Assembly: GCF_003148885.1 (NCBI RefSeq)
Contig: NZ_QGHD01000005.1
Span: 1-64,000 of the forward strand
Source: Hallerella porci
Lineage (GTDB): Bacteria; Fibrobacterota; Fibrobacteria; Fibrobacterales; Fibrobacteraceae
Reading direction: 5' to 3'
Length of the DNA: 64,000 nucleotides
The notes under the pieces are model-generated. The model was given only the letters and a program-made list of their open reading frames with translations. It did not search any database and was not told the origin of the DNA. The first letter of the stretch is position 1. Every line of letters starts with the position of its first letter. A program made the translations under genes and the position numbers. Shown here one piece after another: positions 1-64,000 of this stretch.

Positions 1-2
1 TA

Positions 3-428
3 TTTAGCAATGTTTATATGAATGCATTGGATCAATTTGTAAAACGCACTTTGAAATGTAAACATTACGGGCGCTACGTCGATGATTCGTTTATCGTTTC
101 ATCAAGTAAAACCGAACTTGAAAATTTGATTTTTCCGATTCAAAATTTTTTGAAAAATGAGCTCGGGCTTGAACTGCATCCACAAAAAACAAAAATCGAA
201 AATGCGTATTGGGGAGTTCAATTTTTGGGCGGATTTTTACTGCCTTATAGAAATTACATCGCAAACTCGACATTCAAACGCATGCAGAAAAAACTCAAGC
301 TTTTGCCATATCGAACAGACGTTGACGTAGAAAATTCTCTGCAGTCGTATTTAGGAATGCTTTCGCACTATAAAAATTTTAACCTTTTGCGGGGAAGTGA
401 TATTCCTAAATCGCCCAAGGCGCTTTAA
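3..428 (+). CDS. Reverse transcriptase, C-terminal part (5' end outside window)
   Basis: The gene enters from the left edge; the frame is open from base 3, so the ATG at 18 is internal. The catalytic motif GRYVDD lies at about bases 72-89, preceded by FSNVYMNALDQFVK, which resembles the segment before the active site in DGR-type reverse transcriptases. After it come LGLELHPQKTKI and VQFLGGFLLPYRN (palm/thumb transition) and LQSYLGMLSHYKNF near the end, also typical of diversity-generating retroelement (DGR) and related enzymes rather than group II introns; no maturase or HNH domain follows. The protein would copy an RNA template into cDNA. Template repeat, variable repeat and accessory gene are not seen here and could lie upstream. 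A related non-DGR bacterial RT cannot be excluded. Confidence 0.75.
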   Translation, partial: FSNVYMNALDQFVKRTLKCKHYGRYVDDSFIVSSSKTELENLIFPIQNFLKNELGLELHPQKTKIENAYWGVQFLGGFLLPYRNYIANSTFKRMQKKLKLLPYRTDVDVENSLQSYLGMLSHYKNFNLLRGSDIPKSPKAL

Positions 429-491
429 AAATGAGAAATTCGTTTCCCTTTTGCTTCCGCAAAAGGGAAAGCCCGCTTTGCTATGCGAATG

Positions 492-616
492 CCTCAAATC
501 CTTTTGAAGTGTCTATGCAAAGTTGCAGGAATGTTCAAAACCCTTTTGAAGTGCCTATGCAGAGTTGCATGAAGAGTTCAAAAGCAATTTGAATGTTTCT
601 CGCAGCGTTGCACGAA
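492..616 (+). repeat. Three tandem 42/43-bp repeat units
   Basis: Three degenerate units have cores at 515-527 (ATGCAAAGTTGCA), 557-569 (ATGCAGAGTTGCA) and about 600-612 (TCGCAGCGTTGCA). The spacing is 42 and 43 bp. Each unit holds two small inverted repeats, TTCAAAACCCTTTTGAA-like and ATGCAnAGTTGCAT-like. The same family occurs in the opposite orientation at 63061-63222. Confidence 0.8.
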
Positions 617-650
617 AAAATGAGGGATTTAGATGTGGAATTCGGGGCGT

Positions 651-747
651 TGCGGGGTGTCCCCGCAGAGGGGGTAGCGGGAAACGCGCGGTGGGGATTT
701 TATTTTTGATTTTATCGCGCGGTTCACGCGAGGGGGAGGCTTCCCCC
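651..747. repeat. Cluster of GC-rich short hairpins
   Basis: Three short palindromes sit in the long gap between the RT and the FKBP gene. They are TGCGGGG/CCCCGCA with a TGT loop (651-667), TCGCG/CGCGA (715-731) and GGGGGA/TCCCCC (732-747). The block directly follows the tandem repeat. I see no gene between 429 and 822; the hairpins may terminate transcription or belong to the repeat element. Confidence 0.55.
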
Positions 748-822
748 CTTGTTTGTTTTTATTTTCTTTTCTTTTGCGAGGAAAATTTTTATTTTATGGG
801 CAAATTCAAAAAAGGAAATTTT

Positions 823-1557
823 ATGAAAAAACTTTTGGCTCTTGGTATGGCTGCGGCTTTGCTCGCGGGTTGCAATGATCTTGGTGCAAAATCGGGCAAG
901 ACAAGTCTTGTGACGGAAAAGGATAAGTATAGTTATGCGCTCGGCGCAAATTTCGGTTCGCAGGCGCATTATCAGTTGGTGACCCGCGATTCGGTCGCGC
1001 TCGATTTGGATGCGTTCTATCAAGGTTTTAAGGAACGTTATTTGGCGGATAGCGCAAATTATTTGATGAATGATTCGTTGGTTTATGCGACTTTGAATGC
1101 GTTCTCGCAGGATTTGCAGAAGAAGAAAATGGAAAAGGATAGCATCGCTTCGGCAAAGAATCTCGCGGAACAAGAAGAATTCCTCGCAAAGAATAAGACG
1201 GCTGAAGGCGTGATTACGACGGAAAGCGGTTTGCAATATAAGGTGATTACCGAAGGCAATGGCGCGATTCCGACGGATTCGTCGATTGTGTCGGTGCATT
1301 ATACGGGCACTCTTTTGAACGGCAAAGAATTTGATAGTTCGGTGAAGCGCGGTCAGCCGGCAGAATTCCCGGTGGGCGCTGTGATTCCGGGCTGGACGGA
1401 ATTGTTGAAGTTGATGAAGGTCGGCGGAAAGGTGCAGGCTTGGATTCCGAGCGCTCTCGGTTATGGTCCGAGCGGTCGTCAGCCGATGATTCCGGGCAAT
1501 AGCCTTCTCATTTTCGAAGTGGAATTGTTGGAGATTAAGGCGCCGGCTGCGAAGTAA
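823..1557 (+). CDS. FKBP-type peptidyl-prolyl isomerase lipoprotein
   Basis: A 244-residue lipoprotein that should catalyse cis-trans isomerisation of prolyl bonds and assist folding of envelope proteins. The ATG at 823 is chosen because AAAGGA lies 6-7 bases upstream and the product begins with a lipoprotein signal, MKKLLALGMAAALLAGC; the in-frame ATG at 565 lies inside the repeat. Residues about 30-120 resemble the helical FKBP-N dimerisation region (YSYALGANFG). The FKBP fold follows, with VHYTGTLLNGKEFDSS, VIPGWTELLKLMKVG and IPSALGYG, the residues that line the active site. This is the FkpA/Mip layout. A strong terminator follows, so it is probably a single-gene transcript. Confidence 0.9.
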   Translation: MKKLLALGMAAALLAGCNDLGAKSGKTSLVTEKDKYSYALGANFGSQAHYQLVTRDSVALDLDAFYQGFKERYLADSANYLMNDSLVYATLNAFSQDLQKKKMEKDSIASAKNLAEQEEFLAKNKTAEGVITTESGLQYKVITEGNGAIPTDSSIVSVHYTGTLLNGKEFDSSVKRGQPAEFPVGAVIPGWTELLKLMKVGGKVQAWIPSALGYGPSGRQPMIPGNSLLIFEVELLEIKAPAAK

Positions 1558-1573
1558 TCGCTGCATTTGGTTT

Positions 1574-1604
1574 CAGCCCGCTGTTTTGGCGGGCTGTTTT
1601 TTTT
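1574..1604 (+). terminator. Rho-independent terminator after FKBP gene
   Basis: The stem CAGCCCGC (1574-1581) pairs with GCGGGCTG (1589-1596) and is followed by eight T. Confidence 0.92.
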
Positions 1605-1630
1605 GATTGGATTTTTTTGCGTGGTGGCGA

Positions 1631-2947
1631 ATGAAATTTTGGCGCATTTCTTGGTTTGCTTTTTTTAGCGCGACGATTTTTTTGTCGGCGTGTTTTGAGT
1701 CGGGAAAAATTGAATCGTTAGATGGTGAAATTCAGCAGGCGAATTTGCAGTTGGCGAATGCGCAGACAAGTCTTGCGACTTATGTGGCGAAGCGTCCGCA
1801 GCGGCTTTCGGTTTTGAGCGATACGGTGAAAGCGGGCGAGGGTTTGTATCAAGTGCTAGAACGTTTGCAGGTGAATTTTAATGATAAGCGTTCGATTGTG
1901 CTTGCGATTCAAGATAGCGTGGAGCTTTCGAATTTGCGGGTGGGGCAAGCGTTTCATGTGGCGCAAGATTCGCTCGGAAATGTGCAAGTGTTTCGTTATG
2001 CGCCAAATCCGGCGACGGTGCATTTGCTTTTGAAAGAAAATGATGGCTTTGTTTACAAGTTGGTGGCGAAGCCGCTCGTGGTAAAACAATCGGTTTTTGA
2101 AGGTTTTATTGCGAAGGGCGGAACGTTACACGAGACTCTTCTTTCGGTCGGAATTCCGGCGCGGATGTCGGGAATTGTCGCGGGAGTTTTACAATGCAAA
2201 ATTCCTTTTTCGAGTGTGCAGCCGGGAGACCGTTTCCGGATTATGCTCGAGGAATCTTTTTATCAAGACAGTATTTGGATTGCGGGGAAAGTAATTTACG
2301 CAGAATTTGATGGGCGGACTGTCGGACATCACGAGGCATTTTTGTATGCGGATCCCGATCCGAAGAGCACTTACAATGCGCATTATACGGAATCGGGGGA
2401 AGCGTTGATTTTTGACGGTTTGCGTTATCCGCTCGATCGATTGCATATTACGAGTCCGTTCGGCGTGCGCATTCATCCGGTGACAGGACAGCGCAAAATG
2501 CATAGCGGAATTGATTACGGTAGTCCGAAGGGTTCGCCGGTTTATGCAGTGGCGAAGGGAAAAGTCATCGTCTCGGGTTATGATGAATATAGTGGCAATA
2601 AAATTGCGATTAAGCATGCGGATAATTCGGTGAGTTATTATATGCATTTGAGTTCGCGCGGTGTCGGCGTGGGGCAGCAAGTGACGGGCGGTCAGGTGAT
2701 TGGACGTGTCGGAAGCACTGGCCGGAGCACGGGTCCGCATTTGCATTTGGGATTTAAAAATGCGCAAGGACAATGGATCAATCCGAAGTCGAAGACGATG
2801 ATTGCGACGCCGAAATTGCAAGGGGAACGCCTTGCGCGGTTACAGTCGCAAGTGAAACGCATCCGCGAAGATGTTTTGAAAACCGAAGCGGAAACGCCGC
2901 GAGAATTTGAAGGCTCATCGGTGAAAGTCAAACAGCGAAAAATTTAA
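1631..2947 (+). CDS. M23-family peptidoglycan endopeptidase lipoprotein
   Basis: A 438-residue predicted lipoprotein (lipobox LSAC near residue 20). An N-terminal helical stretch (residues about 25-50) is followed by a LysM/OapA-like region (VKAGEGLYQVLERLQV) and a second adaptor region. The M23 LytM domain lies at about residues 285-380: HSGIDYGSPKGSPV gives the first zinc His and Asp, HLHLG the last His, and YYMHLSS the catalytic-site His. It probably cuts cross-links in murein. ATG 1631 was preferred over the upstream in-frame TTG at 1607 because the TTG sits in the T-tract of the preceding terminator and the ATG gives a clean lipoprotein signal; no strong ribosome site is visible for either. 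Confidence 0.87.
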   Translation: MKFWRISWFAFFSATIFLSACFESGKIESLDGEIQQANLQLANAQTSLATYVAKRPQRLSVLSDTVKAGEGLYQVLERLQVNFNDKRSIVLAIQDSVELSNLRVGQAFHVAQDSLGNVQVFRYAPNPATVHLLLKENDGFVYKLVAKPLVVKQSVFEGFIAKGGTLHETLLSVGIPARMSGIVAGVLQCKIPFSSVQPGDRFRIMLEESFYQDSIWIAGKVIYAEFDGRTVGHHEAFLYADPDPKSTYNAHYTESGEALIFDGLRYPLDRLHITSPFGVRIHPVTGQRKMHSGIDYGSPKGSPVYAVAKGKVIVSGYDEYSGNKIAIKHADNSVSYYMHLSSRGVGVGQQVTGGQVIGRVGSTGRSTGPHLHLGFKNAQGQWINPKSKTMIATPKLQGERLARLQSQVKRIREDVLKTEAETPREFEGSSVKVKQRKI

Positions 2948-2953
2948 CGGTGG

Positions 2954-2980
2954 GCGTTGTTTTTGGACAACGCTCTTTTT
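2954..2980 (+). terminator. Terminator after M23 peptidase gene
   Basis: GCGTTGT (2954-2960) pairs with ACAACGC (2967-2973), followed by TCTTTTT. Confidence 0.8.
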
Positions 2981-3042
2981 GAAATTTTTCGGAAATCCCA
3001 TTTTGACGAGTTAGATTTATTCAAAAACAATGGGATGGTTTT

Positions 3043-5574
3043 ATGCGTTTTCAAAAAATTTTTGCAGGCATTTTGCTGACTTGTGCGTTTGGAATTGGCG
3101 AAGCTGCTGTTCCCAAATCCGAAGTGGTTACGCTTCCTTCTGATGTGAATTTAGGCGGCGGCGATGTCGTGGGTTCGCAGTTGATCGCTGCGACTTATAA
3201 TGCGGGGAATGGCCCTGGAATTTGGATTGTCGCGGACGGCGGTTTTCGTTTGTATCATAATGGTGCTCTCCTTGCCGAAGAAAATCAAGCGGGGCGCGTG
3301 CGATTTATTCCGATGACTTTTTTGCCAGGTGAAAATGCCATTTCCGTTGTGGGCGTGAATGGTTCGGGGGCGCCGGGCGTTTTGGTGCAAATCGACGATT
3401 TGGATAAATCGTATTATTCGGGCTCTTCGTGGAAAGCAAAGCCGAGCGTCGGAAATGCAAACTGGAAACAGAAAGGTCGCGATTTATCGCAGTGGGGCGC
3501 TGCGACCGAACTTTCTTACGCAAATTCTAAAATGCCAAGCGGCGGCGCGTTAAATGGCTTTGCCAAAAATACGCAGGCGAAATGGATTTGGAGCGGTTCG
3601 GAATCGGATAAAAATGCCGTCTTGCTTTTCAATTTGAATATTCAAGCCGAAGGCTTTGGCGCTGTCACCACGGGCGGCGATAAAGGAAAAATCGTTATCG
3701 CGAAAGATTCTTTAGAAGTCCGCAAATATTTGCAAAGTAATGATGCGGTCACCATTTTAATTCCCGAAGGCACTTACGATTTTCGTCAATTTCGCAATGC
3801 GGCGACCGAAGCGAAAAAGGCAAATCGCACTTGGTGCAAAACGACTTGCTCCGAAAAAAATGCGGTGACCGGGAAAACAAATACATTTTACCGCATCGCA
3901 TTCGAAGCGAATTCGTGTCAGTCTTTGGGCGAATCGAATTTGCAAATCGTTCAAGAAAGTGAAAATTTGAAAAAGTGGGATAATTGGATTACGATTAAAG
4001 CGAATAAAAGTTTAATCGGTATGGGGCGCGGCGCCAATTTGCGCGGGGCTTCGCTCAACAATCGCGCATACGAAGGCGGACACAATAACATTTACAGAAA
4101 CTTGGCGATTTACGATGTGAATCCGCATTTGATTGAAGCGGGCGATGGACTTGAAACTTCGGGCAATAAAGATTCGCACATTAAAAATTTCTGGGCAGAT
4201 CATGTGAGCTATAAATGGATTAGCGATGGACTCGATATGGAATTTGTCGATAATGCGACGATTAGCTTTTTGGATTTTGACGGTGCAAACGAATATAATT
4301 GCTGGGGAACAGACCCTTATATGTCACTTGTCGAAGATGCGCATTTAACATTTGCGAATAATTATTGGCATAATACATACGGCCGCGTTCCGAAAGTCAC
4401 CGGAGAAAATGATGGTTCGCAAGTTCATTTGTATAATCAATTCGTTGATGGAAATCGCTTCTTTATCGCAGGCGCAAATGGTCATAGCGCAAATGCAAAA
4501 GCATACGTGCGTTACGAAAACAGTTACATTAAAAATGGCAAAGGTTATTTAGCCGAATGGGGCGATAACGGCTACGTTTACTTTAGCGGGATTACTTTAG
4601 ATAACACGAGCAAACAACATCGTTACAATGGTTCTGTGCAAAGTGGAATTCCGCAAGCGGAAACATTTACGCCGAAGTATTCTTTTGTAAAACGCGATGT
4701 CGCAAGTTTACCAAATGAACTTCCAAATATTACCGGCGTGGGCGGGCGTTATGGGAAAATGCCTTCTTACGATCAAGCGTTTGGACAAAGCAATCAAGCG
4801 GCAAGTGTAAGCGTTTCCGTTTCGAATGCAAAAGTTTCTTTAGGCGATGAAGTGACTTTATCGGCAACGGCGAAAGATAACGATGGCTCGGTTCAAAAAG
4901 TGGATTTTTATGTCGGAAATACTTTAGTCGGTTCTGTAAATTCTGCGCCTTATCAAGTCAAAGTTTCGGGGCTTGAAGCGGGCGAATATTCTGCGGTTGC
5001 CGTCGCGACGGACAATTCGAATTTAACGCAAATGTCAGGCTTTGTAACGTTTAGCGTCGAAGGCGAAAGTTATCCAAGCATTGCCAAATGCGGCGGCGGT
5101 TCGAGTTCGCAAGCGATTACATTGGGCGAAGCCATTACCGATTTTTGTTACACGTGGACGGGCGCCGAAACGGTTATCGCCGAAGGTTTCCCAAAAGGAA
5201 TTTTGACCGAAATCGATAACGAAAATCGGAAAATTTCCATCAGCGGAACGCCGACAGAAGCGGGCTCATTTAGTTTTAGGGTCACGGCTACGGCAAACGA
5301 TTCCACCTTTAAAAAGTCTGGAAAAATCGTGGTGACCGATCCGAATGCAAGTTCATCGAGCAGTGAAATTTCAAGTTCGTCTTCGGCAACGGATACAATT
5401 CCCGAAGCCATTTTGCGTCAGTTGCGCTTGTCGCATAATGCTGCGGTTTTCTATCGCGCATTTGATTTGCAAGGTCGCCCGATTTATGCCGGGAAACAAA
5501 AGCCCAAGTTGCAAAATGTGCGCGCGATTATCGTCGAATATAGCGCACAAGGCGTTCGCCGAATTATTCCGTAA
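3043..5574 (+). CDS. Secreted pectate lyase (PL1-like), multidomain
   Basis: An 843-residue secreted protein that probably cleaves polygalacturonate by beta-elimination. It has a signal peptide (1-21), a first domain of unknown type (about 25-200), and a parallel beta-helix lyase domain (about 210-555). In the helix domain SLIGMGRGANL, NIYRNLAIYDV, WADHVSYKWISDGLDME and ANNYWHNTYGRVPKV follow the PL1 order. The Arg of GRVPK (about residue 448) is kept; the second Arg of the usual RxPxxR is Thr. Then come an Ig-like domain (about 585-680), a second beta-sandwich with GEAITDFCYTW (about 680-770), a Ser-rich linker, and a C-terminal tail of about 55 residues. The tail suggests a sorting or anchoring signal as in other Fibrobacter secreted enzymes, which is inference. 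Assignment to PL1 rather than a neighbouring beta-helix family is by motif only. Confidence 0.85.
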   Translation: MRFQKIFAGILLTCAFGIGEAAVPKSEVVTLPSDVNLGGGDVVGSQLIAATYNAGNGPGIWIVADGGFRLYHNGALLAEENQAGRVRFIPMTFLPGENAISVVGVNGSGAPGVLVQIDDLDKSYYSGSSWKAKPSVGNANWKQKGRDLSQWGAATELSYANSKMPSGGALNGFAKNTQAKWIWSGSESDKNAVLLFNLNIQAEGFGAVTTGGDKGKIVIAKDSLEVRKYLQSNDAVTILIPEGTYDFRQFRNAATEAKKANRTWCKTTCSEKNAVTGKTNTFYRIAFEANSCQSLGESNLQIVQESENLKKWDNWITIKANKSLIGMGRGANLRGASLNNRAYEGGHNNIYRNLAIYDVNPHLIEAGDGLETSGNKDSHIKNFWADHVSYKWISDGLDMEFVDNATISFLDFDGANEYNCWGTDPYMSLVEDAHLTFANNYWHNTYGRVPKVTGENDGSQVHLYNQFVDGNRFFIAGANGHSANAKAYVRYENSYIKNGKGYLAEWGDNGYVYFSGITLDNTSKQHRYNGSVQSGIPQAETFTPKYSFVKRDVASLPNELPNITGVGGRYGKMPSYDQAFGQSNQAASVSVSVSNAKVSLGDEVTLSATAKDNDGSVQKVDFYVGNTLVGSVNSAPYQVKVSGLEAGEYSAVAVATDNSNLTQMSGFVTFSVEGESYPSIAKCGGGSSSQAITLGEAITDFCYTWTGAETVIAEGFPKGILTEIDNENRKISISGTPTEAGSFSFRVTATANDSTFKKSGKIVVTDPNASSSSSEISSSSSATDTIPEAILRQLRLSHNAAVFYRAFDLQGRPIYAGKQKPKLQNVRAIIVEYSAQGVRRIIP

Positions 5575-5597
5575 TCATTCTCTCTTCCTGCAAAAAA

Positions 5598-5629
5598 CGG
5601 AGTTCTTTTAGAACTCCGCTTTTCATTTT
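5598..5629. terminator. Terminator between convergent genes
   Basis: The nine-base stem CGGAGTTCT (5598-5606) pairs with AGAACTCCG (5610-5618) around a three-base loop. A T-rich run lies on the plus side and an A-run (5592-5597) on the other, so it can serve both the pectate lyase gene and the convergent lipoprotein gene. Confidence 0.85.
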
Positions 5630-5641
5630 CACCGAAATTTT

Positions 5642-6247
5642 TTACCAAGCGCATTTGAAGGTTTGAACATTTCCGATAATCACAATCGTGGCGCCTGCGG
5701 GGAATAAACTGGATTCAACTTGGCTATAAGTATAATCTGATTTATTCCACACTTCTTTGTCGTTTACTAAGATGGTGCAACTGCCACCGCATTGTAAAGC
5801 TACAGGATTTTCGCATTGATTTTCGGCGAGGCTGTAAGTGCCCGCAGAAAGCGGAAGATTTTCTTTGGTTAAAGAAATTTTTTCCAGTTCGCTGCTCGAA
5901 CTTTCCGCGCTCGACGAAGACACGGAGCTAGAACTTTTTTGGGAAGAACTGCTTTCCGCGCTTGACGAAGACACGGAGCTAGAACTTTTTTGGGAAGAAC
6001 TACTTTCCGCGCTTGACGAAATTTCGCTGTTTGAACTCGAAGGAATTTTTCCGCCGCCGTTTGCTTTGCATTCTGCGTTTCCTTGACAAGCGCTCACTGC
6101 GGAATCGATTAGTCCCGCATAATAATTTTCATCTTGTAAATAACGCAGAGTGTCATCGTTGGAATCGATGTCGGCAACGCTACCCGAGCCGCATGAGATG
6201 AAAAAACTCGAAGTGAAAATTCCTGTAAATCCCAAAACTTTTTTCAT
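5642..6247 (-). CDS. Ser-rich lipoprotein, unknown function
   Basis: A 201-residue lipoprotein starting at the ATG at 6247, with GGAAG just upstream; a start four codons earlier would spoil the signal. It has a signal with lipobox SFFISCG, an acidic N-terminal module ending in YYAGLIDSAVSACQGNAEC, a serine linker of about 45 residues, and a C-terminal domain of about 80 residues with four Cys (LSAGTYSLAENQCENP, GGSCTILVND, FKCAW). The linker is encoded by a 51-bp tandem repeat. The N-terminal module is shared with the lipoprotein at 22574. It follows mlaF by 14 bases and may be the last gene of that operon. The function is not recognised. Confidence 0.8.
   Translation of the reverse strand: MKKVLGFTGIFTSSFFISCGSGSVADIDSNDDTLRYLQDENYYAGLIDSAVSACQGNAECKANGGGKIPSSSNSEISSSAESSSSQKSSSSVSSSSAESSSSQKSSSSVSSSSAESSSSELEKISLTKENLPLSAGTYSLAENQCENPVALQCGGSCTILVNDKEVWNKSDYTYSQVESSLFPAGATIVIIGNVQTFKCAW
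5901..6023 (-). repeat. 51-bp in-frame tandem repeat in Ser linker
   Basis: Copies start at 5901, 5952 and 6003 (the last partial). Each unit encodes SAESSSSQKSSSSVSSS. The near-identity of the two full copies points to recent duplication or slippage. Confidence 0.9.
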
Positions 6248-6261
6248 AGAAGCTTCCAAAT

Positions 6262-7047
6262 TTATTCTTCTTCTGGATTGATTTTTCGCTTGCCCGTAAT
6301 AAATTGTTTGACGAAAGGATTTGTGGTATTTTTGATTTCGTCAACGGTACCGACTTCGATAATGCGGCCTTTGTAAAGCATCGCAATGCGATCGGCGACT
6401 TTGAACGCGCTCACCATATCGTGAGTCACGACGACAGAAGTGACGCCGAGTTTACTTTGCATGTCTAAAATCAAATCGTTGATGACATCGCTTGTAATCG
6501 GATCCAAACCGGTTGTCGGTTCATCGTAAAGAAGAATTTCGGGATTGAGCGCAATGGCGCGGGCAAGGGCAACGCGTTTCCGCATACCGCCCGAAAGTTC
6601 GCTCGGCATTTTGCTGCGGAATTCGGGAACGAGATTGATGAGTTTCAATTTTTCGGTGACGATTTCTTGCACGCGTTTTTCAGAAAGTTCGGGATGATGT
6701 TCTCGTAAAGCGAATGCGATATTTTCGCCGGTATCCATACTATCAAAAAGAGCACCGCTTTGGAAAAGCATTCCCATTTTTTTGCGAATCGTTCTCGTGT
6801 CAAAAGATTTTGGCGTGCTAATCGTAACGCCGTCGACGATGACTTCGCCGCCATCGGGTTGGAGAAGCCCAATCATGTGTTTTAAAATCACCGATTTTCC
6901 GCCGCCCGATTGTCCGATGATGACCATCGTTTCACCGCGACGAATGTCCAAGTTAACATCGGCTAAAACAGTTTGAGGACCAAAACTTTTTTGCAGCCCG
7001 CGGAGCTGAATCATAATATCATTCGGATCGATATTCACATTGGGCAT
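6262..7047 (-). CDS. mlaF: Mla-type ABC transporter ATP-binding protein
   Basis: A 261-residue ABC ATPase that should drive phospholipid or similar lipid transport between the membranes with the MlaE permease encoded just upstream. Motifs in order: Walker A GQSGGGKSVILK (about 48-59), Q-loop MLFQSGALFDS, signature LSGGMRKRVALARA, Walker B EILLYDEPTTGLDP, and the switch His in VVTHDM. GALFDSMDTGENIAFALREH is characteristic of the MlaF/Mkl subfamily. The ATG at 7047 is used because AGGA lies eight bases upstream; a TTG two codons earlier is less likely. It follows mlaE by 10 bases. Confidence 0.92.
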   Translation of the reverse strand: MPNVNIDPNDIMIQLRGLQKSFGPQTVLADVNLDIRRGETMVIIGQSGGGKSVILKHMIGLLQPDGGEVIVDGVTISTPKSFDTRTIRKKMGMLFQSGALFDSMDTGENIAFALREHHPELSEKRVQEIVTEKLKLINLVPEFRSKMPSELSGGMRKRVALARAIALNPEILLYDEPTTGLDPITSDVINDLILDMQSKLGVTSVVVTHDMVSAFKVADRIAMLYKGRIIEVGTVDEIKNTTNPFVKQFITGKRKINPEEE

Positions 7048-7057
7048 AAACAAAATC

Positions 7058-7840
7058 CTATTGGAAAAGGAGAGCGTCGGTCGCTAAATCCAAGATGAGA
7101 ATCATTAAACAGCAAGAAACCACAGCATCTTTTGTCGCAAGTCCTACGCCGCGGGCACCGGGCGCTGCATTGATTCCGTGAAACCATCCCAGTAAAAAAA
7201 TGACTACGCCGAAGACAAATGATTTGATAATTCCGCCGGCAAGGTCGAGCGGATTAAAGAGATATTGCATTCCGGTGTAAAATGTATAAGAAGAAATATC
7301 AAGAGCGAGAACGGCGACAATCCATCCGCCGATGAGCGCTAAGCAATTCGAAATAATCGTTAAGCAAGGAACCATTGTAAAGAAAGCGACGAATCGCGGC
7401 ATCGCTAAAAAGCGGTAAGGGTCGAGCCCTAAAACTTCGTGTGCATCGAGTTCTTCTTTTTCTCGCATAGAGGCAATTTCTGCGGCGAGCGCACTGCCGA
7501 CGCGTCCTGCTAAAACGAGTGCGGTTAAAAGAGGGCCGAGTTCGATTAAAACCATTTTGCACGCAGCTGTTCCGACCCATTTATCGGCGACGAGTCCGCG
7601 GAATTGAAACGATGCTTGCACCGTTGCGACCATTCCTGTAAAAATCGAAGTCACAAAAAGAAGTGGCATCGACGAAACGCCAATCGAGACCATTTGCTTT
7701 AACACAAGTCCCCAAGTGCGAAAAGCATACGGCACTTGACGAAGTGTAAAGCAGAGAATGCAACAAAGTTCTCCAACGCTCGAGATGCCTCCGACGACGA
7801 TTTTTCCTAGGAACTGCAAAGGCGCAAAAATTTTCACCAT
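7058..7840 (-). CDS. mlaE: Mla-type ABC transporter permease
   Basis: A 260-residue inner-membrane permease of the MlaE/YrbE family with about five or six hydrophobic segments. The family core is visible: ELGPLLTALVLAGRVGSALA followed by EIASMREKEELDAHEVLGLDP, the coupling region that contacts the ATPase. It probably forms the membrane pore of a lipid transporter with MlaF. The start ATG overlaps the dnaB stop by one base (TAATG), implying coupled translation. The MCE-domain substrate-binding subunit is not in the window. Confidence 0.92.
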   Translation of the reverse strand: MVKIFAPLQFLGKIVVGGISSVGELCCILCFTLRQVPYAFRTWGLVLKQMVSIGVSSMPLLFVTSIFTGMVATVQASFQFRGLVADKWVGTAACKMVLIELGPLLTALVLAGRVGSALAAEIASMREKEELDAHEVLGLDPYRFLAMPRFVAFFTMVPCLTIISNCLALIGGWIVAVLALDISSYTFYTGMQYLFNPLDLAGGIIKSFVFGVVIFLLGWFHGINAAPGARGVGLATKDAVVSCCLMILILDLATDALLFQ

Positions 7841-9252
7841 TACACTCCGATGTCATCGAGCGACCCAAAGTCCGAGCCGCCGCCATTTCCCGCTTCTTCT
7901 TCGGGAATGTAATTTTCGAATTTTGTGTATTGCGGAATCCACGTGAGGTCAATATCTGCAGTCGCTCCGTTACGATGCTTGGCGACGAGAAGTTGCGCTT
8001 TATTTTTGTCGGCTTCATCGTGGCTGCGGTAGAACGGACGTTCGATAAACCAAACCATGTCAGCGTCTTGTTCGATAGAGCCCGATTCACGCAAGTCCGA
8101 AAGTTGCGGACGCGTTTTGCCTCCGCGGACAGCGTCTGCGCGGTCTTCGGTTTTACGCGAAAGCTGAGCGAGTGCGATGACTGGGATTTTCAAATCTTTG
8201 GCGAGAACTTTTAAACCACGCGAAATGGCGCCGACGGCGACAGCGCGGTTTTCTTCTTTGCCCGTTTTCATCAGCTGTAAATAATCGACGATGACCAAGT
8301 CTAAACCGACTTTGCGTTTTAAACTGCGGCATTTTGAAAGTAATTCCATAATTCCTAAATCCAAATTGTCGTCCACATAAAGTGAATTCGCTTGGACGAT
8401 TCGGCTCGCTGTGCCCGGGAGCTTTGCAAATTCATCGCGGTTCAAATGTCCTGCACGGAACTTGGAAAGTTCAAGCCCAGCCATCGAACAAATGATACGC
8501 TGCATTAACTGTTCTGCGCCCATTTCGAGGCTGAAAAACGCAACTTTTTTTCCGTAATTGATGCTAGAATTCGAAGCGAGAGTGAGCGCAAACGCTGACT
8601 TTCCCATACCCGGACGCCCCGCGAGAATAATCAAATCGGAAGGCTGAAGCCCATTGGTTAAACGATCTAAATCCGTAAATCCTGTCGGACAACCGGAAAG
8701 TCCATCGCGACGATTTTCCACCGCTTTTAAAACTTCTTGCACCACATCGCCCGCAGGACGCAGAGAATTTTTCACCTGCTTTTCGGCGAGTGACATCACA
8801 GAACCTTCGACTTTCGAAATAATTTCGTCGGGTTCTGCGGTCGGGTCTTCGGCTTCTCGAATCGCTTCGTTCGAAACATTGATGAGGCGGCGAAGAACCG
8901 CTTTCTTCTGAATAATTTCTGCGTGATACCGCGCGTTGGCGCCGCTCGCCACCGATTCGATGAGCTTGAGCAAATATTCTACGCCACCGACAGCTTCTAA
9001 TTTGCCCTCTTTTTCGAGCGCATTTTGCAAAGTAACTTCGTCAATCGGCGTGTTCATCTGCGAAAGTTTCTGCAAAACTTCCCAAATAATTTTGTGCCGT
9101 TCTTGATAAAAGTCGTCGGGATTGAGAAGAGAAATTACATCGGACAGAACGTTCGAATCTTGCATTACGCCGCCGAGCAAATTGACTTCTGCTTCGGCTG
9201 CTTGCGGAGCGCTTCGCCCGCTATATTCGTAATTTTCGCTATTCTTAGCCAT
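7840..9252 (-). CDS. dnaB: Replicative DNA helicase DnaB
   Basis: 470 residues, the usual length for DnaB, the hexameric helicase that unwinds DNA at the replication fork. The N-terminal DnaB domain (about 12-115: AEVNLLGGVMQD, DDFYQERHKIIWEVL) is followed by a linker and a RecA-like domain with Walker A GRPGMGKSAFAL (about 216-227), FSLEMGAEQL, Walker B LDLVIVDYLQLM, and LSDLRESGSIEQDADMV near the end. No intein is present. It heads the dnaB-mlaE-mlaF run. Upstream (9253-9499) is an AT-rich gap of about 250 bases that must hold the divergent promoters; the nearest -10-like element for dnaB is TATTAT eight bases before the ATG. Confidence 0.96.
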   Translation of the reverse strand: MAKNSENYEYSGRSAPQAAEAEVNLLGGVMQDSNVLSDVISLLNPDDFYQERHKIIWEVLQKLSQMNTPIDEVTLQNALEKEGKLEAVGGVEYLLKLIESVASGANARYHAEIIQKKAVLRRLINVSNEAIREAEDPTAEPDEIISKVEGSVMSLAEKQVKNSLRPAGDVVQEVLKAVENRRDGLSGCPTGFTDLDRLTNGLQPSDLIILAGRPGMGKSAFALTLASNSSINYGKKVAFFSLEMGAEQLMQRIICSMAGLELSKFRAGHLNRDEFAKLPGTASRIVQANSLYVDDNLDLGIMELLSKCRSLKRKVGLDLVIVDYLQLMKTGKEENRAVAVGAISRGLKVLAKDLKIPVIALAQLSRKTEDRADAVRGGKTRPQLSDLRESGSIEQDADMVWFIERPFYRSHDEADKNKAQLLVAKHRNGATADIDLTWIPQYTKFENYIPEEEAGNGGGSDFGSLDDIGV

Positions 9253-9499
9253 TAAAATAGATAATAGAAATTTTTCGTTTTTGTGTTTTGCAAAGAAATT
9301 TTTCGAGGCGGTAAAGACCTAAAAATTTTTCGTTTTTCATTTTCTTGCGCACGATTCACTCATCATTTTCGACTATCATTTTCTAATTATCACAAAATTT
9401 TATCAATCATTGAAAATGATAAATTTTATTGAAATAATATATTAGACGTATGAGTGTAGACTGACTAACTTTTGCACGTCATTCAAAAAAGGAGCTAAT

Positions 9500-9793
9500 A
9501 TGCCTGATTTTCTTGAAGCCACGATGCTTGTTTGTTTCGGTCTTTCTTGGCCGATTTCCGTGTGGAAAAATATTAAATCGCACACGGCAAAAAATATGAG
9601 CATGCGTTTTAACTTGCTGATTATCTTTGGCTATATCGCAGGAATCCTTGCGAAGTGCTATCTGCATGCGTGGAATTATGTGCTCGCCATTTACGTGCTC
9701 AACTTGGTCATCGTTTCGTGCAATGTGTTGGTTTATTACCGCAATAAAAAATACGATGCAAAGGACGAATTGTTGAAAAACTTTGCGGTGTAA
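9500..9793 (+). CDS. Small membrane protein, PQ-loop (SemiSWEET)-like
   Basis: A 97-residue protein with three hydrophobic segments. FGLSWPISVWKNIKSHTAKN near the N-terminus resembles the motif of PQ-loop/SemiSWEET transporters, with WP in place of PQ, and the protein has the three-helix length of a SemiSWEET half-transporter. Small proteins of this pattern occur in many anaerobes and are usually annotated as PQ-loop proteins of unknown substrate; transport is inference. A clear AAGGAG lies six bases before the ATG. The next gene begins 18 bases after the stop with its own GAGGAG, so the two may be co-transcribed. Confidence 0.75.
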   Translation: MPDFLEATMLVCFGLSWPISVWKNIKSHTAKNMSMRFNLLIIFGYIAGILAKCYLHAWNYVLAIYVLNLVIVSCNVLVYYRNKKYDAKDELLKNFAV

Positions 9794-9811
9794 ATTGCAG
9801 AGGAGTTCATC

Positions 9812-10405
9812 ATGAAAATGATTTATCCGCTGTTTCTTTTGGCGCTTGCGTTCGTTTTCTTCGGTTGCAATGAAAGTCATTCTTGCATTTACAATCCCGA
9901 TAACGAAACTCTCCATTGCGTCGAAAAAACATATAAGACGAAAACGATTGGCGATAAAGTTTGGCTTGCAGAAAATTTGGATTACATGGTAGAATTCAGT
10001 TTCTGCTACGGCGATGATTTTGAAAAGTGTAATGAGTTTGGACGCCTTTACACGTGGGATGCTGCGATGGAATACAATCCGATGAATAAGGATGCTTCGA
10101 ATCGCGGCGTATGTCCTGCGGGTTGGCACATTCCGACCGTCAGCGAATTTGAGGCTGCTCTTCAAACCGATCCGAATTCTTCGGCGTTGCAATTCTTAAA
10201 ATCCGGATTCCGCTATTACGATGATTCGTATGTGGACATGGGAAAGAATGCGACATTCTGGACTGCTTCGGAATACGATGGCGCGAGAGCTTACTTGGTC
10301 CGCATCGACGATAACGAAGTGAAACTCGAACACTTTAATAAAAATATCGCAGGCTCGCTCCGCTGCGTGAAAAATGAAAGCGCACAAGTGGCGCAGAAAA
10401 ATTGA
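9812..10405 (+). CDS. FISUMP-domain lipoprotein
   Basis: A 197-residue lipoprotein (lipobox near VFFGCNESH) with a complete FISUMP domain (TIGR02145 type). It shows the family order TIGDKVWLAENLDY, a Cys pair in FCYGDDFEKCNEFGRLYTW, GVCPAGWHIPTVSEFEA, FWTASEYDGARAYLVRI and GSLRCVKN. The domain is greatly expanded in Fibrobacter, with unknown function and probable surface location. The closing FWTASE...RCV pattern resembles C-type-lectin-like/sulfatase-modifying-factor folds, which is structural inference. Strong GAGGAG site; terminator downstream. Confidence 0.88.
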   Translation: MKMIYPLFLLALAFVFFGCNESHSCIYNPDNETLHCVEKTYKTKTIGDKVWLAENLDYMVEFSFCYGDDFEKCNEFGRLYTWDAAMEYNPMNKDASNRGVCPAGWHIPTVSEFEAALQTDPNSSALQFLKSGFRYYDDSYVDMGKNATFWTASEYDGARAYLVRIDDNEVKLEHFNKNIAGSLRCVKNESAQVAQKN

Positions 10406-10430
10406 TAATGATTTGTTGATAACGAATGCG

Positions 10431-10455
10431 GCGCGCCTTTGGCGCGCTGTTTTTA
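10431..10455 (+). terminator. Terminator after FISUMP gene
   Basis: GCGCGCC (10431-10437) pairs with GGCGCGC (10441-10447), then TGTTTTTA. Confidence 0.85.
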
Positions 10456-10512
10456 TACGCGGCGTAGCCGCCATTCTTTATTTTCAAACGCATCGTTTGA
10501 CGGTGCTTTTTT

Positions 10513-10518
10513 TATATT
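10513..10518 (+). promoter_or_regulatory. -10 element TATATT six bases before the ATG
   Basis: TATATT, then six bases, then ATG at 10525. No Shine-Dalgarno sequence is present; predicted leaderless start. Confidence 0.5.
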
Positions 10519-10524
10519 TTCAGC

Positions 10525-10944
10525 ATGGCTTCCGTTTCTGAAATGATTCGTAAACGTTCTCCTTTTTTACAAGAAGAATCCGCTGTTTTTCAAGAGCTTT
10601 TAACATTCTTTGGGGAAAAGGCGCAGATCGCTCCGGACTTTCATGATTTGCAAGAATTTTTGGCGCCGAGGCGACTTTATCGGGTCATCAAAATTTCGGG
10701 AACTTCGTTTATGAAATGCGCTTATGCGTTGGTCGATAATTTCCCAGAATGTACGCGGGCGCTTGGAATGCTTCGCTATTATCGTTCGTCGGGTTCTATT
10801 TTTTGGGGCGACGTGGAAAAAGCAGAAAATATCATTTCCAATTCGTTAACGATGGATGTTTACGGTTGGGCGCCAGATTCGTTCACCGTTTTTGAAGGCG
10901 AAAAAGACGGTAAATTTGAATTGACCGCAATTCTCGCTTTTTAA
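10525..10944 (+). CDS. Hypothetical protein, 139 aa
   Basis: I do not recognise this protein. It is soluble-looking, with no signal peptide or membrane segment, rich in aromatic and charged residues, and shows the segments FLAPRRLYRVIKISGTSFMK and SGSIFWGDVEKAENI. The codon pattern matches its neighbours, the gene sits between a terminator and a convergent gene six bases away, and a promoter-like TATATT stands at the leaderless distance from the ATG, so the gene is probably real. Confidence 0.65.
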   Translation: MASVSEMIRKRSPFLQEESAVFQELLTFFGEKAQIAPDFHDLQEFLAPRRLYRVIKISGTSFMKCAYALVDNFPECTRALGMLRYYRSSGSIFWGDVEKAENIISNSLTMDVYGWAPDSFTVFEGEKDGKFELTAILAF

Positions 10945-10950
10945 TTTTTC

Positions 10951-13134
10951 TTATAAAAATTCAAAAAGAATAATGCCCGGAATTTTTCCGGTTCCGACCC
11001 AACTATTTAAATATTCCACTAATTCGTGATCGACGACTTTGTTGAATTTATACGAAGCGTCGCGCAAAATCGGAAGTTTACCGCGGTCTAAAATTAAAAA
11101 TCCCGTGTGCACAATGTCGAGAGAATTGAGTTTGCTTACGAATCCGATTCCGCGAACGGTGCGTTCTCCTTGCCACGGCGAGCCTGCAAATTCAATCGCT
11201 TTTTCGAGAGGCAAATACCGCAGATATAATTTCGTATCGGGCTCCGAAACTTGGATATTTTTCGTTTTGAAAAATTCTTTTTTCGAAATAATGCGTTCGA
11301 CAAGAGTATCGTTCGGAAGCGCAATTTGACGGGCGAATTTTCCTTCGCCAATCCAATCGACGACGAAATAATGTTTGCGGAAACGGTAAGAAATTTTTCC
11401 GTCGATGTAACGGAGTTTTTGTAACACGCTAAAAATGCTGTCATCGCTTGGACTTTTTGCGAGAGCGAGAACGTGTTCAATGAAAGTTACGCAATCGAGA
11501 GAATCCGTATTGATCATCGGCATCGGAGAAATGGAATCGCGGAAGCCTTCGCCAGTGGGACCGCCGTGACCGTAAGGAATATCGAGAAATTTTTCGGAGA
11601 AAAATCGAATGCGATTTTCCAGTCCCGTAATCGAACTTCCTTGATGATACAAATCTTTCATCGTGAGCAAAGAATTGTAGCCGTTATTTGCCGCGCGGTA
11701 AATGCAAGACCAAATTGAATCAAGCGCATCTTTGGTAACGTTGTCGGGAATTTTTCCAGTCTTATTAAAATACGAAGCGATGAGAAGAGTGTCGCCGTCG
11801 ATCGTGGGCATAAAACCGACAAGTCCGTGCGTTTCGTTGATGAATCCGGTTTTGAATCGAATGCACCACGCGTAATCTAAATTCTGCATCCGTTTTGCGC
11901 CGCTTCCGATTCCAGGTCCCGCAAAACTTTGAATGTAAAATTTTCCTTTGGGATGTCGCGCCATCGCTGCGAGTAATTGCGTTTCCGCAGACGGTTTGAG
12001 TTTGTTATCGGGCGAAAGTCCGCAGCCGTCAAAGAGCACAAAATCATCGGGATTTAAATGCAGTTTTTGCAAAAATTCTTTCACGCCTTTGCGTCCATTT
12101 TCCACATTTCCCGTTTGATATTTGACGGCAGAAAAATTGCGAAAGAGCGCTTCGGCATGTAAATTTTGACTGCGCTGATTGATTTCATCGAGGAAACTTA
12201 AAAGCGGCGTGCCTTCAAAAGAAAAGGAAACAAGTTCAATGCCGCTCGGAATTGTCGAATCGATTGCAACGGTAATATTGCGGTCTTTTAATGCGTGCAA
12301 AAATGCGGCTTCAAAATAGCGATTCGGATTGCGCACCGGAATGACGACGGCTGCATTTTTCACATTTTTTCCGATGCTTCCCGAAATGGTGAAAATCGGT
12401 TTATCCGGATCGAGAGCGTAACGCCATTTGCGACGATTGCCGTTGACGGTTTTTAATGTGTTGTTAATTTGTACGTAACCAATGTCAGGCTCCACGGTAA
12501 TTTTCGCCGAATCATTTTCGTTTTCACCGGGATCGATATGAATGAGAGCGCAATTATCGTTGAAAATAAGTGGCGTTACCTCGGCGCCATACCACGAAAG
12601 GAAATAATTTGACCGCCAATGTTCTGGCTTTCGCGGACCCGAGAAATAAGAGGTGTCTAGCTCCGTGCGGATTTGTAGCGTGTCAATTCCTTTGGCGCGA
12701 ATTGAATCGGCGAGACTATGCAAAATGTAAAATGGTTCTGCATAAAAACGCCCCGAAATTCCGGGATCGCCTTCTCCGCGTAAACGGATAACGCCGCGGA
12801 AAGTTTTGCCGCTGATGCTGCCCGCTAATTGCACCGAAGTTTTTGCTCGAAATTGAAGCGGTAAAAAATCAAGCGCCGCCGCCGTTGTGACGGTTTTTAA
12901 TGTACTCGCCGGCGTAAAAAAAGAATCCGATTGAACGGAAATGAGTTCGTTTCCGGAATGCAGCGACCGAATGGAAATGCCAAATTTAGAACCCGGAACC
13001 ATCGAGTCGGCGATGGTTTGATAATCCGAAGAATTCAAAAAAAGTTTCGGCGTAAACGCCACCGAATCTTTCCCATTTTCTTTGGCAAAAATTGCGGATG
13101 CGATGAGCAAAATGGTGAAGAAAATCGGCTTCAT
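10951..13134 (-). CDS. S13 D-Ala-D-Ala carboxypeptidase fused to DUF1460 amidase-like domain
   Basis: A 727-residue exported protein. After the signal peptide (MKPIFFTILLIASAIFA) an S13/PBP4-type domain occupies about residues 30-485, with the active-site tetrad STLK at 77-80, DGCGLSPDN around 369-377 and KTG at 428-430. A second domain (about 500-727) matches the DUF1460 N-acetylmuramoyl-L-alanine-amidase-like family: LDCVTFIEH places a candidate nucleophile Cys at 548, and DIVHTGFL a candidate His at 676. The protein should trim peptidoglycan peptides and perhaps also cut the amide linking them to muramic acid. The start ATG overlaps the aroA stop (ATGA), so the genes are coupled; an in-frame upstream extension lies inside aroA and was rejected. 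Confidence 0.87.
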   Translation of the reverse strand: MKPIFFTILLIASAIFAKENGKDSVAFTPKLFLNSSDYQTIADSMVPGSKFGISIRSLHSGNELISVQSDSFFTPASTLKTVTTAAALDFLPLQFRAKTSVQLAGSISGKTFRGVIRLRGEGDPGISGRFYAEPFYILHSLADSIRAKGIDTLQIRTELDTSYFSGPRKPEHWRSNYFLSWYGAEVTPLIFNDNCALIHIDPGENENDSAKITVEPDIGYVQINNTLKTVNGNRRKWRYALDPDKPIFTISGSIGKNVKNAAVVIPVRNPNRYFEAAFLHALKDRNITVAIDSTIPSGIELVSFSFEGTPLLSFLDEINQRSQNLHAEALFRNFSAVKYQTGNVENGRKGVKEFLQKLHLNPDDFVLFDGCGLSPDNKLKPSAETQLLAAMARHPKGKFYIQSFAGPGIGSGAKRMQNLDYAWCIRFKTGFINETHGLVGFMPTIDGDTLLIASYFNKTGKIPDNVTKDALDSIWSCIYRAANNGYNSLLTMKDLYHQGSSITGLENRIRFFSEKFLDIPYGHGGPTGEGFRDSISPMPMINTDSLDCVTFIEHVLALAKSPSDDSIFSVLQKLRYIDGKISYRFRKHYFVVDWIGEGKFARQIALPNDTLVERIISKKEFFKTKNIQVSEPDTKLYLRYLPLEKAIEFAGSPWQGERTVRGIGFVSKLNSLDIVHTGFLILDRGKLPILRDASYKFNKVVDHELVEYLNSWVGTGKIPGIILFEFL

Positions 13135-14471
13135 TTTGCACTCGGAATTTCGAAATTTGCACCGCTGAACATTTTTAAATCTTTCCAGTAAGCGGGATAA
13201 GTTTTGTTCACGCAGAGCGGATCTAAAATGCGAATTTTTTGGGAACGAGAAATGCCGAAAGCCGCAAGGCTCATGCACATCGCCATTCGATGATCATTAT
13301 AAGTTTCAAATTCTGCGGGGAGAAATTCGTCGGGCGGTGTAATCGTAATCGAATTTTCTGTCGTCGAAATTTTTGCGCCGGTTTTTGAAAGTTCTGCTTT
13401 CATCGCTGCGAGACGATCGGTTTCTTTGACTTTCCAACTGCCTATGCCGCGGATTGTGCTCGTGCCATTAGCAAAAAGGCAAAGCGCTGCAACGGTCATC
13501 GCAGCATCGGGAATCGAAGACAAATCGCAGTCGATTTTTTGAAGCGGAAATTGGCCGCGCTTGCAATCGATGAAACCTTTTCCGTAAACGATTTCTGCTC
13601 CCATTTGCGACAAAACTTCTGCAAAATAAACATCGCCTTGCATGCTGTTTTGATCGATGCCGTATAAGCGAACGGGACCGCCTGCAATCGCAGCCGAAGC
13701 AAAAGCATAACTTGCGCTCGACGCATCGCCTTCGACAGTGTAATCGCCCGGCGAAATGTAGCCCGTATTCGGTACGCAGAATTTTTGGAAATTTTCGTTT
13801 TCAACATGCACGCCGAATTCTTGCATCATCCGAAGAGTCATCGCAACGTAGGGCTTCGAAATGAGTTCGCCATCGACGAGAATGGTCAGCGGATTTTCCA
13901 TGCAAGGAGCAGCCAAAAGAACTGCGGTCAAATATTGGCTCGAAATATTTCCTTTGATGTGCATCGTGCCGCCGCCGAGACCGTTTGCGTGAATGACGAC
14001 GGGCGGAAATCCTTCTTTTTCGGCGTAGTCAATTTTGGCGCCGACTTGAATGAGCGCATCCACTAAATCGCGGATGGGGCGTTCTTTCATGCGGTCAATT
14101 CCGGTGAGTGTAAAATCTCCGTTTCCAAGAGAAGCTGCCGCGGTTAAAAAGCGAATCGAAGTTCCCGAATTTCCGATGAAAAGTTCCGCCTTTTTGCTTG
14201 AAAATTTTCCGCTTGCGCCCGAAATTTCTGCGTCTTTAAAATCGTTTGAAAATCGCATGTTGGCGATGCCCAATTTTTTTAACGATTCCGCCATGTAATG
14301 CGTGTCATCGCTCCACAATAAATTGTGCAAATGCGTTGTGCCGCGGGCAAGAGCTGCGAGTAAAAGCGCTCGATTTGTAATACTTTTGGAGCCAGGAAGG
14401 CAAAGTTCTCCCAGAAAATGGTTTAAATAGGGAATATCCAAAAAAGTTGTATTCAAAGAATGCGTATTCAT
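13131..14471 (-). CDS. aroA: 3-phosphoshikimate 1-carboxyvinyltransferase (EPSP synthase)
   Basis: 446 residues. It should transfer enolpyruvyl from phosphoenolpyruvate to shikimate-3-phosphate in the chorismate pathway. Signatures: GSKSITNRALLLAALA (about 27-42), NSGTSIRFLTAAASL, GIDRMKERPIRDLVDAL, GDASSASYAFASAAI, WKVKETDRLAAM and NDHRMAMCMSLAAFG. The length is normal. The start has no ribosome site, but TAAATT stands seven bases upstream, compatible with a leaderless message. It is followed by the coupled carboxypeptidase gene. Confidence 0.96.
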   Translation of the reverse strand: MNTHSLNTTFLDIPYLNHFLGELCLPGSKSITNRALLLAALARGTTHLHNLLWSDDTHYMAESLKKLGIANMRFSNDFKDAEISGASGKFSSKKAELFIGNSGTSIRFLTAAASLGNGDFTLTGIDRMKERPIRDLVDALIQVGAKIDYAEKEGFPPVVIHANGLGGGTMHIKGNISSQYLTAVLLAAPCMENPLTILVDGELISKPYVAMTLRMMQEFGVHVENENFQKFCVPNTGYISPGDYTVEGDASSASYAFASAAIAGGPVRLYGIDQNSMQGDVYFAEVLSQMGAEIVYGKGFIDCKRGQFPLQKIDCDLSSIPDAAMTVAALCLFANGTSTIRGIGSWKVKETDRLAAMKAELSKTGAKISTTENSITITPPDEFLPAEFETYNDHRMAMCMSLAAFGISRSQKIRILDPLCVNKTYPAYWKDLKMFSGANFEIPSAK

Positions 14472-14478
14472 AATTTCA

Positions 14479-14484
14479 AATTTA
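14479..14484 (-). promoter_or_regulatory. -10 element TAAATT seven bases before aroA
   Basis: On the minus strand TAAATT, seven bases, then ATG at 14471. No Shine-Dalgarno sequence. Confidence 0.4.
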
Positions 14485-14518
14485 GATTATTTTATAGAAG
14501 AAGACAAAAGAGGAACCG

Positions 14519-14995
14519 ATGAAACAGACGGACGGAAATTTACAGATTCTTTGCACTCTCAGCGATTTTGAAATGTTCCATTCTATCAAGCTCGAACAGT
14601 TGGTAGAAATCATTAAATTCGTTTCGCGTTTAGAATTAGATGCGGGCGAAATTTTAATGGAAGAAGGAATGGTCAGCGATTGTTTTTACCTCGTCGAATC
14701 CGGCGATGTCGAAGTGTATTTTTCGGTGCCCGGACAAAAGAATTTTTTGGAAGCTTGCCGCGTCAAAACAGGCTCGCCTGTTGGTGAAATGGCACTTCTC
14801 GAAGATGATGTGCATTCCGCGCGGGTCATGGCAAAAGAAGCTTCGAGCGTCATCAAAATTGAAAGCGCTCCGTTTTTAAAATACTGCAACAAACATCCCG
14901 AAATCGGCTTTATCGTGATGCGCAATTTGGCAAAACTTTTGTGCAGTCGTTTGCGTTATACAGATCAGTTTTTGCGTCATGTCGCCTCAAATTAA
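14519..14995 (+). CDS. Cyclic nucleotide-binding domain protein
   Basis: 158 residues consisting almost only of a cNMP-binding beta-barrel: ILMEEGMVSDCFYLVESGDV (about 43-62), then PVGEMALLEDDVHSARVMA, the phosphate-binding cassette with its Glu and Arg kept, and a final helical segment. Unlike CRP there is no helix-turn-helix, so it may be a ligand sensor that works by protein contact. GAGG stands before the ATG. The thioesterase gene follows after 23 bases, probably in the same transcript. The ligand is unknown. Confidence 0.82.
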   Translation: MKQTDGNLQILCTLSDFEMFHSIKLEQLVEIIKFVSRLELDAGEILMEEGMVSDCFYLVESGDVEVYFSVPGQKNFLEACRVKTGSPVGEMALLEDDVHSARVMAKEASSVIKIESAPFLKYCNKHPEIGFIVMRNLAKLLCSRLRYTDQFLRHVASN

Positions 14996-15018
14996 ATTCC
15001 TCGGATAGGGAGAATTTT

Positions 15019-15771
15019 ATGGAAAAAGAAATCGAAGAATATATATTCCCCGTGCGCTTTTCGGATTGTGATCCGCGGAGTCGTTTACGCATTTCGGCGT
15101 TTCTCGATTTTATGGAAGAAACGGCGATTCTCGATGCCGAAAAAAATGGCTACGGCATTTGGAAAATGGTGCAGAACGGTTACACTTCGGTGATTTCGCG
15201 TTTAAAATTACGCATCAATCATTTTCCGCGTTGGGGCGAAAAATTGCATGTTTCCACGTGGACGAAATCCATTTTTAATCACAAAGTTTTGCTGCGGGAT
15301 TATTCAATTTTAGACGATAATTTTCACATCATCGCCGAAGCGACTTCGTCGTGGTTGCTTGTCAATTTGAAAACGGGCCGCGCCGAAGATCCAGAACAAA
15401 GTCCATTTTTGCCCGAATTGTATCCCGAAAAAAATGCGATTTCCGAAAATTTGGAACTTCTCGAAGCCCGTGAAAATCCGCAGATAATTTTGCAGAAAAC
15501 CGCATACTATTCGGATATCGATATGAATCGCCACGTCAACAACTGCCGCTATGCGGACTGGGTTTTTGATGCGCTTGCGTTAGATCCCGAACTCAAAAAT
15601 CGCGAAGTGCGTTCCATTCAATTTAATTATATCGCAGGAATTGCTCCCGGCGAAACGGTAAATTTAATCCGCTTTGAAAATTCGAATCATCACGCTTTCA
15701 TTTTTGGTGTCAACGCAAATGACCCGCAAAAAGTGCATTTCCAAGCGCGAATTGGTATCGCTGGCAATTAA
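15019..15771 (+). CDS. Acyl-ACP thioesterase
   Basis: 250 residues of the FatA/FatB-like acyl-ACP thioesterase family (double hotdog fold), which releases free fatty acids from acyl carrier protein. The N-terminal hotdog has RFSDCDPRSRLRISAFLDFM and the central helix pattern GYGIWKMVQNGYTSVISRL; the C-terminal hotdog has the active-site region SDIDMNRHVNNCRYADWVFD (Asp, Asn, His). ATG 15019 is chosen for the AGGGAG site about eight bases upstream; an upstream in-frame start would overlap the previous gene. It may set acyl-chain release for envelope lipids. Confidence 0.88.
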   Translation: MEKEIEEYIFPVRFSDCDPRSRLRISAFLDFMEETAILDAEKNGYGIWKMVQNGYTSVISRLKLRINHFPRWGEKLHVSTWTKSIFNHKVLLRDYSILDDNFHIIAEATSSWLLVNLKTGRAEDPEQSPFLPELYPEKNAISENLELLEARENPQIILQKTAYYSDIDMNRHVNNCRYADWVFDALALDPELKNREVRSIQFNYIAGIAPGETVNLIRFENSNHHAFIFGVNANDPQKVHFQARIGIAGN

Positions 15772-15835
15772 AAAATTTTCTTTTGAATCAATAATTTTTA
15801 TTTTCTTTAGAAAATTTTTGTTGGATGGATAATCG

Positions 15836-16720
15836 ATGAAAGGAATTGTTCTCGCCGGAGGATCCGGAACAAGACTTTACCCGTTGACGATGGTAACGAG
15901 TAAACAGCTTTTGCCTGTTTACGATAAACCGATGATTTATTATCCGCTTTCGACGTTAATGCTCGCGGGAATTCGCGACATTCTCATCATTTCAACGCCG
16001 TCGGATTTGCCTAATTTTGAGCGTCTTTTAGGAGACGGCTCGGCGATGGGAATTCACCTTTCTTATCAAGTGCAGCCGAGTCCCGATGGACTTGCGCAAG
16101 CTTTTATTTTGGGCGAAGAATTTATCGATGGCGATGCGTGCGCCATGGTTCTCGGCGATAATATTTTTTACGGAAATGGTTTTAGTCCGCTTTTAAAAGC
16201 GGCGGTGAAAAATGCGGAAAACGGACGCGCTAGCGTGTTCGGCTATTACGTCGAAGATCCAGAACGTTTTGGCGTCGTCGAATTTGATGATTCGGGAAAA
16301 GTCATTTCGGTCGAAGAAAAACCGAAAGAACCGAAAAGCAATTATGCGATTACGGGATTATATTTTTACGATCATCGCGCTTCGCAATTTGCAAAAAATC
16401 AAAAACCGAGCGCTCGCGGTGAACTTGAAATTACCGATTTGAACAAGACATATTTGGAACGCGGCGAATTGGATGTAAAACTTCTCGGACGCGGATTTGC
16501 TTGGCTCGATACCGGCACAATGGACTCGTTAAATGAAGCGGGAAATTTTGTGAAAATGGTTGAAAGTCGTCAAGGAATTCAGATTAGCGCAGTCGAAGAA
16601 ATCGCATTCATCAACGGTTGGATTACGCGGGAAAAACTTTTGGAATCGGCAGAAAAATATGGCAAATCGCCATACGGTTTGCATTTGCGAAAAGTCGCCG
16701 ATGGGAAAATTCACTATTAA
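15836..16720 (+). CDS. rfbA: Glucose-1-phosphate thymidylyltransferase
   Basis: 294 residues. Converts glucose-1-phosphate and dTTP to dTDP-glucose, the first step of dTDP-rhamnose synthesis. Nucleotidyltransferase signature [20 protein letters not shown] (8-27), then [27 protein letters not shown] and [11 protein letters not shown]. The length is normal. GGATGG stands before the ATG. It starts the polysaccharide operon running to 22349. Confidence 0.96.
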
Positions 16721-16742
16721 AATTTGAACCTTGGAAATCAAA

Positions 16743-17876
16743 ATGAAAACGATTGTCATCACTGGCGGCGCGGGCTTTATCGGAAGTCATGTCGTCCGTC
16801 TTTTTGTGAATAAATATCCGAATTATAAAATCATCAATTTAGACAAATTAACTTATGCGGGAAATCTCGCCAATTTACGCGATATTGAAAATAAACCGAA
16901 TTATCAATTCGTGAAAATGGACATTTGCGATTTCGATGCATTTTACAAATTGATGCAAACCGAACATGTTGATGGCATTATTCATTTGGCTGCAGAAAGT
17001 CACGTCGATCGTTCCATCAAAGATCCGTTTACATTTGCGCGCACCAATGTGATGGGAACGCTTTCGCTTTTGCAAGCGGCGAAACTTTACTGGGAATCTC
17101 TCCCCGAAAAATTTGAAGGAAAACGCTTTTATCATATTTCGACGGATGAAGTTTACGGCGCACTTTCTATGACGCATCCCGAAGGAATTCAGCCGCCGTT
17201 TACGACGACTGCGTCGAGCGCAAAACATCATTTGGCTTACGGCGAAGATTTCTTCTACGAAACGACGAAGTATAATCCGCATTCTCCGTATTCCGCATCG
17301 AAAGCGAGCTCGGATCATTTTGTCCGCGCTTTCCACGATACATACGGACTTCCGACGATTGTAACAAATTGCAGTAACAATTATGGGCCGTATCAATTCC
17401 CCGAAAAATTGATTCCGCTTTTCATCAATAATATCCGTCACAAAAAAGCGTTGCCCGTTTACGGAAAAGGTGAAAATGTCCGCGATTGGCTTTTTGTTGA
17501 AGATCACGCGCGGGCGATTGATTTGATTTTCCACAAAGGAAAAATTGCGGAAACTTATAACATCGGCGGCTTTAATGAATGGAAAAATATCGACATTATT
17601 AAAGTGGTAATTAAAACGGTGGATCGTCTCCTCGACCGAAAAGATGGCGAAGATTTAAATCTCATCACTTACGTCACCGACCGTTTGGGACACGATGCGC
17701 GCTATGCAATCGACAGCACGAAATTGCAAAAAGAACTCGGTTGGGAACCGTCTTTGCAATTTGAAGAAGGCATTGAAAAAACAGTAAAATGGTATTTGGA
17801 AAATCAAGAATGGCTGGATAATATTACCAGCGGCGCTTACGAAAAATACTACGAAACGATGTATCAAAACAAGTAA
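16743..17876 (+). CDS. rfbB: dTDP-glucose 4,6-dehydratase
   Basis: 377 residues of the extended short-chain dehydrogenase family; the second step of dTDP-rhamnose synthesis. NAD-binding GGAGFIGSHVVRLF at the N-terminus, HLAAESHVDRSI, STDEVYG, and the YSASKASSDH catalytic Tyr/Lys region, then NCSNNYGPYQFPEKLIP and VRDWLFVEDHARAI. ATG 16743 is preferred to a TTG four codons upstream. The gene follows rfbA by 22 bases. A short insert around 140-170 (SAKHHLAYGEDFFYETTKYN) before the catalytic Tyr is longer than in many homologues. Confidence 0.95.
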   Translation: MKTIVITGGAGFIGSHVVRLFVNKYPNYKIINLDKLTYAGNLANLRDIENKPNYQFVKMDICDFDAFYKLMQTEHVDGIIHLAAESHVDRSIKDPFTFARTNVMGTLSLLQAAKLYWESLPEKFEGKRFYHISTDEVYGALSMTHPEGIQPPFTTTASSAKHHLAYGEDFFYETTKYNPHSPYSASKASSDHFVRAFHDTYGLPTIVTNCSNNYGPYQFPEKLIPLFINNIRHKKALPVYGKGENVRDWLFVEDHARAIDLIFHKGKIAETYNIGGFNEWKNIDIIKVVIKTVDRLLDRKDGEDLNLITYVTDRLGHDARYAIDSTKLQKELGWEPSLQFEEGIEKTVKWYLENQEWLDNITSGAYEKYYETMYQNK

Positions 17877-17881
17877 TCATT

Positions 17882-18439
17882 ATGGGAAAATTCAAATTTA
17901 TTTCGACAGAAATTGACGATGTAAAAATCATCGAGCCCACAGTTTTCGGCGACGCTCGCGGTTACTTTATGGAAACCTACAGCGAAAAAGAATTTGCAGA
18001 AAATGGCATCGCAGCGAAATTTGTACAAGACAACGAATCGCGTTCGAAAAAAGGCGTTCTCCGCGGCTTGCATTTTCAAAAGAAAAATCCGCAAGGAAAA
18101 CTCGTCCGCGTGATCGAAGGCGAAGTGTTTGATGTCGCCGTCGATTTGCGCAAAAAAAGTAAAACATTTGGAAAATGGGTCGGCGTGACTCTTTCTGCAG
18201 AAAACAAAAAGCAATTTTATATTCCCGAAGGCTTTGCGCACGGTTTCGTCGTCCTCAGCGAAACGGCAACTTTTGTTTATAAATGCACGCGTTTCTATGC
18301 GCCCGGCGATGAAGGCGGACTCATGTGGAATGAACCGCAAATCGGCATTCAATGGCCGGTAGGAAACGGCTTTACGCCATTACTCAGCGAAAAAGATACG
18401 AAGAATCCGACTCTCGATAAATTGGATTGGACTTTTTAA
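17882..18439 (+). CDS. rfbC: dTDP-4-dehydrorhamnose 3,5-epimerase
   Basis: 185 residues, the usual length for RmlC, a cupin enzyme that epimerises the 4-keto sugar made by RfbB. Signatures: VFGDARGYFMETYSEKEF, QDNESRSKKGVLRGLHFQ (catalytic His), VDLRKKSKTFGKWVGV and PEGFAHGFVVLSE. Five bases separate it from rfbB. The final reductase gene (rfbD) is not next to it nor elsewhere in the window. Confidence 0.95.
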   Translation: MGKFKFISTEIDDVKIIEPTVFGDARGYFMETYSEKEFAENGIAAKFVQDNESRSKKGVLRGLHFQKKNPQGKLVRVIEGEVFDVAVDLRKKSKTFGKWVGVTLSAENKKQFYIPEGFAHGFVVLSETATFVYKCTRFYAPGDEGGLMWNEPQIGIQWPVGNGFTPLLSEKDTKNPTLDKLDWTF

Positions 18440-18466
18440 GCCTTGAAAATTTTATCTTTTGAGCGC

Positions 18467-18919
18467 ATGAAAAAAGTCTTAGTTCTTTGCACTGGAAATG
18501 TTTGCCGCAGCCCGACTGCGGAGTTTTTGCTGCGTCAAAAATGCGGTGAAGATGTCATCGTGCAAAGCGCAGGAATCGGAGCACTCATCGATTCTCCCGC
18601 AGAAACGCTTGCGCAAAAAGTTGCTAAGGAACATGGCTTAGATATTTCAACGCATCGTTCGCGGCAAGTGACAATGGATATGCTCAAATGGGCGGATCTT
18701 GTTTTGGTAATGGAGCGCGGACAAGAAGAATGGCTCCTTTCGCGTTATCCGTGGTTAAAAGGAAAAATTTTCCGCTACGGTGAACCGATGAAAGTGGATG
18801 TTCCCGATCCGCATGGTCATTTGGAAAATGCATTTCAAATGGCGTGGAATTATTTGGAAAAATTAACCCCGTATTGGGTGGAAAGAGTCGAAAAAATCTC
18901 AAAAGATTCTTCGAATTGA
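18467..18919 (+). CDS. Low-molecular-weight protein-tyrosine phosphatase (Wzb-like)
   Basis: 150 residues. The phosphate-binding loop CTGNVCRSP (CX5R-S) lies at about 7-15 and the general-acid Asp in DVPDPHG near the C-terminus, both intact. Such enzymes dephosphorylate Wzc-type tyrosine kinases in capsule and exopolysaccharide loci, and the next gene is a Wzc homologue. ATG 18467 is preferred to an upstream TTG. It overlaps no neighbour and lies 12 bases before the Wzc-like ORF. The unusual point is that its expected partner lacks kinase signatures. Confidence 0.93.
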   Translation: MKKVLVLCTGNVCRSPTAEFLLRQKCGEDVIVQSAGIGALIDSPAETLAQKVAKEHGLDISTHRSRQVTMDMLKWADLVLVMERGQEEWLLSRYPWLKGKIFRYGEPMKVDVPDPHGHLENAFQMAWNYLEKLTPYWVERVEKISKDSSN

Positions 18920-18930
18920 AGGAATTCTCT

Positions 18931-20964
18931 ATGGCTTTAGACAAGAAGACTCCGCAAAAACCGCAAAATCCGTGGAATGATTTATTCCGCGATGTGTGGG
19001 CGCACAAATTTTTTGCGATTGCGATTGTCGCATTATCAGCGATTGTCGGTGCAGTCGTTTGTCAGTGGATTCGTCCGGTTTACGAAGCAAACGCTTTGAT
19101 TCAAGTGAAGACAAAATCCGGCTCGCTTTCGGCGATGCTCGGCGATGTCGGCAGTTTCCTCGGCATCGGGGGAAGTTCTTCTGAAACGGAATCGCAGTTA
19201 ATGCAAAGCCGCCGCGTGGTCGAAGGCGCTATCGAATCTCTCGGACTTCAGAATGTGGCGGAACCGACAAATATTTTAGATCGTTTTTTACATCGTGAAG
19301 GGCGCGCAGACATTCGTTATTTGCAATTCCCCGATACTTCGGTCATGCCAGTAGATCGTCGTTCTGAGCCGTGGACTTTAGTCGCAGACGATAGCATCCA
19401 TTTTTCGCTTTACGATGATTTGGGTGAAAAAGTTTTGTCTTGCGTTCCGAATGAACTTTGCGCTGTGCCGTATCAAGGCGATTCGGTTAAAATCCAAGTT
19501 TCTCTTCTCAAAGTCCGCGCGGGTCAAAAATTTGAAGTCTCGCAGCGGCTCATGGTTTATGCGGTAAAAGATCTCGTCGGAAAACTTGCGCTTGCAGAAC
19601 AAGGCAAGAAAACGGGCATCGTTCAAGTCGTTTATCAAGATATTTACCGCGACCGCGCCACTCTCATTTTGGATTCTCTTCTTTCGGCGTATTTGCAGGT
19701 CAACGCAGAATTTGGTTCGTCGGATATGAAGAGCACTCTCGAACTTTTGGAATCGCAACTGCCCGAAGCGAAACGCGTAATGGATAGTCTTTCGACCGCG
19801 CTCAACGATTACCGCGAAAAGAAAGGCTCCGTGGACATTGTGAGCGAAACAAAAATTTCTTTGGAAAATCGTCTGCGGTTGCAGCAAAAAATTATTGAAT
19901 TGCAACAAAGTCGCGAAGAAAAAGCGCGCCTTTTCGATGCTTCGCATCCGTTCATCGTGACGACAGATAAGCAAATCGCTGCGTTGAAAAAAGAACTTGC
20001 AAAAGGCGATTATCAAACGAAGCAACTTCCCGAAGCGCAGCAGAAAATTCTCACGATGACTTCCGAAGTGCAATTTGCGCAAAATATTTATGCAGATCTT
20101 TTAAAACGCGTAGAACAAATGCGGCTTTTGGTCGCGGGCTCGTCGGAATCCGCAAAAATTATCGACCCGCCGATTATTACTCCGAGAGAAGTGAAACCAA
20201 AAAAGAAAATGCTTTTCTCGGGCGCAATCGCTGCGGGCGCATTCTTCGCCATTTGCCTCATCTCGTTACGGAAAAAACTCAAAGGCGTCGTGGATCCGTT
20301 TGAAGTTTCGCGCGCAACCGGCTCAAGCGTTTACTCGTGCATTTTAAAAGGCGAAAAGAATGCCCAAGTCGGGCTTGAAACTTTGCAACTTTCGTTAGAA
20401 TTAGAATCGACGGGGAAAAGTCGCGTCCTTTGTTTCTCGGGGCTTTTAACGCATGTGGGCTGTTCTTTTGTCGCATCGCACATCGCAAAACTTTTCGCAG
20501 AAACCGGAAAAAAAGTTTTGTTAATCGATGCGGATTTGCAGCACGGAGAACTTGCGAAAGAATTTAATCTGAACACGAATCTCGGGCTCATCGATGTGCT
20601 CGCGGGCAAAGCTTCGATTCAAGAATCGGTTTGTCATTCGACGACTTCGGGCTTAGATGTGCTTCCTTCGGGCAGACATTTAATGTGTTCCGAAGGCGTT
20701 TTTAGCGCAGAAAAATTTACGAATTTCATTCAGCTGACGCGGGATTTTTACGACTACATTATCATCGATACATTGCCGCTTCAAAAGGCGATGGACGCAT
20801 CGATTATCAGTCGCGTGTCCGATGAAATTGTCGTGATTTTGGAATCGGGCCGTCACATGCTCGATAGCATTCAAGACGGATTTGCGTTACTTCCCCAAGG
20901 CGCTTATCCGGCAAAAGTTGTCGCATTTAACAAGTGTGAAATCATAAAACAAAAAAGAGGGTAA
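18931..20964 (+). CDS. Wzz/Wzc-like polysaccharide co-polymerase with degenerate kinase domain
   Basis: 677 residues, membrane-bound, probably controlling chain length or export of the polysaccharide made by this operon. N-terminal Wzz domain with one membrane helix (about 28-50), long periplasmic coiled-coil part (about 220-420), second helix (about 430-450), then a BY-kinase/ParA-like cytoplasmic domain (about 490-670). Walker A' VLLIDADLQHG and Walker B YIIIDTLP are recognisable, but the P-loop reads SGLLTHVGCS, with no Lys, and the C-terminus NKCEIIKQKRG has no tyrosine cluster. ATP hydrolysis and autophosphorylation are therefore doubtful. ATG 18931 is preferred for GAAGGA eight bases upstream. 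The stop overlaps the manC start (TAATG). Confidence 0.88.
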   Translation: MALDKKTPQKPQNPWNDLFRDVWAHKFFAIAIVALSAIVGAVVCQWIRPVYEANALIQVKTKSGSLSAMLGDVGSFLGIGGSSSETESQLMQSRRVVEGAIESLGLQNVAEPTNILDRFLHREGRADIRYLQFPDTSVMPVDRRSEPWTLVADDSIHFSLYDDLGEKVLSCVPNELCAVPYQGDSVKIQVSLLKVRAGQKFEVSQRLMVYAVKDLVGKLALAEQGKKTGIVQVVYQDIYRDRATLILDSLLSAYLQVNAEFGSSDMKSTLELLESQLPEAKRVMDSLSTALNDYREKKGSVDIVSETKISLENRLRLQQKIIELQQSREEKARLFDASHPFIVTTDKQIAALKKELAKGDYQTKQLPEAQQKILTMTSEVQFAQNIYADLLKRVEQMRLLVAGSSESAKIIDPPIITPREVKPKKKMLFSGAIAAGAFFAICLISLRKKLKGVVDPFEVSRATGSSVYSCILKGEKNAQVGLETLQLSLELESTGKSRVLCFSGLLTHVGCSFVASHIAKLFAETGKKVLLIDADLQHGELAKEFNLNTNLGLIDVLAGKASIQESVCHSTTSGLDVLPSGRHLMCSEGVFSAEKFTNFIQLTRDFYDYIIIDTLPLQKAMDASIISRVSDEIVVILESGRHMLDSIQDGFALLPQGAYPAKVVAFNKCEIIKQKRG

Positions 20965-22349
20965 TGAAGATGATCAATTTGATTCTTTGTGGTGGATGTG
21001 GAACGCGTCTTTGGCCGGTCAGCCGGACTTTAATGCCCAAGCAATTTGCCAAACTTTTTAACGGCAGTTCTCTTTTTCAAGGAACGGTCGTCACCAATTC
21101 TGTCGCTTGCGAATCGCAATATGTAATCAGCAACGCAGAACAATACTTCTTAGCAAAAGACCAACTTTCGGAACTTTCGGAAAGCGGGCACAACCCGCAC
21201 TTTATGCTCGAACCGGTGGGACGCAATACGGCGCCGGCAATCGCACTCGCATGTCTCACTTTGGATCCGAATACCGTTGTTCTCGTTTCTCCGTCGGATC
21301 ACGTCATCCGCAAAAAAGATGCCTACTTAAAAGTTTTGGAAAAAGCGAAGAAACTCGCCGAAAGCGGTTACCTCGTCACCTTTGGCATTACGCCGACAAG
21401 TCCGGAAACCGGTTATGGTTACATTGAAGCGGACGGTGAAAATGTCAAACGCTTCGTCGAAAAACCGAATTTGGAAAAAGCAAAAGAATACCTCGCCAGC
21501 GGGAATTTCTACTGGAATAGTGGCATTTTCTGCTTCAAAGTTTCCACGTTCCTCACCGAACTTGAAAAATATGCCCCCGATATGTTCGTCGCATGCAAAT
21601 CGGCGCTCACCAGCGCCAAGCGGGAAAATGAACTTCTCCGCGTTCAATACGACGACATGATGGAAATTCCGGCAAATTCCATCGACTATGCGGTCATGGA
21701 AAAATCGAATCAAGTGAAAGTCGTCCCGTCGGATATCGGTTGGTCGGATCTCGGGTCTTTCGACGCTTTGTATAACGAATATCCGCACGATGAAGCGGGC
21801 AATAATGTGAACCCGAAGCATCTTCCGGTGGGCACCAAAAATTCAATGGTCATCGGGCAGCAGCGTTTAGTCGCTACAATTGATTTGGATAAAATGCTCG
21901 TCGTCGATACGCCGGATGCTCTCCTCGTCGCACCGCTTTCGTCGAGTCAAAAGGTAAAGAAAGTTGTCGAATCGCTGAAGTTAAAGCATTCTCCGCTCAC
22001 CGATGTGCCTCAGACCGTTGCGCGTCCGTGGGGAACGTATTCGGTTTTGGACGACAATGAACGTTACAAGATTAAGCGCATTGTGGTAAGACCGGGCAAA
22101 CGCCTTTCGCTCCAAAAGCATTTGCACCGTTCGGAACATTGGGTCGTTGTCAGCGGAACGGCGACTTGCACCGTGGGTGATAAAGTTTTTTACGTGCGTC
22201 CGAATGAATCCACTTATATTAAAGTGGGCGAAATTCACCGTTTGCAAAATGATGGCAAACTTCCGCTCGTCATCGTCGAAGTTCAAGTCGGCGAATACAC
22301 CGGCGAAGATGACATTATCCGCATCGAAGACGATTTTAAGCGGAATTAA
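20964..22349 (+). CDS. manC: Mannose-1-phosphate guanylyltransferase / mannose-6-phosphate isomerase
   Basis: 461 residues, bifunctional type II enzyme. The N-terminal nucleotidyltransferase begins ILCGGCGTRLWPVSRTLMPK and includes EPVGRNTAPAIALACL and FVEKPN; the C-terminal cupin isomerase has RPWGTYSVLDD, RPGKRLSLQKHLHRSEHWVV (metal-binding Gln, His) and the final IIRIEDDF. It makes GDP-mannose for surface polysaccharide. It is the last gene of the operon, translationally coupled to the Wzc homologue, and is followed by a terminator. Confidence 0.95.
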   Translation: MKMINLILCGGCGTRLWPVSRTLMPKQFAKLFNGSSLFQGTVVTNSVACESQYVISNAEQYFLAKDQLSELSESGHNPHFMLEPVGRNTAPAIALACLTLDPNTVVLVSPSDHVIRKKDAYLKVLEKAKKLAESGYLVTFGITPTSPETGYGYIEADGENVKRFVEKPNLEKAKEYLASGNFYWNSGIFCFKVSTFLTELEKYAPDMFVACKSALTSAKRENELLRVQYDDMMEIPANSIDYAVMEKSNQVKVVPSDIGWSDLGSFDALYNEYPHDEAGNNVNPKHLPVGTKNSMVIGQQRLVATIDLDKMLVVDTPDALLVAPLSSSQKVKKVVESLKLKHSPLTDVPQTVARPWGTYSVLDDNERYKIKRIVVRPGKRLSLQKHLHRSEHWVVVSGTATCTVGDKVFYVRPNESTYIKVGEIHRLQNDGKLPLVIVEVQVGEYTGEDDIIRIEDDFKRN

Positions 22350-22374
22350 ATCGCAGAAGAATTTTGCGAATAAC

Positions 22375-22410
22375 AAAACATTTTGCCTCGCGCAAAATGT
22401 TTTTGCTTTT
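22375..22410 (+). terminator. Terminator of polysaccharide operon
   Basis: The 12-base stem AAAACATTTTGC (22375-22386) pairs with GCAAAATGTTTT (22392-22403), then TTGCTTTT. The rest of the gap to 22573 shows no clear gene. Confidence 0.85.
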
Positions 22411-22573
22411 AAAACGACTTGTAAATTTTAATTTACGAAAGAAAGATGAATTACGCGAAAATGAAGTTCGCCAAAGAAAATCGGGCTGCACCTGAGAAAT
22501 AATTTCCTGCTGGGGAAAAAAATGTTTAAATTCAAGGGGTATAGTTGTATTTTACAAGAAAGAGGCCTTTCTT

Positions 22574-23842
22574 ATGCAAAAGAAGTTTATCTATGGACTT
22601 GCAGCAGCCGCGTTTGCGGGCAGTCTTTTTGTTGCCTGCGGTGACGGCGATGTATCGGGGACGACAAGCGACGACGATACAAGCGCATTCTTGAATGATT
22701 CGGCTTATTATGGATCTTTAAAAGATTTAGCGGTAACCGCTTGCAAAGATAGTCCGAAGTGCAATGCAAATGCGAGCGAAATTGTAGAACCGACTTCTTC
22801 GAGTGCAGCGGATTCGCCGGTGACAGAACCGAGTTCTCAATCTCAAGCGCCGACATCTTCGGCTTCGATTCCGACGCCGCTGAGTAGTTCTTCGACTCCG
22901 ATTGTGAATCTTTCTTCGGTTGCGGTTTCGTCTTCGAGCGCAGGCGTGGTAACCCCGACTTCGTCGGCAGCTATCGTGGACGATGGCACGGTGAACGGAA
23001 CTTGTGCTCCGGTGCCGGCGACGATTTCTAAGGGCGGTTCGACAACTTGGAAGTTTACAAAACTTTCGCCAGCGGGAATGGCTGGGATGACCAAGCAGCA
23101 AAACGCCATCTTTGATTGGACGATGACCGGTTCAACAGAAGGCTCTTTTAGCGCAAAGGGTAGCGCAGGTGGAACCGCTGCGACTGCGACTTACGCCGCA
23201 TCGGGCTCGTTCACGGCAACTCTCACAGTTGATGGTAACAAGATTACATGTTCGCCGCTTCAGGTAAATGGTGCTCCGATTACGGGCTGTGAATGTGCTG
23301 CAACGGCGCCTACTGTGGATGTCGCTTCGGGTGCAGCTTCTGCAACGTGGACTGTTTCGGGTTGCACAACTGATGGTAAGATTACCGGCTACACTTGGAC
23401 GGGTGCAACCGGAACGGGTGAAACTGCAACAGCAACTCTTTCGAAGAAAGGCGATGCCATTGCTCCGACGGTGGTCGTTGCAAATGACGATAATACCCAG
23501 CAAGAATTCAAGTGTGCAGAAGTAAAAGCTGTCGATTCGAGCGCTCCGGAATATTCTGTTGAAAAGGGTGGACAATTTACTTTAGCTGCGGGCACATATA
23601 CTGTTTATTATGCATGTACTCAAGCTAATCAATATTATCAGCCTCCATTTGCGTTGAGTGCCTCTGGAGAGTGGTCTGAAAGAACTTTGACTTATACGAA
23701 TGCTAGTGGTGAAGAAGTAACGAAGTCTTCTAATTCGCATACAATTTCATTTGCAGATATGTTTGGTAGTTGGTCTGGTGCTTTGCCAACACAAGGATTT
23801 ACTTTTACTGTGGATGGTGCAGTAACTTTGGGTTGCCAATAA
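22574..23842 (+). CDS. Modular Ser/Pro/Thr-rich lipoprotein, unknown function
   Basis: 422 residues. Lipobox SLFVACGDG, then an N-terminal module with FLNDSAYYGSLKDLAVTACK also found in the lipoprotein at 5642, a Ser/Pro/Thr linker (about 65-135), two PKD/Ig-like repeats (GTCAPVPATISKGGSTTWKF, then CECAATAPTVDVASGAAS) shared with the lipoprotein at 24646, and a C-terminal domain (about 330-422) beginning FTLAAGTYTVYYACTQ. The last 260 bases look more AT-rich than the rest. The protein is probably anchored to the outer membrane. GAGG stands 10 bases before the ATG. Confidence 0.85.
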   Translation: MQKKFIYGLAAAAFAGSLFVACGDGDVSGTTSDDDTSAFLNDSAYYGSLKDLAVTACKDSPKCNANASEIVEPTSSSAADSPVTEPSSQSQAPTSSASIPTPLSSSSTPIVNLSSVAVSSSSAGVVTPTSSAAIVDDGTVNGTCAPVPATISKGGSTTWKFTKLSPAGMAGMTKQQNAIFDWTMTGSTEGSFSAKGSAGGTAATATYAASGSFTATLTVDGNKITCSPLQVNGAPITGCECAATAPTVDVASGAASATWTVSGCTTDGKITGYTWTGATGTGETATATLSKKGDAIAPTVVVANDDNTQQEFKCAEVKAVDSSAPEYSVEKGGQFTLAAGTYTVYYACTQANQYYQPPFALSASGEWSERTLTYTNASGEEVTKSSNSHTISFADMFGSWSGALPTQGFTFTVDGAVTLGCQ

Positions 23843-23868
23843 TAAATATCTATAACTATTTAAGATCA

Positions 23869-23902
23869 AAGCCTCTTGCAAAATTTGCAGGAGGCTTTTT
23901 CG
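23869..23902 (+). terminator. Terminator after lipoprotein gene
   Basis: AAGCCTC (23869-23875) pairs with GAGGCTT (23891-23897), extended inward by GCAAA/TTTGC; T-run follows. Confidence 0.85.
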
Positions 23903-23956
23903 TTAAATTCTTTTTGCTTTTTTCTGCGGGCGATTGAAATTATATTCCAAGTTGGA

Positions 23957-24646
23957 ATGAAAAAGATTTTTCGCATTTTGAGCTTTTTAGCGGTTTTCTC
24001 GGCGGTGGCATTTGCCGAGGAAATTTCGCCTGCGGTGGCAGAGCAAACTCCCGATTCTTCAAGTGCTGCGGATTCGTTGCAGACCGCGTGGACGGTTGAT
24101 TTGGGCGCTTCTTTTGGCGGGGGCTTTGGCCTGTGGAATATTAAACTCGATCAGGATCATCTTCGAGCTCCGCAATTTGGATTTGACATTTCAACTCTTG
24201 TCGGTTACGGGCATTTTGCGCTACGCCTTTCGGCCATTGGGAAATATCAAGCGGTTTATATTAGCGAAGGAACTTTTGCGACGATTAACGAAGGCTTTTG
24301 GCGTTTAGGCGGCGGCTTGGCGGCGCGTTTCCAACTGGAAAATGACCGTGGATTTTGGACGGAATTGGGCGCATCAGCGCTCGCTCCGTTAAAGAAAAAC
24401 ATTACCCTTTGCGAAGGAATGCATGGGGCGAAATTCATTCATTGGGAATTAAAATCGCAAGTGGAAGTGCCTTTGGAACTCGCACTCGGTTACCGCATTC
24501 CGCTTGGACCGATTTTCTTGGATTTGGCGCTTTATGGTGCTTACGATTTGAATCACTCGATGACTTTCCGCGTGAATGAAAATGAACGCGATGCGCGGGC
24601 GTGGAATATCGGCGGCAAGTTGACTCTTTGGGCGGTGAGGTTCTAA
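23957..24646 (+). CDS. Outer-membrane beta-barrel protein, unknown function
   Basis: 229 residues with a signal peptide (MKKIFRILSFLAVFSAVAFA), a short Ser-rich spacer, then alternating amphipathic strands (WTVDLGASFGGGFGLWNIKL, ALRLSAIGKYQAVYI, LDLALYGAYDLN) ending in LTLWAVRF, a terminal aromatic typical of barrels inserted by BamA. No family is recognised. ATG 23957 gives the signal peptide; TATATT stands 10 bases upstream and GGA directly abuts the ATG. The next lipoprotein gene overlaps its stop (TAATG). Confidence 0.75.
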   Translation: MKKIFRILSFLAVFSAVAFAEEISPAVAEQTPDSSSAADSLQTAWTVDLGASFGGGFGLWNIKLDQDHLRAPQFGFDISTLVGYGHFALRLSAIGKYQAVYISEGTFATINEGFWRLGGGLAARFQLENDRGFWTELGASALAPLKKNITLCEGMHGAKFIHWELKSQVEVPLELALGYRIPLGPIFLDLALYGAYDLNHSMTFRVNENERDARAWNIGGKLTLWAVRF

Positions 24647-25485
24647 TGAAAAGAAAAATTTTAAGCGTCGCCGCATTTAGCCTGGGAATTCTCGCATGTG
24701 ACGATACGAATTTGCAAGCGGTTTCGGGCATCGATACACCGATGAGTAGTACTGCGGTTGTGTCTAGTTCTTCGGAAGGAATTTCTTCGGCAGCGGAATC
24801 GAGTTCTGCTGCCAATTCAAGTTCTGCGGGCTCGTCTTCTTCGGAGGCTATCAGTTCTTTGGTAAGCGAAAAATCGTCGAGTTCTTTCTCTTCTAGCTCA
24901 AAGGCAAAATCGAGCAGTTCTGCGAAATCTTCGTCGTCGGCTGCGCTCAAAATTTTGGGCACTTGCGCTCCGGAACAAGATACAATCGTCATGGGAAAAT
25001 TGGGATCGTGGATTTTTACGCAGACAAGTCCTGCGGACGAATCCCTTGCCGAAACGGTAAAATTCCGTTGGGAAATTCCGGGAACTTACGAAGAAAAAGC
25101 TTCGGGCAAAGGCAAAACAGTCGTGTCGGGAACTTATCCCGAAGATGGTGTTTTTACGGCAAAACTTTCCATCGATGGCGGTGACACGATTACGTGTTCC
25201 GAAATTACTGTGCGCAAACCAAAACTTCTCGGTTGTGAATGCAATCAGAAATCGGTGAATACTTACGATGATAAAACGGAAGTCGTTTGGGCTTTGGAAA
25301 ATTGCGTCGGTGAAAACGATGCCGGTCTAAGCAAAGTTTTCTGGTCAGAAAATGTCACTTCGAATGGTTGGACCGAAGCAAAAGCGCAAGTGGCGCCGGG
25401 CGATAGTTTAACTCCCGAAGTCCGCGCTCAAAATGGTGCTGGCTACGAAGTCACCGTGACCTGTGAACAATATAAGAGCGAATAA
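24646..25485 (+). CDS. Ser-rich lipoprotein with PKD-like domains
   Basis: 279 residues. Lipobox LGILACDD, a Ser-rich linker (about 30-100), then a domain pair resembling that of the lipoprotein at 22574: GTCAPEQDTIVMGKLGSWIF, CSEITVRKPKLLGCECNQKS and a second Cys-containing repeat ending VTCEQYKSE. The conserved GTCAP...GCEC frame in both argues for duplication. The ATG overlaps the stop of the preceding barrel gene, suggesting a barrel/lipoprotein pair; function unknown. Confidence 0.85.
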   Translation: MKRKILSVAAFSLGILACDDTNLQAVSGIDTPMSSTAVVSSSSEGISSAAESSSAANSSSAGSSSSEAISSLVSEKSSSSFSSSSKAKSSSSAKSSSSAALKILGTCAPEQDTIVMGKLGSWIFTQTSPADESLAETVKFRWEIPGTYEEKASGKGKTVVSGTYPEDGVFTAKLSIDGGDTITCSEITVRKPKLLGCECNQKSVNTYDDKTEVVWALENCVGENDAGLSKVFWSENVTSNGWTEAKAQVAPGDSLTPEVRAQNGAGYEVTVTCEQYKSE

Positions 25486-25505
25486 AATCGGGCCGAGCGA
25501 ATTTC

Positions 25506-25511
25506 TAATTT
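25506..25511 (+). promoter_or_regulatory. -10 element TAATTT six bases before the ATG
   Basis: TAATTT, six bases (TGCGCT), then ATG at 25518; no Shine-Dalgarno sequence. Predicted leaderless start. Confidence 0.45.
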
Positions 25512-25517
25512 TGCGCT

Positions 25518-26297
25518 ATGGCTTCTTCTGATTTTTTTGCGTATTTTGCCGATTACTTTGGCGAACGTTGGGAAAGTTTATTGCCCGCGCTTCGCGGAGA
25601 AATCGTTTACGAAACCATTCAGCATCCGGGGCGAGAACCGTATTATTTAGATGAAGCGTCGGCGTTTGCGGCGCGTTCTCTCGGGGTAAAGCCAGGAATG
25701 AATGTGCTCGATATGTGCGCTGCTCCCGGTGGAAAAACTCTCGTTTTGGCGAATGCTTTAGCGGGCTCGGGCAGTTTACAGTCGAATGATCGTTCTCCCG
25801 ATAGGCGCTTGCGTTTGCAGCATAATGTGGAAAATACTCTCCCGCAAGAATTGGCAGCTGTAGTTAAAGTCTCGGGCTACGACGGCGTTCGATTTGGCAT
25901 GTACCGCAAAAATGAATTTGATCGCATTTTACTCGATGCACCGTGTTCTTCGGAACGTCACGTGATGGAAAGCGAAAAGTATCTCGCGGAATGGTCGCCG
26001 AAACGGATTGCGCATATTGCGATTACGCAGGGCGCTTTGCTTGCAAGTGCAGTTGATGCGCTAAAACCGGGCGGACAAATGATTTACAGCACTTGTGCGC
26101 TCACTCAAGCGGAAAACGATGAAGTCGTGCGAAAAATTTTGAAAAAGCGAAAAGGAAAAGTGCGTGTTTTGCCGCTCTCTCCTGAAATTGCGGGAACGGA
26201 CGTGACGGAATTTGGACTTCAAATGCTTCCGGATCGTTGCGGCGGACGCGGACCGATTTACTGCGCAAAGCTCGAAAAATTGACGTCGGAAGAGTGA
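25518..26297 (+). CDS. RsmB/NSUN-type RNA (cytosine-5) methyltransferase
   Basis: 259 residues. SAM-dependent methyltransferase that should make 5-methylcytosine in rRNA or tRNA. SAM-binding LDMCAAPGGKTLVLANAL (about 64-81), motif IV DAPCSSERHVME and motif VI YSTCALTQAENDEV, supplying the two Cys used in catalysis and release. The NusB-like N-terminal domain of RsmB is absent, as in shorter NSUN-type enzymes. The target RNA is not deducible. Confidence 0.9.
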   Translation: MASSDFFAYFADYFGERWESLLPALRGEIVYETIQHPGREPYYLDEASAFAARSLGVKPGMNVLDMCAAPGGKTLVLANALAGSGSLQSNDRSPDRRLRLQHNVENTLPQELAAVVKVSGYDGVRFGMYRKNEFDRILLDAPCSSERHVMESEKYLAEWSPKRIAHIAITQGALLASAVDALKPGGQMIYSTCALTQAENDEVVRKILKKRKGKVRVLPLSPEIAGTDVTEFGLQMLPDRCGGRGPIYCAKLEKLTSEE

Positions 26298-26366
26298 AAA
26301 TTTGAAATTTTCGGCGAAAACAGTTCTCGTAAAAATTTCTGCTATTTCTCTTGAATGGATTTAAAT

Positions 26367-26372
26367 TATTTT
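26367..26372 (+). promoter_or_regulatory. -10 element TATTTT seven bases before the ATG
   Basis: TATTTT, seven bases, then ATG at 26380; no Shine-Dalgarno sequence. Confidence 0.4.
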
Positions 26373-26379
26373 ACAGCTT

Positions 26380-27834
26380 ATGAAGATGTTTAGAATTTTT
26401 TCTGTATCGCTATTGCTTTTGTGCGCAGTGGCATTTGCGCGGGAAGTTCCGGTGCGTTATGTGCTGCTCAATGATGCGGCAGAACACGATGCCAAGTTCG
26501 TGAAAATTGCCAAGGATACAGTTTATCTGCTTCCGCTCGATTCGTCGGAAGTCGCAGAAATTCAAAAACAAGATGAAGCGCTTTTGAATCAACTCGATCC
26601 GAATGCGGCGGCAGAAGATTCTCTTGCCGAAGAAAAAGAACCGGTGCAAGAAGAGTTAAATCCCGTGGAAGCGGCAGAAGATTCTGCGATGGTCGCCGAT
26701 TCGCTCGCCCGCGTCGATTCCCTCGCCCGAGTGGATAGTTTAGCCAAAGCAAATAGCGCAGACGATTTTGAAGCGGCACTTCTCGCTCAAGAAAATCAAG
26801 CTCGCGAAGATTCTCTCGCCCGCGAGAAAGCAATTGCCGATTCCATTCAAGCGGCGAACGATTCCATTCGCGCTGCGGAAGTACAAGATTCTCTCGCCAA
26901 AATTGCGGCGATTCCGGTCGAAGAAAAGTACATCAAAATTTTCAAATACGAATTCAAACGGATGACGAATTTAGAAGACGGCGAAGCGGTGAATTTATCG
27001 CTTTCGGATTTTGTGTTCGCCGAATTGACCGATGAAGAAGAACCGCTTTATCCTGCGGGCAACGCCAATGTTTTAGTGACTTCGTATCCCGATAGTTGCG
27101 AAATTTTCATCAACGGCGAATCTCTCGAAATTTTTGCGCCCGATACGATTCGAAAAATCAAACCGGGAAAATACACAATCTCGGTGCGGAAAATGCTGAA
27201 AGGCGTCGATTGGTGGGGAACGAAAACGGTAAAAATCGATGCGGATTCTTTGAACAAAATTCGCATCGAAGTGGAACGTCCTACGACGCGTTTAACCGTT
27301 GCGACGATTCCCGATGGCGTCGAAGTTTATATGGATGAACAGCCGAACGAAAGTATTCTCCCGAAGTATTTGACGGACGTTTCGATTGAAACAGAACCGT
27401 CGGTGCAGAAAGTGGTGTACTTGCGCAAAGTCGGTTATTTGGATACCGCAGTGACTGTCGAAGTGAAAGCGTTTATGCCGAATCCGGTTTACGTTGAATT
27501 GGAAGCGGTTGATAATTCTAGCGTCGTCGAAATGCAACGCGAATATGACCGCGAACGCACTCGTCGTTATATTGGCCGCGGACTTTTGTGGAGTTCGATT
27601 GCGCCGATTATCGCGGGAGGCGTCTTCTGGTATTTGGCTGAACGCGATTGGAGCGATGCCGCCGACAAGAAGACCGCTTACAATAAGAGCGCATTTGAAA
27701 GCGCCGATACGCAGAAACTCGTCAAGAAGAATAAAGATTTGAACGATTCCGGCGATACCAAAGGGCTAATCGGTTTGGGCTTTGGCATCTTAGGCGTTGG
27801 CTTATTTGTGACGGGATTTGTTCTGGCGTTCTAA
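26380..27834 (+). CDS. PEGA-domain envelope protein with DSLA repeats
   Basis: 484 residues. Signal peptide (MKMFRIFSVSLLLLCAVAFA), an acidic low-complexity region (about 70-180) with repeated DSLARVDSLAR-type units, a PEGA-like domain (about 225-300: VLVTSYPDSCEIFINGESL, KPGKYTISVRKML), a second PEGA-like repeat (TVATIPDGVEVYMDEQ), and two hydrophobic C-terminal segments (RGLLWSSIAPIIAGGVFWYL and GLIGLGFGILGVGLFVTGFV) that likely anchor it in a membrane. PEGA domains are surface or S-layer-associated beta-sandwiches of unknown function. The 3' end overlaps the convergent OpgC gene by 33 bases. Confidence 0.8.
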   Translation: MKMFRIFSVSLLLLCAVAFAREVPVRYVLLNDAAEHDAKFVKIAKDTVYLLPLDSSEVAEIQKQDEALLNQLDPNAAAEDSLAEEKEPVQEELNPVEAAEDSAMVADSLARVDSLARVDSLAKANSADDFEAALLAQENQAREDSLAREKAIADSIQAANDSIRAAEVQDSLAKIAAIPVEEKYIKIFKYEFKRMTNLEDGEAVNLSLSDFVFAELTDEEEPLYPAGNANVLVTSYPDSCEIFINGESLEIFAPDTIRKIKPGKYTISVRKMLKGVDWWGTKTVKIDADSLNKIRIEVERPTTRLTVATIPDGVEVYMDEQPNESILPKYLTDVSIETEPSVQKVVYLRKVGYLDTAVTVEVKAFMPNPVYVELEAVDNSSVVEMQREYDRERTRRYIGRGLLWSSIAPIIAGGVFWYLAERDWSDAADKKTAYNKSAFESADTQKLVKKNKDLNDSGDTKGLIGLGFGILGVGLFVTGFVLAF

Positions 27835-28860
27835 AAGAGCGGCGACGCCGACGAGAATGCAACAGCAGAAAATCGGCGCGAGCACATTAAACGGCAAATG
27901 ATATTGAATCGCTGCGGGCGTTGCTATCCACAGGTAAACGCCGATGGTGTGCAGCGAATAAACTTCTAAGCTGTGTCGCCCGAGAATGCGGCAAAATCCA
28001 AAGTCTAAAAGCGCGGGCTTGTGCCTGACGAGAAAAGAAATTACGCAGACGAAAGCGAGGAAATTGGCGAAGCGTAAAAGGCCGACGTGATCTTTGGCAA
28101 TGAGAAATTCACTTGGCTGCAGAATGGGCGAATCGATAAAATGGCGCAGACAAAAACAGAAAATGCAGAAGGGAAGGGCGACAAAAAACGCACGGTCTAA
28201 AAAAGAATTTTCGGAAGAAAGAATGTTCATCTTTTTCCAGAGAATCGCGGCGCTTGCGCCAGTCATATAAACGAATTGCCACGCAAAAAAATCAAAGAAT
28301 CCGGGGTAAATCCAATCGGGGAAAATTTGCAGAATGAATTCGCGGAGATGAAATTGGGCGAGTATCCAAAGGGCGAAAGAAATTGCCCACGTTTGCAGAA
28401 AATGTCCGCGAAGCATCCGCGGAAAAATAAAAGAAGCTAGGGCGAGAAGAATGACATAAAGCGGGAGAACATCTAACCATTCGGGAGTGTGAACGAGAAC
28501 GGCAGAAAGTCCTGCGCCGAGAAAAGGATGCGCGTAAAGTGCTACAAAAAAATGCTGAATCCGCGGGAAAAAGAAAAGCGCTGCGCTTACAAGAAAAAGA
28601 AGAGAAACGATGTGGTAAATCCAAATGCGGAATGCGCGTTTTTGCATCCAACGAGTTGTTTCGCCGCGGGCGGTTTTGCTGATGGTTGCAAGCATTCCGA
28701 CGAAACCCGACAAGAAAAAGAATCCTTCGGCTGCAGAAAAAAATCCGAAGCATTGATATAGCACATGCGAAATGGGACTGGAAAAATGATCCAGCGTCAT
28801 CTGCAATAAAAGAATCCCTCGAATGGAATCGAGGAATGAAATGCGATGCGATTTAATCAC
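27802..28860 (-). CDS. OpgC-like membrane acyltransferase
   Basis: 352 residues with about ten hydrophobic segments. The N-terminus RISFLDSIRGILLLQMTLDH and FSAAEGFFFLSGFVGML match the OpgC (PF10129) group of acyltransferase-3-like proteins, which succinylate periplasmic glucans in Proteobacteria. The C-terminal ILGRHSLEVYSLHTIGVYLW is also typical. Substrate here is unknown. Start GTG at 28860, two bases after the stop of the preceding barrel gene. Confidence 0.82.
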   Translation of the reverse strand: MIKSHRISFLDSIRGILLLQMTLDHFSSPISHVLYQCFGFFSAAEGFFFLSGFVGMLATISKTARGETTRWMQKRAFRIWIYHIVSLLFLVSAALFFFPRIQHFFVALYAHPFLGAGLSAVLVHTPEWLDVLPLYVILLALASFIFPRMLRGHFLQTWAISFALWILAQFHLREFILQIFPDWIYPGFFDFFAWQFVYMTGASAAILWKKMNILSSENSFLDRAFFVALPFCIFCFCLRHFIDSPILQPSEFLIAKDHVGLLRFANFLAFVCVISFLVRHKPALLDFGFCRILGRHSLEVYSLHTIGVYLWIATPAAIQYHLPFNVLAPIFCCCILVGVAALLERQNKSRHK

Positions 28861-28862
28861 TT

Positions 28863-29966
28863 CTAGAATTCGACGTGCCCGCTCATGCCCATCGACATGT
28901 GATTCGCGCCTGTCCCGCAGATATTGTAGCCGATCCAGAAAACGATTTCGGCTTCGACTGTCGGATATAAATAGAACGACGGTCCGATGAAGTGACGGCT
29001 ATCGCCATCGATTTCGGTGCTCGGATCGTGAAATTCATAAGCCATACCCATCGAGAATTTCTTGTGCAAATCCAAGGACGGTTCAATGTAGAACATCCGT
29101 TCGTCTTCGCTAAAAGTCTGATCGACGACCGAAGAATCTTTGTCGGCGAGAAGCGCTTGGTAATAGCTTGCCGCAAGATTGAAAAAACGATAATTCAAAG
29201 AAGGTTCAACGAGGAAGGTGTGAACGCCGTGACCTTGATACGGGTGCGTTCCCCAAGTCGCTGTAATGCCGTAGTTGAAAGTATTCGTGCTCTTCGTATA
29301 TTGCACTTCGGTACCGATTGCGTATGTGTAAGAACGACCGATTTCTTTTCCGAAAATCCAATCAAAGCTCGGCGTAATCGTGAAACGTTCTTCGGTTCTC
29401 GAAACCAAGTCAAAGCTGTAAGTGATGAAAGTGGCGAGAGAATGCGAATTGTTATCGGTTGCACCGATGTAAGCTTTACCGTTTTCCACTTCGAAGCCCA
29501 CACCGCGAATGCTTTGATCGCGAAGGATAACCGCATAGTCTTCGGTATTTCGCCAATAATAATACGAGAATGCGCCGGCGTTATAAGTGAGGTCACCGAA
29601 GACGACTCGGGCTAGCGGAGTAAACTGCCACGCAAGTTGGATGCCGTCAAAATTAAATGCGGTCCAACGATTGTCTTCGTCGCCCATGTGTGTTGCGCGA
29701 TTTTCGTGACGAACCATCGAAGTTTCGGTTGTGCTATCTTCGGTTACATAATTACTGTGCGAACGTCCAAAAATGCTCACAGAAACATTTTCGTCAAGCA
29801 AAACTTTGCCTTCGAGTTTAAGATCTTGGTTCGCGGCATTTGTCGGGCTAAAATCTTTATCCCAATAAGATGCGAAGTCCGCGTTGATGTCTCCGTGCAG
29901 TTCTACATCCACTGCGAAAGAGGCAGCTGCTAAAGCGAGGACAAAAAAGCTAAGGTGCTTGTTCAT
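28863..29966 (-). CDS. Outer-membrane beta-barrel (porin-like) protein
   Basis: 367 residues with signal peptide MNKHLSFFVLALAAASFAVD and many alternating strands separated by charged turns, ending MSMGMSGHVEF with a terminal Phe. ELHGDINADFASYWDKDF near the start resembles the first strand of general porin-like barrels. AAAGGA six bases before ATG 29966 decides the start. It is probably a channel; the substrate is unknown. The OpgC-like gene follows by two bases, so the two form an operon. Confidence 0.75.
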   Translation of the reverse strand: MNKHLSFFVLALAAASFAVDVELHGDINADFASYWDKDFSPTNAANQDLKLEGKVLLDENVSVSIFGRSHSNYVTEDSTTETSMVRHENRATHMGDEDNRWTAFNFDGIQLAWQFTPLARVVFGDLTYNAGAFSYYYWRNTEDYAVILRDQSIRGVGFEVENGKAYIGATDNNSHSLATFITYSFDLVSRTEERFTITPSFDWIFGKEIGRSYTYAIGTEVQYTKSTNTFNYGITATWGTHPYQGHGVHTFLVEPSLNYRFFNLAASYYQALLADKDSSVVDQTFSEDERMFYIEPSLDLHKKFSMGMAYEFHDPSTEIDGDSRHFIGPSFYLYPTVEAEIVFWIGYNICGTGANHMSMGMSGHVEF

Positions 29967-30064
29967 AGTTTCCTTTGCGTAAAAACACATTTGGGCTTCA
30001 AAATAGAAATATGAAAGGAAAGAGTCCATCGGCGAAGGGGCTTTTTTGTAAATTAAACCGCATT

Positions 30065-30694
30065 ATGGGATTATTTCGAAAAATTCTTGCGTTTTGCGCT
30101 GTGTCTTTGAGTTTGGTTTGGGCGTCTCCCGCAGACTCGGTGATGACGCTTTCTAAAAAATGGTTTGACTCGGGCAAAGCGTGGGCGTTCAATTTTCGTG
30201 TGCGCATCGATTATGCGGGCTCTCCGGAATCGGGATTTCAAGCGGGCGATTTGCTCGTCACGCAAGGCGATATGTTTCGGTTGCGGATGACGGGAATGGC
30301 AATTTATTCGGACGGAAAAAATTTTTGGCAGTGGAATAAAGAGCAAAAACAAGTACTGCTTAAATTGTTAGAAGATATGGAAAGCAATATGCATCCGTCG
30401 GAATTGCTGTTTAAATATTTGCAGTGCAAACCGATTTCGATGAAGCAAGAAAAGTGGAATAATCAAACGGCGAATGTCATCGTTTTAGATGCGTCAAAAT
30501 ATGACAAAGAATTTTCAGCGATGGAAGTGTGGCTTTCGGCAAAAGATGCATCGCCAATGCGGCTCATTACCGAAGACCGTTTAGGTAATGTTTCCACTTA
30601 TGAAATTTCGAATTTGAAACGGCAAAATAAAGTGAACAAAGATGACTTTGTCTTAAAGCCGGAAAAGGGTGTCGATGTCATCGACATGCGTTAG
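30065..30694 (+). CDS. LolA-like outer-membrane lipoprotein carrier
   Basis: 209 residues with a signal peptide (cleavage near VWASPADS). The body fits the LolA fold: FRVRIDYAGSPESGFQAGDL, GDMFRLRMTGMAIYSDGKN, WQWNKEQKQVLLK, and a late LITEDRLGNVSTYEISNLKR. It should ferry lipoproteins across the periplasm, fitting the many lipoproteins in the window. ATG 30065 is chosen for the signal peptide. Eight bases separate it from the next gene. Confidence 0.82.
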   Translation: MGLFRKILAFCAVSLSLVWASPADSVMTLSKKWFDSGKAWAFNFRVRIDYAGSPESGFQAGDLLVTQGDMFRLRMTGMAIYSDGKNFWQWNKEQKQVLLKLLEDMESNMHPSELLFKYLQCKPISMKQEKWNNQTANVIVLDASKYDKEFSAMEVWLSAKDASPMRLITEDRLGNVSTYEISNLKRQNKVNKDDFVLKPEKGVDVIDMR

Positions 30695-30702
30695 GAGTTT
30701 TC

Positions 30703-32286
30703 ATGCGACTTTTGAAAGCAGTTCTTTTCTCCGCGATTTTTTCGTCGATAGCTTTTGCAAAAGACGAAAGCTTTGTGAGTAATTTTACGTATGCTGCGGG
30801 CCCGGGACCTTCGACGGGAAGCATTTGGGTCGTGAGTCGCGGCACCGCGGGAAGTGGCGTCACACTGGTGAATTTAACGCCGACATCGGGTGCCGTTTCG
30901 CATTCGATTGTCTTCACCGAATTATTTCCGGATTCGTTAACGCCTGTGCAAGATGGTATTTTTACCGATGTGACTGCAGAACATCGGCGGACGCCTTTTG
31001 TGAAAGCGGGCAAGTTGGGATTTGTGGTGCCGTTAATTGCAGAAAGCGATTCGGGATTTTGGAATCCTTATGGCTACGTGAGCGCGCGGGCAGCGAATAC
31101 GGTTTCGCTCAAAGAATTGCCGACTCCGAAAGGAGAATTTCCAGAACTTTCCACGATGGCGCACGGAGTTTCGGCTTTTGTTTACGATTCGGTTTCGAGC
31201 GTGCTTTGGATGGCGCGTGGCGTTTACGGCATTTCAAAAGAAGATATCAGCGGCGGCATCAATTCGCCCAAGCGTTCGCATTTATTTGTGAATAAAAAAG
31301 AAGGCCGTTTAGATTCTTTAAAATCGGCGACGGTAATCGATACGACGAAAAATCCGATGGTATTTGGAATGGCAAAAAATTCGGAGGGAAAATTTTATTT
31401 GGCGACATCGGGCGGGCTTTTCATTTGGGATGAATTTACAAATAAATTAACTAAATCGGGTGTAAAAGGTTTGGATACTTCGCGCGTGACGGGAGTTTGG
31501 ATTGGCGGTGAACCAGAACAAATCATCGTTGAAACGAGCAAGCGGAATAAATCGAGCACCGAAGATAAATTGTGGCGTTCGTATGCGGGGAAAAAATTTG
31601 CCGAAGTTGTCTTCCGCGATACCGCAGGAAAAGCGCAGAAAAATATTTACGACAAAAATGATTTTACGACAAGTGATGTTGCTTTTATCGGGGACAAAGC
31701 ATTTCTCTCGGTGCAAGCGGTGGAAGGCAGCGCGAGCGGCATTTTAAAACTCGATAGTCTCGGAGCCATTCCTTTTGATGACGATGATCCGTGGCTTTAT
31801 GGATTGAACGCAGGCGTTGTCGATCGCAGCGTAGAAATTACGGGAATCGCAGCGTTCCCGCTGACGAAAAAAATCACAGGACTTGTGGCGACGACAAATG
31901 GCGCGGGCATTTCGGTCTCGGCGGATACGGGAAAAACGTGGACGCATATCATGAATCAAACTGCGGTAAAAAATGATCTCGGTTCAATTCGAATGATTCC
32001 ATCGGTTATCGGTGCCGATAATCAATCTCTCGTTTCGTATAAAGTAAGCAAACCGTCAAAGATTACAATTGAAGTTTTCAGTTACGATATGCGAAAAGTG
32101 CGGACGATTGTGAAGAGCGCAGAACGCCCCGCGAGTTCAACGCGCAGCACATTAGCGACAGAAGATTTTTGGAATGGCCGCGATGATGCGGGGCGTGCCG
32201 TGACGATGGGAATTTATTATATCCGTGTGAAAGATAATCACGGACATGTCGGTTGGGGTAAAGCGATTACCCTCGGAGGAAAATAA
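30703..32286 (+). CDS. Secreted beta-propeller-like protein with FlgD-like C-terminal domain
   Basis: 527 residues. Signal peptide MRLLKAVLFSAIFSSIAFA, then repeated propeller-like strands (KFYLATSGGLFIWDEFTNKL, ISVSADTGKTWTHIM), and a C-terminal domain of about 85 residues (ITIEVFSYDMRKVRTIV, EDFWNGRDDAGRAVTMGIYY) of the FlgD-Ig type often found at the C-terminus of type IX-secreted proteins. It is followed one base later by a PorV/PorQ-like barrel, which suggests export or surface display. The exact function is not recognised. Confidence 0.75.
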   Translation: MRLLKAVLFSAIFSSIAFAKDESFVSNFTYAAGPGPSTGSIWVVSRGTAGSGVTLVNLTPTSGAVSHSIVFTELFPDSLTPVQDGIFTDVTAEHRRTPFVKAGKLGFVVPLIAESDSGFWNPYGYVSARAANTVSLKELPTPKGEFPELSTMAHGVSAFVYDSVSSVLWMARGVYGISKEDISGGINSPKRSHLFVNKKEGRLDSLKSATVIDTTKNPMVFGMAKNSEGKFYLATSGGLFIWDEFTNKLTKSGVKGLDTSRVTGVWIGGEPEQIIVETSKRNKSSTEDKLWRSYAGKKFAEVVFRDTAGKAQKNIYDKNDFTTSDVAFIGDKAFLSVQAVEGSASGILKLDSLGAIPFDDDDPWLYGLNAGVVDRSVEITGIAAFPLTKKITGLVATTNGAGISVSADTGKTWTHIMNQTAVKNDLGSIRMIPSVIGADNQSLVSYKVSKPSKITIEVFSYDMRKVRTIVKSAERPASSTRSTLATEDFWNGRDDAGRAVTMGIYYIRVKDNHGHVGWGKAITLGGK

Positions 32287-32287
32287 T

Positions 32288-33310
32288 ATGAAACGCAGCA
32301 TTCTTCTTTTCCTCGCGTTACTTTGTGCGTATTCCTTCGCCGGAAAAAAAGCAAACTTAGGCGGCATGGACGGTTTCGTAGAACGTATGGGAACAGGCGG
32401 CAGAGAACTCGGTCGCGGAAACGTTGGCGCAGCCGATACCGCAGCAATGCCTGCGGCTTATTTCAACCCTGCAATTCTCGGCTTCCGCAGTAGCGTCGGT
32501 TATTCGCTTGCCGCAGAAAAACGCGATTTGGATCGCGCAGGCGGAGCCCTTGGCCTCGAAACAAAAATCGGTAATCGCATGGGCATCGGCGCTGCAGTTC
32601 TTTACCGCACCGACTTGGATTTTAAAGTCATCAATAGCGATGACGAAACGGTGGGAAATGCGCAGCCGTATTTTATGACGACTTATCTCGGCGTCGGTTA
32701 TCGTTTAACGCGAAAAGACGGTATCGGTTTTGCGCTTTCGTTCAGCTACGATAATTTGGATATCGCTGGCGATTATGAAGAAGCGGATTTGGTGGATTCG
32801 TATCAAAGTCCCGTCGTTCTCAATTTGGGTTGGCTTCGCGAATGGAATGAACATTGGTCCACCGCAGTCGTCATTCGCAATTTAAGTTTCAGCAAAAATT
32901 TAACCGCCAAGTGGACGCGCAATGCGTCAAACGATAATTCGGTAGAACAGAGCGAAGGCATTCGCCCGAAAATTTTGCAAATCGGTTTAGGCTATCACAC
33001 AAAACTTTTAACGCGTCCGATTTCCGTTTGGATGGAAGCGTTAGATTATCAAGTCGCTGATGCATTTATCCGCTTTGATTCGGATTATCATGTTTGGACA
33101 GGTCGCTTTGGCATGGAATGGGAAGCGTTAGAAGGCGCGCTCGTGCGCTTGGGCTTTGACGACCGCAATTATACATTCGGACTTGGCTACAATTTTACAC
33201 TACGATTTGGCAAAAGTCTGTATCGTTTCCAAATCGATTACGCTCTCGTTTACGAATCCGAAGCGGAATTGTGGAACCCTCTTAGCTTCGGCTTTAGAGG
33301 TTGGATTTAA
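32288..33310 (+). CDS. PorV/PorQ-family outer-membrane protein
   Basis: 340 residues, signal peptide MKRSILLFLALLCAYSFAG, then GTGGRELGRGNVGAADTAAM followed by AYFNPA, the hallmark early segment of PorV/PorQ/FadL-like barrels. Alternating strands run to the terminal LSFGFRGWI. In type IX secretion PorV shuttles substrates at the outer membrane; whether this one does so is inference. GGAGG lies about eight bases before the ATG, inside the end of the previous gene. Confidence 0.8.
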   Translation: MKRSILLFLALLCAYSFAGKKANLGGMDGFVERMGTGGRELGRGNVGAADTAAMPAAYFNPAILGFRSSVGYSLAAEKRDLDRAGGALGLETKIGNRMGIGAAVLYRTDLDFKVINSDDETVGNAQPYFMTTYLGVGYRLTRKDGIGFALSFSYDNLDIAGDYEEADLVDSYQSPVVLNLGWLREWNEHWSTAVVIRNLSFSKNLTAKWTRNASNDNSVEQSEGIRPKILQIGLGYHTKLLTRPISVWMEALDYQVADAFIRFDSDYHVWTGRFGMEWEALEGALVRLGFDDRNYTFGLGYNFTLRFGKSLYRFQIDYALVYESEAELWNPLSFGFRGWI

Positions 33311-33330
33311 TTTGTTAAATTTATTTTATC

Positions 33331-33990
33331 ATGTCGGAATATCAAGATTTAAAAACTTCTGCGCCGAAAACTCCGCGCTGGCAGCGTAAAAAAGACGATC
33401 GTCCTCAAGAAATTTTGGACGCCGCCATTGAACTTTTTGTGGATCAAGGATTTTCTGCGACCAAGGTCAGTCAAATTGCGCGCAAAGCGGGAGTCACTCC
33501 GGGAACTTTATACGTTTACTTCAAAAACAAAGAAGCGATTTTACAAGAAGTGGTGATGAAAACTCTCAGTCAAATTTTTGACGAAGGCAACGCCATTTTG
33601 GAATCGTATGAAGGCACTTCCGAAGGTTTGGTGAAAATTCTTTTGGATAAATGGTGGGAAGCTGTCGGCTCGGGCAGTAAAATTTCGGGCATTCCCAAAC
33701 TCATCATTTCCGAAGTTTCGAATTTCCCGGAACTCGCCGACTTTTACTTCAAACGCATTTTGAATCCGACTTATACATTTATTTTGCAAGTGCTCATGTA
33801 CGGCATCAAGAAAGGCGATTTCCAAATTGCCGATGTCAATGCGACGACGTATATGATTTTTGCCACTTGTCACGGAGCGGTTATCGATGCGCATTCTTTT
33901 AAATTAGCGCAAAAGAATAACATCTCAATGGATGCATTTAAAGATCATTTGTTGAATATCATTCTCCACGGTATTTTAAAAGTGAAATAA
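33331..33990 (+). CDS. TetR/AcrR-family transcriptional regulator
   Basis: 219 residues. N-terminal helix-turn-helix: EILDAAIELFVDQGFSATKV, then SQIARKAGVTPGTLYVYFKN (about 28-72). The C-terminal ligand domain is about 140 residues with no recognisable ligand signature. It lies one base upstream of recF and downstream of the PorV-like gene; the target is unknown. No Shine-Dalgarno sequence stands before the ATG, only an AT-rich stretch containing TAAATT nine bases upstream. Confidence 0.92.
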   Translation: MSEYQDLKTSAPKTPRWQRKKDDRPQEILDAAIELFVDQGFSATKVSQIARKAGVTPGTLYVYFKNKEAILQEVVMKTLSQIFDEGNAILESYEGTSEGLVKILLDKWWEAVGSGSKISGIPKLIISEVSNFPELADFYFKRILNPTYTFILQVLMYGIKKGDFQIADVNATTYMIFATCHGAVIDAHSFKLAQKNNISMDAFKDHLLNIILHGILKVK

Positions 33991-33991
33991 A

Positions 33992-35101
33992 ATGATTCGT
34001 TCGTTATTCCTTTCGTCTTTTCGAAATTTAACCGAGGGCCGTTGGGAATTTGGCGACGGCATTACCGTTGTCTGCGGAAAAAATGGAGTGGGGAAGACAA
34101 CGCTTTTAGAAGCAATTCATTTGCTTTGCGAAGGATTTTCTTTTCGGACGCATTCTCTTGCAGAACTCACGACATGGAATGCGCCCGAGATGATTCTCCG
34201 CGGAGAACTTGCGAATTCCGCAGAATCGGGACGCGTTTTTACGCGGGCACTTTCTCTCAATCGAAATTCGGGAATGACTGTTAAAAAAGACGGCGTCGTT
34301 TGTAAAAGTCCCGCAGCATTTTTTGGCGATTTGCCAGCGGTCATTATGCAGCCCGCTGACATGGAAATGGTGCACGGCGCACCCGAAAGTCGCAGACGTT
34401 ATTTGGACGAATTATTGTGCTTTAAAAATGTCCGCAACGCTGACCTACTTCGGCGTTATCGTCGTGTGCTCGCAGAACGCAATCAGTGGCTTCGCCAAAA
34501 TAAATTAGGGCGAGCGGTCGGCGGTGAAGATTTATACACGGTGCTCACGCAGCAGTTGATGGATCTCGGGGCTAAATTGTGGATGGAGCGCATCGCGCTT
34601 GTCAAAGAAATTTCTCCGTTAATTGTCAATTACTACGAAATGCTCGCAGGAAAATCCGATGACGTTTTCGTCTCGTATCGCAGTTCAGCGTTTGATTATT
34701 CTCCCGAAAAAGAATTTACCGAAGAAAAATTGCGAAATTCATTTGCGTATAAATTGGACAATGTAGATTTGTCAGAACGTATGCAAGGAATGACCCTGGC
34801 GGGACCGCATAAAGATGATTTGTACTTGTCTCTTCATCGTCACGAAATGCGGACTTCTGGTTCGCAGGGACAATGTCGCAGTGCAGCGATTGCGCTTCGT
34901 TTAGCATCGTCGGATTTAGCGAGCGTGCATCTGGTAAAACCGGTTTTGCTCTTGGACGATATTTTTGCAGAACTCGACAAGAATCGCCGCGGGGCTGTCG
35001 CTGACGTTATCCGTGACAAGAAATGTCAAGTATTTGTCGCAACTCCGCGCGCAGAAGATTTGCCGTTTACCGCTGACGAAACAATTGAATTGAACGCTTA
35101 A
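33992..35101 (+). CDS. recF: DNA replication and repair protein RecF
   Basis: 369 residues. An SMC-like ATPase that loads RecA at gaps. Walker A GKNGVGKTTLLEAIH (about 29-43), the RecF segment MQPADMEMVHGAPESRRRYL, LAGPHKDDLYL, signature SGSQGQCRSAAIALRLAS, and Walker B PVLLLDDIFAELD. It follows TetR after one base, not the usual dnaN neighbour. Confidence 0.94.
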   Translation: MIRSLFLSSFRNLTEGRWEFGDGITVVCGKNGVGKTTLLEAIHLLCEGFSFRTHSLAELTTWNAPEMILRGELANSAESGRVFTRALSLNRNSGMTVKKDGVVCKSPAAFFGDLPAVIMQPADMEMVHGAPESRRRYLDELLCFKNVRNADLLRRYRRVLAERNQWLRQNKLGRAVGGEDLYTVLTQQLMDLGAKLWMERIALVKEISPLIVNYYEMLAGKSDDVFVSYRSSAFDYSPEKEFTEEKLRNSFAYKLDNVDLSERMQGMTLAGPHKDDLYLSLHRHEMRTSGSQGQCRSAAIALRLASSDLASVHLVKPVLLLDDIFAELDKNRRGAVADVIRDKKCQVFVATPRAEDLPFTADETIELNA

Positions 35102-35584
35102 TTATTTTACGCGGATAATTTCACTTGTGCGCCTGCCGTGCAGCAGTCTGTAAAAGGGATAAAGCAAACTCTCACGAGAAATCGATGCGAAGACGACCGT
35201 GTCGGCGTGAAGAGCAGAAATGTGATTGGCAAAGCGGGAAGTGGCTGTCGAATAATGCAAACGCTGATGGCAAGAAAGGATGAGAAGACGGTCTTCGTCA
35301 AGCGCTTTTCCTTCGACGTGGGAAAGTTCTACCGGAATCGATTTTCCCAAAATCCAAACGGCACTGCCGCCGTTTTTTAATGCGGTATGCAATAATGCTT
35401 TCTCGGCATCGGAATGAAAAGTCCCGATAAAGCAGACGCCATTTTTCGCTTGATTCCGTCCCCAACAGCGGATTTTTTCTTTTTCCATTTCGCTAGAATT
35501 GCGCGACGCAAAAAACGCCATTTTGGAAACATTCCAAAGATTCAAATTGCCCAAGTATTCACGGACAGGAAAATTTTCAAACAT
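35102..35584 (-). CDS. DprA/Smf-like Rossmann-fold protein
   Basis: 160 residues. AFFASRNSSEMEKEKIRCWG and CFIGTFHSDAEKALLHTALK, followed by SAVWILGKSIP, resemble the DprA/LOG-type Rossmann fold, and the end (LHYSTATSRFANHISALHAD) fits the rest of that fold. Full DprA is larger, so this is a single-domain relative, perhaps nucleotide- or DNA-binding. It is convergent with recF, the stops touching (35101/35102). Its leader has a terminator-like hairpin and sequence that can pair with the start codon. Confidence 0.65.
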   Translation of the reverse strand: MFENFPVREYLGNLNLWNVSKMAFFASRNSSEMEKEKIRCWGRNQAKNGVCFIGTFHSDAEKALLHTALKNGGSAVWILGKSIPVELSHVEGKALDEDRLLILSCHQRLHYSTATSRFANHISALHADTVVFASISRESLLYPFYRLLHGRRTSEIIRVK

Positions 35585-35636
35585 GATGACTCCATAAAAA
35601 AAGCGTCACATAGGGAATCTATGTAACGCATCATGT
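35581..35636 (-). promoter_or_regulatory. Attenuator-like leader of the DprA-like gene
   Basis: On the minus strand GCGT-t-ACATAG (35629-35619) pairs with CTATGT-g-ACGC (35613-35603), and seven T follow (35602-35596), directly before ATGGAG and the ATG at 35584. An outer pair, ACATGATG with CATCATGT (35636-35629 and 35588-35581), includes the start codon. No gene lies upstream on this strand to be terminated, so a transcript start just upstream would make this an attenuator or a start-masking leader. Confidence 0.55.
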
Positions 35637-35742
35637 GAAATAAAAATACAAAAAAATTTTAGAAAGAATTTTTTGTTCGCTTTTGATGATGAAAACTTCA
35701 TCGCAAACGCTGCGATATTTCGAATCCTAAACTCCTAATTTC

Positions 35743-35748
35743 TAATTT
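35743..35748 (+). promoter_or_regulatory. -10 element TAATTT six bases before uvrB
   Basis: TAATTT, six bases (TATCGC), then ATG at 35755; no Shine-Dalgarno sequence. Predicted leaderless start. Confidence 0.5.
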
Positions 35749-35754
35749 TATCGC

Positions 35755-37911
35755 ATGGCACGTGCACGTAAATCGATTCGTCCTGATCCGTATCAGAAAC
35801 CGTTTATCAAAAAACTTTCTCCGGAACAAAGTAAGCCGGGAATTTTACCCCAATTTTTAGAACCGACTCGGGCAAATTTTGATTTGCATAGCGCTTATGC
35901 GGCGGCGGGCGATCAGCCGGCAGCAATTCGTGCGTTGAGCGAAAATTTTGAACACGGCGAACGCTTTCAATGTTTGCTCGGCGTGACTGGTTCGGGAAAA
36001 ACTTTTACGATGGCGAATGTCATCAAAAATGTGGGAAAGCCGACTCTCGTTTTAACGCATAACAAAACATTAGCGGCGCAACTTTATCAAGAATTCAAAA
36101 CATTTTTTCCGAATAATGCGGTAGAATATTTCGTCAGTTATTACGATTATTATCAGCCCGAAGCGTACATCGTTCACACGGATACTTACATTGAAAAAGA
36201 TGCATCGATTAACGATGAAATTGACAAGTTGCGTTTGCGTGCAACGTCGAATTTACTCACGCGTCGCGACACGATTATCGTCGCATCGGTGAGTTGCATT
36301 TACGGTTTAGGAAGTCCGCGGGAATATTTTGATTTAATGGTGCGGCTCAAAGTCGGCGAAACGATGGAACGCGATGTGATATTGATGCAGCTTGTGCACA
36401 TTCAATATCAGCGAAATGATTTTGCTTTAGAACGCGGATCGTTCCGCGTGCGCGGTGACGTCATTGAAATTTATCCGAGCTATGATGATGTCGGCATTCG
36501 CATCGAACTTTTTGGCGATGAAATTGATCGCATTTGTCGATTCGATTTAGTCACGGGAGAAGTCAAAGAAGAATTAAAAGATGTGCGAATTGCTCCCGCA
36601 AAACATTTTGTAACCCGCGAAGATTCTCGGGAAAAAATTGCGCAAAATATTCAGCTCGAATTGAACGATCGCTTAGAAGAATTGACAAAAGAAGAAGCGG
36701 CGTTTCGAAAAAGCGGAAACACTTCCGAAGCGGATGCGCGCGTTCTTGCGCGGGCTCGTCTCGAAAGCCGAACGCATTATGACATGGAAATGATTCGGGC
36801 GACGGGAATTTGCTCGGGCATTGAAAATTATTCTCGAATCGTCGAAGAACGGATGCCGGGAACGCGACCGTTTACCCTTCTCGATTACTTCGGCGACGAT
36901 TGGCTTTTGATGATCGATGAAAGTCATGTGAGCGTTCCGCAAATCGGTGGCATGAGCGAAGGCGATAAAGCTCGCAAAACCAATTTGGTGCAATACGGAT
37001 TTCGGTTGCCGTGTGCGCTCGATAACCGCCCGATGAATTTTCAAGAATTCGAAGTCGCTTATCCGCAGCAAGTTTTATTTGTCAGCGCGACACCGGGAGA
37101 ATATGAATTAGAAAAAACGGGCGGTGCAATTGTCGAACAAATTAACCGTCCCACAGGACTTTTGGATCCGCAGATAGAAATGTATCCGGTCAAAGGTCAA
37201 ATGGATGTTTTGCTAAAACGCATTTCCGAAGTAACCGCAAAAAATGAACGCGTTTTGGTGACGACTCTTACCAAAAAAATGGCGCAAGATTTAACGGATT
37301 TTTTAATCTCGGTCGGAATTAAAGCGCGTTATTTGCACAGCGATATTAAAACATTAGAACGTCATAAATTATTGCAAGGTTTGCGCAAAGGCGACTTTGA
37401 TGTTTTAGTGGGAATTAACCTTCTCCGCGAAGGCTTGGACTTGCCCGAAGTTTCGCTCGTCGCCATTCTCGATGCGGACAAAGAAGGATTCTTGCGCAAT
37501 TATCGCAGCCTCATTCAAACGATGGGACGTGCGAGTCGCAATGTACACGGAACGGTAATTCTCTTTGCGGATGTGATGACGGATAGCTTAGACAAAGCTC
37601 TTGCCGAAACGCATCGCCGCCGTGCATTACAAGAAGAGTTTAATGCTGAACACGGTATTGTTCCGAAATCGGTGAGCCGTAAATTAGACGATGATTTGGA
37701 AGTCGCAGATCCGCTCGGCGACATCATGAATAAAGGAAAGAAGCCGAAGCGTGGCAAAAAACCGACGCAGAATTTACCGCCCGAAGCCGACGATCCCGAT
37801 ATGGATGCATCCGTGGAAGAATTGGAAGCGAAGATGAAAGCGGCAGCCGCGCGGTTAGATTTTGAAGAAGCCGCTCGGTTGCGCGATATCATCCTTTCCA
37901 GGAAAAGTTAG
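35755..37911 (+). CDS. uvrB: Excinuclease ABC subunit UvrB
   Basis: 718 residues. Damage-verifying helicase subunit of nucleotide excision repair. Walker A LGVTGSGKTFTMANVI (about 75-90), the beta-hairpin YYDYYQPEAYI, DEAD-type DESHVSVPQIGGM, helicase motif MGRASRNVHGTVILFAD, and a C-terminal UVR motif (LEAKMKAAAARLDFEEAARL) that binds UvrC. An N-terminal extension of about 45 residues (ARARKSIRPDPYQKPFIKKL) precedes the usual beginning, which is longer than typical. Confidence 0.96.
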   Translation: MARARKSIRPDPYQKPFIKKLSPEQSKPGILPQFLEPTRANFDLHSAYAAAGDQPAAIRALSENFEHGERFQCLLGVTGSGKTFTMANVIKNVGKPTLVLTHNKTLAAQLYQEFKTFFPNNAVEYFVSYYDYYQPEAYIVHTDTYIEKDASINDEIDKLRLRATSNLLTRRDTIIVASVSCIYGLGSPREYFDLMVRLKVGETMERDVILMQLVHIQYQRNDFALERGSFRVRGDVIEIYPSYDDVGIRIELFGDEIDRICRFDLVTGEVKEELKDVRIAPAKHFVTREDSREKIAQNIQLELNDRLEELTKEEAAFRKSGNTSEADARVLARARLESRTHYDMEMIRATGICSGIENYSRIVEERMPGTRPFTLLDYFGDDWLLMIDESHVSVPQIGGMSEGDKARKTNLVQYGFRLPCALDNRPMNFQEFEVAYPQQVLFVSATPGEYELEKTGGAIVEQINRPTGLLDPQIEMYPVKGQMDVLLKRISEVTAKNERVLVTTLTKKMAQDLTDFLISVGIKARYLHSDIKTLERHKLLQGLRKGDFDVLVGINLLREGLDLPEVSLVAILDADKEGFLRNYRSLIQTMGRASRNVHGTVILFADVMTDSLDKALAETHRRRALQEEFNAEHGIVPKSVSRKLDDDLEVADPLGDIMNKGKKPKRGKKPTQNLPPEADDPDMDASVEELEAKMKAAAARLDFEEAARLRDIILSRKS

Positions 37912-38003
37912 AAGGCTGAAATTTTCAAAACTTTTCCCGCTTTTCTTGGTTTCTTTCTGGTAAAATTTTTAAATTGCTTCTCGAAACAAATTAGGAGAAA
38001 ATT

Positions 38004-39638
38004 ATGCTGAAGAAACTTTCTGCATTTGAAGGTATCAAAGGCCCAATCGTTACCATCGTGATGGACGGTGTCGGTTACAGCCCGAAAGAAGAAGGCAACG
38101 CTGTTGCGCAAGCTCGCAAGCCTTACCTCGATTCTTTGATGAAAAAATACAGCCATGTTTTGCTCAAGGCGCACGGAACCGCAGTCGGTATGCCGAGCGA
38201 TGCAGACATGGGAAACTCCGAAGTGGGACACAACGCAATCGGTGCTGGCCAAGTTTACGAACAGGGCGCAGCTCTCGTTGCAAAGTCCATTCAAACGGGT
38301 GAAATTTTTAAGCGCGACGCTTGGAAAGAAATTACAGAAAATGTCCGTGCGAAAAAGAGCACATTACATTTCCTCGGCCTCTTTAGCGATGGCAATGTGC
38401 ACAGTAATATCGAACATTTGAAAGCGATGATCGCTGAAGCAAAGAAAGAAGGCATCGCAAAAGTACGCGTTCACGTTTTGCTCGACGGTCGTGACGTGCC
38501 CGAAACTTCGGCGCTCGATTATGTGGGACCGTTTGAAAAATTCCTCGACGAATTGCGCTCTCCGGAATTTGACGTTTGCATCGCTTCGGGCGGTGGACGT
38601 ATGAAGATTACGATGGACCGCTACAATGCAAACTGGAAAATGGTGGAACTCGGTTGGAAGACTCACGTCCTCGGCGAAGGCCGCTATTTTGCCAATACGA
38701 CAGAAGCGATTAACACTCTCCGCGCCGAAACCAAGGCGATTGACCAAGATCTTCCGCCGTTTGTCATCGCAAAAGATGGCGCTCCGGTTGGAACAATTCA
38801 AGACGGCGATTCCGTTGTTTACTTTAACTTCCGCGGCGACCGCTCCATCGAAATTACCCGCGCATTTGAAGAAGAACATTTCGTAGAATTTGACCGCGTT
38901 CGTTTCCCGAAGGTAACGTATGCGGGCATGCTTCAGTACGATGGCGACTTGAAGCTTCCGAAGCGTTTCCTCGTTCCGCCTCCGGCGATTGAAAATACGA
39001 GCGGCGAATGGTTCAGCAAAGCGGGCCTCAAACAGTTTGCTTGCTCCGAAACGCAGAAATACGGTCACGTGACCTACTTCTGGAATGGTAACCGTTCTAG
39101 CAAATTCGATGGTGAAACTTACCTCGAAATTCCGTCGGATGTTGTTCCGTTTGAACAGCGTCCGTGGATGAAGTCTGCAGAAATTACCGACTCGATGATC
39201 GATGCTGTTGCAAGCGGCAAGTACAATGTTCTCCGCTGCAACTTCCCGAACGGCGATATGGTTGGCCATACCGGTAGCCTCCGCGCTGCAACGATGGCTG
39301 TTGAAGCTGTGGACTTGGGACTTGCTCGTCTCCTTCCGGTGATCGATGCGATGGGCGGCGTGGCAATCATTACCGCTGACCATGGTAACGCCGACGAAAT
39401 GTATGATGTCGATAAGAAGACTGGTCTTCCGAAAACCAACAAAGATGGTTCCATCAAGGCAAAGACTTCGCATACATTGAATCCGGTTCCGTGTATCTTG
39501 TACGATAACGTCACCGGCGGTCGTCTTTCTTTGAAGGAAGGCTCTTGGGGGCTTTCTAACTTGGCAGCGACCACGGCAAATCTTCTCGGATTCGAAAAAC
39601 ACGAATCTTGGGACGATTCGATGCTCCTCATCAAGTAA
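38004..39638 (+). CDS. gpmI: 2,3-bisphosphoglycerate-independent phosphoglycerate mutase
   Basis: 544 residues, the usual length of GpmI, the manganese-dependent enzyme interconverting 3- and 2-phosphoglycerate. VTIVMDGVGYSPKEEGNAV, then SDADMGNSEVGHNAIGAGQ with the catalytic Ser, HFLGLFSDGNVHS, LDGRDVPETSALDY, FRGDRSIEITRAF and ITADHGNADEMYD (metal ligands). AGGAGA stands before the ATG. Codon use looks more uniform than in neighbours, as expected for a highly expressed glycolytic gene. Confidence 0.96.
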   Translation: MLKKLSAFEGIKGPIVTIVMDGVGYSPKEEGNAVAQARKPYLDSLMKKYSHVLLKAHGTAVGMPSDADMGNSEVGHNAIGAGQVYEQGAALVAKSIQTGEIFKRDAWKEITENVRAKKSTLHFLGLFSDGNVHSNIEHLKAMIAEAKKEGIAKVRVHVLLDGRDVPETSALDYVGPFEKFLDELRSPEFDVCIASGGGRMKITMDRYNANWKMVELGWKTHVLGEGRYFANTTEAINTLRAETKAIDQDLPPFVIAKDGAPVGTIQDGDSVVYFNFRGDRSIEITRAFEEEHFVEFDRVRFPKVTYAGMLQYDGDLKLPKRFLVPPPAIENTSGEWFSKAGLKQFACSETQKYGHVTYFWNGNRSSKFDGETYLEIPSDVVPFEQRPWMKSAEITDSMIDAVASGKYNVLRCNFPNGDMVGHTGSLRAATMAVEAVDLGLARLLPVIDAMGGVAIITADHGNADEMYDVDKKTGLPKTNKDGSIKAKTSHTLNPVPCILYDNVTGGRLSLKEGSWGLSNLAATTANLLGFEKHESWDDSMLLIK

Positions 39639-39658
39639 TTGGAAAATCAACGCAAAAA

Positions 39659-39681
39659 GCCCGCCTTCGGCGGGCTTTTTG
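39659..39681 (+). terminator. Terminator after gpmI
   Basis: GCCCGCC (39659-39665), TTC loop, GGCGGGC (39669-39675), TTTTT. Confidence 0.92.
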
Positions 39682-39714
39682 TATGGCAAAAAATAAAATT
39701 CTTAACAATTTGTA

Positions 39715-39743
39715 TTGACTTGATGTATTTGCAGTTGTATATT
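39715..39743 (+). promoter_or_regulatory. Sigma-70-type promoter of first toxin-antitoxin-like pair
   Basis: TTGACT (39715-39720), 17-base spacer, TATATT (39738-39743). The ATG begins six bases later at 39750, so the transcript would start at or next to the start codon. Confidence 0.7.
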
Positions 39744-39749
39744 TAAAAT

Positions 39750-39998
39750 ATGAGTTTGAGAATAAGCAATCATGCAAAAGAACAATTAGTGAAACGTGGA
39801 ATTTCGGAACAAGAGGTCTTAGATGTGTTTTCTGGCAAAAATAAAGCAAAATTTTCTAGACCATCCGACAAAGATTCCGACTGCGTTGAGCTTTTTGCAG
39901 TAATTAGAGAAAGACTTTGCAAAATTGTTTATTCTGTAACTACAGAAACAGTGGCTACGGCTTATTTTTTAAGAGGTGAAAAATGGAAACAAATTTAG
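39750..39998 (+). CDS. DUF4258-type protein, probable toxin of a TA pair
   Basis: 82 residues. SNHAKEQLVKRGISEQEVLD is the pattern of DUF4258, small proteins related in length and setting to BrnT/RelE-type toxins, and ERLCKIVYSVTTETVATAY supplies the late strand pair. The 3' end overlaps the next gene by 16 bases, a common toxin-antitoxin arrangement. No Shine-Dalgarno sequence; the promoter position implies a leaderless message. It is visibly related to the protein at 42456. Toxicity is inferred. Confidence 0.72.
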   Translation: MSLRISNHAKEQLVKRGISEQEVLDVFSGKNKAKFSRPSDKDSDCVELFAVIRERLCKIVYSVTTETVATAYFLRGEKWKQI

Positions 39999-40288
39999 CT
40001 GAAAAATACATAGAAGAACTTGCTGCTAAGTTTGAAAATCAAACCGAAGAAGAAGAATGGGAAGATTTTCAAAAGGCAAAAACAGAAGGCTTGTTGTTTT
40101 CTGGTGAAGGTGTTTTAGAAAAGGCTATTGCAGTTGTAAAAGAAAGAATGGAACACAAAAAGAAAATGTATTCCTTTCGACTAAAAACTTCAACTGTGGA
40201 TAAAATTAAGCTCAAAGCGAAAAAGGCGAATGTTCCGTATCAAACTTATGTGAACGCCATTTTAGACGCGGTCGCTGCTGCGGAATAA
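39983..40288 (+). CDS. Ribbon-helix-helix protein, probable antitoxin
   Basis: 101 residues. Acidic N-terminus (KFENQTEEEEWEDFQKAK) and a C-terminal ribbon-helix-helix, MYSFRLKTSTVDKIKLKAKK followed by ANVPYQTYVNAILDAVAAAE (about 61-100), as in BrnA/CopG-type antitoxins. The N-terminus should wrap the toxin and the C-terminus bind the operator. Start ATG 39983 lies inside the toxin gene with GAGGTG upstream. A terminator follows. Confidence 0.75.
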   Translation: METNLAEKYIEELAAKFENQTEEEEWEDFQKAKTEGLLFSGEGVLEKAIAVVKERMEHKKKMYSFRLKTSTVDKIKLKAKKANVPYQTYVNAILDAVAAAE

Positions 40289-40310
40289 TTCGCTGAAATT
40301 TTCAAAAGGA

Positions 40311-40335
40311 AGCCTCCTTGAAGGAGGCTTTTTGA
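40311..40335 (+). terminator. Terminator after first TA-like pair
   Basis: AGCCTCC (40311-40317) pairs with GGAGGCT (40323-40329), then TTTTT. Confidence 0.88.
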
Positions 40336-40430
40336 CTTGGATGAAGTGACGCTAAAAAATACATAGCAGAGAATGTTCTTTTTGATTCAAAAAAGTGTAT
40401 TTTCAAACAAGACATTTTCAGAGGATTGAT

Positions 40431-41417
40431 ATGAATTTTAAAAAAGTGATGACTGCTTTTGGGCTTGTTGCCTCTTTCGGTCTTGCTGCGTGCAGCAGCG
40501 ATTCTTCTTCGGGTGCCGATCCAGAAGATCTTTCGAGCAGCAGCTCAGCGCCAATCGTTCTCCCTGAAACGAACGGTGATTCTTTGGTGAAATTTACCAG
40601 CATGAATGCATCGCCAAGCGGTGCGACTTCGATTATTTTCACGGGTTCTGTTTCGACAAATTTGGATGCGGATACTTCGGCGGTAATCGATTCGATTAAC
40701 TTTAAATTGGGAAATGAAACCGGCGGACAAATTACTTCGTCCTTTACCTTTACGCAGTTGACTGCGCCGACGGCAAATTTGAATTTGATTAAACTTTCTC
40801 CGGCTTTGGATTTGACTTCGTTTAAGGATTGCGGAAATCTTTCGGCTTACTTAATCGTTTACGGTCATAGCTTAACGCAATCGTTTGTGGCAATTGATAC
40901 GATTCCGTTTGCGAAGGGCTGCGTTGTGGAAGAAAGCAGTTCAAGCGTTGCCGTTGAAGATCCTGTTCTCACCGCATGGGAAGTTGAACTTTCAACGAGT
41001 GCTACGAAATCGAATGCTGTCGATTTGGATTCCAAAACAGTTTACTTCAAACAACAAATTTCTGCTGAAACGGCTCCGCTTTTGGACTTATACTTAGCCC
41101 GCGAAAATAAAGCGCCGGTTCTTTATACCAACGGCAATTTGACTGAATTTGCAGTGGCAAATGCTTCGACAATTGTCCCGGAAACGAAGAGCGCTTCGGA
41201 CTATTTAAGCTATCCGAAACCAGCGCATGTGAGCGATTTCGCTTTCAAAGATACGCCGACGAATTCGGTCACTGATTTCGAAACGACTGCGTTCATTGTG
41301 AAAACGCCGTCTTATGATGAAACCACCGGAAAAGGCTTCTATGTCATTCTTCCGCACGAAGCAGAGGAAGCGGGAAGCAGCGTTTCGATGACTCTCACCA
41401 TTCTCGGTGTTTGGTAA
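40431..41417 (+). CDS. Lipoprotein, unknown function
   Basis: 328 residues. Signal and lipobox FGLAACSSDSS, a short acidic/Ser spacer, a first beta-rich domain (about 40-165), a Ser-rich joint (CVVEESSSSVAV), and a second beta-rich domain with SYDETTGKGFYVILPHEAEE and a final SMTLTILGVW. No family is recognised. GAGG stands seven bases before the ATG; terminators on both sides make it a single-gene unit. Confidence 0.8.
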   Translation: MNFKKVMTAFGLVASFGLAACSSDSSSGADPEDLSSSSSAPIVLPETNGDSLVKFTSMNASPSGATSIIFTGSVSTNLDADTSAVIDSINFKLGNETGGQITSSFTFTQLTAPTANLNLIKLSPALDLTSFKDCGNLSAYLIVYGHSLTQSFVAIDTIPFAKGCVVEESSSSVAVEDPVLTAWEVELSTSATKSNAVDLDSKTVYFKQQISAETAPLLDLYLARENKAPVLYTNGNLTEFAVANASTIVPETKSASDYLSYPKPAHVSDFAFKDTPTNSVTDFETTAFIVKTPSYDETTGKGFYVILPHEAEEAGSSVSMTLTILGVW

Positions 41418-41437
41418 CATTTCTCTTTCTCTCTATC

Positions 41438-41467
41438 AAAAGTTCCCGGTGACGGGAACTTTTTTTA
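41438..41467 (+). terminator. Terminator after lipoprotein gene
   Basis: AAAGTTCCCG pairs with CGGGAACTTT around GTGA (41439-41462); T-run follows. Confidence 0.88.
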
Positions 41468-41510
41468 TGCCGGCCGAAAATTTTCTAAATAAAAAGAAAC
41501 AGGAAAACTC

Positions 41511-42413
41511 ATGTTGTGGCGAATGACTCTTTTGACGAATCCGGACCGTTGCAATTTGCAATGTGCGCTATGCTTTTTAAAACAGCGCAGACATCAATTC
41601 GGAAAAGGCGAAATGCCTTGGGAAATTGCGGAAAAAGCGGTGCGAAAATTTGCCGTTGAAGGAATCCGCGAAGTCATTCCAAGTACAATGGGGGAACCGT
41701 TACTTTATACGCATTTTGAAAAATTAGAAGCGCTCGTTCGCGAATTGCATTTGAAATTAAATGTGACGACGAATGGAAGTTTTCCGATGAAAGGTGCGCG
41801 AGCTTGGGCGCAAGAATTGCTTCCGATTTCAAGCGATATCAAAGTGAGCTGCTGGGGATTTTCCGAAAAAGTTTGGAAAAATTTATGCGTCGGGATGGAT
41901 GTTTCGCAGTACAAAAAAAATCTCCGAGAATTTTTGCAAGTGCGAAATGAACTTGCCGAAAAATTTGAAGAACTTTCAAAAATTTCTTTGCAGATGGCGG
42001 TTTGCAAAACGAATCGCGATGATGTGGAACGCGTATTGGAATGGGCGTTAGAATTGGGATGCAATCGGGTCAAGTTAAATCGGGCTGTTTTTCTTTCGCA
42101 AGCAGAAGAATTAAAAAAACGCGAAGCGATTCCTTCCGAAGAATTTTTTGATAGCGAAAAATGGAAAAATTTACCGCTAAAAATCGAAGGCACTTTTTTA
42201 AAACCCGAAGAAAAATGGCAACAAAAAAATTGCCCCTTTCTCGGCCGTGAAATTTGGGTGCTTCCCGACGGCTCAACGGAACCGTGTCCCGATCCCGAAA
42301 ATCGTTTCGGTGAACATCTCGCTTCTGAAAATCGATGTGATAATTGTCATTTGTTTCCAAAAAATATTCAACAACTTAATTCATTTTTGTTAAAGAAAAT
42401 TGTTAAAGATTGA
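41511..42413 (+). CDS. Radical SAM protein with SPASM-like C-terminus
   Basis: 300 residues. N-terminal CNLQCALC at about 15-22 (CX3CX2C, the iron-sulfur cluster of radical SAM enzymes), then STMGEPLLYTHFEKLEALV (GGE-like motif with MGEP) and LNVTTNGS. A C-terminal Cys cluster (CPFLGREIWVLPDG, PCPD, CDNCHLF) suggests an auxiliary SPASM-type cluster. No peptide substrate gene is next to it, so the substrate is unknown. AGGAAA stands before the ATG. The two TA-like pairs flank it and the lipoprotein gene. Confidence 0.85.
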   Translation: MLWRMTLLTNPDRCNLQCALCFLKQRRHQFGKGEMPWEIAEKAVRKFAVEGIREVIPSTMGEPLLYTHFEKLEALVRELHLKLNVTTNGSFPMKGARAWAQELLPISSDIKVSCWGFSEKVWKNLCVGMDVSQYKKNLREFLQVRNELAEKFEELSKISLQMAVCKTNRDDVERVLEWALELGCNRVKLNRAVFLSQAEELKKREAIPSEEFFDSEKWKNLPLKIEGTFLKPEEKWQQKNCPFLGREIWVLPDGSTEPCPDPENRFGEHLASENRCDNCHLFPKNIQQLNSFLLKKIVKD

Positions 42414-42421
42414 TTGGAATC

Positions 42422-42449
42422 TTGATAGAGTTTAGAAAAAATCTATATT
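42422..42449 (+). promoter_or_regulatory. Promoter of second toxin-antitoxin-like pair
   Basis: TTGATA (42422-42427), 16-base spacer, TATATT (42444-42449), then six bases to ATG 42456: the same geometry as the first pair. Confidence 0.65.
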
Positions 42450-42455
42450 CTACTT

Positions 42456-42689
42456 ATGGGTTTGAGGATAAGTGATCATGCAAAAGAACATATGGCTCGC
42501 TGTGGAATTTCTGAGCAAGATGTTGTAGATGTTTTGTGTGGTAAATGCAAAATTTTAAAAAAGGTTATTTCGCAAAAAGATGAATCTTGTTCGTTGATTT
42601 TTGCAGAAGCTTCTGGAAAAATTTGCAAAATCGTTTATTCTGAAACTTCAAATACCATTGTTACGGCTTTTACTGTAAGGAGGCTATAA
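42456..42689 (+). CDS. DUF4258-type protein, second copy
   Basis: 77 residues. Closely parallels the protein at 39750: both begin M(S/G)LRIS and keep DHAKEH/NHAKEQ and CGISEQDVVDVLCGK/RGISEQEVLDVFSGK, with a late KICKIVYSETSNTIVTAF. The overlap with its partner is one base (TAATG) instead of 16. It has no Shine-Dalgarno sequence; the promoter distance suggests a leaderless start. Confidence 0.72.
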   Translation: MGLRISDHAKEHMARCGISEQDVVDVLCGKCKILKKVISQKDESCSLIFAEASGKICKIVYSETSNTIVTAFTVRRL

Positions 42690-42991
42690 TGAAAAAAAGA
42701 ATGACAGATGAAGAAATAGAACGTATTGCTTCTTATTATGAAAATCAAACTGAAGAAGAAGCCGATGCGGAACTCAAATGGGCAGAAAAAAATGATCTAG
42801 TTGTGAAAGGTCCGACTCCATTTAACGAAGCATCAAAAATTCTTTCTACAAAGTATAAAGCTTATTTGAAACGTCAAGAAAAAAACAAACTTAAAATTGG
42901 GACGAATTTGGATGTTGCTGTTGTGGAAGAATTAAAAAAACGAGTAGCTCATTTGGGTATGCCTAATACGATGAAAATCATTAAAATGTAA
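42689..42991 (+). CDS. Antitoxin-like protein, second copy, C-terminus shortened
   Basis: 100 residues. The N-terminal half (EIERIASYYENQTEEEADAE) matches the acidic half of the first antitoxin. The C-terminal part starts as a ribbon-helix-helix (KLKIGTNLDVAVVEELKKRV) but ends LGMPNTMKIIKM, lacking the full last helix seen in the first copy. It may be truncated or frame-disturbed, or simply diverged. AAGGAGG lies six bases before the ATG. No terminator is seen downstream. Confidence 0.68.
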   Translation: MKKRMTDEEIERIASYYENQTEEEADAELKWAEKNDLVVKGPTPFNEASKILSTKYKAYLKRQEKNKLKIGTNLDVAVVEELKKRVAHLGMPNTMKIIKM

Positions 42992-43131
42992 AAAAATTTC
43001 GCATGGATTGACCAAATTCACATTTTTTGCATTTGAGATGATTTTCAATGAAAAACGAGTAAAAATATTCAACATTTTTCCCCAAAATGAGCTATTATTT
43101 GAAAAGGCTTATTTAACAGCCTGGATAAATT

Positions 43132-43398
43132 ATGAAAAGCATTTATGTTGGTAATCTCCCCTTTGCGTTCCGCGACGCCGACCTCGCCGGCCTCTTCGCT
43201 GAATTTGGCGAAATCAAGAGCGCAAAGATCATCATGGACCGCGATACAGGTCGCAGCAAAGGTTTCGGCTTCGTTGAAATCGAAGACGACGGTGTTGCAG
43301 CAAACGCAGTCGAACAGCTGAATGGCAAGGAAGTGAACGGTCGTCCACTCCGCGTCAATGAGGCTCGCCCGAGAGAACCGCGTCCGCGCCGTTTCTAA
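43132..43398 (+). CDS. RRM-type RNA-binding protein
   Basis: 88 residues, a single RNA recognition motif with RNP2 IYVGNLPF (4-11) and RNP1 KGFGFVEI (about 43-50), plus a short basic tail (REPRPRRF). Such stand-alone RRM proteins bind single-stranded RNA and are often cold-induced. The 140-base leader is AT-rich and contains a small GGCT/AGCC-like hairpin about 20 bases before the ATG. GGAT stands before the ATG. Terminator downstream. Confidence 0.92.
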   Translation: MKSIYVGNLPFAFRDADLAGLFAEFGEIKSAKIIMDRDTGRSKGFGFVEIEDDGVAANAVEQLNGKEVNGRPLRVNEARPREPRPRRF

Positions 43399-43406
43399 AA
43401 GAAGAA

Positions 43407-43437
43407 AAGGCTGCAATCGGTTGCAGCCTTTTTTTAT
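43407..43437 (+). terminator. Terminator after RRM gene
   Basis: AAGGCTGCAA (43407-43416), TCGG, TTGCAGCCTT (43421-43430), T-run. Confidence 0.92.
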
Positions 43438-43473
43438 GCTTTTTCGGCTTTCATTTCGCCAAACAAAACTTTC

Positions 43474-43479
43474 TATTTT
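43474..43479 (+). promoter_or_regulatory. -10 element TATTTT six bases before helicase ATG
   Basis: TATTTT, six bases (AAGGGT), ATG 43486. AAGGG abuts the ATG and is too close for a standard ribosome site. Confidence 0.4.
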
Positions 43480-43485
43480 AAGGGT

Positions 43486-46056
43486 ATGATGAAAAATTTA
43501 CAGTATTTTCTTCCGCAAAAAGGGGAACAGTTGTCCAACGAAGATTTGCTTGGACGTTTTTTAACGTGGACGGAAGAACGCGGCGTGAATTTGTATGAAG
43601 CGCAAGAAAATGCAATTCTCGAATTGTTTGACGATAAGAATGTGATTTTAAATACGCCGACGGGAAGTGGAAAATCTCTTGTTGCCGAAGCACTTCATTT
43701 TATGAGCCTTTCTCTTGGGCGTCGTTCGGCTTATACTTGCCCGATCAAAGCATTGGTGAACGAAAAATGGATGGCGCTTTGCAAAGAATTTGGCCCAGAA
43801 AATGTGGGACTTTCGACGGGCGATGCGACGGTGAATATGGACGCTCCCATCCTTTGTTGCACCGCAGAAATTTTGGAAAATCGCGCGCTCGGGGAAGGGG
43901 AAAATTTAAATATCCAAGATGTCGTGATGGACGAATTCCATTATTACTCGGACAAAGAACGCGGCGTCGCTTGGCAAGTTCCGCTCCTCACTCTTCCGCA
44001 GACTCGATTCCTTTTGATGTCGGCGACGATGGGAAAAACGGATTTCTTTGAAAGCGTCCTTTCGAATTTGAATGGGAAACCGAGCGTGACAGTTTCGAGT
44101 AAAACGCGTCCGGTTCCGCTAGAATTTTCGTATTCAATGAATGAAATTTCGACGACGGTACAAGGACTTGTGAACGAAGGAAAAGCGCCGGTTTATGTCG
44201 TTCATTTTACGCAAGCCTCGGCGGCAGAAAATGCGCAAAATTTTACGAGCTTAAACCTTTGCAGCAAAGAAGAAAAAGCAGCACTCGCCAAAGAAATTTC
44301 GCACTTTCGATTTTCAAGTCCATACGGACCAGAATTCAAACGCTTTCTCAAAGCGGGAATCGGTTTACATCATGCGGGGCTTTTACCGAAGTATCGCATC
44401 CTCGTTGAAAAGCTTTCGCAGCGCGGACTTCTCAAAGTGATTTGCGGAACGGATACGTTGGGCGTCGGCGTGAATGTGCCGATTCGAACAGTTCTCTTTA
44501 CGCAACTTTGCAAATATTCGGGCGATAAAACGGCGATTCTCGCTGCCCGCGATTTTCATCAGATCGCAGGACGCGCAGGCCGTAAAGGCTTTGATGATGT
44601 CGGCTTTGTCGTCGCGCAAGCGCCGGAGCATGTTATCGAAAATGCGAAACTTGCCGCGAAGGCATCGCAGACGGGGAAAAAATTTGTCAAACGGAAACCG
44701 CCCGAACGCGGATATGTTCCGTGGGACGAAAGTACGTATCAGCGTTTAATTGCGTCGCCGCCCGAGCCGCTCACGTCGCGATTTGAAGTTTCGCACGGAA
44801 TGCTCATCAATGTGCTTTCTCGGAAAACGGACGGCTGCCAAGCGATGCGGAAACTTATCCGCGATTCGCACGAAACACTCAAACGCAAAAAAGAATTGAA
44901 TCATCGTGCGTTTCAACTTTTCCGTTCTCTCGTCGAAAAACGCATCGTGGAATTTATTGAAAATCCGCAGCCGGGAATGGCGCACGTCCGCGTGAATTTA
45001 GACTTGCAAAATGATTTTGCGATGAATGAACCGCTTTCGCTTTATCTCTTGGATACGCTTCTGAAGTTAGATGCCGAAAGTCCAGACTTTGCGCTCGATG
45101 TCATTTCTTTGATCGAATCGATTGTGGAAAATCCCGAACCGATTTTGCGCGTGCAGTTAAAGAAAGCGCGCGACGCGCGTTATGCGGCGCTCAAAGCGGA
45201 ACATGCAGAATACAATAAAATTCAAGATGAATTGGATAAAGTGGAATATCCGAAACCGCTCCGCGATTTTATTTATACGACGTTTAATGAATTTGCCGAT
45301 GAACATCCGTGGGTCGGAAATTTAAATGTCGAACCGAAATCCATTGTCCGCGAAATGATTGAAAATTTTGATACATTCAGCGGCTACGTGAAAAAATACG
45401 GACTTTCTCGAATGGAAGCGCTGCTTTTGCGGCACATCAATTACGTTTACAAAGTGCTTTCGCAAACCGTTCCGGATACGATGAAAACCGAAGAAATTTT
45501 AGAAATTCAAAATTACTTGGACGAAGTTATTCGCAGAACGGATTCGAGCCTCCTCGAAGAATGGGAGCGTTTGAAAAATCCAGAATTTGTGGCGGCAGAA
45601 GAAAATCCGGAGAAAGCATTTCACGCCGAAGATGCAACGAAAGATGTTACTCTCGACAAGAAAAAATTTTTGGCAAATTCGCGCTCGCGCATTTTCGCGC
45701 TCCTTTCGCTTTTGCGAAATCGCGATTTGGATGGCGCATTGGATTTGCTCGCCGAAGATATTCCCGAAAATGAAATTCTCGCCGATGCAGAAAATGTGCC
45801 GTGGACCGAAAAAAGGATGGAAGAAATTTTAGAAGAATATCACGCGGAACACGGAAATTTCAGGCTCGATGCAGAAGGCCGTTCGGCAAAGCATACGATT
45901 GCGCTGTGGTCGGGAGAAAATTTGCAAATTCAGCAAGTTTTGCAAGATGACGAAGATTTGAATGATTGGGAAGTGGATTTTTCAATTCCTTTGGCCGAAG
46001 CCCGCGAAGCGGGAATGCCTCTTCTCCGATTGAATCGAATCGGGCCCGTTTCGTAA
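43486..46056 (+). CDS. Ski2-like DEXH helicase with DUF3516-like C-terminus
   Basis: 856 residues. Helicase core: Q-motif region [15 protein letters not shown], Walker [16 protein letters not shown], Walker B DEFHYYSD, motif III SATMGK, and C-terminal core [24 protein letters not shown] and [11 protein letters not shown]. This order fits the Ski2/Mtr4-like group; the long helical part (about 430-800) resembles DUF3516, found after such helicases in actinobacteria and others. It probably unwinds RNA, perhaps in ribosome assembly or decay. The substrate is inferred. The RRM gene just upstream makes an RNA role plausible, but a terminator separates the two. Confidence 0.88.
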
Positions 46057-46076
46057 CCGCAGAAAAATTTTGCGTC

Positions 46077-46140
46077 TTTACATTCCACGCTAAAAAAACT
46101 AGATTTGGCCGCATCATTTGATAGGGCTGACCCGCCCTAT
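46077..46140 (+). promoter_or_regulatory. Promoter and leader hairpin of DASS transporter
   Basis: TTTACA (46077-46082), 17 bases, TAGATT (46100-46105). The predicted leader of about 48 bases holds the stem ATAGGGC (46121-46127) / GCCCTAT (46134-46140), with no T-run after it; a possible regulatory hairpin 19 bases before the ATG. Confidence 0.55.
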
Positions 46141-46159
46141 TCCTAACTCTGGAAAAAAA

Positions 46160-47776
46160 ATGACAAAGGCTAAACTCATCAAATTCATTATCGCAACAGT
46201 CCTTGCGATTGTTGCTCTCTTCGTCCCGTACGAAGCCCTCGGAATTGACGGCCCGAACACCCTCAATCCCATTGAAATTCGCGTGATCGCTATCTTTGTG
46301 ATGGCGGCTCTTTATTGGATTCTTCAACCGTTCCCAATTTGGACAACATCCACATTGGTCATTGTGTTGATGATTCTCACGCTTTCAAATTCCGCATTCC
46401 TTCCGTTCCGCGTCGAAGGCGTAGAACCGATGAAATACAAGGACATTATGAATACCTGGTCCGACCAGACAATCATGCTGTTCCTCGGCGGATTCTTCCT
46501 TGCTGCGGCTGCAACCAAGTACAAAATGGACTTGAACCTTGCCCGCGTTCTTTTGAAGCCTTTTGGTCACAATCCGAAGTTCGTTCTCATCGGCTTAATG
46601 ATGATTACGGCTCTCTTCTCGATGTTTATGAGCAATACGGCAACGGCTGCGATGATGCTTGCAATTCTCGCTCCGGTGCTCAAACTCTTTGATGAAAAAG
46701 ATAAAGGAAAAGCGGCATTTGCTCTCGCAATTCCGGTCGGCGCAAACATCGGTGGTATGGGTACTCCGATTGGAACTCCTCCGAATACGATTGCGCTCGG
46801 CGCTTTGAATGAAGCGGGTTATAGCGTTTCGTTCGGACAATGGATGGCTTTCGGCGTTCCGTATGTGATTATCATGATGCTTATCGCTTGGTTCATCATC
46901 ATGAAGATTTACCCGATTTCGGCAAAGCGGATGGATTTGAATATCGAAGGCGCTGATGGATTTGACAAGAGCCCGCGCGCTCTCATCGTTTATGCGACTT
47001 TCGGACTTTGCGTTGTTCTTTGGCTCCTCGGTAAGAATGTTCACGGCATTAACGACTACTCGATTGCGATGATTCCGATTGCTGTGTTCGCATTGACGGG
47101 CGTGATTAACAAGAAAGATTTGAACGGCATGAGCTGGGACGTTCTTTGGCTCGTCGCAGGCGGTTTTGCGTTGGGCGTTGGTCTGCAAAAGACTGGACTT
47201 GCTGCGCATTTAATCGGAGCGATTCCGTTTGATACTTGGCCTGCATTCCCGCTTCTCGTCGGCTGCGGCATTATCTGCCTCTTTATGGCGAACTTCATGA
47301 GCCATTCGGCAACGGCTGCACTTCTCGTTCCGATTTTGATTGTGGTCGGAATGAACTGCGCAGATAACTTGGCGCCTCTCGGTGGCGTTACGGCTCTTCT
47401 CGTGGCAGTGGCTTTCGCAAGCTCTCTCGGGATGAGTATGCCGATTTCGACTCCGCCGAATGCACTCGCTCATGCGACGGGTTTTGTTGATACGAACGGA
47501 ATGGCAAAGTCGGGAATCCTTTTGGGTCTTATCGGACTTGTCCTCGTTTACGTGATGATGTTTGTGCTCGCTCGTTTGCACTTCTTCGGCGATCCGAAGC
47601 CGACAGTGGCGCCGGCTCCGGCAGCGGCTGCGGTGATTTCGACTCCAGCGGTTTCTGCTCCGGTAGATACTACGGTGCAGTTGAACGCAGAAGCGGCTGC
47701 AGCGGTTCAAGTTGCAGATAGCGCAAAAGTGGATTCTGCTGCTCCGGTGGCTGTCGATTCTTCTGCAGCAAAGTAA
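46160..47776 (+). CDS. DASS-family (SLC13) sodium/dicarboxylate symporter
   Basis: 538 residues with about 11-12 membrane segments. Family motifs occur twice in pseudo-symmetry: SNTATAAMMLAILAP with PIGTPPNTIALG, and SHSATAALLVPILI with PISTPPNALAHATG, the clamshell loops that bind sodium and carboxylate. It should take up or release succinate-like acids, plausible in a succinate producer. The last ~60 residues are an Ala/Pro/Val/Ser-rich tail with no counterpart in typical DASS proteins. ATG 46160 was chosen (GGAA upstream); an in-frame start at 46118 lies in the leader hairpin region. Confidence 0.9.
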   Translation: MTKAKLIKFIIATVLAIVALFVPYEALGIDGPNTLNPIEIRVIAIFVMAALYWILQPFPIWTTSTLVIVLMILTLSNSAFLPFRVEGVEPMKYKDIMNTWSDQTIMLFLGGFFLAAAATKYKMDLNLARVLLKPFGHNPKFVLIGLMMITALFSMFMSNTATAAMMLAILAPVLKLFDEKDKGKAAFALAIPVGANIGGMGTPIGTPPNTIALGALNEAGYSVSFGQWMAFGVPYVIIMMLIAWFIIMKIYPISAKRMDLNIEGADGFDKSPRALIVYATFGLCVVLWLLGKNVHGINDYSIAMIPIAVFALTGVINKKDLNGMSWDVLWLVAGGFALGVGLQKTGLAAHLIGAIPFDTWPAFPLLVGCGIICLFMANFMSHSATAALLVPILIVVGMNCADNLAPLGGVTALLVAVAFASSLGMSMPISTPPNALAHATGFVDTNGMAKSGILLGLIGLVLVYVMMFVLARLHFFGDPKPTVAPAPAAAAVISTPAVSAPVDTTVQLNAEAAAAVQVADSAKVDSAAPVAVDSSAAK

Positions 47777-47791
47777 TTGAGATATTTCAAA

Positions 47792-47832
47792 AAACAAGGC
47801 TTCCCGATTCGGGAAGCCTTGTTTTTTTTATT
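47792..47832 (+). terminator. Terminator after DASS gene
   Basis: AAACAAGGCTTCCC pairs with GGGAAGCCTTGTTT (about 47792-47823), then eight T. Confidence 0.92.
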
Positions 47833-47840
47833 TCTTCAAA

Positions 47841-48143
47841 ACCACCGGCTGGGCCGGTGGTCAAATATCGCCTTCTGACGTTCCGTCCTCGATATAAAAA
47901 ATCCCTTGATTACTTTTGATATGCGGTCTGCCAACTGCATTACAATGAATCAAAGGATTTTAAATGAATAATAGAAATAATCATACGTTGACGCATTCAA
48001 TGAGGAATTGTAGAGGTCATATTGGGTTTTCAAAATTTCGCAGAAAAGTGTTTGATAGGGAACGTCGCCGAGAAATCGGAAAAACGCTAAAATTTGAATG
48101 CGGAAATTTGGCGAAGGAAAACGAAAATAGCCCGAGCAATTGA
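47841..48143 (+). mobile_element. IS200/IS605-like element remnant
   Basis: The perfect nine-base hairpin ACCACCGGC/GCCGGTGGT (47841-47861) resembles the subterminal hairpins of IS200/IS605 elements. A broken transposase reading frame follows at 47964. The right end is not identified; bases 48144-48221 show nothing recognisable. Confidence 0.5.
47964..48143 (+). pseudogene. Truncated IS200-like Y1 transposase (TnpA)
   Basis: A 59-codon frame reads NHTLTHSMRNCRGHIGFSKF then RRKVFDRERRREIGKTL, alignable by eye to the start of IS200 TnpA (pattern SxxHxxWNCKYHIVFxPKYRRxVxxxxxRxxIGxxL). It then diverges and stops at 48143, before the HUH motif and catalytic Tyr, so it cannot be active. The gene is a relic by truncation and decay. 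Confidence 0.6.
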
Positions 48144-48221
48144 CTTGTCCGAGAAATTTTAGGGTAAAGAACTCAGGCGATTTGACCCCAAAATCGTTAT
48201 AAAAATTGATTACAAAAAAAG

Positions 48222-48247
48222 AAAAACTCCGCGGTTTGCGGAGTTTT
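48222..48247 (-). terminator. Terminator after tRNA-Val
   Basis: AAAACTCCGC (48223-48232) pairs with GCGGAGTTTT (48238-48247); on the minus strand it ends in a run of T just after the tRNA. Confidence 0.88.
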
Positions 48248-48249
48248 CG

Positions 48250-48323
<74 letters not shown>

Positions 48324-48395
48324 GTTTAGGGTGAACCAATAGTAGAAAGTTTTTTTTGAACTGTCAAGGGGAATGAGACGGAAAAGTGAAAATTT

Positions 48396-48914
48396 TTAAC
48401 GATCGTCGGGGTCGACCCAGTAACGCATTCGCCCCGAGATGATGACGCGGGTGGAATCGCAATTTTCGCCGTAGCAATGGTTGAAGATGAGGCGCAGGTC
48501 GGCGCTCCAAATCGTGTCGCGTTGATCGAATTTGACGTAGCTAGAATCGGCGTCGATGATGCGGGCGGGGTTGCTGTTTCCGAGGATTAAATAGGTGTAA
48601 TTGATGTTGGTTTGCGGGCGGTTCATGCCGAGCTCGGGCTTGTAAACCATGATTTGTAGGCGGTCGCCGTCGTCATTTTTTCCGAGGAAGGTGACGAAGT
48701 GTTTGTTCGGGCGTAATTTGACATTGCCGTCGTCGGGATGAATGTCCAATTTGAGTTCGTCGCTGTGATTCCATTCGCCCAAAATGCTATCGGTATAAGC
48801 TTTCGTGTCGTTGATGCGCAGATTCATGTAGCCGCCGCCCGAGACGCTCCAGCCGCTGTTGATGTCGCTGCACGCTATGAAAAAAATGAAAAGTAAAAGA
48901 AAGAGTCGAATCAC
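48396..48914 (-). CDS. Lipoprotein, unknown function
   Basis: 172 residues. Signal and lipobox FIFFIACSDIN, then a beta-rich body (FVTFLGKNDDGDRLQIMVYK, TIWSADLRLIFNHCYGENCD) ending RMRYWVDPDDR. No family is recognised. It starts with GTG at 48914, nine bases after the nnrD stop; TAATTT stands six bases before the GTG but overlaps that stop, so either read-through from nnrD or an internal promoter is possible. Confidence 0.75.
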   Translation of the reverse strand: MIRLFLLLFIFFIACSDINSGWSVSGGGYMNLRINDTKAYTDSILGEWNHSDELKLDIHPDDGNVKLRPNKHFVTFLGKNDDGDRLQIMVYKPELGMNRPQTNINYTYLILGNSNPARIIDADSSYVKFDQRDTIWSADLRLIFNHCYGENCDSTRVIISGRMRYWVDPDDR

Positions 48915-48923
48915 GAGAATAAA

Positions 48924-49784
48924 TTAGAAATTTCCGAGTTCGGATTCGCGCAAAATTTTCGCGGCGTATTTTGGTAAATCCGAAGCGAGTACGCCATATT
49001 CGGAAAATTCTTTTGCGGCAAATTCGCCGGCGAGTCCGTGAATTTTTGCTCCGAGAACGGCTGCGTCGAATGGGGACATTTTCTGCGCTAAAAAGCCCGC
49101 AATCATTCCGGTGAGACAGTCGCCAGTTCCCGCTTTGGCGAGTGCGGAATTTCCCGTTTCGTTGATGTGCAAATTTTTTCCGTCGGCGATGATGGTGCGG
49201 TGCCCTTTCAAAAGAACGATGGCGTGAAATTTTTCCGAAGCTTTTTGCGCAAAATGTTCGCGATTTTTTTGAATGCTTTCGACGTCGGTTTTGAGCAAGC
49301 GGGCGAGTTCCATCGGATGCGGCGTCATGACGCAATTTCCGTCAAAGTGAAAATTTTCACCGGATTGAGCGAGCCAATTTAAACCGTCTGCATCTAAAAC
49401 CAGCGGGATTTTTTTTGCGATGAGAAGAGAAATGAAATCGTGTAAAAACGAATTAAAAATTTTTAAATCGCAGCCGAGCGCAGAAATGCCGCATCCCAAA
49501 GCGCAAACGGTTCCGGGTTTAATTTGCGAAGCGAGAAGCGGAAAACTTTTTGGAGAAATTGCACTCCCTTCTTGTGGAAGTGGAAGATAAACGGCTTCGG
49601 GAAGTTGCGCGGAAACCGCATCGATTACAGGAGGAATTGCGGCGAGAATTGCATAGCCCGCGCCGACGCGTAACGCTGAAACTGTCGAAAGATAAGCGGC
49701 GCCGCGAAAATTGACAGAGCCCGCAATATTCAAGACATGACCGAAGGTCGCTTTGTTCGAATCTTCGGGGCGCGCTGGTAACAT
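48924..49784 (-). CDS. nnrD: ADP/ATP-dependent NAD(P)H-hydrate dehydratase
   Basis: 286 residues of the carbohydrate-kinase-like dehydratase family that repairs hydrated NAD(P)H. Signatures: HVLNIAGSVNFRGAAYLSTV, ALRVGAGYA, LDADGLNWLA, TPHPMELARLL and NSALAKAGTGDCLTGMIAGF. The epimerase half (NnrE) of the usual fused enzyme is not present, and the N-terminus begins at the kinase domain. The start is directly adjacent to the ispD stop. Confidence 0.92.
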   Translation of the reverse strand: MLPARPEDSNKATFGHVLNIAGSVNFRGAAYLSTVSALRVGAGYAILAAIPPVIDAVSAQLPEAVYLPLPQEGSAISPKSFPLLASQIKPGTVCALGCGISALGCDLKIFNSFLHDFISLLIAKKIPLVLDADGLNWLAQSGENFHFDGNCVMTPHPMELARLLKTDVESIQKNREHFAQKASEKFHAIVLLKGHRTIIADGKNLHINETGNSALAKAGTGDCLTGMIAGFLAQKMSPFDAAVLGAKIHGLAGEFAAKEFSEYGVLASDLPKYAAKILRESELGNF

Positions 49785-50486
49785 TTACGCCTCCAATGTT
49801 GCCAAAAACTTTTTGAAATCGTCGGGAGTGGTGAGCTTATCGTTTTGAGAATTTCCGTTCACAATAAAAACAGGAATGGAAAAATGTTCCAAAATCGAAG
49901 CTTCATCGGTCGGCAAAAAGTCGAGCGGATTTGCATCGATTTTTTGATATAAGGATCGGAAAATTTTGACGGATGCGGCTTGCGGTGTCTGCGCCAAGTA
50001 AACGGTTTCGCGCGGAATTGTCTGGAGCACTTTTCCGTCTTTCGCAATTTTTACTGTATCGACTGCGTGCTTTGCGACTAAGCAGGCGCCTTGATTTTTC
50101 AGCGTTTCCATGACTTGTAAAATCAATTCTTTAGAAAGGAATGGCCGCGCCACATCGTGCACCAAAACAAAATCAATATCGGGCGAAAGCGCTTCAATTC
50201 CGTTTCGCACGGACTGCCAACGTTCTTTGCCACCGACGACGATCTTAATTTTTTTTGCCAATGGAAAATGTGAAAGTTCTTCTTCGAAATGCGATTTCCA
50301 ATCGGTGGGAACTGCGAGAACAACTTCTTGAATTTCGGGCATTTGCGCAAAAGTTTCAAGCGCATATTGATAAACCGGTTTTTCGCCGAGTTTTAAAAGT
50401 TGCTTCGGAAGCGAAGCGCCCATGCGCTTGCCGAGACCGCCAGCGGGGAGAACCGCAGCAAATTTTTTTTCAGAATTATTTGACAT
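49785..50486 (-). CDS. ispD: 2-C-methyl-D-erythritol 4-phosphate cytidylyltransferase
   Basis: 233 residues. Step three of the MEP isoprenoid pathway. VLPAGGLGKRMGASLPKQLL (CTP-binding, about 11-30), KERWQSVRNGIEALS, LVHDVARPFLS, and RETVYLAQTPQA near the end. The start at 50486 lies inside the end of the FISUMP gene (11-base overlap), so the genes are coupled; a longer in-frame extension was rejected because it runs through that gene. Confidence 0.95.
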   Translation of the reverse strand: MSNNSEKKFAAVLPAGGLGKRMGASLPKQLLKLGEKPVYQYALETFAQMPEIQEVVLAVPTDWKSHFEEELSHFPLAKKIKIVVGGKERWQSVRNGIEALSPDIDFVLVHDVARPFLSKELILQVMETLKNQGACLVAKHAVDTVKIAKDGKVLQTIPRETVYLAQTPQAASVKIFRSLYQKIDANPLDFLPTDEASILEHFSIPVFIVNGNSQNDKLTTPDDFKKFLATLEA

Positions 50487-51420
50487 TTTGCACGCAGCGA
50501 ACGGCATAACCTGCCGACTTAAAATTGTGATAACGATAAATGTCGCGGGAATCGTAATCGAGACTGCGATAGTAAGCGCTGTTCGCATCTTTTTCCGTCG
50601 CCGTCCAAAAATATGCGTGCGATTCCGCATACATAAAATTGCCTTCGTAAACAATTCCCGAAGGAACGCCACCAAATCCAATCGAGTCCGAACCATTTCC
50701 CGAATTATCTTCGTCTTCTTGCCAGCCCGTTTTGGATTTTAATTTGTAACCATTTTCGTCGCCCAATTCTTTTTCGAGAAGGCTCCATTCTTCGTCCGAT
50801 GGAAGGCGCCAACCGTTAGGGCAAACTTTTTTCGCCGTGTTAAAGTCGTATAGGCGTCCGTATTTTTCACAATTTTTCTTTTTGTTTTTGTAGCACGCAG
50901 AACCCGAAAAAGTCCACGTATTCAAATTGCGTTTCATCCAACGGAGATTCCCGACGGTGACGGATCCGCCTTCGACGCATGATTTAAATGTCGCAGAAAT
51001 TTCAACGCTGTCTGCGGGCATAAAAAATTCCGCCGAATCCGCCGAGAGAATTTTCAAATTTTTTTCAAACGATGACGGCGATACATTCCAACCGGCGAAG
51101 CATAAATCGCTATTCGCATCGATTGTCAAATACACTTTTTTCTTAGGCGCATAAATTCCTGAGCCCGAAGCATTTTTCACTGTCAGTGGAAATTCCGATG
51201 GCGCAGAACTCGAAGAAATCGAAGACGAACTCAATGAATCGGTAGCCGAAGAAAGCGAATCCGCGGCAGCGGAAATGGGCGCTTTTACAGAACTCGACGA
51301 AGACTCCGCGCTAGAAATTTCTGTCGCAGACGAAATATTTTGCTTTTTCACCGGCTCAGGCGCTTCTCGCGTTGAGCAAGAAACGAAAATCAGAGCAAAA
51401 AATAGGGCAAAAATTTTCAT
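50476..51420 (-). CDS. Ser-rich FISUMP-domain lipoprotein
   Basis: 314 residues. Lipobox LIFVSCST, Ser-rich linker (about 25-75), an InlB/Big-like beta domain (about 75-145, LTIDANSDLCFAGWNVSPSS), then a FISUMP domain: TVGNLRWMKRNLNTW, ACYKNKKKNCEKYGRLYDF, VCPNGWRLPSDEEWSLLEKE, AYFWTATEKDANSAYYRSLD and GYAVRCVQN. Compared with the FISUMP protein at 9812 it carries an extra domain and linker. GAGGA stands before the ATG. It is the first gene of the FISUMP-ispD-nnrD unit, an unexpected companion for two metabolic genes. Confidence 0.9.
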   Translation of the reverse strand: MKIFALFFALIFVSCSTREAPEPVKKQNISSATEISSAESSSSSVKAPISAAADSLSSATDSLSSSSISSSSAPSEFPLTVKNASGSGIYAPKKKVYLTIDANSDLCFAGWNVSPSSFEKNLKILSADSAEFFMPADSVEISATFKSCVEGGSVTVGNLRWMKRNLNTWTFSGSACYKNKKKNCEKYGRLYDFNTAKKVCPNGWRLPSDEEWSLLEKELGDENGYKLKSKTGWQEDEDNSGNGSDSIGFGGVPSGIVYEGNFMYAESHAYFWTATEKDANSAYYRSLDYDSRDIYRYHNFKSAGYAVRCVQNVK

Positions 51421-51448
51421 GAGTCATTCCTCGTGGCGTGAAAAATAA

Positions 51449-51454
51449 TAATTT
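51449..51454 (+). promoter_or_regulatory. -10 element TAATTT six bases before the ATG
   Basis: TAATTT, six bases (CAATGC), ATG 51461; no Shine-Dalgarno sequence. Confidence 0.5.
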
Positions 51455-51460
51455 CAATGC

Positions 51461-52300
51461 ATGGAAAAATCAATTCAAGCATACATTCTCGGCAATGGTC
51501 ACATGGGGCATCTTCATCAGCAACATTTAGAAGCCCTCGGCATTTCTTGTACAACTTATGATGGGGAAGAAGATTGTTATCGTCGCATTCTTGAATTTTT
51601 CCCCGAAGAAAATGAAGTGATTTTCGTCGCTTCTCCGGCGCAGTCGCATCGCAGTTATGCGTTCTTGGCTCTCGCTTACGGCTTCGATGTTTTCGTCGAA
51701 AAACCGATCGCCCTTTCGATGACAGAAGTGAACGATTTGCTGAAGATTGCGAAACAATCTCATGCGTTATTGTTTGCAGGACATTGTGAAAGATACAGTC
51801 TTGCCTTCCAAAATTTTTTGAAAAAATTCCAAGAAACGGCGGCAAAAATTGCGCCGCGGAAAATTGAATTTACCCGTTGGAATAAACCGACTCCGCGCGG
51901 TCAAGATGTTTCGGTGATTTGGGATTTGGGCGTTCACGATTTTGATTTGCTTTACACGATGAAACAAGCGGTGCCGTCTTGGGATTCGGAAAAAACGGAA
52001 ATTTATTTTGACGAATCGCGGGAAGCCGAAGAATCAAAGCGGGAAATTAAAGCGACATTCCAAGTGGACGATGTGGACTTTGTGCTCACTTGCAATTTGA
52101 ATGAAACGCAGCCGATGGAATCGGACGCAATTACTCGGGAAATTCAAGAATTTTTGCGGATTCGTGCACTCCCAGATTCCGAACGTTTCGAAGCGATGAA
52201 CTCTCAACTGGCGGGCGCCATTTTCGCCGTGCAAGAAGCGGAAAAGTTAAACGATTCCGCTGGCTACAATCATTATTCTAGTCCGAATAAACCGAAATAA
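51461..52300 (+). CDS. Gfo/Idh/MocA-family oxidoreductase
   Basis: 279 residues. N-terminal NAD(P)-binding fold begins AYILGNGHMGHLHQQHLEAL, in place of the usual GxGxxG, followed by EVIFVASPAQSHRSYAFLAL and the family hallmark DVFVEKPIALSMTE. The C-terminal domain has VIWDLGVHDFDLL, giving the conserved Asp and His. Shorter than the typical 330 residues. The substrate is unknown, possibly a sugar precursor. The 3' end overlaps the convergent prepilin peptidase gene by 28 bases. Confidence 0.88.
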   Translation: MEKSIQAYILGNGHMGHLHQQHLEALGISCTTYDGEEDCYRRILEFFPEENEVIFVASPAQSHRSYAFLALAYGFDVFVEKPIALSMTEVNDLLKIAKQSHALLFAGHCERYSLAFQNFLKKFQETAAKIAPRKIEFTRWNKPTPRGQDVSVIWDLGVHDFDLLYTMKQAVPSWDSEKTEIYFDESREAEESKREIKATFQVDDVDFVLTCNLNETQPMESDAITREIQEFLRIRALPDSERFEAMNSQLAGAIFAVQEAEKLNDSAGYNHYSSPNKPK

Positions 52301-53106
52301 AAATTCAAAAAAAGATCGCCGAAACGGTAAACAATCGGAGCGGCAATTGCTAAAAACGGCCCGAAAGGAATTTCTTGGCTGTTTTCTTTTTTGATGAGAC
52401 GATACGGCACCATTACGAGAATGCCGAGAAGAGAAGCGAGAACGAGGGCGAAGAAAGCGTTTCCAATTCCCATGAGCGCTCCAAATCCTGCGACTAATTT
52501 AACGTCTCCAAGTCCCATCGCATCGCGCTTTAAAATTTTCCCAGCGATAAATCCGATGAGGTAAAGTCCGCCGCCCGCAAAAATTGCGCCGAGAAAACTT
52601 TGTAACGGAGTAATTCCGCCTGGGAAAAAAGAAAGTAAAATGCCGATGACGATGCCGCCGATGCTCATCGAATCGGGGATGAGTTTAAATTCAAAATCGA
52701 CAGCGGAAATCGGATAAATCGCAAGCAAAAGCCAGAAGAGCGCGAAGGAATCTGCCCAATGCGCAACCGGTGCAGTAAACGAAAAAAGCGAAGCATCTTG
52801 AAAAGGAAAATTCGCAAGTAAAAGCGCAAACGCTCCGAGAAGTCCGCAGAGCGCTTCGCCGATCGGATAACGAATACTAATCGGCTGATGACAGCACGCA
52901 CTTTTTCCGCGTAAAATCAACCACCCGATGACCGGCAAATTGAACCAAATCGGAATATGCTTTTTGCAATGCGGACAAAAAGACGGCGGAGAAATTAACG
53001 AAATTCCTCGCGGCATTCGATAGACGATGACGTTGTAAAAGCTGCCTGTGCAGGCGCCTAAAATGGCGAATAAAATCGCCGCATACCAAAGAGGAATTTC
53101 TTGCAT
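52273..53106 (-). CDS. Prepilin peptidase
   Basis: 277 residues with about seven or eight hydrophobic segments. It should cut and perhaps N-methylate type IV prepilin-like proteins. The N-terminal segment has GSFYNVIVYRMPRG and CPHCKKHIPIWFNLPVIGWL; the two catalytic Asp are in VDFEFKLIPDSMS and GLGDVKL. The usual second CxxC is CC (SACCHQPIS). Pilin genes are not in the window. It starts divergently from ftsX across 76 bases; TATTTT stands six bases before the ATG. Confidence 0.92.
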   Translation of the reverse strand: MQEIPLWYAAILFAILGACTGSFYNVIVYRMPRGISLISPPSFCPHCKKHIPIWFNLPVIGWLILRGKSACCHQPISIRYPIGEALCGLLGAFALLLANFPFQDASLFSFTAPVAHWADSFALFWLLLAIYPISAVDFEFKLIPDSMSIGGIVIGILLSFFPGGITPLQSFLGAIFAGGGLYLIGFIAGKILKRDAMGLGDVKLVAGFGALMGIGNAFFALVLASLLGILVMVPYRLIKKENSQEIPFGPFLAIAAPIVYRFGDLFLNFYFGLFGLE

Positions 53107-53112
53107 AAAACA

Positions 53113-53118
53113 AAAATA
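53113..53118 (-). promoter_or_regulatory. -10 element TATTTT six bases before prepilin peptidase
   Basis: On the minus strand TATTTT, six bases (TGTTTT), ATG 53106; no Shine-Dalgarno sequence. Confidence 0.45.
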
Positions 53119-53170
53119 GTTTTTGCAACGCGTGCGCCGAACGCAAAAATTCTTTTCAGCGTAAAAAAAC

Positions 53171-53176
53171 TATATT
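53171..53176 (+). promoter_or_regulatory. -10 element TATATT six bases before ftsX GTG
   Basis: TATATT, six bases (CCATTC), GTG 53183; no Shine-Dalgarno sequence. Confidence 0.5.
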
Positions 53177-53182
53177 CCATTC

Positions 53183-54067
53183 GTGTTTAGTTTGATTCGT
53201 TATTTAATTTCCGAAGCTTTTCGCGGGTGGAAAGAACATCGGACAGTTGTATTTCCGTCGCTGGTGACGATTTTTCTTTGCGCGGTTTTGCTTGGACTTT
53301 CGGGCGCATTTTTGCTCGGAGCGTATCGGCTTTCGCATGTCGAAAATCGCTTGTATCAAATTGAAGTCTTTTTGAAAAATTCGGTCCCCGCGGATTCTAT
53401 AAAAAGTTTAGAAACGGAATTGTGGCAAATTAAACAATTCGAATCTGTCGTTTATAAAAGTCCCGATTCAGCGATGGCGGATTTTCAAAAAAGATTTTCG
53501 CACGAAATGCTTTCGCTTGTAAACGGAAATCCGTTGCCCGCTTCTTTTGTGCTCACGATTTCTCCGCGTTACCGCGAACCTTCGATTTTACACGAATTGG
53601 TTTTGCAACTTCAAACGAATGAAGCTTTTGATGCGGTCGAAGCGCCGACGGATTTTGTCGATCGCATTGCAGAATGGAAATTTCCGCTTATCTTTTGGCC
53701 CGTTGCAACGACGATTCTCATCTTTGTCACGCTTTTCTTAATCATCGGAAATGCGGTGAGGCTTTCTTTATTTTCACGAAAATTGTTGGTCGAAAATATT
53801 CGCTACGCCGGCGGTTCTTCTTTCTTCATCGAGTTTCCGTTTTTGCTCGAAGGAATTATGCAAGGAATTTCGGCGAGCGGCGCAGCTGCATTTTTGCTTC
53901 TCTTTGCCGAAAAATCTCTCAGCCGTCAAATTCCCGTGCTCAGTTATTATTTATCGGGCTTTGACTATTTGCTTTTGCTCGTCGTCGTGGCGGTGACTTT
54001 GGTTTCGGTGTATTCGAGTTTCCGCAGCGTGCGAACTTTCTTAAATCGCGATGCCGTCGAAAGGTAA
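53183..54067 (+). CDS. ftsX: Cell-division ABC permease-like protein FtsX
   Basis: 294 residues with a GTG start. One N-terminal membrane helix (about 22-48), a periplasmic loop with NRLYQIEVFLKNSVPADSIK, then three C-terminal helices and the FtsX-type end VSVYSSFRSVRTFLNRDAVE. It should pass the FtsE ATPase signal to the periplasmic activator, encoded nine bases downstream. The ftsE gene is missing from this locus, unlike the common ftsE-ftsX order. Confidence 0.9.
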   Translation: MFSLIRYLISEAFRGWKEHRTVVFPSLVTIFLCAVLLGLSGAFLLGAYRLSHVENRLYQIEVFLKNSVPADSIKSLETELWQIKQFESVVYKSPDSAMADFQKRFSHEMLSLVNGNPLPASFVLTISPRYREPSILHELVLQLQTNEAFDAVEAPTDFVDRIAEWKFPLIFWPVATTILIFVTLFLIIGNAVRLSLFSRKLLVENIRYAGGSSFFIEFPFLLEGIMQGISASGAAAFLLLFAEKSLSRQIPVLSYYLSGFDYLLLLVVVAVTLVSVYSSFRSVRTFLNRDAVER

Positions 54068-54076
54068 TGAAATCGC

Positions 54077-55297
54077 ATGAAATTTCGCTTTTGGCTCATC
54101 GGATTTTTCGTCTTTCTTTTGGTCGCGTCGCCGGCTTTTGCTGCAAAAAAATCGACGAGTTCGCAGTTGGCAAAGCAGCGCGCTGAACTGAAAAATTTGG
54201 AAGAAAATTTAGCGAAGCAACGCAAAAAAGTCAAACTTTTGGAATCCGAAGAAAAAGGCGTTTTGAATACGATTGCGCTTCTCGATGAAAATTTAAGTCG
54301 CACCCGAGAATATGTGCAACTGCTCGCGAAAAATGAATCGACGGTAAAAACATCGCTCACAGAAATCGGCAGAGCATTAGATTCTTTGGACAAAGAAATT
54401 GCGCGGCGAAATGAAGCGATGCAGAAACGAATTCGCGAACTTTATATTCATGGCGAAGCAGGTCCGCTCAGCGAAATTCTCGCAATTCTCCGCGGCGAAG
54501 GTTCTCCCGAACGCCAGATTTATTATGTGAATCGACTCCTCACAGAAGACCGCGAAAAAGTGGAAAGGCTTTCTTGGCTTTTGCGGGAACGCGCTCTCAA
54601 AAAACGCGAAGCGTCCGCGCGACTTTCGGAATTGCATTCTTTACAATCCAAAAAATCAGCGGAAGAAGCGGGCTTAAAAAATCAAATTCAAACGCAAGGC
54701 GAAGTTCTCGCTTCGGTGCAAAAAAGTAAAAGTCTGCAGAAAAAAGCGATTCAAGAAATCGAACAAAATCAGCGGACAATGCTTTCGATTATTCGCCGCT
54801 TAGAAAAAAAGCGTGAACAAGAAATTGCGCAGGCAAAGAAAAAACAAAAGCAGAAAAAGTCTTCGAAAAAAGCAGAAAAAATTCCGCGAGTTCCGGTCAA
54901 GCCTGTCGGTCCCAAATGCATGCCGCTGAACGGAAATATCATCGCGGAATATGGAATGCACGAACATCCGGTGCTGCACATTATGACACGTAATCTCGGC
55001 GTCGAAATCCGCGGCAAAAAAGGACAAAAAGTCAAAGCAGCGGCCGCGGGAACGGTCGTGATGGTCGCCGAAATTGACGGCCGTGGGCCTTCTACGATTA
55101 TCGAACACGAAGGCGGCGTTTACTCCGTTTATGGTCACATGAGCGCAATTCGGGTAAAAGAAGGCGATAAAGTCAAAAATTGCGAAGATATTGGAACGGT
55201 CGGCGATATCGCATCGCTAAATGGAATTAAATTGTATTTCCAAGTTAGCGAAGGAACCGATACGGTCGATCCTTTGAAATGGTTAAAGAAAAAATGA
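54077..55297 (+). CDS. EnvC-like murein hydrolase activator
   Basis: 406 residues. Signal peptide (cleavage near PAFAAKK), a long coiled coil (about 28-250, KQRAELKNLEENLAKQRKKV), a basic linker, and a C-terminal LytM/M23 fold (about 285-400: AAGTVVMVAEIDG, VYSVYGHMSAIRV). The zinc motifs are broken: the first HxxxD reads RNLGVEIRG and the last HxH reads KLYFQVSEG, so it is not a peptidase. As in EnvC, it should switch on cell-wall amidases under FtsX control. The stop overlaps the holB start (ATGA). Confidence 0.9.
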   Translation: MKFRFWLIGFFVFLLVASPAFAAKKSTSSQLAKQRAELKNLEENLAKQRKKVKLLESEEKGVLNTIALLDENLSRTREYVQLLAKNESTVKTSLTEIGRALDSLDKEIARRNEAMQKRIRELYIHGEAGPLSEILAILRGEGSPERQIYYVNRLLTEDREKVERLSWLLRERALKKREASARLSELHSLQSKKSAEEAGLKNQIQTQGEVLASVQKSKSLQKKAIQEIEQNQRTMLSIIRRLEKKREQEIAQAKKKQKQKKSSKKAEKIPRVPVKPVGPKCMPLNGNIIAEYGMHEHPVLHIMTRNLGVEIRGKKGQKVKAAAAGTVVMVAEIDGRGPSTIIEHEGGVYSVYGHMSAIRVKEGDKVKNCEDIGTVGDIASLNGIKLYFQVSEGTDTVDPLKWLKKK

Positions 55298-56415
55298 CGA
55301 AGTTTTGTTTGCAAGGTCCAGAATCGCAAAAGGGCGCACGCCAGCTCTTAGAAAATGCGCTTGCCGAAAATCGCTTCCCGCAGGCGGTCCTCATCGAAGG
55401 GGAACGCGGCATCGGGAAAAAAGCGTTGGCGATGGAACTTGCCAAAACTCTTTCTTGTTCCGATTCCGAAATTGCACCTTGTGGAAAATGTTTCGGCTGC
55501 AAATTGGCTTCGGATCCGGGAAATGTGCAAGGTTGGGTTATTCCGCTTGAAACGGCAGAAGCCAATGCGAAATCTGCGGCATCGGTCAAAGAAAATTCCA
55601 CCGCAAAAACCGTCGAAGAAATCAAAGCGGAATATATCAAGAAAATTTTTGAAAATCCGTATTCCGTTTCGTTCGTTTCGAATGTCGCGCAAATTTCCGT
55701 TGATCAAATTCGCAGCATGACTTCGCAATTTTCGCGGACAAGTGATGGCGTTCGCGTAGTCATCATCGCCGAAGCAGATCGGATGAATGAATCCGCAGCG
55801 AATGCGCTTTTAAAAACTCTCGAAGAAGTCCCGCCGAACACATATTTCATTCTCACTTCCTCGGCGGCGGGGCGCTTGCTACAGACGATTCGCAGCCGTT
55901 GCCTTTCTCTGCGTTTGCCACCGCTTTCGTCGGACGAAGTGCAAAAAATTGCCCGCTCCTATTCGGACGAAGAACTTTCTCCCGATGCGCTCGGCATGGC
56001 GCTCGGCTCTCCGGGAATGGCGCTTTATTACAACGAAAATATCGCAGAGAATGAAACTCTCGCGTTTGATTTTTTGAAAGATAGCGTCGAAGGCAATTAT
56101 TCGGATTTATTTTTTGAATTGGAAAAATTCTTTCCGCGGGGCGCAGGCGCAGCCGATACTGCGGTAATGATGCTCGACTTTTTGGAATTTTTAGTGGGCG
56201 ATGCGCTGCGTATTTTGGCGGGTGAATCTTGTCGTCTTCCCGATGAACGGGCGAATGTTGAAAGTTTGAATTTAGGACGTTTTGGCGCCGAAGCTTTAGA
56301 AAAAGCGTTGCTCGAAATTACGACTGCAGCTTCAAATATTGCAGGGCGAAAAAATTCTGCTATCGTTGCGCTCCAAACTCTTTCGATTGGACTTTTTGAG
56401 GGGTATAAGCGATGA
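55294..56415 (+). CDS. holB: DNA polymerase III subunit delta'
   Basis: 373 residues. AAA+ clamp-loader subunit. GERGIGKKALAMELAKTL (P-loop, about 36-53), zinc cluster CGKCFGCKLASDPGN, VVIIAEADRMNESAANALLK (Walker B region) and sensor 1 SRCLSLRLPP. ATG 55294 is preferred over an ATG 15 bases earlier because it overlaps the envC-like stop as ATGA. The stop in turn overlaps recJ (ATGA). Confidence 0.88.
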   Translation: MTKFCLQGPESQKGARQLLENALAENRFPQAVLIEGERGIGKKALAMELAKTLSCSDSEIAPCGKCFGCKLASDPGNVQGWVIPLETAEANAKSAASVKENSTAKTVEEIKAEYIKKIFENPYSVSFVSNVAQISVDQIRSMTSQFSRTSDGVRVVIIAEADRMNESAANALLKTLEEVPPNTYFILTSSAAGRLLQTIRSRCLSLRLPPLSSDEVQKIARSYSDEELSPDALGMALGSPGMALYYNENIAENETLAFDFLKDSVEGNYSDLFFELEKFFPRGAGAADTAVMMLDFLEFLVGDALRILAGESCRLPDERANVESLNLGRFGAEALEKALLEITTAASNIAGRKNSAIVALQTLSIGLFEGYKR

Positions 56416-58103
56416 ACGCAGAACTTCTCGCCAATTCGATTGCGCATAAATTAAGCATTCCGCATTTGATTGCTCGCATTTTAGTTGCCCGCGGATGTGA
56501 ATCGGTTTCCAAGGCTTACGCTCGCGTGCACAGTACCCGCGAAGATGTTTTAAATCCGCTCGATTCCAAGCAACCGATGTGCGGCATGGACGCTGCATTA
56601 GATTGGATTCTTCAGGCAAAAAATTCGGGCGAAAAACTTTGCATCTTTGGTGATTACGATATGGACGGTCTCACCGGAACAGCCTTATTAAAGCGCGGAC
56701 TTTCGGAAATCGGAATTGACGCGTCGTGGCATTTGCCGTGTCGCTTTGGAATGGGCTCGGGCTATGGGCTTTCTACCGATGTCGTCGATCAAATGCTCGC
56801 AGAAAATGTCCGCTATCTTTTGACGGTCGATACGGGAATTACCGCGAACGCCGAAATTGAATATGCGAAATCCAAAGGCATGCGTGTCATGATTATCGAT
56901 CACCACGAACCTTCGGGCGATGGACTTCCGCCGAGCGATGTGCTTTTAGATCCGTGTCAAGACGATTGCCTTTACCCGAATAAATCGCTTTGCGGCGTCG
57001 GCGTTTCGTATAAATTCATCGATACGCTTTTCCAAAAAGAAGGCAAAGGTTCTGCGGACAAATATTTGGATTTGGTGGCGCTCGGTACCTTAGCCGATCT
57101 CGTCGAAATGACTCCGGAAAATCGTTACTTGACCCGCAGCGGACTTTCGCGACTTTTAACCAGTGCGTGGCCCGGAGTGCGTGAACTTTGCCGCCGTCAA
57201 TTAGAAAATGCGCCTTATGTCGGCGGGCAAGATGTGCTCTTCCGCATTGCGCCGTTAATGAATGCGCCCGGTCGTATGGACAAGCCCGACGTCGCTTTGG
57301 AATTACTCCTCTGCGATGATGCCGCAAAAGCGTCCGCTTTGCTCGACAATCTTTCGAAGTATAATGACTTGCGCAAAAAAACGGAAGCCGATATTTCTAA
57401 AGCGGCAATTGATTGGGTGAATGATCGTTACGGCGAAAAATTGCCGCATGTTTTAGTCGTCGATGGAAAATCGTGGCATCCCGGCGTCATCGGAATTGTC
57501 GCTGCAAAAGTGGCGCAAACATTTAACCGCCCGTCTGCAGTTTTAACCGTTGAAAATGGCATTGCTCAAGCGTCGGCGCGCGCAATTCCCGGATTTAATT
57601 GGCACAAGGCTTTGTTCGAAGTCCGCGATTTATTTTTGCGGTGGGGCGGTCACGCCAACGCAGCCGGATTCAGCCTCAAAGAAGAAGACATTCCCGTTCT
57701 TCGCGAACGTTTGCAGCGTTGGGCCGAAGATCAAAATGCGGCAGCTTTCGGCGAACCTGTTGAAGAAAATTCCGAACGGATTCCGGCGGCGCTCAACGAA
57801 ATTACTCCCGACTTGATGAATGCGTTACAAAACTTAGAACCGTTTGGCGGGAAAAATCCGTATCCGATTCTCTTTACCGAAAATGTTCAGGTCGAAAAAT
57901 TACGGGAATTGCGCGGCGGGCATTTACAGCTTAAACTTTCGCAAAGCGGAAGTCCTCAATTTGCAGCGATTGCCTTTGGCATGGCAAATGCAAAAAAAAT
58001 TATCGAAGCGAAACACAAAAAAATTTCTATCGCATTTGAACCGGTTTGGAATGTTTTCGCCGGTAGAAAAAGTATTCAGCTTTTGATTAAATCCATTTCG
58101 TAA
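56412..58103 (+). CDS. recJ: Single-stranded-DNA-specific exonuclease RecJ
   Basis: 563 residues, the normal RecJ length; 5'-3' exonuclease in repair and recombination. DHH-family motifs: FGDYDMDGLTGTALL, TVDTGITANAEIEYA, IIDHHEPSGDGLP, and LGTLADLVEM; DHHA1 part RWGGHANAAGF; OB-like end NLEPFGGKNPYPILF. The C-terminus is intact. It is the last gene of the ftsX-envC-holB-recJ run. Confidence 0.96.
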   Translation: MNAELLANSIAHKLSIPHLIARILVARGCESVSKAYARVHSTREDVLNPLDSKQPMCGMDAALDWILQAKNSGEKLCIFGDYDMDGLTGTALLKRGLSEIGIDASWHLPCRFGMGSGYGLSTDVVDQMLAENVRYLLTVDTGITANAEIEYAKSKGMRVMIIDHHEPSGDGLPPSDVLLDPCQDDCLYPNKSLCGVGVSYKFIDTLFQKEGKGSADKYLDLVALGTLADLVEMTPENRYLTRSGLSRLLTSAWPGVRELCRRQLENAPYVGGQDVLFRIAPLMNAPGRMDKPDVALELLLCDDAAKASALLDNLSKYNDLRKKTEADISKAAIDWVNDRYGEKLPHVLVVDGKSWHPGVIGIVAAKVAQTFNRPSAVLTVENGIAQASARAIPGFNWHKALFEVRDLFLRWGGHANAAGFSLKEEDIPVLRERLQRWAEDQNAAAFGEPVEENSERIPAALNEITPDLMNALQNLEPFGGKNPYPILFTENVQVEKLRELRGGHLQLKLSQSGSPQFAAIAFGMANAKKIIEAKHKKISIAFEPVWNVFAGRKSIQLLIKSIS

Positions 58104-58128
58104 ACGCAAAATCCCCCAAAAAATGGAC

Positions 58129-58153
58129 AAAAAAAGGCGCAGATGAACTGCGC
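58129..58153 (-). terminator. Terminator of the 145-aa hypothetical gene
   Basis: On the minus strand GCGCAG (58153-58148) pairs with CTGCGC (58142-58137), then CTTTTTTT. Confidence 0.85.
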
Positions 58154-58158
58154 AATAT

Positions 58159-58596
58159 TTACTTTTCGGAACGAAGAATTTGAATTAACTTGTCTTTGCA
58201 AATGTCGATGAGCACAAATGCTTCGAACATTCGAGCTTGACGCCATTTTTTAGCGTATTGCTCTTCCCAATTAATCGCTACTTCTTGCGGATTTTCCTTG
58301 CCTTTTTGTTCTTCGTTGCGGTACCAAACTTCTTTGTTGATTTCTTTAATCAAATCCGCCATTTCTGCAGCGGGTTGAAGAGAACCGCGAACCAAAAGGT
58401 AAGCGCGAAGATTGTCCAAAAGAATTTCATTGCTCGGCTCGGAACTATCTTCTTTGGAAATAATCCAAATCCGATTCCGATGACGACGGGCAAATTCCAT
58501 TAAGCGCTCTTCAATTTTAGCAAGCTCGCCTTTCTGGTATTTTGCTACGACCGTCTCGCGAGGGTAGTAGATTGAATCCGGATAGTATTCGATCAT
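58159..58596 (-). CDS. Hypothetical protein, 145 aa
   Basis: I do not recognise this protein. It is charged and mostly helical, with the segments [19 protein letters not shown] and [20 protein letters not shown]; no signal peptide or membrane span. It starts 18 bases after the 3' end of tRNA-Leu on the same strand with only a weak purine-rich upstream stretch, so it may be transcribed from the tRNA promoter. A clear terminator follows, supporting a real gene. Confidence 0.65.
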
Positions 58597-58614
58597 AAGT
58601 TCTTTTGGTTATAA

Positions 58615-58697
<83 letters not shown>

Positions 58698-58790
58698 AGG
58701 TGTGAACGCTCTTAATATAGAAAATTGCGACGCAATAAGAGTGTAAAAGAATTGAAATTTTTGCAAAATAGTCGGAATTTTTTGCAAAAG

Positions 58791-60128
58791 TCAAATTTTT
58801 TCGGCGAGGGCGCGTCCTTGTGCAATGCGTTTTGCCATTCCGATGCCGTCGATGCCGTTTCCGCCCATCAAAATGCCGGGGAAAGCTTCTTCAATTCCTC
58901 GATACGCTTTTTCGCGAAGAGGCGTTTTCAAATCGTATTGCGGAATCGCTTCTTCGTGGCGAGTAATTTCAAATAAATCGGGATTGAATTGCTTCAAGTG
59001 TAAAATTTCAGCGACTTCTTTGCCGATTAAATTTTTGAGTTCCGCATCGGACATCGAAACGAATTCGGGGTGACGCAAACCACCGACGAAAACCGCGAGC
59101 AATGCGCCGTTCTGCGGGGCGCGGTTCTGAAATAACGAAGACATGTAAAGAATGCCGAGAATATTTCGCTTTTCTTTGGACGGCATTAGGGCACCAAAAC
59201 CGTTGAGTGGAAGACCTTCCCAATGTTTAAAACCGACTGCAGCGACAGCGACTTTTGCGTAGAGAACTGCACTTGCATCGGCGAAATTTTCCTTTGCAAA
59301 GGGGAAGACTTCGAAAACGTGACTCGCTCCCGCTGTAAAAATCACGCGGTCAAAAATGCCGTAATTTTTTTCACCGACTTGAACGGAAAATTTTCCCTCT
59401 TGCGGGGTGACAATTGGGCTTGAATTCATCACAAAATTTTCGGTGCCGATTGAGTTTTTCAAACTTTCGGTGAGAGTGCTTAAGCCGCCCTTTGCCGAGA
59501 AAGTTTTTTTCGAAGCTTTTTTATCGCGGGCGGTTTTTGGCTGTCGCATTTTTGCAATGGAACCGCGGATGAAACTGCCGTAATCGCGTTCCAAATTATA
59601 AAGTTTCGGGAGCGCAAATCGCGGAATCATATCGTCGGGAGTTCCCGCATAAACGCCGGAAACAAAAGGATCAACCGCATAATTCAAAAAGGATTCTCCG
59701 AGTCGGCGCTTGACAAAAGATGTTAACGTTTCGTTCGGATCCGTTCCGCGCGGACGGAAAGGTTCGAAAGGCATTCCGAATTTATCTTTCCACGAAAATA
59801 GCGGCGTCAAAAGTCCGCTGATGGGATCCGACGGAATCGGGTGCAATTTTCCGCTTTTTAAAATGAAACGATTTCCTGAAAGACTCGGCGCTTCTTCCAT
59901 TTTCGAACGAATTCCCAAATCTTCAAAAAGTTCTACGACTTCGGGAAGGCTTGCAACGCCTGTGCTCGGGCCGGATTCATAAATAAAACCATTTTGAGAG
60001 TGAGATTGCATCACTCCGCCAACTTCCGCATTTTTATCAAAAACAGTTACCGCATGGCCGGCTTTTTTTGCATAAAACGCAGTCGAAAGTCCAGTAATTC
60101 CAGCACCGATAATCGCAATTTTTTTCAT
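58791..60128 (-). CDS. hemG: Protoporphyrinogen oxidase (HemY/PPOX-type)
   Basis: 445 residues. FAD flavoprotein of the monoamine-oxidase-like superfamily: IAIIGAGITGLSTAFYAKKA (dinucleotide fold), VFDKNAEVGGVMQSH, then LTSFVKRRLGESFLNYAVDP and FVSGVYAGTPDDM as in the PPOX family, and LMGGNGIDGIGMAKRIAQGR at the FAD-binding end. It should oxidise protoporphyrinogen IX (or coproporphyrinogen III) in haem synthesis. This type is usually oxygen-dependent, odd for an anaerobe. The gene name is approximate (hemG/hemY usage varies). Confidence 0.9.
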   Translation of the reverse strand: MKKIAIIGAGITGLSTAFYAKKAGHAVTVFDKNAEVGGVMQSHSQNGFIYESGPSTGVASLPEVVELFEDLGIRSKMEEAPSLSGNRFILKSGKLHPIPSDPISGLLTPLFSWKDKFGMPFEPFRPRGTDPNETLTSFVKRRLGESFLNYAVDPFVSGVYAGTPDDMIPRFALPKLYNLERDYGSFIRGSIAKMRQPKTARDKKASKKTFSAKGGLSTLTESLKNSIGTENFVMNSSPIVTPQEGKFSVQVGEKNYGIFDRVIFTAGASHVFEVFPFAKENFADASAVLYAKVAVAAVGFKHWEGLPLNGFGALMPSKEKRNILGILYMSSLFQNRAPQNGALLAVFVGGLRHPEFVSMSDAELKNLIGKEVAEILHLKQFNPDLFEITRHEEAIPQYDLKTPLREKAYRGIEEAFPGILMGGNGIDGIGMAKRIAQGRALAEKI

Positions 60129-60134
60129 ATCGCA

Positions 60135-60140
60135 AAATTA
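60135..60140 (-). promoter_or_regulatory. -10 element TAATTT six bases before protoporphyrinogen oxidase
   Basis: On the minus strand TAATTT, six bases (TGCGAT), ATG 60128. A TTGAAT lies 19 bases further upstream as a possible -35. Confidence 0.5.
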
Positions 60141-60269
60141 GAAAATTTTGAAAAGTAAAATTCAAGTTGTCTTTGGACAACGAAAAATTTTCGGCGGGCG
60201 AAGAAAAATCGGAAAAATTTCAAAATAAAATTACTTTTAAAATGGGAATTTTTTTTAAAGGATTTGGTG

Positions 60270-63047
60270 ATGGATTCTGTTTTAAAACAAGCGTTTTTCG
60301 CTTTGACAATTTTTAGTTTTTGCGCGGTTTCTGTGTATGCAACTTCGGTTGCAGTGCACGATCCGTCGGTCGTTTTAGTTTATAAAGATGCTGCGGGAAA
60401 TTCTTATCCAGAACAAGATGCAAAAAATTCGCGTACGAAGTTCTATTACATTTTTGGAACGCAAATGGGAGCTGCGTATTCAAAAGATTTAATCGACTGG
60501 ACTGAATTTAAACCGACCTTTACTGTAAACGGAAAACTTTCTACCGATTACGCTCAAATTTTAAGTGTGGCTGCCAAGTGGTCAAAACATAATACTTCAG
60601 ATGATGTGCTTGGAAATTATTGGGCGCCCGATATTATTTACAATAAAAATTTGAAAAAGTGGTGCCTTTATTATTCGGAAAATGGCGATGATTGGTTGTC
60701 ATCAATTGGGCTTTTAACATCGGATAAAATTGAAGGCCCTTACGAATACGCGGGCACAGTTGTCTACGGCGGTATGGACGAAAAATCTTCGGGCACAGGA
60801 AATGAAGATTATAAAAAAGTCATGGGCACTTCGACGATTGCAAGCCGCTATATGAAAAACGGTTCGTGGATTGGCGAATATGGCGTAAGCTGCATCGACC
60901 CGAATGTCTTTTACGATGAAGACGGCAATTTGTGGCTTTTGTATGGTTCATGGTCGGGCGGACTTTTTATGTTAAAGCTTGACAAAAAAACGGGCCTTCG
61001 CGATTACACGCAAACTTATGGAAAAAATGGCGAAGCCGTTTGGAGTGGAACCGCTTTGCAATCCGACCCTTACATGGGAATTCATGTGGGCGGCGGTTAT
61101 TATGTAAGCGGCGAAGGCTCTTACATTAAATACATGAAAAATCAAGAAGGCAAAGGCTATTACTTTATGTTTGTGAGCTACGGATTTTATTCTCCTGATG
61201 GCGGCTACACCATGCGCGTTTTTCGATCCGATAAAGTGACAGGCCCTTATACCGATGTTACGGGCGACCCGGCGATTTTTTCAAAATACATTTACAATTA
61301 TGGTTTGAATACCACATACGGATTTCCGATTATTCAAAGTTATCGTTGGAGTTTTTGGGATGAAAATCACGGCGAAATTGCCGATGGTCACAATTCTCTT
61401 TTAACCGATGACGACGGCAGAAATTTTGTGGTGTATCATCGTAAAATGACGAACAATACAGCGTGGCATAATGTCGAAGTGCATGAATTGGTGATGGATA
61501 AAAATGATTGGGTTGAGGCGTTGCCATTTGAGCATCGCTTAGGTTATGGCGTTTCAAAAACGGCGGTCAATTTAGAAGAAATCGCGGGGCATTATAAAAT
61601 GATTTTGCACGAACCGTTTGCGCAAAAAGATGGTTCGCGCCCGGTGAATTTGGAAAAGGATTTGTACTTAAATGCAGACGGCACTTTATCGGGAAATTAT
61701 TCGGGCACGTGGAATTATGATTTTCAAAAAGGAAAAAATTTCATTGATTTTAAAACGACTGGCGAAAATTTCACCGGCGTTTTAGCGGTGCAGCTGATGA
61801 ACGATGTCTCGAAAAAAACGACGACATTTACTGCGATGAACGCAAAAGGCGAGCGCGCTTTGTGGGGTTATAAAGTTCCCGAAACGAAAAATTTAGAAGT
61901 GAAAAATTTTGTGGGCGATAGCGTTAAAACGATTGGCGGAAAAGACATCGCTTGGAATGATTATGAAAAATTTGAAAAAGTCAATGGTGTAAAAAATTTT
62001 GCAGCCGAATTTGAATTTGAAAATAATTCGCTCGGAAATGAAAATTGGAATCATTGGATTTTAGCTTTTAAAACGAGTTCAGGTTTATGGTATCTGCGCG
62101 CCGATGCATATAGCGTGGAATCTTTTAGCGGGTCAAGTGTCGGCTATTATAAATCGTGGAATAATGATTGGGAAAAATTCAAAGCGATTTTCAAAAATGC
62201 AAAAGTGAAAATCAAAGCGGTTCGAAGCGAATCGACGATAAACGTTTTTGTTTACGCAAAGGATTCTTTGGTTTATGCAGCGTCTGCGACGAATACACCC
62301 GACAGCGATTACGAAATTTATTTAGGCGCGGATAACGCAGAACTTAAAATTTCAAAAGTTTCTATCGGCGAAAATTTAGAGCGCATTTTAGTCGGCGAAA
62401 TCGACGATGCGGGAAATTATACTTCGGCATTTAACGCAAAGGTTTCGCAAGAATTTAAGGCGCCGGCGGGGAACTTTAAAATGAATTTAAAATTCGCGAA
62501 TTACGGAAATGGCGAAGGCGCAAGCAACTGGGATAATTTCTTGATCCGTGAAAATGTAAATGGCAAAACGATGATTTTGCGCGCGGATGTTTACGCTCTC
62601 GATGCTTTAGGAAATGTGAAATTTTCAAGCGATTGGGACTGGGATAATTTCTCGGAAATTATGCGCAATGCAAATGTCGATTTATCGATTGAACGTTTGA
62701 AAGATACGATTCATTTTGCAGGAATTATTTCTGCGGAAAATGGCGACGTGTATCATTATGGCGCAATTCAAACGGGTGCATCGACCGATGAAATTTCGTT
62801 TAGTCTAAGCGTCGAAAAAAGTGCTGTAGATTTGTTCGAAGTTTCGTCTTTCAAATCGGTTGGAAAAATTATCCCCAGCGATACGACGAAAAAAGATACG
62901 TCGGAAATTGAAAAGCCCTCTTCGATTTTAGAAATTTCAAAGAATGCGCAAGCAAAAAAATCTTCGGTTTGGTTAGTGCGCAAAAATGGAAATGCCGAAG
63001 TGAAAATGAAAGGGAAAAGCTTTAGAATTAACGGAAAAAGAATGTAA
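60270..63047 (+). CDS. Secreted GH43-type glycoside hydrolase with duplicated C-terminal module
   Basis: 925 residues, likely an arabinanase/arabinosidase. ATG 60270 is preferred to upstream TTG/GTG codons because AAAGGA ends seven bases before it. Signal peptide to about 24, then the five-bladed GH43 domain: AVHDPS with the catalytic Asp near 31, NYWAPDIIYN, SCIDPNVFYDEDGNLWLLYG, GGYYVSGEGSYI and DGHNSLLTDDDGR. A beta-sandwich (about 425-540, HYKMILHEPF, LSGNYSGTW) follows, as in arabinanases. Two related modules come next (about 540-700 and 700-875), and a basic C-terminal tail. It is probably an arabinan-degrading partner of the pectate lyase. A GH43 subfamily cannot be fixed by eye. Confidence 0.87.
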   Translation: MDSVLKQAFFALTIFSFCAVSVYATSVAVHDPSVVLVYKDAAGNSYPEQDAKNSRTKFYYIFGTQMGAAYSKDLIDWTEFKPTFTVNGKLSTDYAQILSVAAKWSKHNTSDDVLGNYWAPDIIYNKNLKKWCLYYSENGDDWLSSIGLLTSDKIEGPYEYAGTVVYGGMDEKSSGTGNEDYKKVMGTSTIASRYMKNGSWIGEYGVSCIDPNVFYDEDGNLWLLYGSWSGGLFMLKLDKKTGLRDYTQTYGKNGEAVWSGTALQSDPYMGIHVGGGYYVSGEGSYIKYMKNQEGKGYYFMFVSYGFYSPDGGYTMRVFRSDKVTGPYTDVTGDPAIFSKYIYNYGLNTTYGFPIIQSYRWSFWDENHGEIADGHNSLLTDDDGRNFVVYHRKMTNNTAWHNVEVHELVMDKNDWVEALPFEHRLGYGVSKTAVNLEEIAGHYKMILHEPFAQKDGSRPVNLEKDLYLNADGTLSGNYSGTWNYDFQKGKNFIDFKTTGENFTGVLAVQLMNDVSKKTTTFTAMNAKGERALWGYKVPETKNLEVKNFVGDSVKTIGGKDIAWNDYEKFEKVNGVKNFAAEFEFENNSLGNENWNHWILAFKTSSGLWYLRADAYSVESFSGSSVGYYKSWNNDWEKFKAIFKNAKVKIKAVRSESTINVFVYAKDSLVYAASATNTPDSDYEIYLGADNAELKISKVSIGENLERILVGEIDDAGNYTSAFNAKVSQEFKAPAGNFKMNLKFANYGNGEGASNWDNFLIRENVNGKTMILRADVYALDALGNVKFSSDWDWDNFSEIMRNANVDLSIERLKDTIHFAGIISAENGDVYHYGAIQTGASTDEISFSLSVEKSAVDLFEVSSFKSVGKIIPSDTTKKDTSEIEKPSSILEISKNAQAKKSSVWLVRKNGNAEVKMKGKSFRINGKRM

Positions 63048-63060
63048 GAAATGGCGTAGC

Positions 63061-63222
63061 CGTGCAACGCTGCGGGAAGTATTCAAATTACTTTTGAATT
63101 CTTCATGTAACTCTGCACGGACAGTTCAAAAGGGTTTTGAGGTATTCATGCAACTCTGCACGGACAGTTCAAAAGGGTTTTGAGACTTCGTGCAACTCTG
63201 CATAGTCAGTTCAAAAGGAAAA
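63061..63222 (-). repeat. Four tandem 42/43-bp repeat units
   Basis: Units begin at 63061, 63104, 63147 and 63189, each with CATGCAACTCTGCA-like and TTCAAAAGGGTTTTGA-like halves. The reverse complement matches the units at 492-616 (for example GCAGAGTTGCATGAA and TCAAAACCCTTTTGAA). The two inner units are nearly identical. Confidence 0.85.
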
Positions 63223-63301
63223 TTCATTTTTATTTGCGTTAGCGACTGACGCCCGAAGGGTTCGGATTTTGCGGCACGAAGTGGCGCAAAAGCTGAACGG
63301 A

Positions 63302-63330
63302 AATTTTTGGCGCTTGTTGCGCCAAAAATT
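63302..63330. terminator. Perfect 12-base inverted repeat, possible terminator
   Basis: AATTTTTGGCGC pairs with GCGCCAAAAATT around TTGTT. More GC-rich palindromes flank it (TTTGCG/CGCAAA about 63269-63290; CCGGCGC/GCGCCGG about 63348-63364). No gene is seen between 63048 and 63413. Confidence 0.6.
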
Positions 63331-63413
63331 ATACCGCTAAGGAGCGCCGGCGCGTTGCGCCGGAACGCCCGCACAAAAATTTTTCTATTTTATTTGCGCA
63401 AAAAGAGGTACTT

Positions 63414-64000
63414 ATGAAACTACTTCCCGAAGCCCTGACTTTTGACGATGTTTTGCTCGTCCCAGGGGAATCCTCGGTCTTGCCCGCTCAGACGGAAATC
63501 AAGACTCAACTTGCACCGAATATCAAATTGAATATTCCTATTATCAGTGCCGCGATGGACACTGTGACGACGGCGCCTCTCGCCATTTCGATTGCTCTTC
63601 AAGGCGGTCTCGGCGTGATTCACAAGAATATGTCGATCGAAGCGCAAGCCGAAGAAGTGCGCAAGGTGAAGCGTTGGCAGTCGGGAATCGTTTTAAATCC
63701 CGTGACTTTGGATGCGGATCAGCCGTTAAGCGATGCGTATAAGACTCGCTTTGAAACGAAGGTGAGCGGATTTCCGATTCTTTCGAAGGGAAAACTCGTC
63801 GGGATGTTAACGAGTCGCGATTTGCGGATGATTTCGGACCGCAATGCGAAGATTAAGGATGTGATGACGAAGAATCCGATTACGGCTTCTCCGAAAATTA
63901 GCCTCGCAAAGGCAAAAGAAATTTTGAACGAAAATCGCATTGAAAAATTACCGCTCGTCGATGCAAATGGCGCTTTGAAAGGCCTTGTGACGATGACGGA
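63414..64000 (+). CDS. guaB: IMP dehydrogenase, N-terminal part (runs off window)
   Basis: Partial, the first 195 codons. MKLLPEALTFDDVLLVPGES, PIISAAMDTVTTAPLAISIA and LGVIHKNMSIEAQAEEV are the standard start of GuaB, which oxidises IMP to XMP in GMP synthesis. Two CBS domains are under way at the window end (VSGFPILSKGKLVGMLTSRD; IKDVMTKNPITASP). AAGAGG stands before the ATG. The catalytic Cys loop lies beyond the window. Confidence 0.96.
   Translation, partial: MKLLPEALTFDDVLLVPGESSVLPAQTEIKTQLAPNIKLNIPIISAAMDTVTTAPLAISIALQGGLGVIHKNMSIEAQAEEVRKVKRWQSGIVLNPVTLDADQPLSDAYKTRFETKVSGFPILSKGKLVGMLTSRDLRMISDRNAKIKDVMTKNPITASPKISLAKAKEILNENRIEKLPLVDANGALKGLVTMT

Follow-up and report, generated by a model that had tools for sequence, protein, structure and literature searches.

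A PBP4-type S13 domain joined to an AmiA-like (DUF1460) domain: a probable bifunctional peptidoglycan hydrolase of the class Fibrobacteria

Introduction

The closest described relatives of the protein considered here belong to two enzyme groups, the PBP4/DacB and PBP4a proteins (PF02113, TIGR00666) and the AmiA-like amidases (PF07313; AmiA-like is the present Pfam name and DUF1460 the former one), solved structures of which include 2im9, 2p1g and 4h4j/4q5k/4q68. The known S13 proteins that we compared stop after the S13 domain, and the solved AmiA-like proteins are standalone. The characterized DUF1460 amidases have a very narrow substrate range and reportedly, in 2014 work by Xu et al., prefer fragments bearing only L-Ala. 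In terms of the active site, Asp or Asn is common as the third residue in papain-like enzymes.

The locus analyzed here lies in a 64,000-nucleotide stretch of DNA from Hallerella porci (hereafter, the window), a member of the Fibrobacteria, which are important gut degraders of plant fibre. One gene of this locus encodes a protein that runs on from an S13 domain into an AmiA-like domain, and we consider it likely that this fusion is a secreted, periplasmic, bifunctional peptidoglycan hydrolase encoded by a gene that is core to the class Fibrobacteria and present in one copy. The separate parts are known, and the clade-restricted combination is apparently new and uncharacterized, with no published study of an S13 plus DUF1460 pairing found in the literature that we searched. 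A clade-wide fusion of a penicillin-binding-type DD-peptidase and a cysteine amidase would provide a simple, testable handle on wall turnover in the Fibrobacteria and, should both of its halves be active, would unite in a single protein two wall cuts that are usually split between separate enzymes.

Results and Discussion

Domain architecture and predicted structure

The fusion gene and its features are listed in Table 1. The N-terminal half matches Peptidase_S13 (PF02113) with an E value of 1.3e-62 and 212 bits (cut-off, 22.8) as well as the NCBIfam PBP4 model TIGR00666 (191 bits; cut-off, 107.8), and the C-terminal half matches PF07313 with an E value of 7e-27 and 95 bits (cut-off, 27). Chance matches are ruled out, because these scores lie so far above the cut-offs. 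The S13 motif set (STLK, SQN and KTG) is complete. A preliminary description of this DNA had proposed an S13 domain with intact STLK and KTG, joined to a DUF1460 domain with the candidate residues Cys548 and His676; our domain search located both domains in one ORF, with the motifs and both residues in place.

Table 1. Features of the fusion gene and its upstream neighbor, with positions in the window
Feature	Position	Strand	Basis or conservation
S13-AmiA fusion gene	10951..13134	(-)	727 aa; translation, Pfam, AlphaFold2 model
Signal-like N-terminal segment, residues 1-17 (MKPIFFTILLIASAIFA)	13084..13134	(-)	hydrophobic; by eye
Peptidase_S13 / PBP4 domain, residues 40-472	11719..13017	(-)	Pfam, NCBIfam, Foldseek
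SxxK motif, S77-T-L-K80	12895..12906	(-)	S and K in 90/90 fusions
SxN motif, S322-Q-N324	12163..12171	(-)	S and N in 90/90 fusions
KTG motif, K428-T-G430	11845..11853	(-)	K and G in 90/90 fusions, T in 89
Inter-domain stretch, residues 473-511	11602..11718	(-)	mostly helical in AlphaFold2 model
AmiA-like (DUF1460) domain, residues 512-711	11002..11601	(-)	Pfam, PDB sequence search, Foldseek
Cys548, candidate nucleophile	11491..11493	(-)	C in 90/90 fusions
His676, candidate catalytic base	11107..11109	(-)	H in 88/88 fusions reaching that position
Asp692, third triad position	11059..11061	(-)	H 75, D 8, N 4, V 1 (88 fusions)
aroA, upstream gene	13131..14471	(-)	TIGR01356, 431.5 bits
ATGA overlap, aroA stop / fusion start	13131..13134	(-)	4 nt

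Structure prediction led to the same assignment. Specifically, an AlphaFold2 model of the fusion, made with an alignment of 48 fusions, was confident (mean pLDDT 90.7, pTM 0.85), and in Foldseek comparisons its N-terminal half reached TM scores to target of 0.80–0.87 with PBP4a, R39 and PBP4. The matches to 1w5d (0.87), 1w79 and 2ex2 (0.83) point to a PBP4-type fold. The C-terminal half matched the solved DUF1460 proteins 2im9 and 4q5k/4h4j at about 0.70, which is consistent with a papain-like fold retaining Cys548 and His676, and a PDB sequence search agrees with the Foldseek matches for both halves. Overall, the fusion resembles PBP4/DacB and PBP4a in domain score, in all three motifs and in fold but continues into an amidase domain, and it resembles the AmiA-like amidases in domain score, fold and the Cys and His residues but carries Asp as the third residue and places the domain behind S13.

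Conservation of the putative catalytic residues

Across an alignment of 90 non-redundant fusions, Ser77, Lys80, Ser322, Asn324, Lys428 and Cys548 are invariant, as is His676 in all 88 fusions that reach this position, and the only variation within KTG is a single KSG. Between congeners, dN is low in both halves (dS is saturated, and only the low dN is used from this comparison). The residue invariance in both halves, together with the low dN, argues for selection on both putative active sites.

With respect to the third triad position, as assigned by alignment, His is found in 75 of 88 fusions, Asp in eight (including those of the genus Hallerella), Asn in four and Val in one. Asp692 is polar but replaces the His found in most relatives and in the solved DUF1460 amidases, a difference that may count against a bifunctional enzyme. 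An alternative built on this variation is that in the genus Hallerella only the S13 half is enzymatic, with the AmiA-like half having turned into a module that binds peptidoglycan or serves for positioning and thereby aims the S13 half. The occurrence of Asp in this genus and its near relatives, and of Asn or Val elsewhere, would suit such a role; nonetheless, we judge it improbable, as Cys548 and His676 remain unchanged throughout the aligned fusions and active papain-like enzymes vary in their third residue according to PMC10318531, which gives the triad of 4q5k as CHH, with His as the third catalytic residue.

Proposed function

In the bifunctional reading that we favor, the PBP4-type S13 domain, through its SxxK, SxN and KTG motifs, would remove terminal D-Ala and/or cut D-Ala–mDAP cross-links, and the papain-fold AmiA-like domain (Cys548, His676, Asp692) would cut the N-acetylmuramoyl-L-alanine bond, with the fusion protein serving wall remodelling and turnover. 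Family membership and residue conservation suggest both enzymatic activities, and the signal-like N-terminus, judged by eye, indicates that the protein is probably exported.

Amidase_2, AnmK, Amidase_3 and NlpC/P60 were looked for in 10 genomes that carry the fusion, and enzymes for the bonds that the fusion would cut were thereby covered in part. The AmpD family, Amidase_2, was present in one of the 10 and AnmK in none, and Amidase_3 and NlpC/P60 were each found once per genome. We infer a periplasmic enzyme, one half of which would trim stem peptides or undo their cross-links and the other cut MurNAc–L-Ala, because the residues are conserved, dN is low, no further S13 or AmiA-like gene accompanies the fusion in the five Fibrobacteraceae genomes checked, and, in the 10 genomes, AmpD-type enzymes are rare and AnmK was not found. 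Wall remodelling and turnover is the most likely role for the sole S13 plus AmiA-like enzyme of the clade. A more far-reaching proposal, which we hold to be possible though rather unlikely, is that the fused amidase half replaces AmpD in cutting MurNAc–L-Ala, in the periplasm and tied to un-crosslinking, so that the Fibrobacteria would process their wall fragments without AmpD and AnmK, by a route with this one protein at its center. Given the narrow substrate range of DUF1460 enzymes, the two halves need not act sequentially on one molecule, and should the preference for L-Ala-only fragments hold, a peptidase, for example the NlpC/P60 enzyme, would be needed between their two cuts.

Relationship to aroA

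The upstream neighbor of the fusion is aroA, which encodes an enzyme of the shikimate pathway; its TIGR01356 score (Table 1) stands well above the cut-off of 287. Assignment as MurA, an AroA homologue, was rejected, as the murA profile scores 58 bits, far under its own cut-off. Translation of the fusion together with aroA, as put forward in the preliminary description, is permitted by the 4-nt ATGA overlap, which allows translational coupling; a functional tie between aroA and a peptidoglycan enzyme did not emerge, and we know of no biochemical link between aroA and a peptidoglycan hydrolase.

Searching named genomes with the alignment of fusions gave 187 relatives, the best 80 of which underlie the locus counts given here. 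In 66 of the 78 named fusion loci from this set, aroA precedes the fusion gene in the same orientation. With starts called mechanically, the two genes are adjacent or overlapping in 30 loci, commonly by 4 nt, and 1.4–3.4 kb apart in 36. The gap in one locus (L035) contains a gene for an SBP_bac_1 solute-binding protein, and that in another (L033) contains a similar-looking gene and a GGDEF-like gene, both judged from sequence. No aroA was found nearby in eight Fibrimonas-type loci (L034 among them) of the 78. The variable spacing, the intervening genes and the Fibrimonas-type loci lacking a nearby aroA all suggest that the gene order is old and insertion-tolerant. The overlap at the Hallerella porci locus and the recurrence of aroA upstream, at times directly adjoining, could also be read as a functional pair in which translational coupling would co-regulate wall turnover and the supply of aromatic precursors. 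We find this very improbable in view of the widely spaced loci, of the solute-binding-protein gene between the two in the cases read, and of the loci without aroA. The overlap is probably an old operon of convenience, or housekeeping, without a metabolic link.

Distribution and origin

Matches to PF07313 were found in 103 of 111 Fibrobacteraceae genomes (55 of the 56 good ones), nearly always in one copy, and sit in open frames of 700–800 aa. The fusion is the sole S13 and the sole AmiA-like gene in the five Fibrobacteraceae genomes checked for this, and two genomes of the family without an AmiA-like match (G014 and G031) are without S13 as well. In the rest of the class, fusion-length frames occur in families f2, f3 and f4, and a check of representatives of each found the two domains together in a single ORF; in family f5 (G164, G165), the AmiA-like gene stands alone and S13 is encoded by another gene. 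In the class Fibrobacteria, the fusion is a core gene, present in single copy.

Of the best 80 of the 187 named relatives, 79 are titled as Fibrobacterota and one (L078) is titled only "bacterium"; the nearest named relative, among the matches listed, is Fibrobacter intestinalis ATCC 43854, at 77% identity. An artefact of assembly or reading frame that merged two neighboring genes has a negligible probability and was rejected, as both domains lie in a single ORF in 78 of these 80 loci, across many assemblies, the other two stop at contig edges, and the domain matches are free of internal stops.

In other phyla, about 35 of about 224 sampled genomes have AmiA-like matches. Among the matches listed, S13 is absent from the ten long-frame proteins of this sample, a check in which one chosen ORF was not the AmiA gene and from which G421 (515-aa frame) was left out. 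Three more phylum-wide searches (82, 291 and 4 genomes, with 42, 44 and 4 AmiA-positive) returned no frame above 587 aa, and the longest, of 587 aa, has a different N-terminus. Several of these proteins resemble the fusion in carrying an AmiA-like domain plus another domain (HEAT in G294, Amidase_2 in G212, N-terminal repeats judged from sequence in G404), but the partner is never S13. The G212 protein (L055:1406-2803, minus strand), from another phylum, is a different, two-amidase fusion. Occurrence of the S13-AmiA fusion outside the Fibrobacterota was rejected for the genomes sampled, the long open frames examined being other architectures.

Plasmids yielded only separate S13 or DUF1460 genes and no full-length fusion match. 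Standalone DUF1460 proteins are found on 611 plasmid records (e.g., H41 and H48), 560 of them from Klebsiella and 146 predicted to be conjugative.

Restriction of the fusion to the Fibrobacteria is well supported, though not proven, as the sample of other phyla is small next to all bacteria. The earlier suggestion that the architecture is not a common one holds among the AmiA-positive genomes of other phyla, in which no S13-AmiA fusion was found, but not within the class Fibrobacteria, where it is a core gene.

A tree of 42 AmiA domains places the 19 fusions in a single group with moderate support (84/79), and the standalone f5 proteins are nearest to that group (85/91). The simplest reading is a single fusion event within the class, and f5 may have kept the two genes unfused or may have split them later. 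The f5 S13 genes (L072:1275-3485, minus strand; L073:1644-3629, plus strand) match PF02113 in two pieces that skip roughly profile positions 157-230, and part of the S13 insert region thus seems to be missing or diverged.

Other features near the locus

Convergent to the fusion, at window positions 10525-10944 (plus strand), lies a gene for a 139-aa protein that had no match in Pfam or NCBIfam and is kept beside the fusion in many Fibrobacteraceae loci. Positions 9812-10405 (plus strand) encode a protein with a Fib_succ_major domain, of a family named after Fibrobacter succinogenes. Promoter-like sites are not above chance expectation, and terminator-like sites number 14, against 6.9 expected. 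An ORF at positions 5642-6259 (minus strand) contains serine-rich repeats (SSSSAESSSSQK), preceded by a signal-like N-terminal part and followed by a C-terminal one.
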